NCBI RefSeq assembly: GCF_022024055.1
Contig: NZ_CP091788.1
Span: forward strand, 1,612,001-1,676,000
Source of the DNA: Prevotella sp. E2-28
Lineage (GTDB): Bacteria > Bacteroidota > Bacteroidia > Bacteroidales > Bacteroidaceae
Direction of reading: 5' to 3'
DNA length: 64,000 nucleotides
Part shown: piece after piece, positions 1 through 64,000 of the stretch
How positions within the stretch are numbered: the first letter of the stretch is position 1
Layout of the letters: every line of letters starts with the position of its first letter
The notes under the pieces: model-generated
Databases searched by the model: none
The model's input: only the letters and a program-made list of their open reading frames with translations
What the model was told of the DNA's origin: nothing
Made by a program: the position numbers and the translations under genes

Positions 1-1830
1 GATATCCGTCAGCGTGGGTAGTCCCACTTCTGATGTCACATATTTCTTGATGTCTAAGCGGGCACGTAATTCTTTTTGTTCGATAAGGTCTTTGACGGTA
101 CATCCCAGGTCCTTTGCCATCTGTTCCACGATGGGGTAACTTTCTGGATGAACGGCACTATTATCGAGTGGGTTCTTTGCACCAGGAATACGCAAAAATC
201 CTGCACATTGCTGGTAAGCAGAAGGACCCAAACGAGGCACCTTCTTGAGTTGCGCGCGAGAGGTGAAAGCACCATTCTCCTTGCGATATTCTATGATGTT
301 ATTTGCAAGTGTAACACCCAGTCCGCTAACGTATTGCAGTAAATGGCTCGATGCAGTATTTAAGTTGACGCCAACTTGGTTTACGCAACTTTCTACTGTC
401 TGATCCAACTGATGCTTTAACTTGGTTTGGTCAACATCATGTTGATATTGTCCTACTCCGATGCTCTTGGGATCAATCTTCACTAACTCTGCCAATGGGT
501 CCATCAAACGACGTCCAATGGAGACGGCTCCTCGTACAGTAACATCCTCGTCGGGGAATTCGTCGCGAGCCACTTTTGAAGCGGAATAAACAGAGGCACC
601 ATCTTCACTTACAACAAAGACATTGACATCTTCATGACCTTGAATGGCATCTTCAATGAATGCCTTCGTCTCACGACTGGCCGTACCATTTCCTATTGCG
701 ATTGCCTCAATATGATACTGCTCCAACATCTGTTGCACGTGAACGGTAGCCTGCATACGTTTGTTGACAGGCGGGTGGGGGAAGATTGCTTCATGGTGTA
801 GCAGGTTACCCTGTGCATCCAGACAGACCACCTTGCATCCTGTGCGGAAACCAGGGTCCACACCCATCACGCGCTTCTGTCCCAAGGGCGCTCCTAATAG
901 AAGTTGTCTGAGATTCTCTGCAAACACGCGGATGGCTTCTTCGTCAGCCTGTTCCTTGCTCAGATTAGCAAACTCTGTCTCAATGCTTGGCTTCAGAAGG
1001 CGCTTGTAACTATCCTCTACAGCCTCAGCAACCAAGTCTCCACAAGGTGTATGTCCATAAACATAATGACGCTGCAGACGCTCGATGCATTCGTCGTCAT
1101 CGATAGGGTCGATACTCAGGCGAAGAATACCCTCGTTCTCACCTCTACGCATAGCCAACAAACGATGACTGGAACAGCGCTTCAACGGCTCGTGCCAGTC
1201 GAAATAGTCATGATACTTTGCTGCTTCATCCGTATTGGCCTTTGCTTTCACCACTTTTGAGGTGATGATAGCCGTACGACGATAGGCACCACGTAACTGT
1301 TGGCGAGACCGTTCATCCTCGCTCACCGTCTCTGCAATGATATCCTGAGCACCCTTGATTGCCATCTCAGCATCCTTTACGTCGCCTTTCACAAAGGCTT
1401 GCGCTGCACGTTCAGGGTCGCGCTCTCGTTGTAACATCAATATCTGGGCAAGTGGTTCAAGTCCCTGTTCGCGAGCTACCTGTGCACGTGTGCGGCGACG
1501 AGGTTTGAAGGGTAAGTAGATATCTTCCAATTCTGTACTGTCCCAACATTGTTCGATGCGTTTTTGGAGTTCAGGTGTCATCTTCTCTTGATCGGTAATG
1601 GTCTTGATAACCGTTTCCTTGCGTTTCTGAATTTCCTTCAGTCGCTCGTTCTCGTCGTTGATAGCAGCAATCTGTACCTCGTCGAGCGCACCTGTACGTT
1701 CTTTTCTATAACGCGAGATAAAGGGAATAGTGCAGCCCTCTTCTAATAAAGATAAAGTATTACCCACTGCCTCAATATTCAGATTCAGGCTTTGGGCTAT
1801 CAGTTTTGCAAAAATATTCTGTGTATTCAT
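1..1830 (-). CDS. tex: Tex-family transcription accessory protein, partial (C-terminus off window)
   Basis: This is the first 610 codons of a Tex/YqgF-type RNA-binding protein. Tex proteins act in the cytoplasm in transcription-related RNA handling and carry an N-terminal helical region, a YqgF-like nuclease fold, two helix-hairpin-helix motifs and a C-terminal S1 domain. Visible here are the N-terminal region, the YqgF core (near codons 325-425, with GVDPGFRTGCKVV) and the helix-hairpin-helix part with SHLLQYVSGLG and LKKVPRLGPSAYQQC. The S1 domain lies beyond base 1, as the family usually exceeds 700 residues. The ATG at 1830-1828 overlaps the stop of the upstream gene as ATGA, so the two are probably translationally coupled. 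The identification is firm; the exact role in this organism is not known from sequence. Confidence 0.95.
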   Translation of the reverse strand, partial: MNTQNIFAKLIAQSLNLNIEAVGNTLSLLEEGCTIPFISRYRKERTGALDEVQIAAINDENERLKEIQKRKETVIKTITDQEKMTPELQKRIEQCWDSTELEDIYLPFKPRRRTRAQVAREQGLEPLAQILMLQRERDPERAAQAFVKGDVKDAEMAIKGAQDIIAETVSEDERSRQQLRGAYRRTAIITSKVVKAKANTDEAAKYHDYFDWHEPLKRCSSHRLLAMRRGENEGILRLSIDPIDDDECIERLQRHYVYGHTPCGDLVAEAVEDSYKRLLKPSIETEFANLSKEQADEEAIRVFAENLRQLLLGAPLGQKRVMGVDPGFRTGCKVVCLDAQGNLLHHEAIFPHPPVNKRMQATVHVQQMLEQYHIEAIAIGNGTASRETKAFIEDAIQGHEDVNVFVVSEDGASVYSASKVARDEFPDEDVTVRGAVSIGRRLMDPLAELVKIDPKSIGVGQYQHDVDQTKLKHQLDQTVESCVNQVGVNLNTASSHLLQYVSGLGVTLANNIIEYRKENGAFTSRAQLKKVPRLGPSAYQQCAGFLRIPGAKNPLDNSAVHPESYPIVEQMAKDLGCTVKDLIEQKELRARLDIKKYVTSEVGLPTLTDI

Positions 1831-2291
1831 GAATACAATGTCTTAGAAATAATTTCACATACGCGCTCTAGGTTCTGCCTATCGCAGTCATCAAAGGTGT
1901 TGAGCTCTGTACTGTCAATATCGAGCACACCAACAGGCTTATGCGCTTTATCAAAAATGGGGACTACAATCTCTGAGCGCGACAAGCTGGAACAGGCAAT
2001 ATGTCCAGGAAACTGCTCTACATCGGGCACCACGATACTCTCCTGTCGTTCAAAGGATGTGCCACAGACGCCTTTACCTATTTTAATATGCATACAGGCT
2101 ACGGTACCCTGAAACGGACCAAGACGCAATTCACCCTCGCGTTCCATATAAAAGCCAATCCAGAACCATCCGAACTGCTCTTTAAGTACTGCGCTGACAT
2201 TAGCCAATACGCTCATCTCTTCTTTCTCACCGTCAATGAGTGCAGCCAATTGCGGCAACAACTCATCATATTTCTGCTGTTTATTTGTCAT
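1827..2291 (-). CDS. msrC: GAF-domain free methionine-(R)-sulfoxide reductase
   Basis: This 154-residue single GAF-domain protein matches the fRMsr (YebR/MsrC) family, which reduces free L-methionine-(R)-sulfoxide in the cytoplasm with thioredoxin as reductant. The three family cysteines are present at Cys66 (GTVAC), Cys76 (GKGVCG) and Cys100 (HIACSS), together with the closing motif PVGVLDIDS that follows them. Length equals the family norm. It is the first gene of a two-gene unit with tex, joined by an ATGA overlap. A Bacteroidota -7 box lies just upstream on the minus strand. The assignment is strong because all three redox cysteines are kept. Confidence 0.92.
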   Translation of the reverse strand: MTNKQQKYDELLPQLAALIDGEKEEMSVLANVSAVLKEQFGWFWIGFYMEREGELRLGPFQGTVACMHIKIGKGVCGTSFERQESIVVPDVEQFPGHIACSSLSRSEIVVPIFDKAHKPVGVLDIDSTELNTFDDCDRQNLERVCEIISKTLYS

Positions 2292-2298
2292 GATTGTG

Positions 2299-2306
2299 CA
2301 AAAGTA
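2299..2306 (-). promoter_or_regulatory. -7 box of the msrC-tex promoter
   Basis: Minus-strand TACTTTTG fits the Bacteroidota -7 consensus TAnnTTTG and lies 8 nt before the msrC start codon. No clear -33 TTTG was found at the usual 19-21 nt spacing. Confidence 0.5.
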
Positions 2307-2358
2307 AGAAATAATTATGAATAAAAGAAAAATAAATATGATTTTTTCCCTCTTTTCA

Positions 2359-2390
2359 TTTGTTCGTTTCAGATATTCTGTTTATCTTTG
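2359..2390 (+). promoter_or_regulatory. Promoter of mutA-mutB
   Basis: TTTG at 2359-2362 and TATCTTTG at 2383-2390 are separated by 20 nt, which matches the Bacteroidota sigma-ABfr consensus exactly. The predicted transcript start gives a leader of roughly 40 nt before mutA, too short for a cobalamin riboswitch. Confidence 0.75.
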
Positions 2391-2436
2391 CAAACTAGAA
2401 CTTTAAAACTTATATAATATTACAGTAATAATAACT

Positions 2437-4299
2437 ATGGCAAACAAAGAAAAGCTCTTTACCGAGTTCACTGCACCGACCACCCAAGAGTGGCTCGATA
2501 AAATTGAAGTCGACCTGAAGGGTGCCGATTTCCAGAAACGCTTGGTATGGAGAACAAACGAAGGATTTAATGTACAGCCCTTCTATCGCCGTGAAGACCT
2601 GGCGAACCTGAAAACACCAGATGCTCTCCCTGGAGAGTTCCCATTTGTACGTGGTAACAAGAAAGACTCGAACGAGTGGTATGTGCGTCAGAATATTGAT
2701 GCCCATGATCCCAAGGCTGCTAATGCCAAGGCGCTCGACGTGATGAACAAGGGTATCGACTCAATAGGCTTCAAGGTACCAGGAAAGCTGGTGTCTATGG
2801 AAACTATCGAGACGCTGCTCGACGGCATCTACTGCGAATGTGTGGAGGTGAACTTCAGTACCTGTCAGCGTCATTCGCTGGAACTGGCTGAGATTCTGAA
2901 GGCTTACTGGCAGAAGAAGGGCTATGACAAGGAAAAGATAGTAGGTTCAATAGAGTGGGACCCCATGAAGAAGATGGTGCTCAAGGGCAAGGATGTTTCG
3001 CCCGTTTTGGCCTTCGGACCTAAGCTGGCCGAGTCGCTCAAGGAATATCCTAACTTCCGCGGTATCGTGGTTCATAGCGATGCCCTCAATAATGCAGGTG
3101 CCTACATCGTTCAGGAACTGGGCTATGCTTTGGCTTGGGGTAACGAGTATCTGCAGCAGTTGACCGATGCTGGTGTAGATGTTGATCTGGCTGCTAAGAG
3201 CATCAAGTTTAATATGGGTGTTAGCGAGAACTATTTCATGGAGATTGCCAAGTTCCGTGCCGCCCGTTTGCTGTGGGCTCAGATTGTAAAGCAGTACGAG
3301 CCTAAGTGCGATTGCGCTTGCAAGATGATTATCAATGCCACCACCTCTACTTATAACCAGACGCTGTTCGACAGTTATGTAAACCTGCTGCGCTCGCAGA
3401 CCGAGGCTATGAGTGCTGCTCTGGGTAGTGTTCACTCGATGGTGGTAACACCGTTTGATGCACCTTACGAGGAGGCAACCGACTTCTCTGAGCGTATTGC
3501 CCGCAACCAGCAGTTGCTGATTAAGGAGGAGAGCCATTTCGATCGTATCGTCGACCCATCAGCTGGTTCTTATTATATCGAGCACCTCACTGATGCCTTG
3601 GCTACCGAGGCTTGGAAGATATTCCTGAAGGTAGAAGAGGAGGGTGGATTCTTGGCCGCTATCAAGGCCGGAACCATTCAGGACGATATCAATGCTACCA
3701 ACGTGAAGCGTCATGGCGATGCAGCCAAGCGTAAAGAGTTCCTGCTGGGCACCAACCAGTTCCCCAACTTCACCGAGAAGAGTGAGAGTAAGCGTGCCTA
3801 CAAGCACCATTGCGGTTGTGGCGGCGTGCACCATCATGGCGAGGAGACTGTAGCCTTCAAGGGTATTGAGAGCACTCGTCTGGCTGCTGATTTCGAAGAC
3901 CTCCGTATCCATACCGAGGAAACCAAAGTGCCTACAGCCTTTATGTTGACCATTGGTAATCTGGCCATGCGTCAGGCTCGTGCACAGTTCTCGTGCAACT
4001 TCCTGGCTTGTGCTGGTTATAAGGTGATTGATAACCTGGGCTTTAAGACTGTAGAGGAGGGTGTTGATGCCGCTCTCGAGGCTAAGGCCGATATCGTGGT
4101 TATCTGCTCGAGCGACGATGAGTATGCCGAGTATGCTATCCCAGCCTTTAAGTACCTCGATGGTCGCGCCATGTTTGTTGTGGCTGGTGCCCCTGCTTGC
4201 ATGGAAGATTTGAAGGCCGCTGGCATCGAGAATTTTGTACACGTAAAGTGCAACGTGCTTGAGACTTTGAAAGAATATAATCAGAAACTTGGTATTTAA
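2437..4299 (+). CDS. mutA: Methylmalonyl-CoA mutase small (beta) subunit
   Basis: This 620-residue protein is the small subunit of adenosylcobalamin-dependent methylmalonyl-CoA mutase, which interconverts succinyl-CoA and (R)-methylmalonyl-CoA in the cytoplasm on the route to propionate. The sequence shows the MmCoA-mutase TIM-barrel region (approximately 20-440, including MGVSENYFMEIAKFRAARLLW and PFDAPYEEATDFSERIARNQQ) and a degenerate B12-binding fold at the end that lacks the DxHxxG motif, as expected of the non-catalytic subunit. Between the two domains, residues 457-468 form a Cys/His-dense stretch (HHCGCGGVHHHG). The large subunit follows after 19 nt with a purine-rich spacer (AATAGGAG). 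The start is preceded by a good promoter. Confidence 0.95.
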   Translation: MANKEKLFTEFTAPTTQEWLDKIEVDLKGADFQKRLVWRTNEGFNVQPFYRREDLANLKTPDALPGEFPFVRGNKKDSNEWYVRQNIDAHDPKAANAKALDVMNKGIDSIGFKVPGKLVSMETIETLLDGIYCECVEVNFSTCQRHSLELAEILKAYWQKKGYDKEKIVGSIEWDPMKKMVLKGKDVSPVLAFGPKLAESLKEYPNFRGIVVHSDALNNAGAYIVQELGYALAWGNEYLQQLTDAGVDVDLAAKSIKFNMGVSENYFMEIAKFRAARLLWAQIVKQYEPKCDCACKMIINATTSTYNQTLFDSYVNLLRSQTEAMSAALGSVHSMVVTPFDAPYEEATDFSERIARNQQLLIKEESHFDRIVDPSAGSYYIEHLTDALATEAWKIFLKVEEEGGFLAAIKAGTIQDDINATNVKRHGDAAKRKEFLLGTNQFPNFTEKSESKRAYKHHCGCGGVHHHGEETVAFKGIESTRLAADFEDLRIHTEETKVPTAFMLTIGNLAMRQARAQFSCNFLACAGYKVIDNLGFKTVEEGVDAALEAKADIVVICSSDDEYAEYAIPAFKYLDGRAMFVVAGAPACMEDLKAAGIENFVHVKCNVLETLKEYNQKLGI

Positions 4300-4318
4300 A
4301 GAATAGGAGACTTGAATT

Positions 4319-6484
4319 ATGCGTAAACAGTTTAAAGATATTGACATCTATGCAGGCATCAAGGCTCAAGATGGTGCCAAGTGGATTAAAGATAATGGTA
4401 TTGAGGCTAACTGGAAAACCCCAGAGCACATCGAGGTTCGTCCAGTTTATACTAAGGAAGACCTTGAGGGTATGGAGCACCTCGACTTTACTGCTGGTAT
4501 CCCTCCCTATCTGCGTGGTCCGTATTCGATGATGTACCCCTTCAAGCCTTGGACTATCCGTCAGTATGCTGGATTCTCAACGGCTGAAGAGTCAAACGCC
4601 TTCTATCGCCGTAACTTGGCTTCTGGTCAGAAAGGTCTTTCTGTAGCCTTCGACCTGCCTACACATCGTGGTTACGACCCCGATAACGCTCGTGTTGTGG
4701 GCGATGTGGGTAAGGCTGGTGTATCAATCTGTAACGAGGAGAACATGAAGGTGCTCTTCAGCGGTATCCCCTTGAACAAGATGTCGGTTTCTATGACCAT
4801 GAACGGTGCCGTGCTGCCTATCCTGGCATTCTACATCGTAGCAGGTCTGGAGCAGGGCGCTCAGCTTGAGGAGATGGCTGGAACCATCCAGAACGATATC
4901 CTGAAGGAGTTCATGGTGCGTAATACCTATATCTATCCCCCTGCATTCTCAATGAAGATTATCGCTGATATCTTCGAGTATACCTCACAGAAGATGCCTA
5001 AGTTCAACAGCATCTCTATCTCAGGTTATCACATGCAGGAGGCTGGTGCTACAGCTGATATCGAGTTGGCTTACACCCTCGCTGATGGTATGGACTACCT
5101 GCGTACAGGTGTGAATGCTGGTATCGATGTGGATGCTTTCGCACCTCGTCTCTCGTTCTTCTGGGCTATTGGTATGAACCACTTCATGGAAATAGCCAAA
5201 ATGCGTGCTGGTCGTCTGCTGTGGGCTAAGATTGTGAAGAGCTTCGGCGCTAAGAATCCGAAGTCACTGGCTCTGCGTACCCACTCTCAGACCTCTGGTT
5301 GGAGTCTCACAGAGCAGGATCCATTCAACAACGTTGGTCGTACCTGTATCGAGGCTATGGCTGCAGTATTGGGTCACACCCAGTCTCTGCATACCAATGC
5401 GCTTGATGAGGCTATCGCTCTGCCTACCGACTTCTCGGCTCGTATCGCTCGTAACACCCAGATCTATATCCAAAATGAGACGAAGGTGTGCAAACAGATT
5501 GACCCATGGGCAGGTTCTTATTATGTTGAGACCCTGACCAACGAACTGGTGCACAAGGCTTGGGAGCATATCCAGGAAATTGAGAAGCTGGGTGGTATGG
5601 CTAAGGCCATCGAGACTGGATTGCCAAAGATGCGTATCGAGGAGGCCGCCGCCCGTACACAGGCACGTATCGACTCTGGTCAGCAGACCATCGTTGGTAT
5701 CAACAAGTATCGTTTGGATCACGAGGATCCTATCGATATCCTCGAGGTCGACAACACCGCTGTACGCAAGCAGCAGGAGGAGTGTCTGAAGGAGGTTCGC
5801 GCCGCACGTGACGAGGCCGCTTGTCAGGAGGCTCTCAAGGCTATCACAGAGTGCGTGCGCGACTTCAAGGAAGGTCGCAAGAGCGAGAACAACCTGCTGG
5901 ATTTGGCTGTGAAGGCCGCTCAGTTGCGTTGTACGTTAGGAGAAATTTCAGATGCCTGCGAAGAGATCGTAGGTCGTTATAAAGCAGTAATCAGAACAAT
6001 TTCAGGCGTGTATAGTTCAGAATCTAAGAACGATAAGGACTTTGAGTTGGCTTGCAAGCTGACTGACGAGTTCGCTGAGAAGGAAGGTCGCCGTCCTCGT
6101 ATCTTCATCGCCAAGATGGGGCAGGATGGTCACGACCGTGGTGCAAAGGTAGTAGCAACGGGTTATGCCGATTGTGGTTTCGACGTGGATATGGGCCCAC
6201 TGTTCCAGACTCCTGCCGAGGCTGCACGCGAGGCTGTTGAGAACGATGTCCACATTGTAGGTGCATCGTCGCTGGCAGCTGGTCATAAGACGCTTATCCC
6301 ACAGCTCATCGAGGAACTTCATAAACTGGGTCGCGATGACATCATGGTGACAGCCGGTGGTGTTATTCCTGCTCAAGATTACGACTTCCTCTATAAGGCA
6401 GGTGTAGCCTGCATCTTTGGTCCAGGTACGCGTATTCCATATTCAGCTATTGAAATGATGAAAATCCTGCTTGATAAGGAATAG
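4319..6484 (+). CDS. mutB: Methylmalonyl-CoA mutase large (alpha) subunit
   Basis: This 721-residue protein is the catalytic subunit that pairs with the upstream mutA product. It has the TIM-barrel substrate domain (about 1-560, with [20 protein letters not shown] and [14 protein letters not shown]) and a C-terminal cobalamin-binding domain. The base-off B12 motif is intact: MGQDGHDRG with the cobalt-ligand His605, then [10 protein letters not shown] and TAGGVIP. Length is normal for the family. In rumen and gut Bacteroidota the reaction runs from succinyl-CoA toward propionate. Methylmalonyl-CoA epimerase, decarboxylase and the MeaB chaperone are not in this window. The operon ends in a hairpin terminator. 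Confidence 0.97.
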
Positions 6485-6498
6485 ATTATGTAAAATGT

Positions 6499-6536
6499 AA
6501 AAATACTGTCTACTAAATTTGGTGGGCAGTATTTTT
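6499..6536 (+). terminator. Rho-independent terminator after mutB
   Basis: An imperfect stem (6499-6514 with 6521-6536, 10 Watson-Crick A/T/G/C pairs at the base then G-U wobbles) is followed by seven T. The loop AAATTT supplies the -33 TTTG of the next promoter. Confidence 0.75.
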
Positions 6537-6549
6537 TTACTTACCTTTG
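6518..6549 (+). promoter_or_regulatory. Promoter of the kinase/nucleotidyltransferase-map unit
   Basis: TTTG at 6518-6521 and TACCTTTG at 6542-6549 are 20 nt apart. The -33 element sits in the loop and first 3'-arm base of the mutB terminator, so terminator and promoter overlap. Confidence 0.7.
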
Positions 6550-6589
6550 CACTGCTTTTCCGAACAAATAAAAAGACTAACTATATTAA

Positions 6590-8536
6590 ATGATAAAGTT
6601 ATTTGTACCAGGGCGCTTGTGCCTATTTGGAGAACATACAGACTGGGCTGGTCATTATCGTACCATGAATGCTGACATCGAACCGGGAGCAGCCATTGTT
6701 ACAGGTATTGAACAAGGGATTTATGCTGAGGTTGAGAAATCAACGATGTTCGAAGTGAAATGTTCCTTCATGCAGGATCAAGGCGAAAAAGGTGATTTTT
6801 CATGCCGAATGGATGAACAGGAATTAAAGCGTGTGGCTCGTTCACGCAATTTCTTCTGTTATTGTGCAGGTGTGGCTTCCTATATGCTGGAATGGTATAA
6901 GGTTGGTGGTGTTAGTATTAACATCACAGAGATGACGCTCCCCATGAAAAGCGGATTGTCATCTTCTGCAGCAATCTGTGTTTTGGTAGCTCGTGCGTTC
7001 AATTTGTTGTATAATCTGAATTTGAACACGATGGGCGAGATGAATATCGCCTATGTGGGTGAATTGCGTACCTCTTCGCGTTGTGGACGTTTAGATCAGG
7101 CGTGTGCTTTTGGTGTGAAGCCGAATCTGATGACTTTTGATGGCGATGAGATTGAAGTTCAGACACTGAACGTCAAAAAGCATCTTTATTGGGTCTTTGC
7201 TGATCTTTGTGGTACGAAGAATACGATTAAGATTCTGTCTGACCTGAATAAGGCTTATCCCTTTGCGTCAAATGAGCAGGAACAAAAACTGCAGGATGCA
7301 TTAGGCAGAAAAAATCAGGATATTATCAACCGTGCTATCAAATTCTTGGCTGAAGGTGATGCCGAACGTTTGGGCAGCCTGATGACAGAAACAGAGAAGG
7401 TGTTTGACGAACAGGTTGCTCCATTGTGTCCAGAAGAATTACGTGCTCCGAAACTCAAGGCTATACTGGCCGATAAACAGGTAAAAAGTCTGACGTATGG
7501 TGGAAAGGGCGTAGGTTCACATGGTGACGGCTCTGTGCAGTTCTTGGCTAAAGATGCTGATTGTCAACAGCAACTGGTGGACTATTTGAATGGCTTGGAT
7601 ATGCCTGCTTATAGCTTGACTATACAGCCCGTGCATACTGTACGTAAGGCCATTATCCCTGTAGCAGGCTTTGGCACTCGGCTATATCCTGCAACGCGTT
7701 GTCAGAAAAAGGACTTCTTCCCCATACCTTGTCCAGATGGTATGGTGCGTCCTGTTATTCTTATCCTTCTGGAAGAATTAGTGCAGAGTGGCATTGAGGA
7801 AATTTGCTTGGTATTGGGTAGTGAGGAAGAGCGCCAGCTCTATGCAGACTTTTTTGAGCGCACACTGTCTCAAGAACACTTAAGCAAACTGAATGCAGAA
7901 TGTCAAGAGTACGAAAACAGAATCCTAGATATTGGTAAGCGTCTGCGCTATGTCTATCAGAATGAGAAGCGCGGTTTCGGTCATGCCGTCTATCAGGCTG
8001 CCCATTTCGCAGGCAACGAACCCGTGTTGCTCATGTTGGGTGATACATTGAGTCGTTCTACATCCAATAAGCCATGTGCCCTTCAGCTTATTGAAGCTTA
8101 CGAGCGTTATAACCGTTTAATTTTGGGATTATATCCTGTTCCTCTGTCAACCGTTAGTCATTTTGGTATGATGGCAGGTGTATGGGAAGATAAGGATGAA
8201 CGTGTGTTACATGTCAACACCTTAATGGAAAAACCAAAAGCCAGCTATGCAGAGGAATTCCTTGGCGTAAAGAATAAGCAGGGTGACAAAGAGTATTGCT
8301 CCGTATTTGGACAGTATGTCTTGACACCAGAGGTCTTCACTCAATTGGAGGCCGATATTGCGGCAGCAGATGAAGCAGGTGATATGACAAAAGAGATAGG
8401 ACTGACGGAAGCATTGGAGACTGTAAGAAAACGTTCTGGTATGATTGGTTTCCGAATGAAAGGATTGCGCTATGATATGGGTAACCAAGGCGCATTGATA
8501 AATACAATTACAGAATTTTCGAAAAAGACAATTTAA
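6590..8536 (+). CDS. Bifunctional GHMP sugar kinase / nucleotidyltransferase fusion
   Basis: The 648-residue product joins two enzymes. Residues 1-345 are a GHMP kinase of the galactokinase branch: PGRLCLFGEHTDWAG resembles the galactokinase signature, GLSSSAA (about 124-130) is the ATP loop, and GGKGVGSHGDGSVQF is the third GHMP motif. Residues 353-648 are a GalU-type nucleotidyltransferase with PVAGFGTRLYPAT (357 onward), a lysine-rich KKDFFPIP substrate region and LLMLGDTLSRS. I infer salvage of a free sugar to sugar-1-phosphate and then an NDP-sugar (UDP is most likely from GalU similarity). The domain order is opposite to the fucose enzyme Fkp. The sugar cannot be named from sequence. 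The map gene follows after 6 nt. Confidence 0.8.
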   Translation: MIKLFVPGRLCLFGEHTDWAGHYRTMNADIEPGAAIVTGIEQGIYAEVEKSTMFEVKCSFMQDQGEKGDFSCRMDEQELKRVARSRNFFCYCAGVASYMLEWYKVGGVSINITEMTLPMKSGLSSSAAICVLVARAFNLLYNLNLNTMGEMNIAYVGELRTSSRCGRLDQACAFGVKPNLMTFDGDEIEVQTLNVKKHLYWVFADLCGTKNTIKILSDLNKAYPFASNEQEQKLQDALGRKNQDIINRAIKFLAEGDAERLGSLMTETEKVFDEQVAPLCPEELRAPKLKAILADKQVKSLTYGGKGVGSHGDGSVQFLAKDADCQQQLVDYLNGLDMPAYSLTIQPVHTVRKAIIPVAGFGTRLYPATRCQKKDFFPIPCPDGMVRPVILILLEELVQSGIEEICLVLGSEEERQLYADFFERTLSQEHLSKLNAECQEYENRILDIGKRLRYVYQNEKRGFGHAVYQAAHFAGNEPVLLMLGDTLSRSTSNKPCALQLIEAYERYNRLILGLYPVPLSTVSHFGMMAGVWEDKDERVLHVNTLMEKPKASYAEEFLGVKNKQGDKEYCSVFGQYVLTPEVFTQLEADIAAADEAGDMTKEIGLTEALETVRKRSGMIGFRMKGLRYDMGNQGALINTITEFSKKTI

Positions 8537-8542
8537 ATACTA

Positions 8543-9400
8543 ATGGGAAAAAAGCGTAGATGGCACTGTCTGTCAGGGCAGGAGCCAACTGAATTTGATA
8601 AACAGATTATGTATTGGGAGAACAAGGGAAAACTTGTTCCCACCAGAGAATTGATTAAAACACCGGAACAGATAGAAGGAATTCGTAAGGCTGGCGTGGT
8701 TAATACTGGTGTGCTTGATGCTGTAGCTGCATCAATCCATGCAGGGATGAGTACGCTGGAGATAGACCAGATATGCCGCAAATACTGTGAAGAGCACAAT
8801 GCTATTCCAGCCTGTCTAAACTATGAGGGCTTTCCTATGAGTGTATGCACCAGTATCAATGAAGTTGTGTGTCATGGAATCCCTAAGGCAGAGGATGTCC
8901 TGGAGGAGGGTGATATCATCAATGTTGATTTCACCACCATTCTTGATGGCTATTACGCAGATGCTTCACGTATGTTTATCATTGGCAAAACAACGCCAGA
9001 AAAAGAACAGCTGGTACGTGTTGCTAAAGAATGTCTGGAGATTGGTATGGAGGCTGCCAAGCCTTGGGGCTTTGTTGGTGATATTGGTCATGCTATTGAG
9101 AAGCACTGTAAGAAGTATGGCTATGGTATTGTACGCGACTTAGCTGGACACGGAGTTGGACTTCATTTCCATGAAGATCCTGAGGTAGATCATTATGGAC
9201 ATCGTGGCACGGGTATGCTACTCGTTCCAGGTATGGTGTTTACCATTGAACCTATGATTAATATGGGTACGTGGCGAGTATTTATCGATGCCGACGATCC
9301 ATATGGATGGGAAGTCATTACAGAAGATGAGAAGCCTAGTGCGCAGTGGGAACACACTCTGTTGATGACAGAGCATGGCGTAGAGGTACTTACTTATTGA
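8543..9400 (+). CDS. map: Type I methionine aminopeptidase
   Basis: This 285-residue cytoplasmic metalloprotease removes the initiator Met from nascent proteins. The five metal ligands are all visible in order: Asp in NVDFTT, Asp in YYADASRMF, His in AGHGVGLHFHEDPE, Glu in FTIEPMINMG and Glu in SAQWEHT. An N-terminal extension of about 45 residues (with RWHCLSG and FDKQIMYWENKGKLVPTRE) precedes the catalytic core; related Bacteroidota proteins carry a similar extension. The gene starts 6 nt after the kinase fusion and probably shares its transcript. Its 3' end overlaps the convergent gene by 7 nt. Confidence 0.95.
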   Translation: MGKKRRWHCLSGQEPTEFDKQIMYWENKGKLVPTRELIKTPEQIEGIRKAGVVNTGVLDAVAASIHAGMSTLEIDQICRKYCEEHNAIPACLNYEGFPMSVCTSINEVVCHGIPKAEDVLEEGDIINVDFTTILDGYYADASRMFIIGKTTPEKEQLVRVAKECLEIGMEAAKPWGFVGDIGHAIEKHCKKYGYGIVRDLAGHGVGLHFHEDPEVDHYGHRGTGMLLVPGMVFTIEPMINMGTWRVFIDADDPYGWEVITEDEKPSAQWEHTLLMTEHGVEVLTY

Positions 9401-9819
9401 CGTTTAGGTCTTACAAATGGCAGAACATTAGGCAGTTTCTGCCATTTGTTGTTATTAGGAACCTTAAGTACAGACCCTTTACCCTGTTTCAGTATATAGA
9501 TACTGTCGTTTTCGCGCGTTAGTGTGGCCTCTAAATCCTCGCTGCCATAGTCGTTGACCATCTGCAGGTGAGCTTTCTTGCCTTTTACCTCTACACTCAC
9601 TATAGGCCAGCAGAAACTATTATGCTCCTTGCCGAGATAACCTGGTAGGGGACCAAGCAAGTCTTGATCGGGTATAATCACATCCTGATCGTAGAAATTA
9701 ATACGCAGGTAAACTTTGTATTCTTTATTATATAAATAGGTGTGAAATGTTGAAGAGTCGTTCTGTGCATGAATAGCACAGCTCCATAATATACTCAAGA
9801 ATATGATTATTGACCTCAT
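9394..9819 (-). CDS. Small secreted protein of unknown function
   Basis: The 141-residue product begins with a signal peptide (MRSIIIFLSILWSCAIHA, probable cleavage before QND) and is otherwise a beta-rich soluble protein with no motif I recognise. It has no lipobox, since no Cys follows the hydrophobic stretch at the right place, so it is probably periplasmic or secreted. It is convergent with map, the two 3' ends overlapping by 7 nt, and has its own -7 box at 9840-9847. Function cannot be inferred. Confidence 0.75.
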   Translation of the reverse strand: MRSIIIFLSILWSCAIHAQNDSSTFHTYLYNKEYKVYLRINFYDQDVIIPDQDLLGPLPGYLGKEHNSFCWPIVSVEVKGKKAHLQMVNDYGSEDLEATLTRENDSIYILKQGKGSVLKVPNNNKWQKLPNVLPFVRPKRQ

Positions 9820-9839
9820 GTTAGTTAATTTATGTGATG

Positions 9840-9847
9840 CAAAGGTA
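9840..9847 (-). promoter_or_regulatory. -7 box of the small secreted-protein gene
   Basis: Minus-strand TACCTTTG fits TAnnTTTG, 20 nt before the start codon. No matching -33 TTTG was seen. Confidence 0.5.
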
Positions 9848-9897
9848 GTAGATTTAAATCAATAATTTTCTGAAAACGGAAAAAATATTTTTGTTTT

Positions 9898-9930
9898 TTT
9901 GCAGATTTAATAATCTTTTTAGTATATTTG
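9898..9930 (+). promoter_or_regulatory. Promoter of the glycogen operon
   Basis: TTTG at 9898-9901 and TATATTTG at 9923-9930 with a 21-nt spacer lie 22 nt before the glycogen synthase start codon. Confidence 0.7.
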
Positions 9931-9952
9931 CAGACGTTTATATACGATTATA

Positions 9953-11623
9953 ATGAATAAAAAACTATTAACTCCTGACTATATCTTTGAATCCAGCTGG
10001 GAAGTGTGTAATAAGGTAGGTGGAATCTATACCGTTCTTTCAACCCGTGCAAAGACACTACAAGAGCAATTCAAAGACAAGATTATATTCATCGGTCCTG
10101 ATTTTTGGAAAGAAACCGAAAGCCCTTATTTCCGCGAAGAGCCATCCCTTTTTGCCGAATGGCAGTGGACTGCCCGCGAGCAGGGACTCAAGGTTAGGGT
10201 AGGGCGCTGGACTATTCCTGGTGAGCCTATCGCAATATTGGTTGACTTTAGCCCCTTCTTCGAGAATAAAAACGAGATATACGGCTGGTTATGGGAGCAG
10301 TATAAGGTTGACTCCCTTCATGCTTATGGCGACTATGATGAGGCTTCTATGTTCTCTTATGCCGCTGGCCTTCTGGTGGAAAGTTTCTATAAGCATTTCC
10401 TCGCAGATAAGAATCTGAAAGTAGTCTATCATGCCAACGAGTGGATGTGTGGCCTCGGTGCCCTCTATCTGAACAATAAGTTACCTCAGGTTGCTACTAT
10501 TTTCACTACTCACGCTACAAGTATTGGTCGCTCTATTGCAGGCAACCAGAAACCCCTCTACGATTATCTCTTTGCCTATAATGGCGATCAGATGGCCGAA
10601 GAGCTGAATATGCAGTCGAAACATTCTATTGAGAAACAGACGGCCTGGAACGTGGACTGTTTTACTACCGTGAGCGATATTACCGCCAACGAGTGTGTGG
10701 AGCTGCTCGACAAGCCTGTTGACGTTGTCCTGCCTAATGGTTTCGACAACAGTTTTGTGCCCAAGGCTGCTACATTCAATAAGAAGCGCAAGGCTGCACG
10801 TCAGCGTATGCTTCAGGTGGCCAATGCTCTGCTGGGCGAAAACCTGGACGACGATACGATTATCGTATCTACTTCTGGCCGCTATGAGTTCCGCAATAAG
10901 GGTATCGACGTCTTTGTAGAGGCTATGAATCGTCTGTTGCGCGACCGCGACCTGAAGAAGAAAGTACTGGCCTTTATTGAGGTGCCTGGATGGGTGGGCG
11001 AGCCCCGCAAGGATTTGCAGGAACGTCTTGGCGAGAACAAGATCTACACAGAATCTCTTGAAGTTCCTCAGGTCACCCACTGGCTTCACAACATGGGGCA
11101 TGACAATGTGCTCAACATGATGAAGTATTATGATATGCACAATCGTCATGAAGAGAATGTGAAGGTCATTTTCCTGCCCTGCTATCTTGACGGTAACGAC
11201 GGCATTATCAACCTCACCTATTATGATGTGGTGCTGGGCAACGACCTCTGCATCTATCCCTCTTACTACGAACCTTGGGGCTATACCCCGCTCGAGGCTG
11301 TGGCATTCAAAGTACCCTGTATCACTACCGATTTAGCTGGCTTCGGTCTTTGGGCTAACAAGGAGTTTGGTCATAATGGCGAATTGAAAGACGGCGTGAA
11401 GGTGATTCATCGTACTGACTATAATTACTCTGAGGTGGCCGACTATATCAAGGATACCGTAGCCGAGTTCTCTGCTATGTCGAAGACCGAGGTTGAAGCT
11501 TGTCGCAAGGCAGCTGATGCCCTATCTAAGAAAGCCCTTTGGAAAGAGTTCATCAAGTATTATTATGAAGCCTACGACATAGCCTTGCGCAAGGCAGAGG
11601 CCCGTAAGTCTTCTATTAAATAG
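9953..11623 (+). CDS. Glycogen synthase, eukaryote-like GT3 type
   Basis: The 556-residue enzyme elongates alpha-1,4-glucan from a nucleotide-glucose donor. It resembles the animal/fungal GT3 family rather than the bacterial GT5 GlgA: it begins with FESSWEVCNKVGGIYTVLSTRA, has VVYHANEWMCGLGALYL and TIFTTHATSIGR, and the C-terminal nucleotide site reads YPSYYEPWGYTPLEAVAFKVP followed by TDLAGFGLW. GT3 enzymes use UDP-glucose, so a UDP-glucose donor is the inference here and would remove the need for ADP-glucose pyrophosphorylase. The gene is 30 nt upstream of glycogen phosphorylase, so synthesis and breakdown are co-expressed. Branching and debranching enzymes are not in the window. Confidence 0.9.
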   Translation: MNKKLLTPDYIFESSWEVCNKVGGIYTVLSTRAKTLQEQFKDKIIFIGPDFWKETESPYFREEPSLFAEWQWTAREQGLKVRVGRWTIPGEPIAILVDFSPFFENKNEIYGWLWEQYKVDSLHAYGDYDEASMFSYAAGLLVESFYKHFLADKNLKVVYHANEWMCGLGALYLNNKLPQVATIFTTHATSIGRSIAGNQKPLYDYLFAYNGDQMAEELNMQSKHSIEKQTAWNVDCFTTVSDITANECVELLDKPVDVVLPNGFDNSFVPKAATFNKKRKAARQRMLQVANALLGENLDDDTIIVSTSGRYEFRNKGIDVFVEAMNRLLRDRDLKKKVLAFIEVPGWVGEPRKDLQERLGENKIYTESLEVPQVTHWLHNMGHDNVLNMMKYYDMHNRHEENVKVIFLPCYLDGNDGIINLTYYDVVLGNDLCIYPSYYEPWGYTPLEAVAFKVPCITTDLAGFGLWANKEFGHNGELKDGVKVIHRTDYNYSEVADYIKDTVAEFSAMSKTEVEACRKAADALSKKALWKEFIKYYYEAYDIALRKAEARKSSIK

Positions 11624-11653
11624 TTTCCTTTAAAACCCTAAAATTTTTAGAAT

Positions 11654-14227
11654 ATGAAAATTAAAGCTGACTATGTAAATGCTCCTCAGTGGAAAACGCT
11701 GACTGTAAAGTCAAGCCTTCCAGAGCAACTGAAGTGTCTGGACGAGATTGCCCACAATATGTGGTGGGTGTGGAATTTTGAGGCCCGCGACCTGTTCCGC
11801 GACCTTGATCCAGAGATTTACCATGATGTGAAGCACAATCCTGTGATGCTCCTCGAGCGTCTGAGTTTCAACCGCAAGGAAGAAATCATGAAGGACAAAG
11901 CCCTCATGAAGCGTATTAAGGACGTGTACGCACAGTTCCGTGCCTACATGGACGTGAAGCCTGACAGCAAGCGCCCCTCAGTGGCCTACTTCTGTATGGA
12001 GTATGGTATCCACTCTGCCCTGAAGATCTATTCTGGCGGTCTGGGTATGCTCGCTGGTGACTATGTAAAAGAGGCATCAGACTCTAACGTTGATATGTGT
12101 GCCGTAGGTTTTCTCTATCGTTTCGGCTACTTTACTCAGTCGCTGAGTATGGACGGACAGCAGATTGCCAACTACGACATGCAGAACTTCGGTTCGCTGC
12201 CTATTGAGCGTCAGCTCGACGAGAACGGCCAGCCCATGGTGGTTGACGTTCCCTATATCAACTACACTGTTCATGCCTATGTATGGCGTGTGAACGTGGG
12301 TCGTGTAAAGCTCTATCTGCTTGACACCGACAATGATTTGAACTCTGAATTTGACCGTCCTATCACCCACTCACTCTATGGTGGCGACTGGGAGAACCGT
12401 CTGAAGCAGGAGATCCTGCTCGGTATCGGTGGTATGCTGCTGCTCAAGAAGCTTGGCATCAAGAAGGATATCTATCATTGTAACGAGGGTCACGCTGCAC
12501 TCTGCAACCTGCAGCGCCTGTGTGACTATATCCAGGAAGACGGACTTACCTTCAATCAGGCTATGGAGCTGGTTCGCGCCAGTGGTCTATACACCGTTCA
12601 TACACCTGTTCCTGCTGGTCACGACTACTTTGATGAGGGTCTCTTCGGTAAGTATATGGGTGGCTATCCCCAGAAGCTCGGCATCTCTTGGGACGAGTTC
12701 ATCGGCATGGGTCGCACCAATCCAGAAGACCACAACGAGAAGTTCTGTATGTCAACCTTCGCATGCAACACCTGTCAGGAGGTCAACGGTGTGTCTATGC
12801 TCCACGGATGGGTCAGCCAGAAGATGTTCGCACCTATCTGGAAGGGCTACTATCCTGAGGAAAACCATGTTGGCTATGTAACCAATGGTGTTCACTTCCC
12901 CACATGGGCTGCTGCCGAGTGGCGTGCCCTGTATGGCAAATACTTTGATCCAAAGTTCATGAGCGACCAGTCAAATGAGGAAATCTGGCACGGCATCTAC
13001 AACTGTCCAGATGATGTTATCTGGGACACACGTAAGGCTCTGAAGGCCAAGCTGTTCGACTATATCAAGATTCAGTTCCGCGAGACATGGCTCAAGAATC
13101 AGGGCGACCCCACACGTGTGGTGAAGCTCCTCGAGCGTTTCAACCCCAATGCGTTGGTTATCGGCTTTTGCCGTCGCTTCGCTACCTATAAGCGTGCCCA
13201 CCTGCTGTTCACCGACCTGGAGCGTCTTGAAAAGATTGTGAACAATCCCGATCGTCCCGTTATCTTCCTCTTCGCAGGTAAGGCTCACCCCGCCGACGGT
13301 GCTGGTCAGGGTCTTATCAAGAAGATTTTCGAAATCTCACAGATGCCTCAGTTCCAGGGCCGTATCGTCTTCCTTGAGGACTACGACTTCCTGCTGGCTC
13401 GTCGCCTTGTTTCAGGCGTAGATATCTGGATGAACACGCCTACACGTCCTCTCGAGGCTTCTGGTACATCAGGCGAGAAGGCCGAGATGAACGGTGTTGT
13501 AAACCTCTCTGTGAAAGATGGTTGGTGGCTTGAGGGCTATCGCGAGGGTGCTGGATGGGCACTCACCGAGAAGCGCACCTATCAGAACCAGGGCTATCAG
13601 GATCAGCTTGACGCAGCTACTATCTATAGCCTGCTCGAGAACGAGATTGTACCCCTCTACTACAATACCGACAAGAAGGGTATCTCTAAGGGCTGGATCA
13701 AGGTTATCAAGAATTCTATCGCCCAGATTGCGCCTCACTACACCATGAAGCGTCAGCTCGACGACTACTACACCAAGTTCTACGAGAAGGAAGCTAAGCG
13801 CTTCAAGGAACTCTCTAAGAACGACTTCCGAATGGCCAAGGAGATTGCACAGTGGAAGGAGACCGTTGCCGAGCGCTGGGATAGCATCAACGTTGTTTCT
13901 GCAGAATGGAACTTCCCCACATCAGGTTTGGAGACTGGTCAGGAGTACACCCTCCGCTATGTTATCGACGAGCAGGGTCTCGACGATGCCGTTGCACTGG
14001 AGAAGGTCAACGTCTATACCAACAAGGACGGCGAGGAGAGCATCTACTCTATTGAGCCTCTGAAGATGGTGGGCCACGAGGGCAATAACTATATCTTCGA
14101 GTCAAAGCTGGCTCCTCATCAGGCTGGCGAGTTCAAGAGTGCTGTTCGTATGTATCCGAAGAACAAGAACCTGCCTCACCGCATGGACTTCTGCTACATC
14201 AAGTGGCTTGAACTCCCTCAGATGTAA
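11654..14227 (+). CDS. glgP: Alpha-glucan (glycogen) phosphorylase, GT35
   Basis: The 857-residue enzyme releases glucose-1-phosphate from glycogen with a pyridoxal-phosphate cofactor. An N-terminal DUF3417-like segment ([24 protein letters not shown]) marks the archaeal/bacterial subgroup of GT35. Catalytic-core motifs include [65 protein letters not shown] and [14 protein letters not shown], the last expected to hold the PLP-binding lysine. The final 140 residues form an extra beta-rich region after the core. It is second in the operon with glycogen synthase and is followed at once by a strong terminator. Confidence 0.95.
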
Positions 14228-14248
14228 CAATTCATCCTTAAATAAATT

Positions 14249-14278
14249 AGCCGAAAGTTTTGCACTTTCGGCTTTTTT
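14249..14278 (+). terminator. Rho-independent terminator after glgP
   Basis: A perfect 10-bp stem (AGCCGAAAGT with ACTTTCGGCT) has a TTTGC-type loop and six T. As at mutB, the loop provides the -33 TTTG of the next promoter. Confidence 0.9.
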
Positions 14279-14289
14279 GTTTATCTTTG
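14259..14289 (+). promoter_or_regulatory. Promoter of the MNT/HEPN pair
   Basis: TTTG at 14259-14262 (inside the glgP terminator loop) and TATCTTTG at 14282-14289 have a 19-nt spacer. The start codon follows after 16 nt. Confidence 0.65.
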
Positions 14290-14305
14290 CCAACAAATCC
14301 AAACA

Positions 14306-14605
14306 ATGCTTATGTTAGACAGAGCACAAACAATAGAAAAGTTGAAATCTACTCGTCAGTATCTAAGTGAGCACTACGGGGTTAGTTCGATGCTTCTTTT
14401 TGGTTCAGTTGCAAGAAATGAACAACGAGAAGACAGCGATGTCGATGTATGTGTTGAAATGAAACCCAACCTGTTCAAACAAGCTGGTGTAAAAAGCTAT
14501 TTGCAGGAATTGTTAGGTTGCTCCGTTGATGTTGTCCGTATGAGAGACAGTATGAATCAACTCTTTAAACAGCAAATCCAGAAATATGGAATTCAAGTCT
14601 ACTGA
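14306..14605 (+). CDS. MNT-domain nucleotidyltransferase antitoxin (MntA type)
   Basis: The 99-residue protein is a minimal nucleotidyltransferase with the family motif GS-x10-DxD (GSVARNEQREDSDVDV). In characterised HEPN/MNT modules the MNT protein neutralises the HEPN toxin by attaching AMP units to it. The HEPN gene follows directly, the two overlapping by 20 nt, which supports that role. A second Met at codon 3 (14312) could also be the start. No helix-turn-helix is visible, so autoregulation is not predicted from this protein. Confidence 0.9.
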   Translation: MLMLDRAQTIEKLKSTRQYLSEHYGVSSMLLFGSVARNEQREDSDVDVCVEMKPNLFKQAGVKSYLQELLGCSVDVVRMRDSMNQLFKQQIQKYGIQVY

Positions 14606-14987
14606 TAATACAGCTATGGTCTACGAGACCTTGAAAAATGTAGAAACTGCAATTTCAAGATTGCAAGAGCGCTCCATGGGAATTCATTCAGTTGACGACT
14701 ATCTGACGTCACCTAATGGAATGGAAAAGCTTGATGCAGCATGTATGGTTCTTATAGCACTTGGAGAAAGTGTAAAGACCTTGGACAAACTAACCGAAAA
14801 AGAACTGTTACCGACTTATCCTTCAATTGATTGGAAAGGCGTTATGGGAGTCAGAGATGTTATAGCTCATCACTATTTTGAAGTTGACCCTGACGCTGTC
14901 TTTGATATTATCAAGAACGACTTGGAGCCATTGAAAAAAGCTATCGACTTCTTCAAGGAAGAATTGTTCGGAAGCGGCAATAAATAA
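14586..14987 (+). CDS. HEPN-domain toxin (HepT type, DUF86)
   Basis: The 133-residue helical protein carries the HEPN ribonuclease motif R-x4-H followed by x-Tyr (RDVIAHHY), the exact R-x4-H-x-Y form in which the tyrosine is the known AMP acceptor of the partner MNT protein. HEPN toxins of this class are RNases. The 20-nt overlap with the MNT gene implies coupled translation. The motif is intact, so the pair looks functional rather than decayed. What RNA it would cut is unknown. Confidence 0.9.
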   Translation: MEFKSTDNTAMVYETLKNVETAISRLQERSMGIHSVDDYLTSPNGMEKLDAACMVLIALGESVKTLDKLTEKELLPTYPSIDWKGVMGVRDVIAHHYFEVDPDAVFDIIKNDLEPLKKAIDFFKEELFGSGNK

Positions 14988-15080
14988 TATATAATAATGT
15001 ATAACCCTAAAAACGAGATGCCTATGGGCTAAGATAAATATTTAAAGGACATATAGGAAGAACTTCCACTTTTGATTCTT

Positions 15081-15235
15081 GTTCTCGGAAATCGGCAAAA
15101 TTTCAAACAAAGTTTCAAGAACTAAAGTAGATGGTTCACGCCGTTCGGCGTGGGCGTTTACTCGTTTAAGAAACTTAGGTGTTTGCCGATACCTCGAGAA
15201 CGTAGACGAAGTAAATTGTCCACGTTTTCTTTTTT
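15081..15235 (+). ncRNA. Candidate rod-shaped structured RNA with terminator
   Basis: The gap between the HEPN gene and the next CDS folds into one long hairpin: GTTCTCG 15081-15087 pairs with 15195-15201, ATCGGCAAA 15091-15099 with 15182-15190, AAGTTTC 15110-15116 with 15170-15176, 15126-15131 with 15157-15162 (including G-U), and 15134-15142 with 15147-15155 capped by GTTC. A second hairpin (AACGTAGAC 15200-15208 with GTCCACGTT 15218-15226, one mismatch) then runs into a T tract. The organisation (rod with internal loops plus terminator) is that of a free-standing small RNA, but a cis leader of the downstream BspA-like gene, 36 nt away, cannot be excluded. I cannot assign a family. No consensus promoter was found upstream. 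Confidence 0.6.
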
Positions 15236-15270
15236 TGTATTCTATTAACCTATTAATAACTTAAAACAAA

Positions 15271-17052
15271 ATGATTATGAAAAAACAATTATTACTTATC
15301 CTAATGTTATTGTTGCCCCTGGGAGCAAGTGCAGACAAAAGCGGTACATGTGGTACTAATTTGAAGTGGAACTATGTCGAAGAAACGCATATCCTAAAAA
15401 TTTTCGGAAATGGCGCAATGACGGATTTCAACCTCTATACCAACCCATGGAGAGAAATTAATGTCGAGCGAGTTATTATAGAAGAAGGAGTGACAAGCAT
15501 AGGAACATGTGCTTTCGTTTATCAAAGCAGCTTAACCTCTGTCATAATCCCCAATAGTGTGACAAAGATAGGATACGCTGCTTTCGCTAGTTGCGGGAAT
15601 CTGTCCTCAATCACGATTCCAACCAGTGTGACAAGTATCGGTGGAGAGGCTTTCTATGGATGTGTTCGCCTGACCTCTATTACAATACCAAATAGTGTGA
15701 CAAGCATAGAAAAGAGAGCTTTTTGTGGTTGTACTGGCCTGACCTCTATTACGATTCCTAATAGTGTGACAAGCATAGAAAAGAGAGCTTTTTGTGGTTG
15801 TACTGGCCTGACCTCTATTACGATTCCTAATAGTGTGACAATAATAGGACACGTTGCTTTCGCCGACTGCAGTAGTCTTGCTTCCATCACGATTCCTAAT
15901 AGCGTGATAGAAATAGTAAACCAAGCTTTCGAATATTGCTCAGGCTTGAAAACCATTACCATCCCTAATAGCATAGAAAGCATAGGCTACCGTGCTTTCG
16001 AATTATGTAGCGGCCTAACCAATGTCTATTGTTTAGCGAAAAATGTACCTGAGACGGACACTTATACCTTTATTGGCGCATATATCGAAAACACTATCCT
16101 TCACGTGCCTGCAGCATCAGTTGATGCCTATAGTTCAATAGACCCATGGAGAAATTTTAAAGATATTGTAGGAATTGTTCTGCCTGAACATACTCTGACT
16201 TACATATTAGACGGGAAGGAGTATAAATCATATAAGATAGAGGAAGGTGAAATCATTACACCTGAACCTCAGCCAACGAAGGAAGGCTACACATTCTCTG
16301 GTTGGAGCGAAATTCCTGCAACGATGCCTGCACAGGATGTAATCATTACTGGTAGTTTCAAGATTAATAAGTACTTACTGACTTATAAGGTAGATGATGA
16401 AATTGTGAAGAGCGACAGCATCGTTTACAATACGGTAATCACTCCTGAAGCTAATCCCACGAAGGAAGGTTACACCTTCAGTGGATGGAGCGCAATTCCA
16501 GAGACGATGCCTGCTCAGGATGTGGTCATTACTGGTAGTTTCAAGATTAATAAGTACTTACTGACTTACAAGGTAGATGATGAGATAGTGAAGAGCGACA
16601 GTATCGTTTACAATACGGCGATAACTCCAGAAGCAGAGCCTACCAAGGAGGGATATACCTTCAGCGGTTGGAGCGAAATACCTGAGACCATGCCAGCGAA
16701 AGATGTACTTGTTACAGGAACATTCTCGATTAACAGTTACAAGCTGACTTATATGATAGACGACAAGGTCTATAAGGATACTGTTTACGAATATAGTGCG
16801 ACGATTATTCCTGAGCCTATACCTGCAGGCAACTATGCTACTTTTGAGTGGATAGACCTGCCTGAGACGATGCCTGCTCATGATGTAGTGGTACATGCAA
16901 GCTATACCACAGGTATCAGGGAGATGATTCTGACGAAGCCACAGGATGTTCAGATCTATTCGCCTAATGGTAAGAAGTTGAATAAGCTGCAGAAGGGTCT
17001 GAATATCGTTCGCATGAGCAACGGAACAACGAAGAAAGTTGTCGTGAAATGA
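15271..17052 (+). CDS. BspA-like leucine-rich-repeat surface protein
   Basis: The 593-residue protein has a signal peptide (to about GASA, residue 21), a run of 23-residue LRR_5 repeats (about 60-260, repeat core SLTSITIPNSVTSIG.AF), four InlB B-repeat-like units (about 309-545, core EGYTFSGWSEIPETMPA) and a C-terminal sorting-type segment (VQIYSPNGKKLNKLQKGLNIV and basic tail VVVK). Such proteins are exported to the cell surface and bind host or other cell-surface ligands; the ligand is unknown. The start may be codon 1 or codon 3 (both Met). Two adjacent LRR units are nearly identical at DNA level, showing recent tandem duplication. A terminator lies about 160 nt downstream. Confidence 0.88.
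   Translation: MIMKKQLLLILMLLLPLGASADKSGTCGTNLKWNYVEETHILKIFGNGAMTDFNLYTNPWREINVERVIIEEGVTSIGTCAFVYQSSLTSVIIPNSVTKIGYAAFASCGNLSSITIPTSVTSIGGEAFYGCVRLTSITIPNSVTSIEKRAFCGCTGLTSITIPNSVTSIEKRAFCGCTGLTSITIPNSVTIIGHVAFADCSSLASITIPNSVIEIVNQAFEYCSGLKTITIPNSIESIGYRAFELCSGLTNVYCLAKNVPETDTYTFIGAYIENTILHVPAASVDAYSSIDPWRNFKDIVGIVLPEHTLTYILDGKEYKSYKIEEGEIITPEPQPTKEGYTFSGWSEIPATMPAQDVIITGSFKINKYLLTYKVDDEIVKSDSIVYNTVITPEANPTKEGYTFSGWSAIPETMPAQDVVITGSFKINKYLLTYKVDDEIVKSDSIVYNTAITPEAEPTKEGYTFSGWSEIPETMPAKDVLVTGTFSINSYKLTYMIDDKVYKDTVYEYSATIIPEPIPAGNYATFEWIDLPETMPAHDVVVHASYTTGIREMILTKPQDVQIYSPNGKKLNKLQKGLNIVRMSNGTTKKVVVK
15671..15808 (+). repeat. 69-bp tandem duplication inside the LRR gene
   Basis: Segments 15671-15739 and 15740-15808 are copies of one 23-codon LRR unit differing at only a few bases near the start. 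The unit length equals one LRR_5 repeat, so gain or loss by slippage keeps frame. Confidence 0.9.
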
Positions 17053-17067
17053 TGAAAAAGGAGAAAA

Positions 17068-17130
17068 GTCTAAGAAATAATTTCATAAGTCTAAGAGTTA
17101 TTCTCGTAACTCTAGGAGATAATTTCGTAA
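17068..17130 (+). repeat. Three 21-bp tandem repeats (family shared with 34772-34850)
   Basis: Three head-to-tail 21-nt units at 17068-17088, 17089-17109 and 17110-17130 share the pattern TCTAAGAgaTaaTtTCgTAA. The same unit occurs in reverse complement at 34772-34850. The stretch 17053-17460 holds no credible gene of its own apart from this repeat, hairpins and the leu promoter. Confidence 0.85.
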
Positions 17131-17210
17131 ACCCTATACTTAGCTATGCTAAGTGCCATACTTACGGTAGCTAAACACCATACTTTTATATCAAAAACTA
17201 TATTTTTAAG

Positions 17211-17272
17211 AAATGCTCCGCAAATACTTGGAAATGCCCAATACAAAGGCCAAGAGCTGCGGAGCATTTTTT
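17211..17272 (+). terminator. Terminator with CTCCGC stem
   Basis: AAATGCTCCGC (17211-17221) pairs with GCGGAGCATTT (17259-17269), an inner CTTGG/CCAAG stem stacks inside, and a T tract follows. It probably ends the BspA-like transcript. Confidence 0.75.
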
Positions 17273-17320
17273 ACTGCCAAAAAACTGCGGTATTTTCTGA
17301 GTCTCTTACCACCTCATAAA

Positions 17321-17375
17321 ATGCTCCGCACTTATCCCGTTGTTAGCCAGTAACTTGTATCGTTTTGCGGAGAAT
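17321..17375 (+). other. Second hairpin sharing the CTCCGCA arm
   Basis: CTCCGCA at 17324-17330 pairs with TGCGGAG at 17366-17372. The arms are the same as in the terminator at 17211-17272, so the arms of the two hairpins could also pair with each other. It lies upstream of the leu promoter. Confidence 0.5.
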
Positions 17376-17400
17376 TTTGTGCAAAAAAAGTAACAAATTA

Positions 17401-17432
17401 TTTGCAGGAATGGCTGAAAATGTGTAAATTTG
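17401..17432 (+). promoter_or_regulatory. Promoter of the leu operon
   Basis: TTTG at 17401-17404 and TAAATTTG at 17425-17432 are separated by 20 nt. The predicted transcript start is about 20-25 nt before the leader peptide. Confidence 0.75.
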
Positions 17433-17460
17433 CAGCCGTAAACAAAGAAATAGTGTAAAA

Positions 17461-17526
17461 ATGATACAGAATTACCTACTAGACGCCATTATTATTATTC
17501 GACTGCAACTGTGCGGGCGGAAGTGA
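17461..17526 (+). CDS. leu operon leader peptide (21 aa)
   Basis: A 21-codon ORF lies between promoter and terminator and is too short for ordinary gene calling. It starts ATG-ATA and holds two adjacent Leu codons, then four consecutive ATT Ile codons, then two more Leu codons, ending in Cys-Gly-Arg-Lys and TGA. Nine of 21 residues are Ile (5) or Leu (4). This is the signature of an attenuator leader sensing charged tRNA-Ile and tRNA-Leu. Its last codons overlap the proposed antiterminator arm. It is translated only for regulation; no function of the peptide is expected. Confidence 0.85.
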   Translation: MIQNYLLDAIIIIRLQLCGRK

Positions 17527-17616
17527 TTAGGCGTATATATACTGTAGGTAGATGCAAGTACATTTAAATCTTATAAGAGCCTTTCTCACTTCCGAGTGTG
17601 AAAGGCTTTTTCTTTT
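17518..17616 (+). promoter_or_regulatory. Transcription attenuator of the leu operon
   Basis: The terminator stem AGCCTTTC-T-CACT (17578-17590) with AGTG-T-GAAAGGCT (17595-17607) is followed by a T tract. Its CACTTCCG (17587-17594) is perfectly complementary to CGGAAGTG (17518-17525) at the end of the leader ORF, giving an 8-bp antiterminator. A weak earlier arm (CGCC 17484-17487 with GGCG 17516-17519) would free the terminator. Ribosome stalling on the Ile codons (17488-17499) should favour the antiterminator and allow transcription of leuA. All elements are read from sequence; the mechanism is inferred from classical leader attenuation. Confidence 0.82.
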
Positions 17617-17683
17617 GGATACAAAATAGGTGAGCAATATAATTTAGCGCAAGAACAAAACATAAAAAAAACAAGACAAGACG

Positions 17684-19189
17684 ATGAGTGACAGATTGTT
17701 TATTTTCGACACAACGCTCCGTGATGGCGAACAGGTGCCTGGCTGTCAGCTGAACACCGTAGAGAAGATTCAAGTGGCTAAGGCCCTTGAGCAGTTGGGC
17801 GTTGATGTAATCGAAGCAGGATTTCCTATTAGTAGTCCGGGTGATTTTAACTCGGTAATTGAGATTTCAAAGGCTGTTACCTGGCCCGTTATCTGTGCTT
17901 TGACACGTGCTGTAGAACGCGATATTGATGTCGCATTCGAAGCTCTGAAGTATGCTAAGCACAAACGTATTCATACAGGTATTGGAACCAGTGATGAACA
18001 CATTCAGTTCAAGTTTAATTCTACACGTGAGGAAATCCTGGAACGTGCTGTTGCTGCAACGAAGTATGCCAAGCGTTTTGTTGACGATGTAGAGTTTTAC
18101 TGCGAAGATGCCGGTCGTACGGATAATGAATATCTTGCTCGTGTGGTAGAGGCTGTTATTAAGGCTGGTGCAACAGTTGTGAATATTCCTGATACTACAG
18201 GCTATTGTCTGCCTCAGGAGTATTTCGAAAAGATTAAGTATCTGAAGGAGCATGTAGATTGTATCGATCGTGCTGTTATATCTACCCACTGTCATAATGA
18301 CTTGGGTATGGCAACGGCTAATACCCTAAGTGGTGTAATGGCAGGTGCCCGTCAGGTTGAGGTTACTATTAATGGTATTGGTGAACGAGCAGGTAATACC
18401 TCGCTTGAGGAAATTGCGATGATTCTTAAGTGTCACAAGGGTATTGCTATTGATACAAATATCAATACCACGAAAATCTACCCGACCTCACGAATGGTGT
18501 CATCCTTAATGAATATGCCTATTCAGCCTAATAAGGCTATCGTGGGGCGTAATGCCTTTGCCCATTCAAGTGGCATTCATCAGGATGGTGTGCTAAAGAA
18601 TGTCCATACTTATGAGATTATAGATCCAAAGGATGTAGGTATTGATGATAATAGCATTGTTTTGACTGCTCGTTCTGGACGTGCTGCCTTGAAACACCGT
18701 CTGCATATCAACGGTGTTGACGTGAGTGACGAGGAAAAGGTAGATAAAATCTACGAGAAATTCTTGGCGTTGGCCGACTTGAAGAAGGAGGTGAGCGATG
18801 CCGATGTGCTGATGTTGGCTGGTGCCGATACTGCCGATCAACATGCTGTGAAGTTGGATTTCCTGCAGGTTACTACGGGTAAAGGTGTGAAGAGTGTTGC
18901 TTCTATCGGTCTGGATATCAGTGGTCAGAAATTTGAGGCTGCGTCAAGTGGTAATGGTCCTGTGGATGCAGCTATCAAGGCCTTGAAGAAGATTATCATG
19001 AAGCAAATGACGTTGAAGGAATTCACCATTCAGGCTATCTCCAAGGGTTCCGATGATGTCGGTAAGGTACACATGCAGGTTGAGTATCAAGGTGCCTTGT
19101 ACTATGGCTTTGGTGCGAATACCGATATTGTGACGGCCTCTGTAGAAGCATATATAGACTGTATCAACAAGTTTAAAAAGGAAGTATAA
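17684..19189 (+). CDS. leuA: 2-isopropylmalate synthase
   Basis: The 501-residue enzyme condenses 2-ketoisovalerate with acetyl-CoA, the first committed step of leucine synthesis. DTTLRDGEQ (residues 9-17) carries the metal Asp and catalytic Arg, [11 protein letters not shown] has the metal histidines, and NGIGERAGN is the second HMGL-family signature. The C-terminal part from about 390 ([24 protein letters not shown]) is the LeuA allosteric regulatory domain for leucine feedback. Length is typical of long-form LeuA. It is the first structural gene after the attenuator and touches leuC as TAATG. Confidence 0.95.
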
Positions 19190-20565
19190 TGAATACGCTT
19201 TTCGATAAAATATGGGACCAACATGTCGTGCAACAGATACCCGACGGTCCTACACAATTATATATTGATCGCTTATATTGTCACGAGGTAACATCGCCTC
19301 AGGCTTTCGATGGTATGCGCGCCCGTGGGTTAAAATGTTTCCGTCCGCAACAGATTTTCTGTATGCCCGACCATAACACACCTACTCATGATCAGGATAA
19401 GCCTATAGAGGATCCTGTATCCAAGAAGCAGGTTGACACGCTGGCTAAGAATGCTGCAGAGTTTGGACTGACGCATTACGGCATGATGTCTAAAGATAAC
19501 GGAATAATCCATGTTGTTGGTCCTGAGAAGGGACTTTCATTGCCTGGAATGACAATCGTCTGTGGAGACTCTCATACATCTACTCACGGCGCAATGGGTG
19601 CTGTCGCTTTTGGTATTGGTACTAGTGAAGTGGAAATGGTGATGGCCTCACAATGTATCCTCCAACAGAAGCCTAAGTCTATGCGTATCACCATTAATGG
19701 TACTTTAGGAAAAGGAGTTACGGCAAAGGATGTAGCCCTCTATCTGATGGCTCAACTAACCACCAGTGGTGCTACTGGCTATTTCGTGGAATATGCAGGT
19801 CCTGTTGTAGAGGCCTTATCGATGGAGGGCCGCCTGACACTCTGTAATCTGTCTATCGAGATGGGTGCTCGTGGCGGATTCATTGCTCCTGATGAAACCA
19901 CCTTTAATTATATAAAGGGTCGCGAGTATGCTCCTAAGGGTGAGGCATGGGATAAAGCCGTGGCTTATTGGAAGACACTAAAAAGTGGCGATGATGCCGT
20001 ATTTGACAAGGAACTGTGTTTCGATGCGGCTGATATTGAGCCTCGCGTTACTTATGGCACCAATCCCGGTATGGGTATTGGTATTACCGAGGCTATTCCA
20101 ACTGAGGGTGGGGTAGGCTTTGAGAAATCATTGAGCTACATGCAGTTTAAACCAGGACAGCAACTGCTGGGTACAAAGGTTGATTATGTCTTCCTTGGTG
20201 CTTGTACTAATGGTCGTATAGAAGATTTCCGTGCCTTCGCCTCACTTGTGAAAGGCCGTCGTAAGGCCGATGATGTGGTGGCATGGCTCGTTCCTGGTTC
20301 GTGGGCTGTTGACAAGCAGATTCGCGAAGAAGGACTTGACAAGGTTCTTGCAGAAGCTGGCTTTGAGATTCGTCAGCCTGGATGCTCGGCTTGTCTTGCT
20401 ATGAACGACGATAAGATTCCTGCAGGCAAACTGAGCGTGAGTACGTCGAATCGTAATTTCGAAGGTCGTCAGGGTCCTGGAGCCCGCACCATTTTGGCAT
20501 CGCCATTAACTGCCGCTGCCGCTGCTGTAACAGGAGTAATCACCGATCCAAGAACACTATTATGA
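19189..20565 (+). CDS. leuC: 3-isopropylmalate dehydratase large subunit
   Basis: The 458-residue protein is the Fe-S subunit of isopropylmalate isomerase. The three cluster cysteines are visible as Cys339 (FLGACTNGR) and Cys399/Cys402 ([11 protein letters not shown]). Other family motifs are [14 protein letters not shown] and [21 protein letters not shown]. It overlaps leuA by one base (TAATG) and leuD by four (ATGA), so the genes are translationally coupled. With LeuD the same enzyme can also act on citramalate in organisms that make isoleucine by that route. Confidence 0.96.
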
Positions 20566-21152
20566 AACAGAAATTCAACGTTATAACATCCACCTGCGTT
20601 CCTCTGCCTTTGGAGAACGTAGATACAGACCAAATTATACCTGCCCGTTTTCTCAAGGCCACGGACAAAGAGGGCTTTGGCGATAACCTGTTTAGAGACT
20701 GGCGCTATCGTCCCGATGGTAGCTTGGTTGAGGATTTCGTCCTGAACGACCCGAAATACGATGGTTGCATCCTTGTAGCGGGAAAGAACTTTGGTTCAGG
20801 TTCCAGTCGCGAACATGCCGCGTGGGCTATTGCAGGCTACGGCTTCCGTGTGGTTATCAGTTCGTTCTTTGCCGATATTCATAAGAACAACGAGCTGAAT
20901 AACTTCGTGCTCCCAGTTGTGGTCAGCGAAACTTTCTTGGCAGAGCTCTTTGAGAGTATACGTCAGAATCCTAAGATGGAGGTTGAGGTAGATTTGCCTC
21001 GTCAAACGGTAACTAATAAGGCAACGGGCCGTAGCGAGCACTTCGATATCAACGGCTACAAGAAACACTGCCTGATGCAGGGACTCGATGACATCGATTT
21101 CCTGGTACAGAACAAAGACAAAACAGAAGCATGGGAACAAGTGAACAAATAA
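20562..21152 (+). CDS. leuD: 3-isopropylmalate dehydratase small subunit
   Basis: The 196-residue swivelling subunit of the isomerase. Family landmarks are [19 protein letters not shown] near the start and [17 protein letters not shown] in the middle. Length is typical. The start overlaps leuC as ATGA, and the 3' end overlaps the next gene by 22 nt. Confidence 0.96.
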
Positions 21153-22714
21153 ACAGATATCAGCGCATACAACCTTTCGTAGAGATTATGGATTCTACAC
21201 TTCGTGATGGTGAACAAACCAGCGGTGTGTCGTTCCTGCCTCACGAGAAGTTGGTTATGGCCCGCAAATTACTCTCAGATGTCAATGTTGACCGTATAGA
21301 AGTGGCTTCGGCACGTGTCTCTGAGGGTGAGCGTGAAGCTGTGACGAAGATATGTACGTACGCAGAGAAGCATGGTCTCTTAGACCGCGTCGAGGTGTTG
21401 GGCTTTGTAGATGGTGGAAAGAGCATTGATTGGATTGCTTCATGTGGTGGTCGTGTGGTAAATCTGCTGTGTAAGGGTTCATTGAAACATTGCACTCATC
21501 AGTTACAGAAGTCGCCTAAGGAGCATATCAGTGATATCCAGAAGGAAGTGGCATATGCTGCCAGCAAGGGCTTCAGTGTCAATCTCTATTTGGAGGATTG
21601 GTCTAATGGCATGAAGGATTCACCTGAGTATGTCTATCAGTTGATGGATGCGCTCACCTCTCATCTCTCACCTCTCACCTCTATCAAGCGCTTTATGCTC
21701 CCTGATACGTTGGGTGTCATGAATCCTCTGCAGGTTATAGAGTATTTCCGTAAGATGATCAAGCGATATCCTACGACCCATTTTGATTTCCATGCCCATA
21801 ATGATTACGACCTGGCTGTGAGTAATTCTCTGGCAGCCGTGTTGAGTGGCGCACGTGGTCTTCATGTTACCGTTAATGGACTGGGAGAGCGTTGTGGTAA
21901 TGCACCTATGGCTTCCGTTCAAGCCATCTTGAAGGATCAGTTCCATGCCAAGACTAATCTTGTGGAGAGTCAGCTTAATGACCTCTCGCGTATGGTTGAG
22001 AGCTTCAGTGGTATCACGGTGGCACCTAATCAGCCTATCGTTGGTGAGAATGTATTCACTCAGGTGGCAGGCGTTCATGCTGATGGTGATTCAAAGGACC
22101 GCCTTTATTATAATGAACTGATGCCTGAGCGCTTCGGTCGTAAGCGTGAGTATGCTTTGGGTAAGAATTCTGGCAAGGCGAATATCGCGAAGAACTTGGA
22201 AGAATTGGGCTTGGAACTGACACCAGAGCAGACTCGACGGGTCACTGAGCGTATCACCGAACTGGGTGATAAGAAGGAAATCGTTACTCAGGAGGACCTG
22301 CCTTATATTGTCAGTGATGTGCTGAAACATGATGGCTCTGACGATAAGGTGAAACTTATCAGTTATGTGGTCTCTACAGCCTATGGCCTGAAGCCTGGGG
22401 CCAATGTGCGTGTGGAGATTAACGGACAGCAGTATGAGGCTGGTGCTACAGGCGATGGTCAGTATGATGCTTTCGTTAAGGCCCTGCGATATATCTATAA
22501 GAAATATCTGGATAGGACGTTCCCTGTACTGGCCAACTACCAGGTTACCATTCCGCCGGGTGGACGTACTGATGCTTTGGTGCAGACGGTCATCTCATGG
22601 CATTACAACGGTGGACTGCTCCGTACGCGAGGCCTTGATGCCGACCAGACGGAAGCAGCTATCAAGGCAACGTTCAAGATGCTGAATATCATTGAAAATG
22701 AAACCTTAAAATAA
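21131..22714 (+). CDS. Citramalate/2-isopropylmalate synthase-like enzyme
   Basis: The 527-residue protein is a second acetyl-CoA-dependent HMGL-family synthase in the operon. It shows MDSTLRDGEQTSGVSF, DFHAHNDYDLA, NGLGERCGNAP and a C-terminal LeuA-type regulatory domain (GANVRVEINGQQYEAGATGDG). It differs clearly from LeuA and fits the CimA-like branch annotated in Bacteroidota as alpha-isopropylmalate or citramalate synthase. If it makes (R)-citramalate from pyruvate, LeuCD and LeuB would turn that into 2-ketobutyrate for isoleucine, which agrees with the Ile-rich leader. Substrate is inference. It starts 22 nt inside leuD; a later Met at 21188 is less likely because it removes only a short N-terminus before the active-site Asp. 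Confidence 0.85.
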   Translation: MGTSEQINRYQRIQPFVEIMDSTLRDGEQTSGVSFLPHEKLVMARKLLSDVNVDRIEVASARVSEGEREAVTKICTYAEKHGLLDRVEVLGFVDGGKSIDWIASCGGRVVNLLCKGSLKHCTHQLQKSPKEHISDIQKEVAYAASKGFSVNLYLEDWSNGMKDSPEYVYQLMDALTSHLSPLTSIKRFMLPDTLGVMNPLQVIEYFRKMIKRYPTTHFDFHAHNDYDLAVSNSLAAVLSGARGLHVTVNGLGERCGNAPMASVQAILKDQFHAKTNLVESQLNDLSRMVESFSGITVAPNQPIVGENVFTQVAGVHADGDSKDRLYYNELMPERFGRKREYALGKNSGKANIAKNLEELGLELTPEQTRRVTERITELGDKKEIVTQEDLPYIVSDVLKHDGSDDKVKLISYVVSTAYGLKPGANVRVEINGQQYEAGATGDGQYDAFVKALRYIYKKYLDRTFPVLANYQVTIPPGGRTDALVQTVISWHYNGGLLRTRGLDADQTEAAIKATFKMLNIIENETLK

Positions 22715-22729
22715 CCCCAAATTTTTATT

Positions 22730-23791
22730 ATGAAACTGAAAATTGCAATCCTTCCGGGCGATGGTATCGGACCGGAAATTATGAAGCAAGGTGTGGCTGT
22801 GCTTGATGCTGTAGCTGAGAAATGTGGCCATGAGTTTATATATGAAGAAGCACTTGTTGGAGCTTGTGCTATAGAGACTGTTGGTGACCCGTATCCCGAG
22901 GCTACTCATGCGGCCTGTATGAATGCCGATGCAGTGCTCTTTGCTGCTGTGGGCGATTTGAAATACGACAACAATCCCACGTTGAAGGTTCGCCCTGAGA
23001 CCGGTCTGCTAGCTATGCGCAAGAAGTTAGGACTTTTTGCCAATGTGCGTCCTGTAGCCACATTTGATTGCTTGCTGCATAAATCGCCATTAAAAGAGGA
23101 ACTGTTGAAAGGTGCTGACTTCGTGGTTCTTCGTGAACTCACTGGCGGTATGTATTTCGGCGAGAAATATCAGGATAATGATAAGGCCTTCGATACCAAT
23201 GTCTATACTCGTCCCGAGATTGAGCGCATCCTGAAGGTGGCTTTCGAAATGGCTATGCAGCGCCGTAAGCACCTCACGGTAGTTGATAAGGCTAATGTCC
23301 TTGCATCCAGTCGTTTGTGGCGCCAGATTGCAAAGGAGATGGAATCACAGTATCCTGAGGTGACAACAGATTATATGTTTATCGACAATGCTTCTATGCG
23401 TGTGCTTACCGAGCCACGTTTCTTTGATGTCATCGTGACAGAGAACACCTTTGGCGATATCCTTACTGACGAGACTTCTTGCATCACGGGTTCTATGGGT
23501 CTGCAGCCTTCTTCTTCTTTGGGTGAGCATACACCGCTCTTCGAACCTGTTCATGGCTCATGGCCTCAGGCTGCTGGTCAGAATCTGGCTAATCCATTGG
23601 CACAGATTCTTTCTGCCGCTATGCTGTTGGAACATTTCGGACTTAACAAGGAGGGTGCCCTCATTCGTGAGGCTGTCAATGCTTCACTCGATGCCAATGT
23701 GCGTACCCCCGAAATCCAAGTGGAAGGTGGACAAAAATATGGCACCAAGGAAGTTGGTGCCTGGATTGTAGATTACATCAAAAAGTCGTAA
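22730..23791 (+). CDS. leuB: 3-isopropylmalate dehydrogenase
   Basis: The 353-residue NAD-dependent beta-decarboxylating dehydrogenase completes the leucine-specific steps. Motifs include [11 protein letters not shown] at the N-terminus, [28 protein letters not shown], the substrate Lys in [14 protein letters not shown], and [22 protein letters not shown]. Length and start are normal. It is the last gene of the operon, 15 nt after the cimA-like gene. Its stop codon lies in the stem of a terminator shared with the convergent channel gene. Confidence 0.96.
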
Positions 23792-23810
23792 GCGCTCTTA
23801 TTGCGCTTAC
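23788..23810. terminator. Bidirectional terminator containing both stop codons
   Basis: GTAAGCGC (23788-23795) pairs with GCGCTTAC (23803-23810). The leuB stop (23789-23791) sits in one arm and the minus-strand channel stop (23807-23809) in the other. There is a short CTTTT tail on the plus strand. Confidence 0.7.
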
Positions 23811-26155
23811 GCTTTTATCTCAGAAATATTCTTGATAGTAATATCGCGCTGTGGGAATGGTATTTCGATACCATTCTCATTCAGTGTGTCATAAACGCAC
23901 TTCAATACGTCACTGATTACGTATGACTTCTTCAGCACGTTAGCCCATACAAAGAGTTTGAAGTCCACGCTTGAGTCGTTCATACCGCTCATCACAGTCT
24001 TCACGGGTCTCTCAGGATCCATCCATTCGTGGTGCAGGTTGTTCACGGCATTCTCTACCAGCTCAGTCACCTGTTTCAGGTTCGAGCCATAGGCCACGCC
24101 AAACGGTACCACTGACAGGATATAGCCGCCGTTTTTGGTCATGTTCTTATAGTTCTTGGCAAACAGCTGACTATTCTGGAAGGTAATCACCTCGCCATAG
24201 AGTGACTCTACTACGGTTGAGGTATAGCTGATAGAGGTTACCTTACCCATGGTACCATCCACTTCAATCCAGTCGCCTACCTTGATACGTCCTGCCATCA
24301 GCGTAGCACCGTAGTAGATATTCTCGATGATATCCTTCGATGCAAAACCGATACCTGTTGACAGACCGCCTGAGATAGCTATCAGCCATGCCACGCTGAT
24401 ATGCAGAATCGATAGCGACATCATCAGCCAGACACCCCATACCAGTACCTGAATAACATTGCGTCCCATCACCTCACGGCTGGCAGCAGTCGATGGGTCT
24501 TGCTTCTGGTAGTGATGCTTCAGCAGCGACAGTACGGTACTTGAGATATAGGCGAAGACAAAGAACAGGTTGATCACCATGCAGAGCTTGATGATGCTCA
24601 CCTGCAGGTTCTCAAGGTCTATGAAGGTCTTCTTGAATATCTGCCAGCACAGGTCGCTCAGGTTAAATACGTCGGCAGCCCAGTAGATTGAGAGCATCAC
24701 CGACAGCACACCCATGATGGGGAGTACCACCTTATATACTAGCATATAACCCCAAGTCTCTGTGATAGGCTTCTCGTCCAGTCCACGACGAATACCATAC
24801 AGTTTCAGATATTGGCTTACGCAGGTAATGGTCAGGATACAGGTCAGCTGCATAATCCACCATATCAGAATCTGCACGGCCATCAGCGTATAGCCCATCC
24901 ACGAGCATACCAGTGATACAATGAAGATAGCCTGCGAGATATAGGTGTAGAACATATCCGACTGTGGGATATTCTGGTGGTGCAGTCGCATCATGCGCCA
25001 TTGCCACAGCGTACAGAGTAACAGTAGCGGTGGGAATATCAGGTTCACCAACTCCCTTGGAATCAGGATGATACGGAAGGCAATCACCATGAAGCCCACG
25101 AAGAGGAGTGGGGCATAGATGCGGAACGCACTGCGTATCTGTTTGCCGCTTACTCTAAGCAGCAACGAGATCAGTATCACACCCAGCAGCCATGCATATT
25201 CTATCAGCAGACTACTTGCCATGATGATGAAGTTCTGTTGTAACGTGGCGTGCAGAATACCCAGTATGGCGGCAAAGGTCACAGTGGTGGTGGCCATGAT
25301 CACGCTCGAACGTTTCTTCAGGAATTCCTTTGTGCGGAATCTCTTTGGCAACAACTTGAATACAACCTGATTCAGGATGACTGCAACCAGAATATAGAAC
25401 GCAATAGTGAGAAACAGCTGCAGAATCACGCTACTGTCCCAGTCCGACTTCTCTTTGTTGGGCGTATATTTGTCTTCGATGACTTCCTTAGCCTCACTCA
25501 GTTTCTCGTCGTAGTTCTTGATAACCGTGAAATAGTTCTCGCCGCCATTCTTGAAGATGCTCGTCTGAATGTCGTTATAGCGCTTGTCGGCATAGTCGTT
25601 CAGGTTCTTCAGACGCTGCTCGGCCATCTCGTAGAATGTGATATAGTCGGCCACCTGTGCCCTGTTCTCCGTTAGCGTGTTTTCGATATTGATGGCCAGG
25701 GTCAGACAAACGCTTCTGTCGGTCTTAGCCCGGTCGTCCAGCATCTCTGGGCGCATGGTCTTCAGACTGTTTATCAGACTGTCATACTTTGCTATCTCTA
25801 CATCGCTCTCTTCCAGATAGGCCTTAAAGGGTAGTTGCTGCTTTTGAAACGACTGGTATTGCTCCGTGGCTTCATGACAGGCATATGTCAGGTCAAACAC
25901 GTAGTTCGAGTTCTGCGAATAGAGCATCAAGGCATTCTGATTGCTCTTACTGATAGTCTCCTTCAGCTGGTTGATGATGTTCCTAGCTTCCTCTTTACGC
26001 AAATCAGACTGCGAGTGCAGTTTTGTATGTTGCTCTGTCAATTCCGTTCTCAAGACGTTTAGTGTCTTCGATAGGTCTTTCTCTTTCAGTACGGCATACG
26101 CGTCTGTTATGGTGAACAGGACGAATAGGATAGCTAATATTTTCTTCATATACAT
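23807..26155 (-). CDS. Large MscS-family mechanosensitive channel
   Basis: The 782-residue protein has a signal peptide (to about DAYA), a helical periplasmic region of roughly 220 residues rich in Lys/Glu/Gln (coiled-coil-like), a multi-helix membrane region (about 245-620), and a C-terminal MscS core: ISGGLSTGIGFASKDIIENIYYG is the pore/gating helix, followed by GRIKVGDWIEVDGTMGKV and SLYGEVITFQNSQLF of the beta domain. The layout is like MscK/MscM-type channels that release solutes from the inner membrane on hypo-osmotic shock. It is a single-gene unit convergent with leuB. A good promoter lies upstream at 26179-26209. Confidence 0.9.
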   Translation of the reverse strand: MYMKKILAILFVLFTITDAYAVLKEKDLSKTLNVLRTELTEQHTKLHSQSDLRKEEARNIINQLKETISKSNQNALMLYSQNSNYVFDLTYACHEATEQYQSFQKQQLPFKAYLEESDVEIAKYDSLINSLKTMRPEMLDDRAKTDRSVCLTLAINIENTLTENRAQVADYITFYEMAEQRLKNLNDYADKRYNDIQTSIFKNGGENYFTVIKNYDEKLSEAKEVIEDKYTPNKEKSDWDSSVILQLFLTIAFYILVAVILNQVVFKLLPKRFRTKEFLKKRSSVIMATTTVTFAAILGILHATLQQNFIIMASSLLIEYAWLLGVILISLLLRVSGKQIRSAFRIYAPLLFVGFMVIAFRIILIPRELVNLIFPPLLLLCTLWQWRMMRLHHQNIPQSDMFYTYISQAIFIVSLVCSWMGYTLMAVQILIWWIMQLTCILTITCVSQYLKLYGIRRGLDEKPITETWGYMLVYKVVLPIMGVLSVMLSIYWAADVFNLSDLCWQIFKKTFIDLENLQVSIIKLCMVINLFFVFAYISSTVLSLLKHHYQKQDPSTAASREVMGRNVIQVLVWGVWLMMSLSILHISVAWLIAISGGLSTGIGFASKDIIENIYYGATLMAGRIKVGDWIEVDGTMGKVTSISYTSTVVESLYGEVITFQNSQLFAKNYKNMTKNGGYILSVVPFGVAYGSNLKQVTELVENAVNNLHHEWMDPERPVKTVMSGMNDSSVDFKLFVWANVLKKSYVISDVLKCVYDTLNENGIEIPFPQRDITIKNISEIKA

Positions 26156-26178
26156 TATTATATTCTAGATTTTGGCTG

Positions 26179-26209
26179 CAAAATTACGAAAAGTTGGGAG
26201 TAATACAAA
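26179..26209 (-). promoter_or_regulatory. Promoter of the MscS-family gene
   Basis: On the minus strand TTTG (26209-26206) and TAATTTTG (26186-26179) are 19 nt apart, 23 nt before the start codon. Confidence 0.7.
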
Positions 26210-26345
26210 GAAATCGCGATTCTTTTTTTTGTGTCATATTTACATTTCTAGGCTTTCTTTATTATATATAATAAGGTGGGGTGTTAGACGTTTGTCAAGA
26301 AAGATGAAAACCTGCAATTTTTTTATGAAAAAAGTTTGTGAAATG

Positions 26346-26376
26346 TTTGGCGGTTCGGAAAAAAGTAGTACCTTTG
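26346..26376 (+). promoter_or_regulatory. rRNA operon promoter
   Basis: TTTG at 26346-26349 and TACCTTTG at 26369-26376 have a 19-nt spacer. AT-rich DNA with a perfect 16-bp palindrome (TTATTATATATAATAA, 26259-26274) lies about 70 bp upstream. The 504 bp between the channel gene and 16S otherwise hold only the leader and boxA, with no gene. Confidence 0.75.
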
Positions 26377-26418
26377 CATCCGCTTTCGCTCAGAAACGGG
26401 TGAGGCACTAAAGAAAGA

Positions 26419-26428
26419 GTTCTTTGAA
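26419..26428 (+). promoter_or_regulatory. boxA-like antitermination site in the rRNA leader
   Basis: GTTCTTTGAA resembles the boxA element (TGCTCTTTAA) bound by NusB/NusE in rRNA leaders. A similar site occurs again before 23S. Confidence 0.55.
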
Positions 26429-26659
26429 AGATTTACATAGACAGAAGTAGTACAAGAAGCGAGTATTTAATGTTTAATATTTAATGTTAGGTACTTGGGT
26501 AAAAAGAAACAAACCGTTTAATTCTTGAATACTGGATAGTCGTTCTGAGGCAGATAATGATTAAATTTACAAGGCTTCTGGGAACGAGTGCAATGAAAGC
26601 TTGCTTTCAATTGCCGAGTGACGATGAAGACTCGTAAAGGATATCGAAGATATTATTTA

Positions 26660-28264
<1,605 letters not shown>

Positions 28265-28386
28265 GAATGACTGTCAATACAGAAGTCAAGAAGGTTTGAT
28301 TCCAAACCCATTGCTTCTTTACTACACGCTGTTTATATAAAGAGAATGTATGAGGCTGGGCAGAGGTACCCCCTCTGACCAAACAG

Positions 28387-28460
28387 AGTCCTATAGCTCA
28401 GTTGGTTAGAGCGCCACACTGATAATGTGGAGGTCGGCAGTTCAAGTCTGCCTGGGACTA
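28387..28460 (+). tRNA. tRNA-Ile (GAT)
   Basis: A 74-nt cloverleaf has acceptor stem AGTCCTA with TGGGACT, anticodon stem CCACA/TGTGG and anticodon GAT at 28421-28423. The 3' CCA is not encoded. Confidence 0.97.
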
Positions 28461-28479
28461 CCTTAGATAACTCAATTAT

Positions 28480-28553
<74 letters not shown>

Positions 28554-28612
28554 CAGCGTACAACGACAACCTCTGAAATTTAATGTTTCATGTTTAATGT
28601 TTAATGTACAAG

Positions 28613-28623
28613 AGATCTTTGAC
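28613..28623 (+). promoter_or_regulatory. boxA-like site before 23S
   Basis: GATCTTTGACA in the tRNA-23S spacer resembles the leader boxA-like site. The surrounding 28561-28756 spacer otherwise holds TTTAATGT repeats and no gene. Confidence 0.5.
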
Positions 28624-28756
28624 ATATTGACACACAAGACTGTAAGTAAAGACTTTGATAAGTCAAACTGAGTAGATTAATAATCTCAAAATTACAGCTG
28701 AAAGTATGAGCTATACGTTGAATGTTTAATGTTTAGTCATTAATGTTTAATGTATA

Positions 28757-31655
<2,899 letters not shown>

Positions 31656-31775
31656 GTGAAGCGCATGCTTTCAACTGTGAGCAGTTTGATGAATGAAGTT
31701 AGAGCTTCAGTCTATGTGTGGTATGTCAACCTTATACCGGTACGTCCAGAAGACATGGCGTATTGAGAGATATTT

Positions 31776-31886
<111 letters not shown>

Positions 31887-31895
31887 TTTTCAGAG

Positions 31896-31929
31896 AAGCC
31901 CTGATTCAGCAATGAGTCAGGGCTTTCTT
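31896..31929 (+). terminator. rRNA operon terminator
   Basis: AAGCCCTGA (31896-31904) pairs with TCAGGGCTT (31917-31925), followed by TTCTTC. It lies about 10 nt after 5S rRNA. Confidence 0.8.
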
Positions 31930-31981
31930 CGTATTCGGCTGCGGACTTACGCGGACAAATACAGAATATTGTATTTTTTGA

Positions 31982-32296
31982 TTAGCTGTATTTGTAATGC
32001 TTCCTGAGTTTCAGATAGTTAAGGTCTGATTCGTGATGGTACGCCTCTCTCTCGAAACGGATATTAAAATAGGCTTTTTCCCAATTTCTATACTTGAAGT
32101 ACAGAATGATCCATTCTATGCCGTACCAGATAAAGAACGGGATATATAGCAGTTCTTTCTGTTGTGCTGCATGAATCAGCTCGTGGTTCAGTTCCGTTTC
32201 AGATAAAGGGCGTACGGAAAGGACGAAGCCAAACAGACAGATGGCATAATAGTCCTTCCTCAGAGGTAGCCTCTTTATCAGGTATAATTGTTTCAT
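31982..32296 (-). CDS. Small membrane protein with HExxH motif, function unknown
   Basis: The 104-residue protein contains NHELIHAAQQKE, a HExxH zinc-metalloprotease-type motif, next to one clear hydrophobic segment (LLYIPFFIWYGIEWIILYF) and a later RFEREAYHHE. The layout is that of a tiny M48/M56-like domain attached to the membrane, but it is far shorter than those families and a protease role is only a possibility. It sits alone between the rRNA operon and the transposase-like gene on the minus strand. No clear promoter box was found. Confidence 0.7.
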   Translation of the reverse strand: MKQLYLIKRLPLRKDYYAICLFGFVLSVRPLSETELNHELIHAAQQKELLYIPFFIWYGIEWIILYFKYRNWEKAYFNIRFEREAYHHESDLNYLKLRKHYKYS

Positions 32297-32321
32297 TTGC
32301 TTGCAAAATCAATATTAATGT

Positions 32322-33353
32322 CTAAGAAATGTCACCGTGTCCAAGGCATAAGCCTTGGATAACTACCTCTGTTTTATGGCCGATGGCACAAATCGTTTCT
32401 GCCAGATGATTCAAATAATGGAAGCGCTCATAATTGCTTTTGAATGCGGGAATGTCCTCTGGCCAAGGTGCAAGGATGAGTAGCGTTCCGGCTGCGCAAG
32501 CCTCAAAACGACTACGTTCGGGCTTCCAGTATTGATGAATTGCTGTATCTTGTATATGTATTAAGCGTAGTTTTTCCTCCAAAGCTATATTCTTGATACG
32601 CTTCTCGCATTCAGAGATTCCTGGCGTTACTAACACATCTCCACTCTTTGCTGCAGAGATTAGGCGGTGACGCTCTTTTTGCCAGAATTCTGTATTTTCT
32701 GTGAGAACGCCATCTGTATGTCTATGAAAAAATACTTGATGCTTCTCAGGTTGGCGTAAAAGAAGCATATTACCAAATGCCTTATATCTTATCCCACCGA
32801 TAGTGATGCAATGAGCACGTTGAAACAGATTCGGATATTCATGGCGCATTATGTATCGTCTTGGATTATCGGAGAGATAGCGTTTCCAGTTATCTAATTG
32901 CCCATCGCGCATTAAGATATGATCATTGTAGTTAGGCTCAAAGAGGGGAATGTGTTCTTCTGAGGCTGATGCCACAGACACAGTGGCTTCCTGTAATTGC
33001 CACCAAGCACGGCTAATGCCGCCTTTAAATGCTCCAATGACGATACCAAGATGCTTGCCTTCTGGTAATGATTGGTTGATGCGTATAATCATGTGAATAT
33101 GATCTGGCATTAGGCAGGTTTGCCAAACTTCCACCATTGGATAAAACATGTGTATCTTTGGAATCTCATTATTAAGTACAATTTCACCAAGGACAGATGG
33201 CTTTATTTGAGGTGCTTTCCCGCCAGCTTTTGTGCTGCCAATTATTTCGCCAAAGACAGGACGCCTATTGGCCACTACCATTGTAACCTCGTATGTTCCT
33301 GGTATGGCATAGTTGTGTCCATACATGCGTCGTGTCTGACAATTTTCTTTCAT
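32322..33353 (-). CDS. REP-associated tyrosine transposase-like protein with C-terminal extension
   Basis: Residues 1 to about 180 are a Y1 (HUH) single-strand transposase domain of the RAYT kind: the HUH pair is His85-Ile-His87 (MPDHIHMII) and the likely catalytic tyrosine is Tyr142 (EPNYNDHILM). RAYTs are usually 150-200 residues; here about 160 more follow, with GDVLVTPGISECEKRIKNIA, LRLIHIQ and CAAGTLLILAPWPED, which looks like a Rossmann/SLOG-type nucleotide-binding fold. That second assignment is tentative. No IS200 end structures or REP palindromes are obvious nearby, so it may be a domesticated gene. It has its own -7 box. Confidence 0.78.
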   Translation of the reverse strand: MKENCQTRRMYGHNYAIPGTYEVTMVVANRRPVFGEIIGSTKAGGKAPQIKPSVLGEIVLNNEIPKIHMFYPMVEVWQTCLMPDHIHMIIRINQSLPEGKHLGIVIGAFKGGISRAWWQLQEATVSVASASEEHIPLFEPNYNDHILMRDGQLDNWKRYLSDNPRRYIMRHEYPNLFQRAHCITIGGIRYKAFGNMLLLRQPEKHQVFFHRHTDGVLTENTEFWQKERHRLISAAKSGDVLVTPGISECEKRIKNIALEEKLRLIHIQDTAIHQYWKPERSRFEACAAGTLLILAPWPEDIPAFKSNYERFHYLNHLAETICAIGHKTEVVIQGLCLGHGDIS

Positions 33354-33379
33354 CAGTTTGTGTGATTAATTTTGACACG

Positions 33380-33387
33380 CAAAATTA
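33380..33387 (-). promoter_or_regulatory. -7 box of the transposase-like gene
   Basis: Minus-strand TAATTTTG fits TAnnTTTG, 26 nt before the start codon. Confidence 0.5.
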
Positions 33388-33475
33388 CATAAATATTGTG
33401 AGAAGCCAGCATTTTGACCTGCATTATTACCATTTTCTATGAGAAATAAAGAAATAACGTGATAACGAAGGATAA

Positions 33476-33886
33476 TCACAGATCTTGATACTCATTCTGG
33501 GCATCGAAGCAGGGGCAGGCTTTGTGGACGCCCGGGAGGTCGCGATGACCTAGGATTCGGGCTTCGGGATGCGCGCGCTTCAGTTTTTTGAGCAGAGAGA
33601 GTAGGGAGCGCTTCTGATTTCGGGTGCGGGTGTCGGCAGGTTGGCCTTCCTTGTCTAAACCGCCTTCGTAACAGACGCCGAGGGAATGACTGTTATAGCC
33701 GCGGGCATGGGCACCTATGAGCTGCTCGTGGCGTGTCTGGGTGACGGTGCCGTCGCGAGTGATGTAGTAGTGGTAGCCGGTGAACCCGAAGCGATCCGCG
33801 TGACAGCGGATGAGGGCTGTCACGGGAAAGCTCTGGTTGCAGCGGGTGGCGCTGCAGTGAACGACAATCAGATCTATTCTGCGCAT
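33476..33886 (-). CDS. Phage-type N-acetylmuramoyl-L-alanine amidase (Amidase_2)
   Basis: The start is taken as the ATG at 33886 (MRRIDLIVVHCSATR) because that begins the conserved domain and lies 5 nt after the smalltalk gene; an upstream in-frame ATG at 33970 would overlap that gene. The 136-residue product is a T7-lysozyme-like zinc amidase: His9 in VVHCSAT, GYHYYITRDG, GAHARGYNSHSLGVCYEGG, LGHRDLPG with the second His, and KACPCFD with the third ligand. It has no signal peptide. It would cleave the bond between MurNAc and the stem peptide if released to the wall. It is the last gene of the island. Confidence 0.9.
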   Translation of the reverse strand: MRRIDLIVVHCSATRCNQSFPVTALIRCHADRFGFTGYHYYITRDGTVTQTRHEQLIGAHARGYNSHSLGVCYEGGLDKEGQPADTRTRNQKRSLLSLLKKLKRAHPEARILGHRDLPGVHKACPCFDAQNEYQDL

Positions 33887-33891
33887 AGGCG

Positions 33892-33990
33892 TTACATACA
33901 GCTGGTTACGCCGAGGGCGGTGGCGATGGCAGAGAGGATACTGATGGTGGTTTGAATCACGAATTTCCAAATGGCTTTTTTATCTTTCAT
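33892..33990 (-). CDS. Smalltalk-type small protein (32 aa)
   Basis: This 32-residue ORF is below normal calling length. It has a charged start (MKDKKAIWKF), a hydrophobic Ala/Ile/Val-rich helix (ISILSAIATALGV) and the ending TSC plus one residue. Composition, size and position between an HU-like gene and an Amidase_2 gene match the family called 'smalltalk' in Bacteroidota, whose role is unknown. It may be a tiny membrane or lipid-linked peptide because of the terminal Cys. It is 13 nt after the HU gene and 5 nt before the amidase. Confidence 0.82.
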   Translation of the reverse strand: MKDKKAIWKFVIQTTISILSAIATALGVTSCM

Positions 33991-34003
33991 AATGGCTTAC
34001 GTT

Positions 34004-34441
34004 TTAAGGGTTGGTTGTATTGTGCTGTGTGTTGTTCGTGGGCACGTTGTACTCATCATACTCACGCAGACTGCCGATGCGCTTGATGACGGCATTAGAG
34101 AAACCGCCGGTGCCACGCACCTTGAGGCGTACGCTCTTCACGTTCTTCTTGACGTTGAAGTTCTCGGGCGAGTCGGCACCGTGGGTGGTGAGACCTATTT
34201 GGAAGATAGCGAGGTTGGGTAGTTTTACGGCTTTTCCCTCGAGGGCCAACTCACGGATACAACTCACCATATCGGTCAGTACGCCGGCAATGGCTCCCTT
34301 AGAGAATGGGGTGTTGTGTTCAGACATGTGCTCAGCGAGCCCTTCCAAATCAATGGTACCTGTGTTCACGGCACGTGCGTACCACTTGCCAAAACACTTA
34401 CTGTCTTCATTCTTGTTTTGATACTTCTTGTAGTAAATCAT
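34004..34441 (-). CDS. HU/IHF-like DNA-binding protein (HU-HIG type)
   Basis: The 145-residue protein begins with YYKKYQNKNEDSKCFGKWYARAV and contains the Bacteroidota HU-like fold (TIDLEGLAEHMSEHNTPFSKGAIAGVLTDMVSCIRELALEGKAVKLPNLA-type region, residues about 29-80, and a LKVRGTGGFSN beta-arm part). Related proteins are annotated HU family or DNA-binding domain HIG. A Gln/Asn/Thr-rich tail ends the protein. It has its own -7 box and heads the HU-smalltalk-amidase group. A role in DNA bending for the island is inference. Confidence 0.85.
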   Translation of the reverse strand: MIYYKKYQNKNEDSKCFGKWYARAVNTGTIDLEGLAEHMSEHNTPFSKGAIAGVLTDMVSCIRELALEGKAVKLPNLAIFQIGLTTHGADSPENFNVKKNVKSVRLKVRGTGGFSNAVIKRIGSLREYDEYNVPTNNTQHNTTNP

Positions 34442-34530
34442 AATGCTTAAAGTTTTAATGTTTTAATTTTTCAATTCTTCAATTTTTTAATTCTTCAATT
34501 TTTCTTGTTTCCAGGATCCTTTTCACATTA

Positions 34531-34538
34531 CAAAGGTA
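34531..34538 (-). promoter_or_regulatory. -7 box of the HU-smalltalk-amidase group
   Basis: Minus-strand TACCTTTG fits TAnnTTTG. The leader to the HU start, about 85 nt, is mostly short T-rich AATTCTTCAATTTTT-type repeats (34461-34505). Confidence 0.55.
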
Positions 34539-34589
34539 CTACATTTTGAAAGGGCGTTTTCCACTTACTTCCACTTGCGCGTCAGTATT

Positions 34590-34769
34590 TTACGTATCGA
34601 TGCAAAATTTTTCTGAGAGGAAGGCCACGACGTGCGGCGGCAGTTTCTTGGCGTTGGGACTGAGGCCCATGATTGTGAGTTCTTCGCGGAAGGGCTTGCA
34701 CCAGTTTCTGAGCGTTCTCTCGGTGACGCCGGCTCGGGCGGCCAGCTCTTTTTTATTCATTGCTTTCAT
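34590..34769 (-). CDS. DUF4248-type small helix-turn-helix protein
   Basis: The 59-residue ORF is below the usual length cut-off. It reads MKAMNKKELAARAGVTERTL then RNWCKPFREELTIMGLSPN and ends in PPHVVAFLSEKFCIDT, the form of DUF4248, a small Bacteroidota HTH-like family commonly beside HU-like genes. The ELAARAGVTERTLRNW part is a clear helix-turn-helix. A second ATG at codon 4 is possible. It is probably the regulator of the island. It lies between VapE and HU with 21-bp tandem repeats directly upstream of its start. Confidence 0.85.
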   Translation of the reverse strand: MKAMNKKELAARAGVTERTLRNWCKPFREELTIMGLSPNAKKLPPHVVAFLSEKFCIDT

Positions 34770-34771
34770 AT

Positions 34772-34850
34772 AACTCTTAAACTTATTTTCCTAACTCTTA
34801 GACTTATGAAATTATCTCTTAGACTTACATAAAAATCTCTTAGACTTATG
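34772..34850 (-). repeat. 21-bp tandem repeats upstream of the DUF4248 gene
   Basis: Three full units (34772-34792, 34793-34813, 34814-34834) and a partial fourth share the core CTCTTAGACTTATG in exact 21-nt register. They are the reverse complement of the repeats at 17068-17130. Confidence 0.88.
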
Positions 34851-34870
34851 GGGGGGATGGGGGAGCTTAG

Positions 34871-35000
34871 GAACAGGTAATGGTAACAGATGGTAACAGA
34901 TGTAACAGATGTTTTTAAAAAAGTTACGCGTACGTATATGCGCAGACGTACGCAAGAGAGTCTTAGAAAACCTCTGTTACATCTGTTACATCTGTTCCTA
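34871..35000. repeat. Nested inverted repeats with iteron-like TAACAGATG units
   Basis: On the plus strand GGTAACAGAT-type units repeat three times at 34881-34911. The inverse (TCTGTTACATCTGTTACATC) lies at 34974-34997. Between them GCGTACGT (34928-34935) and ACGTACGC (34946-34953) form an 8-bp stem with a 10-nt loop. The inverse block is the last codons of the VapE gene and encodes its TDVTDVTEV tail. It may act as a terminator, origin, or protein-binding array. Confidence 0.85.
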
Positions 35001-36240
35001 ACATACGCTGTCTTGACTTTATTTCCTCTCCACTGCGCTGCACGATGATATAGCCGCGGATATGGTTGCGTACCACATTCACGAACCCCAAATCCTTGAA
35101 GGCACGTCCCAATGTTACGGCACTTAATTTCTGGGTGATGCCGCCTGCAACAATCTGAAGTGCACGTGCTACGGGCATAAACTCACCTACCTCTTTTCCT
35201 ACAGGTTTGCGGAAATAGATGTCAATGAGTTCATGCTCCAATCGTGGTGCTTCGAACTGGCGGTTGTGTTCCTGAAGCTTGAGAATCTCTTCGCGCGAGA
35301 ACCAGTACTGGAAGCCTTGCTGATACAGGGCGTAGGCCTGCGAGTAGATGCCGGTGTAGTCGAAGGGATGATCGCGTGGCGATTCGATGCTCTCTATCTC
35401 AAAAGGCAGCCAGCGGCGGTTACCCGTAGGGTCGCTAAGGAACTCCACGTTGTTACCCGTTCCGCAGAAAGAGGCAATGTGCTTGCGGTGCTCATGGAAG
35501 TGGGCATAGGCAGCACGCTCGTCGATAGAAGGCATTGTGACGGCAGCCTTCAGCTGGTTTAGTTCCGCGGGGCGCATGGTGTCCAGCTCCTCGCAGCACA
35601 CCAGTCCGTATTGCGCCAGCGTCAGCAGGTCGTCGCGCCCCATGCGGTTGGCGTTTGTCTTGGTGTAGAAATACTGCTTCAGTTCGGGCGGCAACAGGTA
35701 GTTGAACCACGTGGTCTTGTACGAGCCCTGTTCGCCTATAAGTACCAGTATCACGTTGTTTACCACCGTGGGGTCCACCCATCCTGCCACCATGCCTACC
35801 AGCCATTTCTTCAGGTAGTCGGCAAAGCGCATCTGCTCGTCAATGCCGCCCTTTACGCTGACTGAGACGGACATGCTGAGGATATAGTCCCGCCCGTCCC
35901 ATTTCGGCAGGCGCTCCAGGTAATGGCAGAAGGGGTGAAAGTCTGGCACGAAGTCTGACTCTATCACGCGGTAAATGTCCTGCACCCTGGTGGGCTTCAG
36001 CTTCGAGATTTCTACCCATAGCGAGTTCACGATGCGGTCGGTGATAGGTTGCCAGTCGGTGCCGTCAGATTCATAACTTGACAGCAATTTACATTCCACC
36101 CTTCCTGTTATCAGGTTATGCCTCAGGTAGATTTTATCGGCCAGAAACGCTTTGATTTCTTCTACCGTAGAATACATTTCGCGCCAATTTGGCTTTCGTT
36201 CTTTTTTCTCTTTGATTTCCTTTTTCTTCTGTTGCATCAT
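34963..36240 (-). CDS. VapE-like primase/helicase-type ATPase
   Basis: The 425-residue protein belongs to the virulence-associated protein E family found in phages and phage satellites. It has a charged N-terminus, then the ATPase core: Walker A GEQGSYKTT (169-177), acidic Walker B-type VCCEELD (214-220), a sensor SFCGTGNN (258-264) and arginine-finger-like GNRRW (273-277). A C-terminal winged-helix-like part follows (ALQIVAGGITQKLSAVTLGRAFKDLGF). The last ten residues are encoded by iteron-like repeats. In satellites VapE supports element replication, so that role is inferred. A -7 box lies directly upstream at 36271-36278. Confidence 0.88.
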   Translation of the reverse strand: MMQQKKKEIKEKKERKPNWREMYSTVEEIKAFLADKIYLRHNLITGRVECKLLSSYESDGTDWQPITDRIVNSLWVEISKLKPTRVQDIYRVIESDFVPDFHPFCHYLERLPKWDGRDYILSMSVSVSVKGGIDEQMRFADYLKKWLVGMVAGWVDPTVVNNVILVLIGEQGSYKTTWFNYLLPPELKQYFYTKTNANRMGRDDLLTLAQYGLVCCEELDTMRPAELNQLKAAVTMPSIDERAAYAHFHEHRKHIASFCGTGNNVEFLSDPTGNRRWLPFEIESIESPRDHPFDYTGIYSQAYALYQQGFQYWFSREEILKLQEHNRQFEAPRLEHELIDIYFRKPVGKEVGEFMPVARALQIVAGGITQKLSAVTLGRAFKDLGFVNVVRNHIRGYIIVQRSGEEIKSRQRMLGTDVTDVTEVF

Positions 36241-36270
36241 AATTATAAAGGCTTATTGGTTTTGATGATG

Positions 36271-36278
36271 CAAAGTTA
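36271..36278 (-). promoter_or_regulatory. -7 box of the VapE gene
   Basis: Minus-strand TAACTTTG fits TAnnTTTG, 31 nt before the VapE start. No -33 partner at proper spacing was found. Confidence 0.5.
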
Positions 36279-36297
36279 GTCATAAGAAATCAAAGAA

Positions 36298-36954
36298 TTA
36301 GTCGTGCAACGGGTGCGCACCTAGGTGCATTGTGCCTTTTATTTCAGGATGATTATGAAGGAGGGTTCGCAGTTTGTCGTGGATATTTGGGGCGTTATCT
36401 TGTCCAGGCTTGCGCATGCCTTTGCTATGATCGCTACGCATAGCTTTTCGCTCCCATAATTTCTCAAACACAGCCCAAGGTATAACCATGTTTAGTTGAT
36501 TTTGAATCCAAGTAGCAATGACTGCCGCTTCAGGTCTGGGAACTGTTGGCTGATAGTCCATGTCTATAAAGCCTTCCTCCTGAAGTATATTCCATATCTT
36601 CATGGCTTTCTCGGTGCTCAGTTCCGGGGGCAGTTGTACGGGTTCTGTTCTTCTCTTTTCCGGTTTGGGGTTAAATGCTCCCATCACGTTGAGCATTAAC
36701 GTCTCTATGCGCTTCTGTTCGGCTTCCTCCTGTGCCTCTTTCTCTTCCCTGTAGATGCGCGCCATAGCAGCTTTATAGGCTGAATCGTGGTCGTCGTAGC
36801 ATCCCAGGCTAGCGTTAAGTTGCTCAATGTGATGTCTGGCCAGCACCGGTCCGCCAATAGCCATATAATACGTCACCGCATCGTCCATCACCTTGTAAGC
36901 GATGGAGCATCCCTGAGGGGTGAAATATACTGGTGGATCTAGTAACTGGTCCAT
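36298..36954 (-). CDS. Uncharacterised island protein upstream of VapE
   Basis: I place the start at the ATG at 36954 (MDQLLDPPVYF), not the upstream in-frame ATG at 37080, because the latter lies inside a strong RNA structure and the intervening residues look non-coding. The 218-residue product begins with a short hydrophilic segment, has a Glu/Lys-rich helix (YREEKEAQEEAEQKRIE) in the middle and a C-terminal part with MVIPWAVFEKLWERKAMRSD. I do not recognise a catalytic motif. Related genes sit upstream of VapE in Bacteroidota islands. It is the first gene of the island transcript. Confidence 0.65.
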   Translation of the reverse strand: MDQLLDPPVYFTPQGCSIAYKVMDDAVTYYMAIGGPVLARHHIEQLNASLGCYDDHDSAYKAAMARIYREEKEAQEEAEQKRIETLMLNVMGAFNPKPEKRRTEPVQLPPELSTEKAMKIWNILQEEGFIDMDYQPTVPRPEAAVIATWIQNQLNMVIPWAVFEKLWERKAMRSDHSKGMRKPGQDNAPNIHDKLRTLLHNHPEIKGTMHLGAHPLHD

Positions 36955-37037
36955 GATGACGATTGTTTTGCTGGTTGTTTCCTGAAAAAAATGAAAAGGG
37001 TAGGAGGTTAAAAAGGTGACTGTTGGAAACAGACAAA

Positions 37038-37116
37038 ACAACTCGGATGGCAGGTTTGCGCGTCGCCGCTCTGCCATCACCCGCCTTAGGCGTTAAGGGT
37101 GTCATCTTGGAGTTGT
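37038..37116 (-). ncRNA. Three-way-junction RNA element in the island leader
   Basis: Three helices enclose a junction: P1 ACAACTC 37038-37044 with 37110-37116 (7 bp), P2 GATGGCAG 37046-37053 with CTGCCATC 37071-37078 (8 bp), and P3 ACCC 37079-37082 with GGGT 37097-37100, topped by a GCC/GGC stem (83-85 with 89-91). A minus-strand -7 box at 37126-37133 puts the transcript start at about 37120, the beginning of P1, so the element would be the 5' end of the island mRNA. About 80 nt further on lies the first start codon. I cannot match it to a known riboswitch. An overlapping minus-strand ORF begins exactly at the predicted start (ATG 37120). Confidence 0.6.
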
Positions 37117-37125
37117 ACATGTCTG

Positions 37126-37133
37126 CAAAATTA
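37126..37133 (-). promoter_or_regulatory. -7 box of the island leader
   Basis: Minus-strand TAATTTTG fits TAnnTTTG. The region 36955-37388 between the island and the next plus-strand gene holds this box, the RNA element and the promoter at 37342-37349, with no other gene. Confidence 0.55.
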
Positions 37134-37341
37134 TACATTTTTTTTGAAATGACAAGCGTAATTTTTACAATAATTTTCTTCTACCCCAAAAATAGTATGA
37201 AAAAGGGGCAGAAAATGCGGTGCCTCGCGTGCGCGCATTCAGTATTTAATTAAATCAGACTGATTCTGTTGACTCTCCTCTTTATTTGCATTTTATTACC
37301 TTTTTTCTTCCATTTTTCTTGCTTGGTATAAATATATTTCG

Positions 37342-37349
37342 TATCTTTG
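37342..37349 (+). promoter_or_regulatory. -7 box of the secreted-protein pair
   Basis: TATCTTTG fits TAnnTTTG; a TTG at 37319-37321 is 20 nt upstream. The leader to the start codon is about 35 nt. Confidence 0.6.
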
Positions 37350-37388
37350 CGGCATATAGTGTGTGACCATTAACTAAAACATAAACTT

Positions 37389-37868
37389 ATGAAGAGAAAA
37401 CTAACCCTAATGACATTGCTGCTTATGATGGTCGTAGGCCTGTGGGCACAGAACACTACGCAACGACTTGTGGTGTGGCAGAAAAGCGGCGAGAAGGTTT
37501 ACTTTGACCTCAAAGAAACGCCCGAGACAACGTTCGAGGATGGATTGCTGGTAATCCGTTCAAGTAAGACCACGGTGTCGTACCAGCTGGAGAACATCCT
37601 GCGTTATACGTATGAGGGTGTCAACCCTTCATCCATCGACTTGCTGCCCTCAGAGCGTGAGGTCATCGTTGCGAAGGACGGCGATGGCGTGACATTTCGC
37701 AACCTGCGTGACGGCAGCACCGTGAGCGTCTATAGTGCCAACGGCATGTTGGTTGAGCAGCGCACTGCCACCGCTGGACAGCCCCTTACCATCTCTATTG
37801 CCCAGCGTCCAGCTGGAGTATATGTTGTGAAAGCAGGAAAGGAAACTATAAAACTGATGAAGCCATGA
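37389..37868 (+). CDS. Secreted protein with C-terminal sorting-type domain
   Basis: The 159-residue product has a signal peptide ending at GLWAQ (about residue 21) and a short beta-rich body (VVWQKSGEKVYFDLKETPETTF), then a C-terminal segment with SVYSANGMLVEQRTA and AGVYVVKAGKETIKLMK, which resembles the C-terminal domain of surface proteins of Bacteroidota. Small proteins of this form are common in Prevotella and often precede larger exported partners. The next gene starts within its stop (ATGA), so the pair is coupled. Function unknown. Confidence 0.8.
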   Translation: MKRKLTLMTLLLMMVVGLWAQNTTQRLVVWQKSGEKVYFDLKETPETTFEDGLLVIRSSKTTVSYQLENILRYTYEGVNPSSIDLLPSEREVIVAKDGDGVTFRNLRDGSTVSVYSANGMLVEQRTATAGQPLTISIAQRPAGVYVVKAGKETIKLMKP

Positions 37869-40630
37869 AAACAATTCATAGTTCAAAGTGCATAGTTCAT
37901 AGTTGGCTGTGCAAGGTAGTGTTGCTGCTCGCAATTTTCAACTTTCAATTGTCAATTTTCAATTCAGTAAAGGCTCAACAGGAGAATGCCGCCTTCTACA
38001 TCTACCAGAAGGGCGGGCACGTGAACGGCTTCTTCTATGATGAGGTGGAGAAGATTACGTACTCTTATTTTGACACTCACGGCGTAGAGCATGACGAATA
38101 CATGTGTCAGGAGGTGGTTACGGCAGACAGCACCTATCGCTTCCTACTCTCGGACATTGACAGTGTAGGTTTTGTGCAGCCGGAAGTGAAGATGGGTCCG
38201 AGAGTGCGCCATATATATAGTGAATATCACCCGGATGACATTTACTATAAAGATCATCTTGCCATCTGGGGTGCTGATGTGGATAATAACATTCTGACAT
38301 TCTGTCCAGACTGTGACACGCCCCGCGACAAATATCCTCAAATAGGGGATGTATTCATCATCACCAATTATGAATCAAATTGCTGGGGAATGAAGGTTGA
38401 TAGGGTGGAAGAAAGACAAGACGGCATTTTCGCTTACTGCTCACCGATAACGGAGTTCTCGGATATCTACCAGCAACTCATCACCGTGGAGGAATACGGC
38501 TATGATGACGCAGGACAGATGGTGAGGCGTCGTGTGGCAGGACGTCCTGATATGAACATCGGTCATTTCCCTAAAAAGGCTAAGAGTAAGTTTGAAGGCG
38601 ATGTGTTCAGTTTCAGCCTGAACGGTCACTTCCCGTTGTACAATGGCGACGACCTTACCGTCTCTATCGATCCAAGCTTAAAAGGCAAGGTTCATGTGCG
38701 AGTGGACTATAATCTTCCCCTTATTGGTACTAAGTATATCGGTATCACCACACGTTTAGACTTAGGTGTACAAACAGGCTTCACCATTGACGGTAAGATT
38801 GCTGAAGCCAAAAAGGGCGGCTTTGGAACTTACACTAAGATTCCACTGCCGGCAACGACCCCTATAATGGTTCTCGATTTAGGTCCCGATGGGTTCATTC
38901 GTGGACAGGCTGATGTGAAGTTCATGGCCACCTCGCCTGAAGCCAAAGGCAGCATCTGGAGTAAGCTGGAAATTGAAGACTGGTGGCCGTATATTGATCA
39001 AGGATATGGCGACCCTGAGGAGGCAACCGTGAAACCGAAGACGGAAGCCGAGCCCAACAGCTATCAGATGGAGCTCAGCGGATGGGTTCAAGCTGGTTGT
39101 AACTTCCCCTTGAAGTTTGCCAGTCTGCCCATTATGAAGAAAATCTTCAATGCCACCATTGGTGGCGAATGGTTCATCGGTCCTAAAGTGTCGGGCTCTA
39201 TCGCCTTTGACTTCACGACGCCCGTGTGGAACGATGACGCCATGTATAACCAACTGAAGAACACGAAATTCAGTTTGTCGCTGTGCGATGCCGACTATGA
39301 AATCTCTGCCGATGTGGAATCCGTGTTCAGCTCGCGCAAGAAGTGGACGTTGGCCGATGGTTCTTTTAGCCTGTTTTCGCCTATGGAATTAAGCATTGTG
39401 CCCGAGTTTGGCGATTGCGTAGAATATGAGCAGGAACGCTACGTCAACTTTAATGGCGAACTGCAAAAAATGCCATGTAAGGTATTCGCTTTTGAGCCAA
39501 AAGGTTTAGTGTTTAAGCCCATTAAGGTCGGTGTTATTTGCTTTGAGCTGGATGAAAATGGCAACGAGGTGACATGGACACACATGCGAGAGCGCCCAGA
39601 TCCTTATTATCAAGCAGAATTGCAGGATGGACACGATAAGAGCACATGGCCGGAACTCACCTTCGAATACCCCCATGGAGACCCCGGCTACTCTTCGTCT
39701 GGTAAGAAATACAGATTACGTCCTTATGTGGAACTCTTCCACAAACAGTACGTCGCTTCCCCGTCCTACGATTACGAAGTGAAACCATACCTGAAGGCCA
39801 GCTCGGATACCCTTTATATCGAATATGACGGTGAAGTGAAGACGCCCGTCACACTCGAGGGTATTTGTGACAAGATTTTCGGATATAATAGTCATCAGGT
39901 ATATGTTTCTAGTTCTTTCCCCGAATGGATTGAAATATCAGAAAAAGGCAGCGGCAATTTTGAGATTTCTGTGGCTAGTGCCAAAAAGTTTACTGAGTTG
40001 TATGGATATAACCACACCCCAGGCGATACCCTCTATTTCATGACATCGTATATGGGTTCAGTTACTAGAGATGGGTACGAAAAGACTTCTGATTGTCAGC
40101 TCCTCGTTATGGCCATTCTGCCCAGCAAATCCGTAAATCCCATTGAGACTATCGTCACGAGCGGCTATATCCCCTACGTCAATACGGAGAGTTTCTCTTA
40201 TATTTATGCTAAGGACTTCCCGATGCTGACAAGCAAATTCACACGTCTTGAGAAGGACATGGGATGGCATTGCACCATCACGAGCGATGAAGATCCGAAC
40301 TTTAAGATAGAGTACGATATCGAGTGTGATGGACATTCCCAACTCGGCGCTACTAGTCGTTTCTACGTGAAAAACGGAACGCTCACATCGAACTGGATAG
40401 AGACCCGAAGCGTAGATGATGTAGACCACACCCTTAATTGTTCGCTTACGTGCACATTTGAAAGCGGAGGTCACCAATTCTATTTGGATGCCTTAAAGGA
40501 TGGAGCGGTCAAACCTTATATGAACTGCAAGACTAGGTTCACCGTGAGCGAGGACGGAGGACCGGAACATGTTGCTGAGTCCAACACAGGTCCCAGCCTG
40601 ACTATCTGCTTCCCAGAATATTATAAGTAG
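37865..40630 (+). CDS. Large secreted protein of unknown function
   Basis: The 921-residue protein overlaps the previous gene by ATGA. Its first 39 residues form a signal peptide (LLLAIFNFQLSIFNSVKAQ) whose DNA is made of short tandem AATTTTCAA-type repeats. The mature part begins with a segment like that of the small upstream partner (AFYIYQKGGHVNGFFYDEVEKITYS) and continues as a large beta-rich region with aromatic residues and no catalytic motif I can identify. There is no C-terminal sorting segment of the usual form. Surface or outer-membrane-associated function is inference. A 15-bp stem hairpin follows. Confidence 0.78.
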   Translation: MKTIHSSKCIVHSWLCKVVLLLAIFNFQLSIFNSVKAQQENAAFYIYQKGGHVNGFFYDEVEKITYSYFDTHGVEHDEYMCQEVVTADSTYRFLLSDIDSVGFVQPEVKMGPRVRHIYSEYHPDDIYYKDHLAIWGADVDNNILTFCPDCDTPRDKYPQIGDVFIITNYESNCWGMKVDRVEERQDGIFAYCSPITEFSDIYQQLITVEEYGYDDAGQMVRRRVAGRPDMNIGHFPKKAKSKFEGDVFSFSLNGHFPLYNGDDLTVSIDPSLKGKVHVRVDYNLPLIGTKYIGITTRLDLGVQTGFTIDGKIAEAKKGGFGTYTKIPLPATTPIMVLDLGPDGFIRGQADVKFMATSPEAKGSIWSKLEIEDWWPYIDQGYGDPEEATVKPKTEAEPNSYQMELSGWVQAGCNFPLKFASLPIMKKIFNATIGGEWFIGPKVSGSIAFDFTTPVWNDDAMYNQLKNTKFSLSLCDADYEISADVESVFSSRKKWTLADGSFSLFSPMELSIVPEFGDCVEYEQERYVNFNGELQKMPCKVFAFEPKGLVFKPIKVGVICFELDENGNEVTWTHMRERPDPYYQAELQDGHDKSTWPELTFEYPHGDPGYSSSGKKYRLRPYVELFHKQYVASPSYDYEVKPYLKASSDTLYIEYDGEVKTPVTLEGICDKIFGYNSHQVYVSSSFPEWIEISEKGSGNFEISVASAKKFTELYGYNHTPGDTLYFMTSYMGSVTRDGYEKTSDCQLLVMAILPSKSVNPIETIVTSGYIPYVNTESFSYIYAKDFPMLTSKFTRLEKDMGWHCTITSDEDPNFKIEYDIECDGHSQLGATSRFYVKNGTLTSNWIETRSVDDVDHTLNCSLTCTFESGGHQFYLDALKDGAVKPYMNCKTRFTVSEDGGPEHVAESNTGPSLTICFPEYYK
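37940..37972 (+). repeat. Short tandem CAATTTTCAA-type repeats in the signal-peptide codons
   Basis: CAATTTTCAACTTTCAATTG and more of the same pattern make three to four 9-10 bp units inside the signal-peptide codons of the large secreted protein. GTTCATAG-type repeats precede them at 37869-37905. Confidence 0.75.
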
Positions 40631-40655
40631 CAGATTCCAAAGTGACACAATAAGG

Positions 40656-40692
40656 ACAGGGCTTTGATTCTTCGAGGGAATCAAAGCCCTGT
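40656..40692. terminator. 15-bp perfect hairpin after the secreted-protein gene
   Basis: ACAGGGCTTTGATTC (40656-40670) pairs with GAATCAAAGCCCTGT (40678-40692) over a 7-nt loop. There is no T tract, so it may end transcripts weakly or protect a 3' end. Confidence 0.6.
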
Positions 40693-40756
40693 TACTGTGA
40701 ATTACTTTCAATGAATTTTTTTCTTCCAATTACATGGAAATTTGGAATAAATATAT

Positions 40757-40764
40757 TACTTTTG
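40757..40764 (+). promoter_or_regulatory. -7 box of the XRE regulator gene
   Basis: TACTTTTG fits TAnnTTTG. A TTTG at 40741 is too close to be the -33. Confidence 0.45.
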
Positions 40765-40778
40765 CAGCATAAACGAAG

Positions 40779-40823
40779 ATGTCAGATTTTGAACAAATAT
40801 ATTTAAGGAGGACAAGAAGATGA
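40779..40823 (+). CDS. Short upstream ORF (14 aa) coupled to the XRE gene
   Basis: A 14-codon ORF (MSDFEQIYLRRTRR) ends in TGA that overlaps the XRE start as ATGA. It contains the unusually strong AAGGAGG Shine-Dalgarno (40805-40811) of the next gene. It could be a leader for coupling or the trace of a lost HigB-like toxin. Confidence that it is translated is low. Confidence 0.35.
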   Translation: MSDFEQIYLRRTRR

Positions 40824-41131
40824 TAAAGCTTGACGAAAAGAAGTTGGCCGGTTTGAAAACTGGTTCACAGCATTTGGCAGAGACATATGGTGAGAAAGGG
40901 ACTCCCAGTCGTGAGGAGTTTGAGGCAAAGGCCAAGGCTTGGTACTATGCAGAGTTGCTGCGTGACGAGCGCAAGCGCCAGAAACTGACTCAGCAGCAGT
41001 TAGGCGAGCGCATCGGCAAGAAACGCGAGTATATATCTTCGCTTGAGCAGGGACAGACTGATATGCAGCTCTCGACATTCATGCTTATTGCGAATGCATT
41101 AGGACTGAGATTTTCATTGGTCGTTGGCTAA
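40820..41131 (+). CDS. XRE-family antitoxin-like regulator (HigA type)
   Basis: The 103-residue protein has a helix-turn-helix of the XRE type (LTQQQLGERIGKKREYISSLEQGQTDMQLSTFMLIANALGL) in its second half. It resembles HigA-type antitoxins, which repress their own operon. No toxin gene is next to it: upstream is only a 14-codon ORF and downstream a terminator. It is preceded by AAGGAGG 8 nt from the ATG, a strong Shine-Dalgarno rarely seen in this phylum, which may hint at transfer. Orphan antitoxin or a stand-alone regulator are both possible. Confidence 0.85.
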   Translation: MIKLDEKKLAGLKTGSQHLAETYGEKGTPSREEFEAKAKAWYYAELLRDERKRQKLTQQQLGERIGKKREYISSLEQGQTDMQLSTFMLIANALGLRFSLVVG

Positions 41132-41143
41132 TATATCAACACA

Positions 41144-41180
41144 AAAAAGGAGCATCCCACGTCGGGATGCTCCTTTTTGT
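41144..41180 (+). terminator. Terminator after the XRE gene
   Basis: A perfect 15-bp stem (AAAAAGGAGCATCCC with GGGATGCTCCTTTTT) has a 5-nt loop. It is A- and T-flanked and can act in both directions. Confidence 0.92.
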
Positions 41181-41299
41181 TTTATTCTAATAGTTTAAAC
41201 GACAAAATAGTGGGAAAAATGTACCTGTGACACGAATAAAAAAATGTTAACGGGACTGAATTTCTGTTCCCTTTTTTCTTCTAAGTAGTTTGGATTTCG

Positions 41300-41307
41300 T
41301 ATATTTG
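41300..41307 (+). promoter_or_regulatory. -7 box of the surface-protein operon
   Basis: TATATTTG fits TAnnTTTG, 31 nt before the start codon. No -33 TTTG at proper spacing. Confidence 0.5.
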
Positions 41308-41338
41308 CAATCTATTGTATACCTAAAACAACTAGCTT

Positions 41339-44300
41339 ATGAAGAGAATAGTTACTACTAACATCTGCCTACTTTTCTCGATACTGATGGCTATGGCGCA
41401 GTTTAGCGGTAGCGGAAGTGGTATTGAATCGAACCCGTATCGCATTACGAATGCCATACAGCTGTCGCAGATGGCAAACTTCACCAATAGTAGTGAAGTG
41501 TATTTCCAGTTGGATAACGATATAGACCTGACCGATTGGATAGCGGAAAATAATCCTACCCACGGATGGGCACCTGTTGGTAATTCCACAGCACCATTTA
41601 AGGGCGTTTTTGATGGAAAAGGTCACACCGTAAAGGGTCTGATGATTAACCGATCAGACGTTTACGTGGGTTTGTGGGGCTATGTGAACGGAGTTGTCAA
41701 AAACCTGAAGATTACATCCAGCAACGTTAAAGGTGGACAGAACGTAGGCACGCTTGCGGGTTATTGCGCTTCTAATGCAGATATTAGCAATTGCCATGTG
41801 ACTGCAGGTACCGTAACCACAACAAATACAGGAGGATATTGTGGCGGACTTGTAGGCTATGCTGCCAATATTATTAATTCCTGTTCATTTAACGGCATCA
41901 TCAATGGCGCTAACAATGTAGGAGGTATCGTAGGATATTCTGGGGGAAAAATTAGCGATTGTTTGGTAACTGGAAGTATTACTGGTACACAGAATGTTGG
42001 AGGTATAGCAGGAAAGAGTACTTATAATAGTACAGAAGATGTTTATGGTGGATTATATGTTACTTATTATTTACGTACTGATACTATTAACTCTTCCCTG
42101 ACGCGCAATATATGTATATCTGAGATTACAGGTTCTTCAAGTGTTGGTGGTATCATAGGACGTGCAGTTTATGTGGACATTAATTCGAATATCTATTTGG
42201 GTGCCAAGTTAAAAAGTACATCAGAAAAGCCCAATAGAATTATTGGTACCAAGTCTGCCTCTCAGGTAAGCATCGGAGGCAGTGGTACGAGTAGTGCTAA
42301 TCGTGCATTGACATCAACGAAGGTAATCTATATAGACGAAATAGATGTTGATGATGATGATCTGAATGGCACGAGCTTCGGTCCTACGCATTATAAGACA
42401 AAAGATAATTATATTGGCTGGGGTTATGATTTTGAACAGGATTGGGCTATCATAGATGGTCAGACATACCCTTACAAGAGTGACCAGGCAGCTCCTCCGG
42501 TTCTCAGCAATAAACTTGAGGCAAACGCAAAGAGTATCAGTGGCACGAGCCAGGACGGCGGAACGGTATATCTGTATTATAACAACGCCACTGAGCCTAT
42601 CTCGACTGTATGCAAAGGAACCTCGTTTACCTTTACCACCAATCCGCTTATTGAGGGGTCTGTCATCAGCTTATATGTAGATGATGGCTACAAGACTCCA
42701 TCGGCCATTGTGCAAGCTATCGTAGGTAAGAATACGTCAGTCTATGTTACAGGTATCACGCTTAACACATCATCTCTGACATTGCCAGCTGGTCAGACCT
42801 ATACCCTGACGGCTACCGTTGCTCCTACGAATGCTACAAACAAGAATGTAACCTGGTCTTCAGGTAATACCTCTGTGGCTACCGTAGATGCTAACGGAAA
42901 GGTAACCGCAGTGAGTGAAGGTAACACCACGATAACATGTAGTGCTGCTGATGCTAGTGGTAAGAGTGCTACTTGTTCGGTGAAGGTGAATAAGGTTGTA
43001 GAGCCTGATCCAGATCCTGATCCGGACCCTGATCCCGATCCAACACCAGCTTCTACTATTTCATTCGCAAATCCTATTGCAAAGGCAATATGTGTGATGC
43101 AATGGGATACGAATGGCGACGGCGAACTGTCAGAGCAGGAAGCTGCCGCAGTGACTGATTTTGGTATTTCCTTTAAGTATAATACGCTGATTACTTCATT
43201 TGATGAACTGGCTTTGTTCACTGGTCTGGAAGAGATAACCTCTCAGGCATTTTTCGAGTGTACCAAACTGAAGAGCGTGAAGTTTAGTGATAAGCTCAAG
43301 ACCATTAATTATCAGTCGTTCTTTAATTGCTCAAGCCTGACCTCAATCACACTGCCTGAGGGTCTTAACCGCTTAGAGATAAATTGCTTCCAGGACTGTG
43401 CCGGTATTTCCAGCGTATTTATTCCTTCGAGCATTACGTATGTAGGTCCCGGTGCTTTCAGTGCCTGCACCTCACTGGAATCAATCGCAGTAAGCAGTAA
43501 GAATACGGTTTATGATTCTCGTAATAACTGCAATGCTATCATAGAGACGCCCACCAATACTCTGGTCGTAGGCTGTAAGACCTCCATTATCCCAGAAGGT
43601 ATTGAGGTTATTGGAGAGGATGCCTTTGGCGCTTGTTACGAACTGGAGTCGATAGAGATTCCTTCCAGTGTAAAGAGTATTGGGCGTATTGCTTTTGATA
43701 GATGCAACAAGTTGGCTGTAGTAAAGGTCTTTGCGACGACTCCGCCAACAGCCGACGATCCATTTGAGAGTATAGATCCAGAGGCAAAACTATATGTTCC
43801 CGCTGGTACAAAAGCTGCTTATGAAGCTGCAGACTATTGGAAGGACTTCAAGTATATCATAGAGATGGAGGATGAGAATCCTGACACTCCCGATACGCCT
43901 GATACTCCCGACACGCCCGATACGCCAACAGAGTATGTTAACATCACCATGAGCAGCACTAATAAGTGGGGTACATGGATTGGTAATAAAGACCTGGCAT
44001 TGACTAATGGCTTGGAAGCTTATATCGTGACTGGTGCTAATGCCCAGAGTGGGGTGGTGAACGTAGTGAAACAGTCGTATATCAAGGCCGGCACGCCTAT
44101 GCTGCTCCATCGTACAGGGGCTGCTTACAGTTTTGAACTGCCCACAACGAATAAAGCATTCTTGTATAATGTGCCCAGCAGCGTGTTCCAAGGTGCTATC
44201 AACAGCACTTCGGTAAACTCGCTCATTGAGAGTGGTGCACAGATTTATATCCTAGTGAACGATCAGTTCATGCGCACACGTAGTGGCAATATTACGGCAG

Positions 44301-44494
44301 GCAAGTGTTATCTGACGCTGACGGATAATGCCGCATCGCGCCTGAATATCATGATAGATGACGAGCCGACGGGTGTATCGATGATGAGTACTTCATCCGC
44401 CGACGTACCTATATATAATATGCAGGGCGTGCGTGTAGAAAAGCCTGGAAAGGGCCTGTATATCGTGAATGGAAAGAAAATGGTTGTGAAATAA
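41339..44494 (+). CDS. Multidomain surface protein: GLUG, Big2, EF-hand-like, LRR, sorting domain
   Basis: The 1051-residue protein has a signal peptide (to about AMAQ), a GLUG-type repeat region (about 100-250, VGGIVGYSGGKISDCLVTGSITG and similar), a Big2 Ig-like domain (about 469-555, ITLNTSSLTLPAGQTYTLTA), an Asp-Pro linker (556-571), an EF-hand-like DTNGDGELSEQEA (589-601), BspA-type LRR_5 repeats (about 620-800), a second linker of PDT units (about 846-866) and a C-terminal sorting-type segment (VPIYNMQGVRVEKPGKGLYIV). Such modular proteins are displayed on the cell surface. Adhesion or glycan contact is likely but not shown. It is first in a three-gene surface block. Confidence 0.87.
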   Translation: MKRIVTTNICLLFSILMAMAQFSGSGSGIESNPYRITNAIQLSQMANFTNSSEVYFQLDNDIDLTDWIAENNPTHGWAPVGNSTAPFKGVFDGKGHTVKGLMINRSDVYVGLWGYVNGVVKNLKITSSNVKGGQNVGTLAGYCASNADISNCHVTAGTVTTTNTGGYCGGLVGYAANIINSCSFNGIINGANNVGGIVGYSGGKISDCLVTGSITGTQNVGGIAGKSTYNSTEDVYGGLYVTYYLRTDTINSSLTRNICISEITGSSSVGGIIGRAVYVDINSNIYLGAKLKSTSEKPNRIIGTKSASQVSIGGSGTSSANRALTSTKVIYIDEIDVDDDDLNGTSFGPTHYKTKDNYIGWGYDFEQDWAIIDGQTYPYKSDQAAPPVLSNKLEANAKSISGTSQDGGTVYLYYNNATEPISTVCKGTSFTFTTNPLIEGSVISLYVDDGYKTPSAIVQAIVGKNTSVYVTGITLNTSSLTLPAGQTYTLTATVAPTNATNKNVTWSSGNTSVATVDANGKVTAVSEGNTTITCSAADASGKSATCSVKVNKVVEPDPDPDPDPDPDPTPASTISFANPIAKAICVMQWDTNGDGELSEQEAAAVTDFGISFKYNTLITSFDELALFTGLEEITSQAFFECTKLKSVKFSDKLKTINYQSFFNCSSLTSITLPEGLNRLEINCFQDCAGISSVFIPSSITYVGPGAFSACTSLESIAVSSKNTVYDSRNNCNAIIETPTNTLVVGCKTSIIPEGIEVIGEDAFGACYELESIEIPSSVKSIGRIAFDRCNKLAVVKVFATTPPTADDPFESIDPEAKLYVPAGTKAAYEAADYWKDFKYIIEMEDENPDTPDTPDTPDTPDTPTEYVNITMSSTNKWGTWIGNKDLALTNGLEAYIVTGANAQSGVVNVVKQSYIKAGTPMLLHRTGAAYSFELPTTNKAFLYNVPSSVFQGAINSTSVNSLIESGAQIYILVNDQFMRTRSGNITAGKCYLTLTDNAASRLNIMIDDEPTGVSMMSTSSADVPIYNMQGVRVEKPGKGLYIVNGKKMVVK

Positions 44495-44508
44495 AAAGGA
44501 AAAGAGAT

Positions 44509-47500
44509 ATGAAACAAGTCACTCGGAAATTAGTGCTGATGCTGATAATGGTCTTTACGGCCGCGCTGACAGCACATGCCTATGATATTACTATCGTAAC
44601 CCCGCAAAACGGAAAACTAGCCACGTCGAAATCAACGGCTAATGCAGGGGAGAAAATTACCGTGACGGCTACCCCAGACGAAGGCTATGGGGTAGATGAG
44701 ATTACCGTAGTACAGTTTGCCGATGGTGGTGAGGCCAGTTCACGCCAGCAGCGTGCGCCCCAGATAGCGCCAACGGTGAACGTAACGAAGGTGAGCGATA
44801 CGCAGTACAGCTTTACGATGCCTGAGGGCGGGGTAGAGGTGTCGGCCACGTTTAAGTCAATCCCTCAGATTGACATTTCATCGGCTACCGTTACTCTCTC
44901 GACAACCACGTTCACCTACAACGGAGCTTCGCAGGCTCCCACGGTAAGCAGTGTGAAACTGGGAAACCAGACGCTGGTAGAGAATAAGGACTACGCCATA
45001 GCCAAACTGCCGCAGGGGGTAAATGTGGGTAGCTATATGGTGGTAATCAGTGGTAAGGGTACCTATAAGAATACAGTGAGCACGCAGTTTACCATTGAGC
45101 CCCGCCAGTTGACGGAGAACATGATGACGCTGTCAGCTACGGCATTTACCTATAACGGACAGATACAGAAACCCACAGTGACGCTGACTGACATGGTGGG
45201 TGGCGTGAACCTGCTTACTACAGATAATTATGACGTGACTATTCCTGAAAGCCGTAACAAAGGTGACTTCTCGGTAATCGCGATGGGTAAGGGTAATTAC
45301 ACTGGTGTAGTCAGTAAGGTATATACTATTAACACTGGTATGGCCAGCGACTTTGTTGTTACCCTGGAAAAGACAAACTATGTGTATGATGGTACAGCTT
45401 TCAGACCCGCAGTGACGGTGAAGCATAACAACCGCACACTGACTGAGGGCGCATCGGCCGACTATACATTGATATATACGAATAACGTGAACGCAGGTAC
45501 GGCCAATATCGTGGTGACCGGACAGAATAACTATGCCGGACAGCATGAGAAAACCTTCACGATAACACCACGCCAGTTGGTTGATACTTACGTACAGATA
45601 GACAAGGCTGCGTTTACCTATAACGGTGAGATACAGCGTCCGGAGGTGACCGTGAAAGACGGCACGCTGCTGACGGAGAATGACTATACTGTGACGCTGC
45701 CCGCAAGTAAGAATGCAGGGGCGTATGAGCTGACAGTGACTGGTAAGAACAACTATAGTGGAACGGTAAAGAAGCAGTATGCCATTGGTGAAATGGATAT
45801 TACCGGCGCTACGGTGACGCTGAATGAACTAGCAAATAATACGTATGACGGCACAGAGAAGAAACCCACCGTGCTCGACGTAACCAAGGATGGTCAGAGT
45901 ATCCCAAGATCGAGCTATGATGTGGTCTATGCCAATAATATCAATAAAGGTGAGGCAACGGTTACCGTGACTGCAAAGGGTAACTATAAAGGAACGGCAA
46001 GTGCAGTGTTCACGATTGCAGCCAAGCCCGTAGTCAGCAGCATGATTAGTCTGTCGGCCAATAAGTTTACGTTTACTGGTAAGATGCAGCGTCCGGACGT
46101 GACGGTGACTGATGGTGACATGACGATGACTGCCGAAACAGACTATACACTGACTAATGAAGGTGGTGTTGATGTGGGAACCTATCAGGTGAGCATTGTA
46201 GGTAAAGGCAACTACACAGGAACGGTGTCTGTAGATTATGAGATTTCAGGCAAGGCTATCAGCAATCTGACTGCTACCGTTATAACAGAGGACATTATCT
46301 ATGATGGAAAGGCAAAAACACCTGAAATGACGCTGAGCGATGGCAACTTGATACTGGTGCAGAACAGCGACTATACAGTGGAATATAGTAATAATGTGAA
46401 TGCTGGCGATGCGGCCTTGTGTACCTTTACCGGAAAGGGAAACTATAGCGGCACATTGACCAAGAGCTTTGTTATTGCTCCTAAGGTGCTGACAGATGAT
46501 ATGTTGATGCTGTCGAGGGAAACCTTTGGCTACAACGGTGAAGAGCAGATGCCCGTAGTCACTGTAAAAGACGGAAACACGAAGTTGGTGCAGGATGTGG
46601 ACTATACGGAACCGACTGGTGCTGGCAAAAATGCAGGCATTTATACGGTGACGGTAACTGGTCTGGGTAACTACACCGGAGAGATCAAGAATAGTTATGA
46701 GATTACTGCAAAAAGCGTGGATGCCAGCATGATCAGTCTGTCGGAAGAGAACTTAGTATTCAACGGTAGTGTGCAGCGTCCTGAAGTCGTAGTGAAAGAC
46801 GACAAGAATGTGCTGACGATGGATGCAGACTATACGCTCATGAATGATGGCGCAACAGATGTAGGCAACTATAAGGTGATCATCGAAGGTAAGGGCAACT
46901 ATACAGGAAAGGCTGAGCGACAGTACAGTATAGTTCCCAAGGATGCCACTAAGTTTATTGTTGCACTGAGTGAGGAAACAATGGTATATACCGGTGATGA
47001 ACTGATGCCAAAGGTAACGGTGAAAGACGGTAATACCACGCTTGATGACAACCAGTATGAGGTGAGCTATAGCAATAACCGGAATGTGGGTACGGCCGTG
47101 GTGACTGTGACAGGTAAAGAGAATTACAACGGAACTCTTTCAACGACGTTTACCATCACCCCAAGACTGTTGACCAAAGAAATGGTGATGCTGAGCACAA
47201 CAGAGCTCGTCTATAACGGACATCAGCAGAAACCAGCGGTCACTGTGGCCGACGGTGAGGCAATGACTGATAATGACTATAATGTTACGAATGAAGGTGG
47301 CATCAATGTAGGTGAATATCAGGTGGTAGTGAAAGGCCGCGGCAACTATACGGGAGAGGTGACCTTTGACTATAATATCAACCAGTTGGACCTGCAGGCG
47401 GCCAGTCTTGTGCTGAATACGCTGTATAGCTATCAGTATGACGGCACTGCGAAGGAACCCACCGTGCGTGAGTTGAGTTTCGGCGACCTGATGGTACCGA

Positions 47501-50500
47501 TGGCATCATATGAGGTGAGCTATAGTGATAATGTCAACGTAGGAGAGGCAACAGTAACGCTGACGGGTAAGGGAAACTATACTGGCGAGGTGAGCGCTAC
47601 CTTCGAGATTACGCCTAAACCGCTGGAGCGCACCATGGTGACACTGAGCAACACCGCGTTTACCTATAACAGTAAGTTACAGAAGCCAGAGGTAAGTGTT
47701 GCTGACGGTGAACTGATGACCAAGGCCGACTACGTGATTGAGAATGATGGTGGCACCAACGTGGGAGAATATGATGTCGTTGTGAGAGCTCAGGGCAACT
47801 ACTCGGGTGAGGAAACATTCAGCTTTACTATCTTGTCATTGGGAATTGAGACTGCACAAATTACGTATGCAGAAGAACTCAATTACGTATATGACGGAAC
47901 GGAGAAGGAGCCAGCCATTAGTAAGGTGACCATTGATGAGGTTGAAGTGCCTATCGACTTATGCGAGGTGATTTATACCAATAATGTTCATGCCGGTAAG
48001 GCGGTGGTGACGATTAAGGGAAATGGCAACTTCCTGGGCGAGGTGACAGATACCTTTATTATTGCTCCAAAGATGATGACTGACGAGATGGTGATGATAG
48101 CAGAAAACCAGTATGTCTATAGCGCTCAGTTGCAGAAGCCAGAGGTAAGTGTTGCCGATGGTGAACTGATGACGGAGGCTGACTATACTGTAGAGAACGA
48201 GGGTGGCACGAATGCTGGTACCTATAGCGTTGTGGTAAGAGGTCAGAACGATTATGCTGGTGAGGTGGTGCTTAACTATACTATCGAGGCACTGAGCATC
48301 AGCGATGCCACAGTAACATTTGAGCAACTACAGAACATCATATATGACGGTCAACCCAAGGAGCCCGCTGTCAGTGGGGCTTATGTAGGTGAACTGCAGC
48401 TTACGGATGCTGACTATGATCTGATATACGAGAATAATATCAATGCCGGCATGGCTGTGGTAAAACTGATTGGTAAGGGCAACTATACTGACCAGTTTGT
48501 TGATTCCTTTGCGATAGCCCGAATGACACTGGTAGATAGTATGCTCGTGCTCTCGAATACAGAATTTATATATAACGGTGAAATTCAGGTGCCTGTAGCT
48601 TCAGTAGTTTGCGGCGATATGATGCTTGTAGAGGAAACAGACTATCATCTCGTTAATCAGGGTGGCAGTGAGGCTGGAACCTATCAGGTAAGCGTAGAGG
48701 GACAGGGCAACTTTGATGGTCTGTTGACCAGAGAGTGGCATATCCTACCTCAGAAGTTGGACAGTCTGTATGTTTCACTGCTATTGGATGAAACACCTCG
48801 CTATGACGGTACGGCACACGAACCGCAAGTGGTGGTTAGTAAAACTGCACCAGAAGAGGAAGAAATGGCAGAGTTGTTGCTGAAAGATACCGATTATGTT
48901 GTAAGCTATGAGGATAACGTCAATGCAGGCACTGGAAAGGTAACGGTGATTGGCGTTGGCAATTACGATGGTGAGCATGTGATGTATTTCACAATAGCTC
49001 CACGCCAACTGACGGAAAGCATGGTAAGCCTTAATGACACACTCTTCGTTTATAATGGAAGAAAACAGATGCCAGTGGTGGAAGTGAATGATAACGAACT
49101 GATTACCAAGGATGACTATGTCATAGGAAGTGAGTTTAGTATGAATGCCGGTTCATACACACTTACCATCAACGGAAGCAGAAACTACACGGGAGTGCTG
49201 ACTTATACCTATCATATCAGTAAGGCACCTGTGAAGAGTGTTGAAATATTCGATGTATATTCACCTGCTACTGCCGAGGTACTGAGCAATTATTCAGATT
49301 TCTATGCTGAGGGTGTGGAAGATATGAGCACGCTGACATGGTTCCCAGCTGACACCATCGCAGCTCCTAACACCGTTTATACGGCTACATGGATGCTCAC
49401 TGCCGACGAGAATCACTACTTCAGCTATGCAACGACGGTATATGTTGGTTATAGTATGGCAACAAGTGTAGTGGTGAATGACACGAAAGACATGCTGACT
49501 GTAAGATATTCCTTTGAACCAACCCACGAGCAATGGATAGTTCCAACGGTGGCACAACTTGACACTGTACAGGCTGAGGGTGCCGTGGACCTGCTGGTAA
49601 CAATCCTCTCGGAAGAGGATAAATGGGTACGCATAGAGAAAGTGCTGATGGAAGACAGTCTGGATACAATGCCAATGGGCGTACAGATTCCTGATTCTAT
49701 CTTCTTGACAGGGCAAGAAGCCTATGAGGTTACAGAGATCAATTCCGGTGCTTTTGAGGGATGTCATAACATTACCGATATCTATCTGCCCGATACAGAA
49801 TGGCCTATTCTTATACAGGAACGTGCATTGCGCCTCTATAGCGACACAGACTCCATCAAACCTGTTGCCACACTGCACATGCCATTGGCTCTGTTTGATG
49901 ACTATGCCTTGATGGATGAGTTGGCAGAGAACTACGAGCAGGGTAAGATGAAGACTGTGGTAAAGGCGAAAAATAAGTACTGGACCTTCTCCTGTGGTGT
50001 GGACGTATTGATGCCTGCCGATGCGAAAGCATATACCGTACGTAGCTATGGTAGCGATAAGGTGGAAATCGTGGAACTTACACCAGAAGAACTCAGCATG
50101 GATTCTGTACAGGTGATTAAGGCTGGTAACGGTATCTTGTTCAGTGGAAAATCCACAGGTGGAGAATATGAGATCAATGTATATCCCAAGCGTATGAAAT
50201 CAGGTTCAGACGAAATTGTTGACGACCAGAAGGATTACGGCATGGATAACTTGCTGATACCTATTGTGAAGCCTACACGTTTCTTCTCGCCTGGTATCTT
50301 CCTGTTGAGTAATAATGCCTTCTACGCTATCGACACTAACAGTGAAAACTATGTTGGAGCATGTAAAGCTGTGCTTAGTATGCCTGAGTATGAGAGAGCA
50401 CGCAAACTGACTATCGTTGTGAACGAGACTACTGGTGTTGAGGCTGTAGAACAGTTGATGGGTGATAGCCAGACACAGTGGTTTGATATGAGCGGTAAGC

Positions 50501-50580
50501 GTATTTCAAAGCCAGTGGGTAAGGGACTCTATATCATGCGTAACGCAGATGGAGAGGCAAGGAAAGTGGAAATCAGATAA
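44509..50580 (+). CDS. Giant surface protein with 19 MBG/YDG-type repeats
   Basis: The 2023-residue protein has a signal peptide (to about AHA), an N-terminal InlB-like beta domain (ITIVTPQNGKLATSK to EVSATFKSI), then 19 repeats of about 76 residues (120-1572). Each repeat ends in a GKGNYTG..-FTI pattern and contains YDG or YNG, typical of MBG/YDG Ig-like modules. After them come a region with an LRR-like piece and a C-terminal sorting-type segment (WFDMSGKRISKPVGKGLYIM). The repeats give a stalk of several tens of nanometres. It follows the GLUG/LRR gene by 14 nt and precedes the lipoprotein gene, so the three are probably co-transcribed. Confidence 0.88.
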   Translation: MKQVTRKLVLMLIMVFTAALTAHAYDITIVTPQNGKLATSKSTANAGEKITVTATPDEGYGVDEITVVQFADGGEASSRQQRAPQIAPTVNVTKVSDTQYSFTMPEGGVEVSATFKSIPQIDISSATVTLSTTTFTYNGASQAPTVSSVKLGNQTLVENKDYAIAKLPQGVNVGSYMVVISGKGTYKNTVSTQFTIEPRQLTENMMTLSATAFTYNGQIQKPTVTLTDMVGGVNLLTTDNYDVTIPESRNKGDFSVIAMGKGNYTGVVSKVYTINTGMASDFVVTLEKTNYVYDGTAFRPAVTVKHNNRTLTEGASADYTLIYTNNVNAGTANIVVTGQNNYAGQHEKTFTITPRQLVDTYVQIDKAAFTYNGEIQRPEVTVKDGTLLTENDYTVTLPASKNAGAYELTVTGKNNYSGTVKKQYAIGEMDITGATVTLNELANNTYDGTEKKPTVLDVTKDGQSIPRSSYDVVYANNINKGEATVTVTAKGNYKGTASAVFTIAAKPVVSSMISLSANKFTFTGKMQRPDVTVTDGDMTMTAETDYTLTNEGGVDVGTYQVSIVGKGNYTGTVSVDYEISGKAISNLTATVITEDIIYDGKAKTPEMTLSDGNLILVQNSDYTVEYSNNVNAGDAALCTFTGKGNYSGTLTKSFVIAPKVLTDDMLMLSRETFGYNGEEQMPVVTVKDGNTKLVQDVDYTEPTGAGKNAGIYTVTVTGLGNYTGEIKNSYEITAKSVDASMISLSEENLVFNGSVQRPEVVVKDDKNVLTMDADYTLMNDGATDVGNYKVIIEGKGNYTGKAERQYSIVPKDATKFIVALSEETMVYTGDELMPKVTVKDGNTTLDDNQYEVSYSNNRNVGTAVVTVTGKENYNGTLSTTFTITPRLLTKEMVMLSTTELVYNGHQQKPAVTVADGEAMTDNDYNVTNEGGINVGEYQVVVKGRGNYTGEVTFDYNINQLDLQAASLVLNTLYSYQYDGTAKEPTVRELSFGDLMVPMASYEVSYSDNVNVGEATVTLTGKGNYTGEVSATFEITPKPLERTMVTLSNTAFTYNSKLQKPEVSVADGELMTKADYVIENDGGTNVGEYDVVVRAQGNYSGEETFSFTILSLGIETAQITYAEELNYVYDGTEKEPAISKVTIDEVEVPIDLCEVIYTNNVHAGKAVVTIKGNGNFLGEVTDTFIIAPKMMTDEMVMIAENQYVYSAQLQKPEVSVADGELMTEADYTVENEGGTNAGTYSVVVRGQNDYAGEVVLNYTIEALSISDATVTFEQLQNIIYDGQPKEPAVSGAYVGELQLTDADYDLIYENNINAGMAVVKLIGKGNYTDQFVDSFAIARMTLVDSMLVLSNTEFIYNGEIQVPVASVVCGDMMLVEETDYHLVNQGGSEAGTYQVSVEGQGNFDGLLTREWHILPQKLDSLYVSLLLDETPRYDGTAHEPQVVVSKTAPEEEEMAELLLKDTDYVVSYEDNVNAGTGKVTVIGVGNYDGEHVMYFTIAPRQLTESMVSLNDTLFVYNGRKQMPVVEVNDNELITKDDYVIGSEFSMNAGSYTLTINGSRNYTGVLTYTYHISKAPVKSVEIFDVYSPATAEVLSNYSDFYAEGVEDMSTLTWFPADTIAAPNTVYTATWMLTADENHYFSYATTVYVGYSMATSVVVNDTKDMLTVRYSFEPTHEQWIVPTVAQLDTVQAEGAVDLLVTILSEEDKWVRIEKVLMEDSLDTMPMGVQIPDSIFLTGQEAYEVTEINSGAFEGCHNITDIYLPDTEWPILIQERALRLYSDTDSIKPVATLHMPLALFDDYALMDELAENYEQGKMKTVVKAKNKYWTFSCGVDVLMPADAKAYTVRSYGSDKVEIVELTPEELSMDSVQVIKAGNGILFSGKSTGGEYEINVYPKRMKSGSDEIVDDQKDYGMDNLLIPIVKPTRFFSPGIFLLSNNAFYAIDTNSENYVGACKAVLSMPEYERARKLTIVVNETTGVEAVEQLMGDSQTQWFDMSGKRISKPVGKGLYIMRNADGEARKVEIR

Positions 50581-50613
50581 TTATAGATAATGTGGAACTC
50601 AAATATAGCAACA

Positions 50614-51459
50614 ATGAAGAAACAGAATATCATCATAGCAGTACTGGCAGTCTTGCCGTTTACTACTACTACCTTTACCTCGTGTAATGAGGATTACCAT
50701 GATGAGATTAACCAGCTGGAGAAACGGGTGGACTCACTGTTGGACCGTACGACAGCGGTAGAGCGTCAGCTGAAGTCCATCATTTATAAGCCAGCACATC
50801 TGGGTGATCAGATTGTGGTGGACAGGACAACGCCTGTTGATATCGTATTCCAGGTAGAACCCAAGGCGCAGGCCGACAGTATTGCCCGTTATCCGGAACG
50901 ATTAGCGTTCTTTGGTGAGATGTTGCAGGCAGCCGGTCTTCAGGACAGTATACCGGCCGCACTCAACGTGACAGCGGTGAAGGGTGATGCAGAGACGGGA
51001 CTACTGACGGTAACGGCCACGCCTAATGGCTATTTCTATGGCAATAGGGATTATTATTTTGCTATGGAGTACAAGGCACCCGATATCACCTATCGCACAA
51101 CCTATACGTCTATACGTGTAATTACACATCCCACAGCATTGGCTATCAGCATGGTCGATGGCAGGGTGTTTGAAGAGATAGAGAAAGTGGCTGGAAACTC
51201 CTTCTTGCTGAAACCTGTCTATACGCCCAGCTATACTACAAATACTGATGTTGCATGGTCAACGAGCGATTCTACGGTGGCAGTTATAAATGAGGAAGGG
51301 TTGCTTACGTTGCTAAATAATGGCGACGTAACCATCACGCTTACATCACTCGATGAACCATCTGTAGCAGATAGTTTAAGTTTTACCGTAAAGGGTGGTT
51401 TTATTGAGGTGAATGACGAGACGAAGGATCCAAGTGAGGCTGAGTCGCGCCGCTGGTAA
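50614..51459 (+). CDS. Lipoprotein with coiled coil and Big2-like domain
   Basis: The start is set at the ATG 50614 (MKKQNIIIAVLAV) because it gives a proper lipoprotein signal peptide; an upstream in-frame ATG at 50590 only adds hydrophilic residues. The lipobox is TFTSC with Cys at about residue 24 of this start. A coiled coil (INQLEKRVDSLLDRTTAVERQL) follows, then a beta-rich region and a Big2-like domain (VAWSTSDSTVAVINEEGLLTL). It is probably an outer-membrane lipoprotein that may anchor or partner the giant repeat protein upstream; that pairing is inference. The stop is followed by a terminator. Confidence 0.85.
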   Translation: MKKQNIIIAVLAVLPFTTTTFTSCNEDYHDEINQLEKRVDSLLDRTTAVERQLKSIIYKPAHLGDQIVVDRTTPVDIVFQVEPKAQADSIARYPERLAFFGEMLQAAGLQDSIPAALNVTAVKGDAETGLLTVTATPNGYFYGNRDYYFAMEYKAPDITYRTTYTSIRVITHPTALAISMVDGRVFEEIEKVAGNSFLLKPVYTPSYTTNTDVAWSTSDSTVAVINEEGLLTLLNNGDVTITLTSLDEPSVADSLSFTVKGGFIEVNDETKDPSEAESRRW

Positions 51460-51490
51460 AGATGGGGTGAGAAAACTCACAAGAAAGAAT

Positions 51491-51521
51491 CAAGGGCTCT
51501 CAAGATAATCGGGAGCCCTTG
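51491..51521. terminator. Terminator between the lipoprotein and ABC-F genes
   Basis: CAAGGGCTC (51491-51499) pairs with GAGCCCTTG (51513-51521) with a T-rich tail on the plus strand. It ends just before the minus-strand ABC-F stop and may serve both. Confidence 0.75.
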
Positions 51522-51527
51522 TTTATT

Positions 51528-53144
<1,617 letters not shown>

Positions 53145-53173
53145 TTATTTTCCTTCTTTTTTCTTAACGGGTG

Positions 53174-53181
53174 CAAAGGTA
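53174..53181 (-). promoter_or_regulatory. -7 box of the ABC-F gene
   Basis: Minus-strand TACCTTTG fits TAnnTTTG, 32 nt before the start codon. Confidence 0.55.
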
Positions 53182-53227
53182 CGAAAAAAAAGTGATAAGT
53201 GGTGAGTGATGAGTGAAAAAAGTGATT

Positions 53228-55240
53228 CTATCGGCTGAATTTGACGCTACGCGTCTTGCCGCTGACGTTCCATGTGGCGATATAGATGCCCTGAGGATAG
53301 GCTGCCATAGAGAACTGTTCGTTGGCACGGAAGGTACCAATCAGTCGGCCTGATGCGTTATAAACACGTACGGGGAACTGAAGCTCTGCAGGCGTCTCAG
53401 AGCCGAAGTGCAGCGTCTTTGTCTGCTGATTATAGGCTAATGCATATTCTTCTGGTTCTGTGAAATACTCTACGCCAGTTATCTCATAAGGTAGGGCAGT
53501 GCTGGGTTCCAGAAACCACATACGGTTTGTGCTTGTACTATTCTTGGCATCGTTAGTGTAGCTCAGTATCTGGGTATAGTCATTACTGTTGCCACCATTG
53601 AGATTGGCAATATGCTGCGTTTGTACGTTGAGCAGGTTATAATAGCCCTCAGTACCTTGAGGTATGAAGTCCCATTGCTGTGCCTGACTGAGCTCGTTTA
53701 ACTCGGTTACATTCAATTGGGTACCTACATTCGTTGTGGCTGTCGTATTGCCAACGGTAGGGTCATTAAGTGCCAGACCCGAATTGCGGTTGATAAGGAC
53801 ATAATGATCGCCATTCTTACGAATCCACCATTCCTGACTCTGACGGCTTTCCGTATTGGTGTATTGCACAATCTTATTATTGTCCACATCTATCACCTTG
53901 CGAGTCTTGGCATTTACGATGCGGTAATAGAAATCCTCTGGTTCAAATGGAGGTGTTGGTTCAGCAGGTTTCTTATTGGAAAAAGCATTTAATAAATACT
54001 CGCAGTGCTGTGTTATAAAGCTCTTGAGGTCAGAGATATACTGGTCATAAGATGAGTACAAAACAACCTCATGGTACATCTTGCGGCTGATGCCCCATTT
54101 CTGGTAGTTCATTTGCTGTGACTGACTGAGTAAATTGTTTAGACTGTCAACCTTTGATTGCATATAGTTTACCAGTCCACTATCCAATAATTCCTTGTAT
54201 CGAGTATATACAGTCTTCTGGAACCAGGGGTCTTCCCACATACGGGTGATCCATACTTTTGAACCGCTGTAGGCAATGTCGGCCATCAAAGAGTTGACAC
54301 TACTTTGGAGCCTCATGTCATTTTGCACACGGTGGTCATTGTTGTAAGCAATGTCATAATCCCACAGTGGTCCAAAGAAGAGACGTTGGTCACCTCGGTC
54401 CTTATAGCAGTAGGTACTCCAAAATCCGTCGATGTTAGCACTGATTTCGGTACAAAGATACCAATCAATGAGTGAGGTGGTGTCAACGAAAGCCCTGTAG
54501 CCAGTCTCTGCATTGGTGAAATTCTGTGAGAAAAGCGACGTCTCAAACGTGTTGTTGATATAGTTTTTGATATAGGCAGTCTGTTTACTGTCTATTTCAT
54601 CTTGTTCAGGATAATGGATGGTAATGGGTGCTTCGTTGGTACTAATAAAATAGTTGCCGTCCTTGAATCCGTCAACCTCCAATAAGTAGCCGCCTGTGAT
54701 ATCGGTGGTATCACTAATGGGGTAGGGCTGTTCAGTAATGTTTACACGGTGAGGGCGCACATCTATCTGATCGCTAATCTGATAAGTACCTATATATTCA
54801 TTGTTGAGTACCATGTCCACGAATTTATAGGCAGGGTTGAATTTCAGCGAAGTGAATTCCCCGAGAGCAGAAGTGACAGCATTACGTATCATGGTCTTGT
54901 CGCCAGCATTGGCTAGCAAAGTCCATTTCTTCGCCTTCGCATAGCCCTTACCCAGGAATTTCTCCTTGTTGAGGAACTTGAGTTTATAAGGCTTCTTTGA
55001 TAGATTCCATGTAGAATTGCCTCGACCGCGAATAGACACAGAGTCGTAAGATGTCACTGTGCCCGTTTCATCCACATAGTGTAATCTGCAGTATTCATAA
55101 ACGTCCTTACTGTAAATGCCGTTACCGTCGAAGGTTTCAAGGTAAATGGTAGGCAGGTCAGTCTTCTGTACATACTGCGCACAGACGGGGAGAACTGTCA
55201 GGAGATAAAAGAATAATATGTGTAATGCTCTAAATTTCAT
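53228..55240 (-). CDS. Secreted CotH-kinase-family protein with sorting domain
   Basis: The 670-residue protein has a signal peptide (to PVCAQ), a CotH-kinase domain (about 30-400, with SIRGRGNSTWNLSKKPYKLKF, LLANAGDKTMIRNAV and FFGPLWDYDIAYNN), a following ricin/carbohydrate-binding-like region (about 435-580, repeated QQW/QSQEWW and ALNDPTVGN motifs) and a C-terminal sorting-type segment (PVRVYNASGRLIGTFRA and YPQGIYIATWNVSGK). CotH kinases phosphorylate extracellular proteins or glycans; substrate here unknown. It has its own good promoter and is divergent from the PPi-PFK operon. Confidence 0.88.
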   Translation of the reverse strand: MKFRALHILFFYLLTVLPVCAQYVQKTDLPTIYLETFDGNGIYSKDVYEYCRLHYVDETGTVTSYDSVSIRGRGNSTWNLSKKPYKLKFLNKEKFLGKGYAKAKKWTLLANAGDKTMIRNAVTSALGEFTSLKFNPAYKFVDMVLNNEYIGTYQISDQIDVRPHRVNITEQPYPISDTTDITGGYLLEVDGFKDGNYFISTNEAPITIHYPEQDEIDSKQTAYIKNYINNTFETSLFSQNFTNAETGYRAFVDTTSLIDWYLCTEISANIDGFWSTYCYKDRGDQRLFFGPLWDYDIAYNNDHRVQNDMRLQSSVNSLMADIAYSGSKVWITRMWEDPWFQKTVYTRYKELLDSGLVNYMQSKVDSLNNLLSQSQQMNYQKWGISRKMYHEVVLYSSYDQYISDLKSFITQHCEYLLNAFSNKKPAEPTPPFEPEDFYYRIVNAKTRKVIDVDNNKIVQYTNTESRQSQEWWIRKNGDHYVLINRNSGLALNDPTVGNTTATTNVGTQLNVTELNELSQAQQWDFIPQGTEGYYNLLNVQTQHIANLNGGNSNDYTQILSYTNDAKNSTSTNRMWFLEPSTALPYEITGVEYFTEPEEYALAYNQQTKTLHFGSETPAELQFPVRVYNASGRLIGTFRANEQFSMAAYPQGIYIATWNVSGKTRSVKFSR

Positions 55241-55268
55241 TGTTATAGTAGATTGTTGTTATCGTTTG

Positions 55269-55300
55269 CAAAGGTACATAAAAAAAAAGAAATAAACAAA
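55269..55300 (-). promoter_or_regulatory. Promoter of the CotH gene
   Basis: On the minus strand TTTG (55300-55297) and TACCTTTG (55276-55269) are 20 nt apart, 29 nt before the start codon. Confidence 0.75.
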
Positions 55301-55343
55301 TAAAAAGTGGATTAAAACGTCACTTATGTTTTCTATTCTTAAA

Positions 55344-55375
55344 TTTGGAGGTTTCAGTTTTTCTTTGTACCTTTG
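55344..55375 (+). promoter_or_regulatory. Promoter of the PPi-PFK operon
   Basis: TTTG at 55344-55347 and TACCTTTG at 55368-55375 are 20 nt apart. The leader to the start codon is about 50 nt. Confidence 0.75.
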
Positions 55376-55427
55376 CATCCCAAATAGGAAACGTTATTGT
55401 TAATTATAAAATTGTACTAAAAACAGT

Positions 55428-57065
55428 ATGGAAAAAAGTGCATTGCAAATTGCAAGAGCAGCCTATCAGCCAAAACTGCCTCGCGGCCTCAAAGGCGCAG
55501 TGAAGGTACAGGAAGGTGCTCCCACTCAGAGTGTTGACAATCAGGAAGAAATCAAGGCCCTCTTCCCCAATACCTACGGAATGCCTCTCGTAGAGTTCGT
55601 TCCCGGTGAAGAGAAGAGCTATGAGCCCATGAACGTGGGTATCATCCTCAGTGGTGGTCAGGCTCCTGGCGGTCACAACGTGATCACTGGTCTGTTTGAT
55701 GCTGTAAAGCGTCTGAACCCCGCTAACCGTCTTTATGGCTTCATCCTGGGTCCTGGCGGTCTGGTAGATCACAATTACATGGAGCTGACCAAGGAGGTTG
55801 TTGACGAGTATCGTAACACTGGTGGTTTTGACATGATCGGTTCTGGCCGTACAAAGCTGGAGAAGGTAGAGCAGTTCGAGAAGGGTCTCGAGATTATCCG
55901 CGAGCTGGGTATCAAGGCTATCGTGATTATCGGTGGTGACGACTCTAACACCAACGCTTGTGTGCTGGCTGAGTACTATGCAGCTAAGAACTATGGCGTA
56001 CAGGTAATCGGTTGTCCTAAGACTATTGACGGTGACCTGAAGAACGATCAGATTGAGACTTCATTCGGTTTTGATACCGCTTGTAAGACCTACTCAGAGC
56101 TGATTGGTAACATTGAGCGCGACTGTAACTCAGCACGTAAGTACTGGCACTTCATCAAGGTGATGGGTCGCTCAGCTTCTCACATCGCTCTGGAGTGCGC
56201 TCTGCAGACTCAGCCCAACATCTGTCTGATCTCTGAGGAGATTGAGGAGAAGGCTATGAGCCTCGATGATATCGTAGAGTACATCGCTAACGCTGTAGCT
56301 GCACGTGCTGCTGATGGCAATAACTTCGGTACTGTTATCATCCCCGAGGGTGTTATTGAGTTCATCCCTGCTATCAAGAAGCTGATTGCTCAGCTGAACG
56401 ACGTGCTGGCTTTGCCAGAGGCAAAGAACATCAGCCGTGACGAGCAGGTTGACTTCGCTAAGAGTCACCTCTCAGCTGAGAACCTCGCCGTATTCAACAG
56501 CCTGCCTGAGGGCGTTGCTCGTCAGTTGGCTCTTGACCGTGACCCTCACGGAAACGTACAGGTATCACTCATCGAGACCGAGAAGCTGCTGTCAGAGATG
56601 GTCGGCAAGAAGCTCGACCAGATGAAGAAAGAAGGTAAGTATGTTGGCAAGTTCGGCACTCAGCACCACTTCTTCGGTTACGAGGGTCGTTGCGCTGCTC
56701 CTTCTAACTTTGATGCCGACTACTGCTATGCTCTGGGTACCAGCGCTGCTCAGCTGATTGCTGCCGGCAAGACTGGTTACATGGCCATCGTAAAGAACAC
56801 AACTGCTCCTGCTGACGAATGGAAGGCAGGTGGTGTGCCCATCACAATGATGATGAACATGGAGAAGCGTGCTGGTGAGATGAAGCCCGTGATCCGTAAG
56901 GCTCTCGTTGAGCTGGACGGCAAACCCTTCAAGACCTTCGCTGCACAGCGTGACCGTTGGGCTCGTGAGACCTCATACATCTATCCCGGTCCTATCCAGT
57001 ACTGGGGACCCACAGAGGTTTGCGACCAGCCTACTAAGACATTGGCTCTTGAGCAGAGCAAGTAA
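55428..57065 (+). CDS. pfp: Pyrophosphate-dependent 6-phosphofructokinase
   Basis: The 545-residue enzyme phosphorylates fructose-6-phosphate with pyrophosphate, reversibly, at the committing step of glycolysis. Motifs are [20 protein letters not shown] (169-174), in which the second Asp replaces the Gly of ATP-PFKs and marks PPi use, [10 protein letters not shown], and [14 protein letters not shown]. The size fits the long plant/Bacteroidota type. It heads a unit with a GH25 and an HD-domain gene, overlapping the former by TAATG. Confidence 0.96.
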
Positions 57066-57979
57066 TGCCTGGTAAGCAATCCAATCATACAATAAAGCGA
57101 AGTCAGACGGGCGGGAAACGCTCACGTCTGACTTCGCCTATTCGTAGAAAGAAGCCAGGTTTCTTTCTGCGTTTGCTTCGACGTATTCCCCGTTGGGCTT
57201 GGTGGATTGGGGGCTTGTCTATTGTATCTGTCTATATCGTTTTCTTCTATTATCTGCTGGTTTCGCCCTATAGTTTCCGCTGGCGGGCATTATATGGTGA
57301 GGTAAACTATCCGGAAGGCTATGATATTCACGGTATCGACGTGAGTCATTATCAGGGTGATATAGACTGGGAGGTACTGCGTAACCAAGGTACCATAGAT
57401 GACTGTCCTATCCGTTTTGTGATGATCAAGGCTACTGAGGGTTCCACAAAGATTGACGAGAACTTTGAGGAGAATTTCTTCCAGGCACGTGAGTTTGGTT
57501 TTACGCGTGGAGCCTATCACTATTTTAGTAAGCATTCCTCTGCTGCAGAACAGGCTCGCTTCTTTATACAAACGGTGAACCTGGAAAAAGGTGACCTGCC
57601 TCCTGTACTTGACGTGGAGCAGAAACCAGAGAGACAGAGCAAAGAGGATTTCAAGCGCAGCGTATTGGAATGGCTGCAGCTTGTAGAGAAACATTATGGT
57701 GTAAAGCCCATCCTTTATACCTATTATAAATTTAAGATGGAGAATCTTGACGATTCGGTATTCGACCAATATCCCTACTGGATTGCCCATTATTACGTGG
57801 ACAGCGTGGAGTATCAGGGACAATGGAAGTTCTGGCAACACACGGATGCGGGCACGCTGCCAGGCATCAAAGGCCATGTGGACTTCAATATTTACAACGG
57901 GTCGTATTACGATTTACGCCAATTGACCATTGGCAGTCAGGAAACGATAGGTGTGGATGCCTATCGTGACGAGGATTGA
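57065..57979 (+). CDS. Membrane-anchored GH25 lysozyme
   Basis: The 304-residue protein has a basic N-terminus (about 1-42), one transmembrane helix (about 44-66) and a GH25 muramidase domain: GIDVSHYQGDIDW (90-102) with Asp92, ATEGSTKIDENF, RGAYHYF, and LDVEQ with catalytic Asp183 and Glu185, plus KFWQHTDAG and HVDFNIYNG near the end. The active site is intact. N-in topology places the enzyme in the periplasm, where it would cleave peptidoglycan MurNAc-GlcNAc bonds. The gene starts at the pfp stop (TAATG) and is followed after 4 nt by the HD gene. Confidence 0.93.
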   Translation: MPGKQSNHTIKRSQTGGKRSRLTSPIRRKKPGFFLRLLRRIPRWAWWIGGLSIVSVYIVFFYYLLVSPYSFRWRALYGEVNYPEGYDIHGIDVSHYQGDIDWEVLRNQGTIDDCPIRFVMIKATEGSTKIDENFEENFFQAREFGFTRGAYHYFSKHSSAAEQARFFIQTVNLEKGDLPPVLDVEQKPERQSKEDFKRSVLEWLQLVEKHYGVKPILYTYYKFKMENLDDSVFDQYPYWIAHYYVDSVEYQGQWKFWQHTDAGTLPGIKGHVDFNIYNGSYYDLRQLTIGSQETIGVDAYRDED

Positions 57980-57983
57980 TACT

Positions 57984-58520
57984 ATGGATTATCAGATACT
58001 TATAAATAAATATTATCCTGAGGATGATGATTTGAAAGCGCTGCTTGTGAAGCATTCACGACAGGTGGCTGATCGCTGTCTGCTGGTGTGCAAGAATCAT
58101 CCGGAACTAGGGCTTGATTGTAGTTTCGTAGAAGAGGCAGCAATGCTGCATGATATCGGCATCAGATGGTGTCACGCTCCCAGTATCTTTTGTGAGGGAG
58201 AGGAACCGTATATCCGTCATGGACTGATAGGCGGTCAGTTACTGAGAAAAGAGGGTTTTATGCGGCATGCTCGTGTTTGTGAACGCCATACCGGCACAGG
58301 GCTGACCAGAGAGCAGATTACTCGTCAACAGTTACCTTTACCAGAAGAGGATTTCGTGCCAGAAACCATAGAGGAACAGTTGATATGCTATGCAGATAAG
58401 TTTTACTCAAAATCACGTCCTGACCGCGTACTGACGGTTGAAGAAACAGCACGAAGCCTGGAGAAGTTTGGTCAGGAAGGTGTAGAGAAGTTCCTGGGAT
58501 GGGCAAAAATGTTCGAATAA
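57984..58520 (+). CDS. HD-domain phosphohydrolase-like protein
   Basis: The start is the ATG at 57984 (MDYQILINKYYPEDDD), since the upstream in-frame ATG would overlap the GH25 gene and adds unlikely residues. The 178-residue product has an HD-domain motif set: His24 (VKHSRQVADRC), His56-Asp57 (MLHDIG), His79, His102 (CERHTG) and Asp in CYADKFYSK. HD proteins of this size are metal-dependent phosphohydrolases acting on small nucleotides or related compounds; substrate unknown. It is the last gene of the pfp operon. Confidence 0.85.
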   Translation: MDYQILINKYYPEDDDLKALLVKHSRQVADRCLLVCKNHPELGLDCSFVEEAAMLHDIGIRWCHAPSIFCEGEEPYIRHGLIGGQLLRKEGFMRHARVCERHTGTGLTREQITRQQLPLPEEDFVPETIEEQLICYADKFYSKSRPDRVLTVEETARSLEKFGQEGVEKFLGWAKMFE

Positions 58521-58556
58521 AGCGTTAAAATAATAGCCAATGCGGCAAAAAACTCT

Positions 58557-58584
58557 TAACACTTAACTCTTAACTCTTAACTTT
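58557..58584 (+). repeat. CTTAACT tandem repeats before the LptD gene
   Basis: ACTTAACTCTTAACTCTTAAC-type units of 9 bp repeat three times directly before the -7 box of the next gene. Confidence 0.75.
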
Positions 58585-58588
58585 TTCG

Positions 58589-58596
58589 TACCTTTG
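58589..58596 (+). promoter_or_regulatory. -7 box of the LptD-like gene
   Basis: TACCTTTG fits TAnnTTTG and its last base is 5 nt before the GTG start codon, so the predicted mRNA would be leaderless. Confidence 0.6.
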
Positions 58597-58601
58597 CACC
58601 C

Positions 58602-61523
58602 GTGAAACGCAAATCGGTCATATTTTTGATGCTTTCCGTCTTCCTTTGTATGCTGGCGGGAATACCTTCTACACCATATCAGGATGACACATGGAAACTG
58701 AGTGGTGATTCGGTGGTTGTGACCGATTCTGTTCCATTTGATTCTATACCGTTCGATTCCAAATCATTTGATTCTATTCCGTTAGGAGCAGATATTACAG
58801 ATACGATTATCTCTCACGGAGCACGTCAGGCAGCAGCAGCTTTGAAGCGTGATACTACGGTGATGGACTCTTTGCAGTTGGCTATCTATCTGCATAACAA
58901 GGCCGTTGATGACTCTTTGGCACTCGATAGTATCAACCGTACGAAGAAGCATGGTATTGATTCGCCTGTAGAATTCTCGGCTAATGACTCTTTGCTTTAT
59001 GTAGCAGGCAACGGTATGGCTTTCCTCTATGGCGATTCACACGTGAAATATCAGAATATGGACTTGCAGAGTGAGCGCATCTATCTGAGCCTTGACTCTT
59101 CACTGGTTCATGCTACTGGCGCACGTGACACTGTATCAGGAAAACTCTTTGGTAACCCCGTGTTCCAGATGGGTAGCGACACGTATCAGAGTGATACGAT
59201 GGCCTTTAACTTCAAGACAAAGAAGGGCTTTATTCAGCAAGTATATACAGAACAGCAGGAGGGATTCCTGACTAGTCAGCTTTCGAAGCGTGGAGCAAAT
59301 GGTGAGCTCTATCTGCAGCACGGACGCTATACTACTTGTGACGAACCACATCCAGACTTCTATCTGGCGCTATCGCGAGCAAAGGTACGTCCTGGTAAGG
59401 ATGTAGTCTTCGGTCCAGCATATCTCGTCGTATGTGATGTGCCTCTGCCGTTGGCTATCCCATACGGTTTCTTCCCGTTCACGAAGAGCTATTCCAGCGG
59501 TTTCATTATGCCTACCTATGGTGATGAGACTGAGCGTGGTTTCTATCTGCGTGATGGCGGTTACTATTTCGCTATCAGTGACAAAATGGATTTGAAGTTG
59601 CTGGGTGAAATCTATACCAAAGGTTCTTGGGGTGTCAGTGCAGCTTCAAACTACCGTAAGCGTTACCGCTATAGCGGTTCGTTCTTTGCCAGCTATCAGA
59701 ACTCTGTAACAGGCGAGAAGAACTTGCCTGACTATTCTAAGACTACCAGTTTCAAGATTCAGTGGAGCCATCGTCAGGATGCCAAGGCAAATCCTTATTC
59801 CAACCTGTCGGCTTCAGTGAACTTTGCTACCAGTAGTTATGAGCGCAATAACCTGACTTCAATGTATAATCCGCAGACGATGACGCAGTCAACCCGTACG
59901 TCGTCTGTCAGTTATAGCACATCGTTCTCAAGCATCGGTATGAGTCTGAGCACCACGATGAACCTGAATCAGAACATGCGCGACTCTACCATTGCAATGA
60001 CAATGCCTGACCTGAATATCTCTATCTCGCGATTCTATCCCTTTAAGCGTAAGCAGATGGCAGGAAAGCAGCGTTGGTATGAGAAGATTGCAATGTCATA
60101 TACAGGTCATTTCAGTAATTCTATCTCTACAAAGGAAGATAAGCTGATGCACTCTGACCTGATAAAAGACTGGCGTAACGGTATGCAGCACTCTATTCCT
60201 GTTAGTGCTAGTTTCACCGTGCTTAATTATATTAACCTGACGGCTTCATTCAATTTCACCGACCGTACCTATTCGAATAAGGTTTTGCGTTCGTGGGATG
60301 GTACCAAGGAATTGCGTGATACTGTTTATGGTTTCTATAATGTGTATAACTGGAATATGTCACTGGCGGCATCAACTAAGTTGTATGGCTTCTTGACGCC
60401 TCCACGTAAATTCCTTGGTGGCAAGATACAAACAATTCGTCATGTCTTCACACCTCAGGTTAGTTTGAACTATGCGCCTGACTTCAGCGCATCTCGCTAT
60501 GGTTATTACGAGACGTATCAGAAGACTGATAGCGAGGGTAATGTAACAATGGTGGAGTATTCTCCTTATCAGGGTTCACTCTATGGTGTGCCTGGCAAGG
60601 GAAAGACGGGAAGTATCTCGTTTGATATGTCGAACAACGTAGAGATGAAACTTCGTACGGCTAACGACTCAGTGAAGAAAATCAGTTTGATTGATGAGTT
60701 TGGCGCTTCTATGTCATATAACATGGCTGCATCGGTTCGTCCTTGGAGTGATCTTTCTACTCGTATCCGACTGAAACTGACAAAGAACTACACGCTGAAC
60801 TTGAATGCTGTCTTTGCCAGCTATGTTTATGAGGCTGACTCTGTAGGTGCTCGCCCATACATCAGTGAGCATACTACCTACTGGGAGAAGGGAAAAATAG
60901 GACGTTTCCAGGGAATGTCGCAGAACCTTTCGTACACGATTTCAAATGATAAGATTTCTAATCTTTTCAAGTGGTTGAGGGGTGAGCGTGATACAAAGGG
61001 TAAGGGTAAGAATAATCGTGCCAATGAATCTCAAGAGGATGAGAATGAGATAGAGACCAATATCGATCCAGATATGGAGAAAGCCAAGCATGGTGCAAGG
61101 AAAGAGAATGCAGGTTTGGCTGAGACCGATGAAGATGGTTATATGCCTTTCTCACTGCCTTGGTCTGTTAGCTTCGGCTATGGTATTACCATGCGTGAGA
61201 ATACGGATGTGAAGAAGTTTAATTACAACACGATGCGCTATCCGTATAAATTCACTCAGAATCTTAATATGAGTGGAAATATCCGTCTTAGTGATGGATG
61301 GAATATATCGTTCTCATCTGGTTATGACTTCGAGAATAAGAAGATTTCCATGACAACAGCTTCACTGTCGCGCGACCTCCATTGCTTTAATATGTCATGC
61401 TCGGTAGTGCTGTCGCCTTATACCAGTTATAACTTCTCATTCCGTTGTAATGCTTCTACGCTTACCGATGCTTTGAAATACGATAAGCGTAGCGGTTATA
61501 GTAATTCTGTACAGTGGTATTAA
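58602..61523 (+). CDS. lptD: LptD-like outer-membrane LPS-assembly protein
   Basis: The 973-residue protein starts at GTG 58602, chosen because it gives a basic signal-peptide start (MKRKSVIFLMLSVFLCMLAG), whereas the first ATG (58629) loses the basic residues. An OstA/LptA-like periplasmic domain follows (about 130-290, SLLYVAGNGMAFLYGDSHVKYQNMDLQSERIYL and GFIQQVYTEQQEGFLTSQ). The rest is a large beta-barrel with repeated aromatic amphipathic strands. The family inserts LPS into the outer leaflet of the outer membrane. An acidic Ser-Ile-Asp-Phe repeat (PFDSIPFDSKSFDSIP, about 45-60) precedes the domain. The end of the gene is part of a 22-bp palindrome. Confidence 0.88.
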   Translation: MKRKSVIFLMLSVFLCMLAGIPSTPYQDDTWKLSGDSVVVTDSVPFDSIPFDSKSFDSIPLGADITDTIISHGARQAAAALKRDTTVMDSLQLAIYLHNKAVDDSLALDSINRTKKHGIDSPVEFSANDSLLYVAGNGMAFLYGDSHVKYQNMDLQSERIYLSLDSSLVHATGARDTVSGKLFGNPVFQMGSDTYQSDTMAFNFKTKKGFIQQVYTEQQEGFLTSQLSKRGANGELYLQHGRYTTCDEPHPDFYLALSRAKVRPGKDVVFGPAYLVVCDVPLPLAIPYGFFPFTKSYSSGFIMPTYGDETERGFYLRDGGYYFAISDKMDLKLLGEIYTKGSWGVSAASNYRKRYRYSGSFFASYQNSVTGEKNLPDYSKTTSFKIQWSHRQDAKANPYSNLSASVNFATSSYERNNLTSMYNPQTMTQSTRTSSVSYSTSFSSIGMSLSTTMNLNQNMRDSTIAMTMPDLNISISRFYPFKRKQMAGKQRWYEKIAMSYTGHFSNSISTKEDKLMHSDLIKDWRNGMQHSIPVSASFTVLNYINLTASFNFTDRTYSNKVLRSWDGTKELRDTVYGFYNVYNWNMSLAASTKLYGFLTPPRKFLGGKIQTIRHVFTPQVSLNYAPDFSASRYGYYETYQKTDSEGNVTMVEYSPYQGSLYGVPGKGKTGSISFDMSNNVEMKLRTANDSVKKISLIDEFGASMSYNMAASVRPWSDLSTRIRLKLTKNYTLNLNAVFASYVYEADSVGARPYISEHTTYWEKGKIGRFQGMSQNLSYTISNDKISNLFKWLRGERDTKGKGKNNRANESQEDENEIETNIDPDMEKAKHGARKENAGLAETDEDGYMPFSLPWSVSFGYGITMRENTDVKKFNYNTMRYPYKFTQNLNMSGNIRLSDGWNISFSSGYDFENKKISMTTASLSRDLHCFNMSCSVVLSPYTSYNFSFRCNASTLTDALKYDKRSGYSNSVQWY

Positions 61524-61577
61524 TTTACAGGCCTGTAAATTAATTCTAGCAATTATTCAGTATTAATCTTAATTGCT
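61521..61577. terminator. Palindromes between the LptD-like and antiporter genes
   Basis: TAATTTACAGG and CCTGTAAATTA (61521-61542) form a perfect 22-bp palindrome containing the plus-strand stop codon. A second stem, AGCAATTA (61548-61555) with TAATTGCT (61570-61577), overlaps the antiporter stop on the other strand. Confidence 0.6.
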
Positions 61578-63824
61578 GGCAAGCATCAGTTTGTCCAGGG
61601 CTTCCTTTTCACCAACAATCCAGATGATGTCTCCCTCTTCAAAGCGGTGCTTGGGACCTACGGATGAAAGATTCTCCTTACCTTCTTCCATACCGACTAC
61701 CATGCAACTGTAACGACTGCGTATGCCGCTTTCTTCCAGTGTTTTGCCAACAAAAGGACAGCTCTTGTCAATGATAAACTGACGCAGCAGCATTTCGCGT
61801 TTCTCGAGTTCCAGATCTTCACCCAGCACTTCTGTCTCCAGTGCATTACGGAATTTTGTTAGCTGTTCGTCACTACCGATAGCTTGTAATTTGTCGCCAG
61901 GGAAAATAATATAATCACCGTCAGGGATATTTATTCGCATTCCTCCACGCATAATGCTACTAACGTGTACACCATACTTGCGTCCTAAGTTCAGTTGCTT
62001 CAACGTGCTTCCCATCCACATGGAGTTAAAGGGCACGTCAAAGTCAGCAATATGGATATCTCTATCTAGTAATTTCCCTTCGTAGAGTGGCTTCTTCTTT
62101 CCGTGTACCTGAGCCTCAATATCACGCGAACGCAGGTTGTTGATGAAAAGGCGTTCCAGTAGGATACTGCGTCGCTTGATGCTCCTTGACAGGATGATGA
62201 GTATAACGGCAATACAGCCGATAGTAATCATGATGGCAGGGCCAAAATTAGTCAAATAGCGAATCACGTAGAATACGAAGTTCACTGCTATCAGCATACG
62301 GAACAAAATCGTGAAAATCAGTGGCAGACGATTACGGTTGCTCTCTTTCCAGAGTGCCTTAAACTCTTCGCTGTGATTTTTCTTCATCACCATAGCCCGT
62401 AGGAATGGTGCGATGATGATGATCGTCGTGAAGCCCGTGATAGCATGTCCGTACCATCTGTCGTGAGTAAGGTGAACTACGAACGGATGGAAGAAAGTGA
62501 GCATCAGAACTACTACTGCCGTTGAGAGGATAGAGTAAATCACGGTGTTGACACCCATCTGCATGAGCAGACGCTTCCATTTGCTCTTTTCTGTCGAGTT
62601 AGGATGGCTCATTGACAGATGGTTCATGATCTTGATTATTCTCGAAGGCAAATGGGGTTCCAGTGCATTATAAGCCGGTGTGGCAAGCCGTATCATGTAA
62701 GGTGTGAGGAATGTCGTTATGACGGATACGGCCACCACCACCGGATATAAGAAATCACCAATCACTCCTAATGAGAGTCCCAGTGATGCGATAATAAACG
62801 AGAACTCACCAATCTGTGCCATTGAGAATCCACAGCGCATAGCTGACTTTAATGACTCACCGCCCAGCATGAATGAAATAGAACCAAAGGTTGCTTGACC
62901 TATGATAATCGTCATCACTAGCACAAAGATGGGGAGTGCGTAGTCAACGAGTATCTGTGGATCTACCAGCATACCTACTGACACGAAGAAAATGGCTCCA
63001 AATAGATTCTTTACAGGTTCTACCAATTTTTCTATTCGCTCAGCTTCTATTGTTTCAGCTAGGATGCTACCCATGATAAAGGCTCCGAAGGCTGAAGAAA
63101 AACCTACCTTAGTAGAGAATACCGCCATAGCGCAGCATAGTCCTAACGATACGATAAGCAGTACCTCACTGTTGATAAGCTTACGTACACGTTTGAGGAA
63201 TAATGGAATAGCAAATATACCTACCACCAGCCATAGCACCAAGAAGAAGCCGATTTTTATGACAGAGCCTAGCATCTGTCCGCCATCTGGGTTGCTGCCG
63301 CTGGCAATGGCACTTAGCATCACCATCATCACAATAGCCAGAATATCCTCCAGTATCAGCACGCTCATCACCAGTCCTGCAAACTGCTGTTGGCGTAGGC
63401 CTAAATCATCAAAAGCCTTATATATAATAGTGGTGGAGCTCATGGCCAGCATACCGCCTAGGAAAATGCAGTCCATGCGTGACCAGCCGAAGGAATGCCC
63501 CACAATGATACCTAGTAGTACCATTGTGAAGATAATGCTAATGACGGATATGATAGGCGAGGCTCCCATCTTAAGAATCTTCTTGAATGAGAAGTCCAAG
63601 CCTAATGAAAACAGCAAGAACATGACACCGATATCTGCCCAAAGATGAATGTTAGACATGTCAACAACGGAAGTTGTATATGGCATGTGTGGAGATACAA
63701 GAAAGCCGGCAACGATATATCCGAGAACCAGCGGTTGTTTTAGTTTCTTGAATAATAACGTTACAATGCCTGCTACGATAAGTATCAGGGCCAGGTCTTG
63801 TATTAGGGCAGGTAGTTCAGCCAT
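61569..63824 (-). CDS. Kef-type cation:proton antiporter with TrkA_C domains
   Basis: The 751-residue protein has a CPA2 antiporter domain (about 1-385) with GYIVAGFLVSP, LWADIGVMFLLFSLGLDFS, MLAMSSTTIIYKAF and FSSAFGAFIMGSILAET, then further helices (about 425-580). Two TrkA_C-type regulatory domains close the protein: MRGGMRINIPDGDYIIFPGDKLQAIG and SCMVVGMEEGKE..HRFEEGDIIWIVGEKEAL. No NAD-binding RCK_N Rossmann domain is seen. The family exchanges K+ or Na+ for H+ across the inner membrane. It starts 3 nt after the pepT stop, so the two form an operon. Confidence 0.88.
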   Translation of the reverse strand: MAELPALIQDLALILIVAGIVTLLFKKLKQPLVLGYIVAGFLVSPHMPYTTSVVDMSNIHLWADIGVMFLLFSLGLDFSFKKILKMGASPIISVISIIFTMVLLGIIVGHSFGWSRMDCIFLGGMLAMSSTTIIYKAFDDLGLRQQQFAGLVMSVLILEDILAIVMMVMLSAIASGSNPDGGQMLGSVIKIGFFLVLWLVVGIFAIPLFLKRVRKLINSEVLLIVSLGLCCAMAVFSTKVGFSSAFGAFIMGSILAETIEAERIEKLVEPVKNLFGAIFFVSVGMLVDPQILVDYALPIFVLVMTIIIGQATFGSISFMLGGESLKSAMRCGFSMAQIGEFSFIIASLGLSLGVIGDFLYPVVVAVSVITTFLTPYMIRLATPAYNALEPHLPSRIIKIMNHLSMSHPNSTEKSKWKRLLMQMGVNTVIYSILSTAVVVLMLTFFHPFVVHLTHDRWYGHAITGFTTIIIIAPFLRAMVMKKNHSEEFKALWKESNRNRLPLIFTILFRMLIAVNFVFYVIRYLTNFGPAIMITIGCIAVILIILSRSIKRRSILLERLFINNLRSRDIEAQVHGKKKPLYEGKLLDRDIHIADFDVPFNSMWMGSTLKQLNLGRKYGVHVSSIMRGGMRINIPDGDYIIFPGDKLQAIGSDEQLTKFRNALETEVLGEDLELEKREMLLRQFIIDKSCPFVGKTLEESGIRSRYSCMVVGMEEGKENLSSVGPKHRFEEGDIIWIVGEKEALDKLMLASN

Positions 63825-63827
63825 TTA

Positions 63828-64000
63828 TTAGTGGTTGTATTCGGATGTTAGTTCGCAAATCTTCACGATAACCTGCATAGCCTTTTCCATTGACTGTATG
63901 GGTACAAACTCATAGGGGCCATGGAAGTTGAGGCCGCCGGCAAAGATGTTGGGGCAGGGGAGACCCTTGAATGATAGTTGGGCGCCATCAGTACCACCAC
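63828..64000 (-). CDS. pepT: Peptidase T C-terminal part (gene continues beyond the window)
   Basis: The last 56 or so codons of an M20-family tripeptidase are present. They read [22 protein letters not shown], then [20 protein letters not shown] and [14 protein letters not shown], the terminal region of PepT with the metal-ligand His in NFHGPYEF. It cleaves N-terminal residues from tripeptides in the cytoplasm. The stop is 3 nt before the antiporter start codon. Confidence 0.92.

Follow-up and report, generated by a model that had tools for sequence, protein, structure and literature searches.

A candidate leader-peptide attenuator with isoleucine and leucine codons before a leu operon containing a cimA-like gene in Prevotella

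The window, the whole 64-kb stretch of Prevotella sp. E2-28 DNA that was analyzed, carries an operon with the gene order leuA-leuC-leuD-cimA-like-leuB and an attenuator-like leader upstream. Four of the operon genes pass curated cut-offs. The exception is the fourth in order; because its score to the Leptospira CimA model NF042433 lies under the cut-off of that model, cimA-like is the right word for it. The features are as follows.

17401..17432, plus strand: putative Bacteroidota-type promoter, with TTTG at 17401-17404, 20 nt, and TAAATTTG at 17425-17432
17461..17526, plus strand: leader peptide ORF of 21 codons, MIQNYLLDAIIIIRLQLCGRK, read from the sequence and conserved in relatives
17476..17481, plus strand: tandem CTA Leu codons, candidate Leu control codons in view of CTA enrichment in leaders
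17488..17499, plus strand: four ATT Ile codons, candidate control codons, the last three within the extended 1:2 stem
17500..17506, plus strand: arm 1, CGACTGC, pairing with 17513-17519 with one mismatch; four of six pairs changed on both sides
17513..17526, plus strand: arm 2, in which 17518-17526 (CGGAAGTGA) is the antiterminator strand and contains the leader stop codon
17578..17616, plus strand: predicted intrinsic terminator, stem at about 17578-17607 (one mismatch) plus U-rich tract
17586..17594, plus strand: arm 3, TCACTTCCG, tip of the terminator 5' arm plus loop, pairing with 17518-17526
17684..19189, plus strand: leuA, 2-isopropylmalate synthase (TIGR00973, 654.6 bits, above cut-off)
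19189..20565, plus strand: leuC (TIGR00170, 620.1 bits, above cut-off)
20562..21152, plus strand: leuD (TIGR00171, 185.3 bits, above cut-off)
21131..22714, plus strand: cimA-like gene (citramalate synthase; best match NF042433, 615.5 bits, cut-off of 950 not reached)
22730..23791, plus strand: leuB (TIGR00169, 432.8 bits, above cut-off)

The leader runs from an ATG at 17461 to a TGA at 17524-17526. It reads ATG ATA CAG AAT TAC CTA CTA GAC GCC ATT ATT ATT ATT and, after the ATT run, CGA CTG CAA CTG TGC GGG CGG AAG TGA, with further Leu codons at 17503-17505 (CTG) and 17509-17511 (CTG). A first-pass annotation of the window had described a 21-codon leader with four tandem ATT codons and Leu codons before and after them, all of which are found at 17461-17526. 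The promoter that it claimed is present as a promoter-like site of the Bacteroidota consensus type, and the claimed terminator, a stem and U-rich tract found by sequence, lies between the leader and the leuA start. An E. coli-style scanner called neither of the two and is not informative here. The 8-bp antiterminator proposed in that annotation (17518-17525 with 17587-17594) does pair, and its extent needs correction, since the perfect helix 2:3 has 9 bp, 17518-17526 with 17586-17594. Overlooked at that stage were the pair of rare CTA codons and the 1:2 hairpin, whose stem takes in all but the first of the four ATT codons. The minimum free energy of the leader region has a z-score of -3.66, with an equally good fold in one of 200 shuffles. 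A pairing of TACCTAC with GTAGGTA (17474-17480 with 17545-17551) is present in the window's own fold; as a general feature it was rejected, as by eye it is not kept in relatives.

LeuA was detected in 40 of the 60 genomes searched. Of the 22 same-genus loci in this set with an examined upstream region, window included, 16 have a leader and terminator before leuA. The remaining six (L006, L008, L011, L012, L013, L024) have none within 420 nt of leuA; at least one of them, L012, shows by eye a promoter-like site directly before leuA and looks like a loss of the switch. The element also occurs in other Bacteroidales, for example Bacteroides gallinarum, B. rodentium and Phocaeicola plebeius, as well as MAGs of Tannerellaceae, Paludibacteraceae and Prolixibacteraceae. 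One fixed finder located a leader and terminator in 107 of 210 leuA loci, a set in which some genomes are counted twice and a few are non-Bacteroidota; five of the 107 positives, either spurious or not belonging to the set, were subsequently removed. A dinucleotide shuffle control on 106 of the 107 positive regions, one shuffle each, gave a single finder match. The finder takes the ORF richest in Ile, Leu and Val and treats the three residues alike, so that richness of a leader in these residues is not independent evidence. By the same finder, 35 of 101 cimA-type loci have no leader and terminator, and these, with the six same-genus loci, indicate that the switch is dispensable.

The comparison sample comprised 145 genomes with leuA, of which 130 plus 8 were used and seven with partial leuA excluded. 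Removal of L059, L108, L110, L215 and L222 took the 107 leaders to 102, and reduction of redundancy then left 82 loci. TAnnTTTG precedes the leader ATG by no more than 130 nt in 71 of these 82, with TTTG 17-23 nt further upstream in 56, and five have an SD-like motif at the leader start.

Pairing of the arms was examined in an alignment of 26 sequences from this genus and close kin. In helices 1:2 and 3:4, 91.4% of cells are paired and eight pairs are changed on both sides; none of 500 shuffles was as good on any of five measures, and sliding the helices out of register left at most 53.6% paired. Helix 2:3 is 95.7% paired, against 32.8-55.8% when slid, with two pairs changed on both sides. One of 500 shuffles reached its percentage paired and six of 500 its covariation score; the observed numbers of pairs changed on both sides and of pair types were reached by 38 and 147 of 500, respectively, so that this part of the control is weak. 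The sequence of helix 2:3 varies little within this close alignment. In distant relatives, arms 2 and 3 read GAGAATGG and CCATTCTC in L054 and CTCCAGAGG and CCTCCGGAG, with one mismatch, in L066, while in L061 a G run stands opposite a C run. Arm sequences are thus strongly conserved inside the genus and replaced in other families, with pairing retained. That the leader and its complementarity are kept in close relatives, on which the first-pass reading depended, is borne out by the 16 same-genus loci, by the other families, and by the maintenance of three helices.

Across the 82 loci, cognate duplexes of arm 2 with the terminator average -16.25 kcal/mol, against -12.66 (sd 0.28) with terminators permuted (0 of 20000 permutations), and in 69 of the 82 the duplex has z below -2 relative to mononucleotide shuffles. 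The cognate terminator is the single best partner in only three of 82 loci, and among the top three in 18, since certain upstream regions form good duplexes with the terminators of many loci. The 1:2 segment outperforms shuffles by a modest margin (mean z -1.14; 41 of 82 loci lie under -1). The reading frame through arm 2 switches while the RNA stays constant: CGGAAGTGA is read as CGG AAG TGA, for a tail -RK-stop, in L001, L004, L007, L010 and L014, among others, and as C GGA AGT GA (-GSD-) in, for example, L002, L003, L005 and L009. Judging from the alignments, therefore, it is the RNA arm and not the peptide tail that is conserved.

Codon content of the leaders was compared with the genes of the operons that they precede. 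Removal of ten rows that were spurious, duplicated or from outside the set (L127, L140, L057, L263, L264, L108, L110, L215, L222, L243) left 108 leuA leaders, of which 85 + 6 + 6 were tested. Eleven were excluded as contig-cut or of other make-up (L023, L028, L043, L046, L047, L055, L061, L064, L199, L204 and L228, with 3, 6, 6, 4, 5, 5, 4, 5, 1, 7 and 6 Ile codons, respectively). The 85 leaders before leu operons with cimA (or ilvA, in L058) have two to seven Ile codons, with means of 4.65 Ile and 4.25 Leu; cimA is inferred for 19 of them from a second profile match downstream of leuA, which for L026 lies beyond a contig break, and L188, L191 and L194 entered the group by gene order. Six leaders before leuACDB operons in CimA-less genomes, with ilvA not in the operon, have 0, 0, 0, 1, 1 and 3 Ile codons, and six before leuA alone, with CimA elsewhere, have zero to three. 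An Ile-Ile pair is present in 75 of the 85 and in none of these 12 Leu-type leaders. With shared ancestry ignored, a Mann-Whitney test gives p 4.7e-5 for 85 versus 6, and p 3.5e-8 with both Leu-type groups pooled.

Of the CimA-less leaders, the five that have no more than one Ile codon are L159 (family f26), L229, L232 and L247 (family f9), and L066, whose terminator resembles that of f9, so that independent losses may be as few as two. Within f26, L160 has cimA and four Ile codons, and L159, without CimA, has no Ile and six Leu codons; no leader was found at L179, in the same family with cimA present. Ancylomarina L058 has no CimA and seven Ile codons, and an ilvA-like gene directly follows leuB in the same gene run. 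Outside the test, L061 and L064 have four and five Ile codons; their operons include leuCD, CimA is encoded elsewhere, and IlvA gave no match. Two loci are misfits, L268 (family f23), with three Ile codons in a CimA-less genome, and L199, contig-cut, with one Ile codon although leuCD is in the operon and CimA elsewhere. IlvA and cimA together do not remove Ile codons, four being found in each of two such genomes, G319 (L141) and G308 (L160).

Leaders before ilvD in related families have at least two Val codons in 24 of 26 cases (two spurious rows dropped), and 17 of the 85 leu leaders also have at least two, mostly in the tail. In the L229 gene run, the leader of leuA is of the Leu type and that of ilvD of the Ile/Val type. 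Val-rich ilvD leaders with the same terminator style were seen at L111-L136, L229, L257 and L261, and the Flavobacterium ilvD leaders L094 and L099 are Ile/Val-rich with one or no Leu, leuA and leuB of that gene run lying upstream of the leader. In the window genome, no leader was found before hisG, two aspartokinase-family genes (by eye) or ilvD.

In related bacteria, then, leader codon content appears largely to match operon products. The citramalate route makes 2-oxobutyrate for Ile by way of CimA, LeuCD and LeuB. With CimA in the operon, this route would supply the 2-oxobutyrate, and Ile limitation should induce the leu operon. In the window genome, IlvA was not detected with model TIGR01127 at E 1e-40 (best match 62.6 bits), and the leu operon is therefore probably its main Ile route. 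CimA has been listed as an alternative to IlvA in gut genomes (PMC9026213). The link to the cimA-like gene suggested in the first-pass annotation is supported by the way Ile count tracks Ile-making operon genes. The accompanying statement that Ile dominates the leader is accurate for this genus and does not extend to the wider cimA/ilvA group, in which the Ile and Leu means are close.

The rare codon CTA accounts for 126 of 379 Leu codons in leaders; in the accompanying leuA genes the figure is 68 of 2713. In this genus the leader figure is 19 of 53 (17 loci), and in the window itself the operon genes and one neighboring gene use CTA for seven of 239 Leu codons. Of the leader Leu codons that precede the arm 2 core by 26 nt or more, 84 of 218 are CTA; with CTA enriched so far upstream, pairing of arm 2 is an unlikely explanation. 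Because the CTA pair of the window sits 19-24 nt upstream of arm 1, Leu control is less certain there than Ile control.

In the 82 loci the median distance from the end of the final Ile or Leu codon to the arm 2 core is 12 nt, and in 73 the stop codon lies -12 to +24 nt from the arm 2 end. A protector 1:2 hairpin with control codons in or beside arm 1 is found in this genus and close kin. We used a simple folding model in which ribosome-covered bases are kept unpaired, as are, for an Ile stall, all upstream bases. For the window, it predicts P(3:4) 0.998 with no ribosome and likewise 0.998 with a ribosome on the stop codon. For an Ile stall on the full transcript, P(2:3) is 0.895 with the footprint edge at 17512, 0.31 at 17510 and 0.10 at 17507; with RNA only up to the terminator loop and coverage to 17510, it is 0.987. 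A ribosome on the CTA pair is predicted to favor 1:2 and 3:4 on the full transcript (P(3:4) 0.98) and 2:3 on the shorter one (0.97). Over all loci, a stall at some leader codon permits 2:3 in 81 of 82, and once the ribosome occupies the stop codon P(2:3) is under 0.5, again in 81 of 82. Ile and Leu together make up 53% of codons at the permissive positions versus 14% elsewhere. At the loop stage the ribosome-free model favors 2:3 in 31 of 82 loci (P(2:3) 0.04 in the window), so termination by default in the absence of translation is not predicted everywhere.

Sensing of Ile by the leader is well supported, and sensing of Leu is likely. The dual Ile/Leu control envisaged in the first-pass annotation is therefore a likely proposition, well supported for Ile by codon counts that track operon genes and less certain for Leu, for which the CTA-stall predictions conflict.

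The sequence has a leader with codons for the product amino acids, a terminator, the competing helix 2:3, the 1:2 hairpin, and a stop codon in position. With a probability of roughly 0.9, we interpret the element as a ribosome-mediated transcription attenuator through which charged tRNA-Ile, and more weakly or indirectly tRNA-Leu, would set expression of leuA-leuC-leuD-cimA-leuB. The comparison shows the anatomy, helices kept through sequence change, and codon content matching operon products; from these we infer initiation at the 17401-17432 promoter, leader translation, stalling, and the Ile/Leu response. With ample Ile and Leu, the ribosome would reach the stop codon at 17524-17526 and cover arm 2, upon which the terminator would fold and transcription would stop. 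With Ile scarce, or with Leu scarce at the CTG that lies within arm 1, the ribosome would stall at control codons in or beside that arm, the 1:2 hairpin would not form, and arm 2 could capture arm 3, pre-empting the terminator so that the operon is transcribed. A "leucine" operon would have reason to read Ile, since the citramalate (CimA) pathway to that amino acid also draws on LeuC, LeuD and LeuB.

A translated leader need not control by stalling. The terminator might be constitutive or otherwise tuned, with the Ile/Leu-rich peptide incidental or acting through general translation efficiency, and in keeping with this the six same-genus loci manage without the element. Anatomy alone can mislead, as substitution of candidate codons in the ilvB leader of Streptomyces coelicolor was reported to be without effect (PMC1262725). 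An incidental peptide, however, would not predict codon content that tracks operon products, CTA enrichment in leaders, or maintenance of the competing helix 2:3, and we regard this explanation as improbable. Still more improbable is a trans-acting or ligand-binding device (a T-box, riboswitch or protein-bound leader) acting through the same terminator. The leader is long and structured, and its arms are strongly conserved in the genus, which speaks for such a device, but in other families the arms are replaced while pairing persists, and no constant ligand-like core is seen. A whole-window scan gave no Rfam match at gathering score at the leader, whether to a T-box, a riboswitch or another known RNA family. 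The seven weak matches at 17380-17690, in a search up to E 10, have E values of 0.03 to 6.9, score far below their gathering thresholds, and include no T-box.

Within the attenuator interpretation, the element in this genus might be essentially an Ile sensor whose Leu codons are relics of a mixed Bacteroidales leader. The Bacteroides-type IIILL beside arm 1 is here replaced by R-L with one common CTG, and when the full transcript is modeled at equilibrium the CTA pair is too far away to reach arm 1. Against this, CTA stays frequent in leaders of the genus and upstream of arm 2 generally, and CTA stalls favor 2:3 in the shorter transcript; an Ile-only sensor seems to us doubtful, although a serious contender.

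Enterobacterial leuL has a leader peptide with control-codon runs, and the E. coli leu leader uses the rare CTA for Leu; the enterobacterial ilvGMEDA leader, ilvL, is multivalent, with several branched-chain amino acids read. Like leuL, the element described here places a leader before leuA, with control-codon runs and protector, antiterminator and terminator arms; unlike leuL, it has four tandem Ile codons, a cimA-like gene in the operon, a TAnnTTTG-type promoter, and an A-rich, SD-poor leader start. As in ilvL, several branched-chain amino acids would be read by a multivalent leader, but the control run holds Ile and Leu and no Val, as Val is not among the products of the operon; in related families a separate leader, that of ilvD, is the Val-rich counterpart. 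The likeness of the window leader to leuL and ilvL is a resemblance of design only.

A 2010 comparative study by Lopatovskaya and colleagues reportedly treats attenuation in many phyla and may cover Bacteroidetes. The literature that we searched yielded no description of a leuA or leu leader for Bacteroidota. Strong clues for leader-peptide attenuation before amino-acid operons have been reported in Flavobacterium psychrophilum (PMC9723704), in the same phylum as the window genome, although the passages of that report cited here name no operon, codons or arms. Bacteroid-trp RNA (RF01692), a candidate structured RNA of Bacteroidetes (Weinberg 2010, PMC2864571), has a name that points to trp genes, and it concerns another operon and another family; with 150 of 283 candidates scored, it has no match in the window genome, while the control, Bacteroides ihuae, has one. 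The actinobacterial LEU element and ilvB leaders carry runs of Leu, or of Ile, Val and Leu, in front of leuA or ilvB (PMC1262725) and so share a leader peptide with a branched-chain codon run, but the LEU element is described there as a pseudoknot involving the leuA Shine-Dalgarno box, where the present system has a terminator/antiterminator switch. Small ORFs reminiscent of leader peptides are mentioned in B. thetaiotaomicron (PMC7366714), and for his genes in Bacteroidota the relevant text speaks of attenuation in general only (PMC8305728). The first-pass remark that such attenuation is "rarely discussed" in Bacteroidota is apt as worded; "never" would be wrong in light of PMC9723704 and RF01692.

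The mechanism is thus of a classical, known kind, and the matching of codons to operon is its most interesting feature. On balance it seems probable that a codon-programmable attenuator chassis for operons of branched-chain amino acids is widespread in Bacteroidota, with a three-arm RNA that is kept, control codons that are rewritten, SD-poor initiation and tight coupling. If so, leader codons would follow gain and loss of cimA, ilvA and ilv genes, as Leu only, Leu plus Ile, Ile plus Val, or all three. The codons in the leader shift with the set of biosynthetic genes that an operon carries, so that sensor and pathway appear to have evolved jointly. To work despite SD-poor initiation, such a chassis would require tight transcription-translation coupling over the leader, and if a terminator read by ribosomes does function here, ribosome and RNA polymerase would have to be closely coupled in an SD-poor phylum. 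Such a terminator would also predict how gut and rumen Bacteroidales tune Ile and Leu synthesis, and the leader, being compact, is a candidate for an Ile reporter in Bacteroidales.

Several other features surround the operon. Between the upstream gene and the promoter, at 17197-17391, are repeated inverted elements, AAATGCTCCGCA / TGCGGAGCATTTT, among them a 16-nt arm pair that is 94% complementary with a T-rich end, and with a second copy of AAATGCTCCGCA 108 nt further on; possibly these are the terminator of the upstream gene, duplicated. Three tandem 21-nt repeats (17066-17128) lie just after that gene, which encodes a repeat-rich surface-type protein (15271-17052) with matches to a HupY-like leucine-rich-repeat adhesin and the List_Bact_rpt repeat. 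Further upstream, at 14306-14987, an MntA-like nucleotidyltransferase gene is paired with a HepT-like gene, both scoring below curated cut-offs, a possible type VII toxin-antitoxin system. Downstream, at 26659-31887, is an rRNA operon (16S, 23S, 5S) with two tRNA genes in its spacer.
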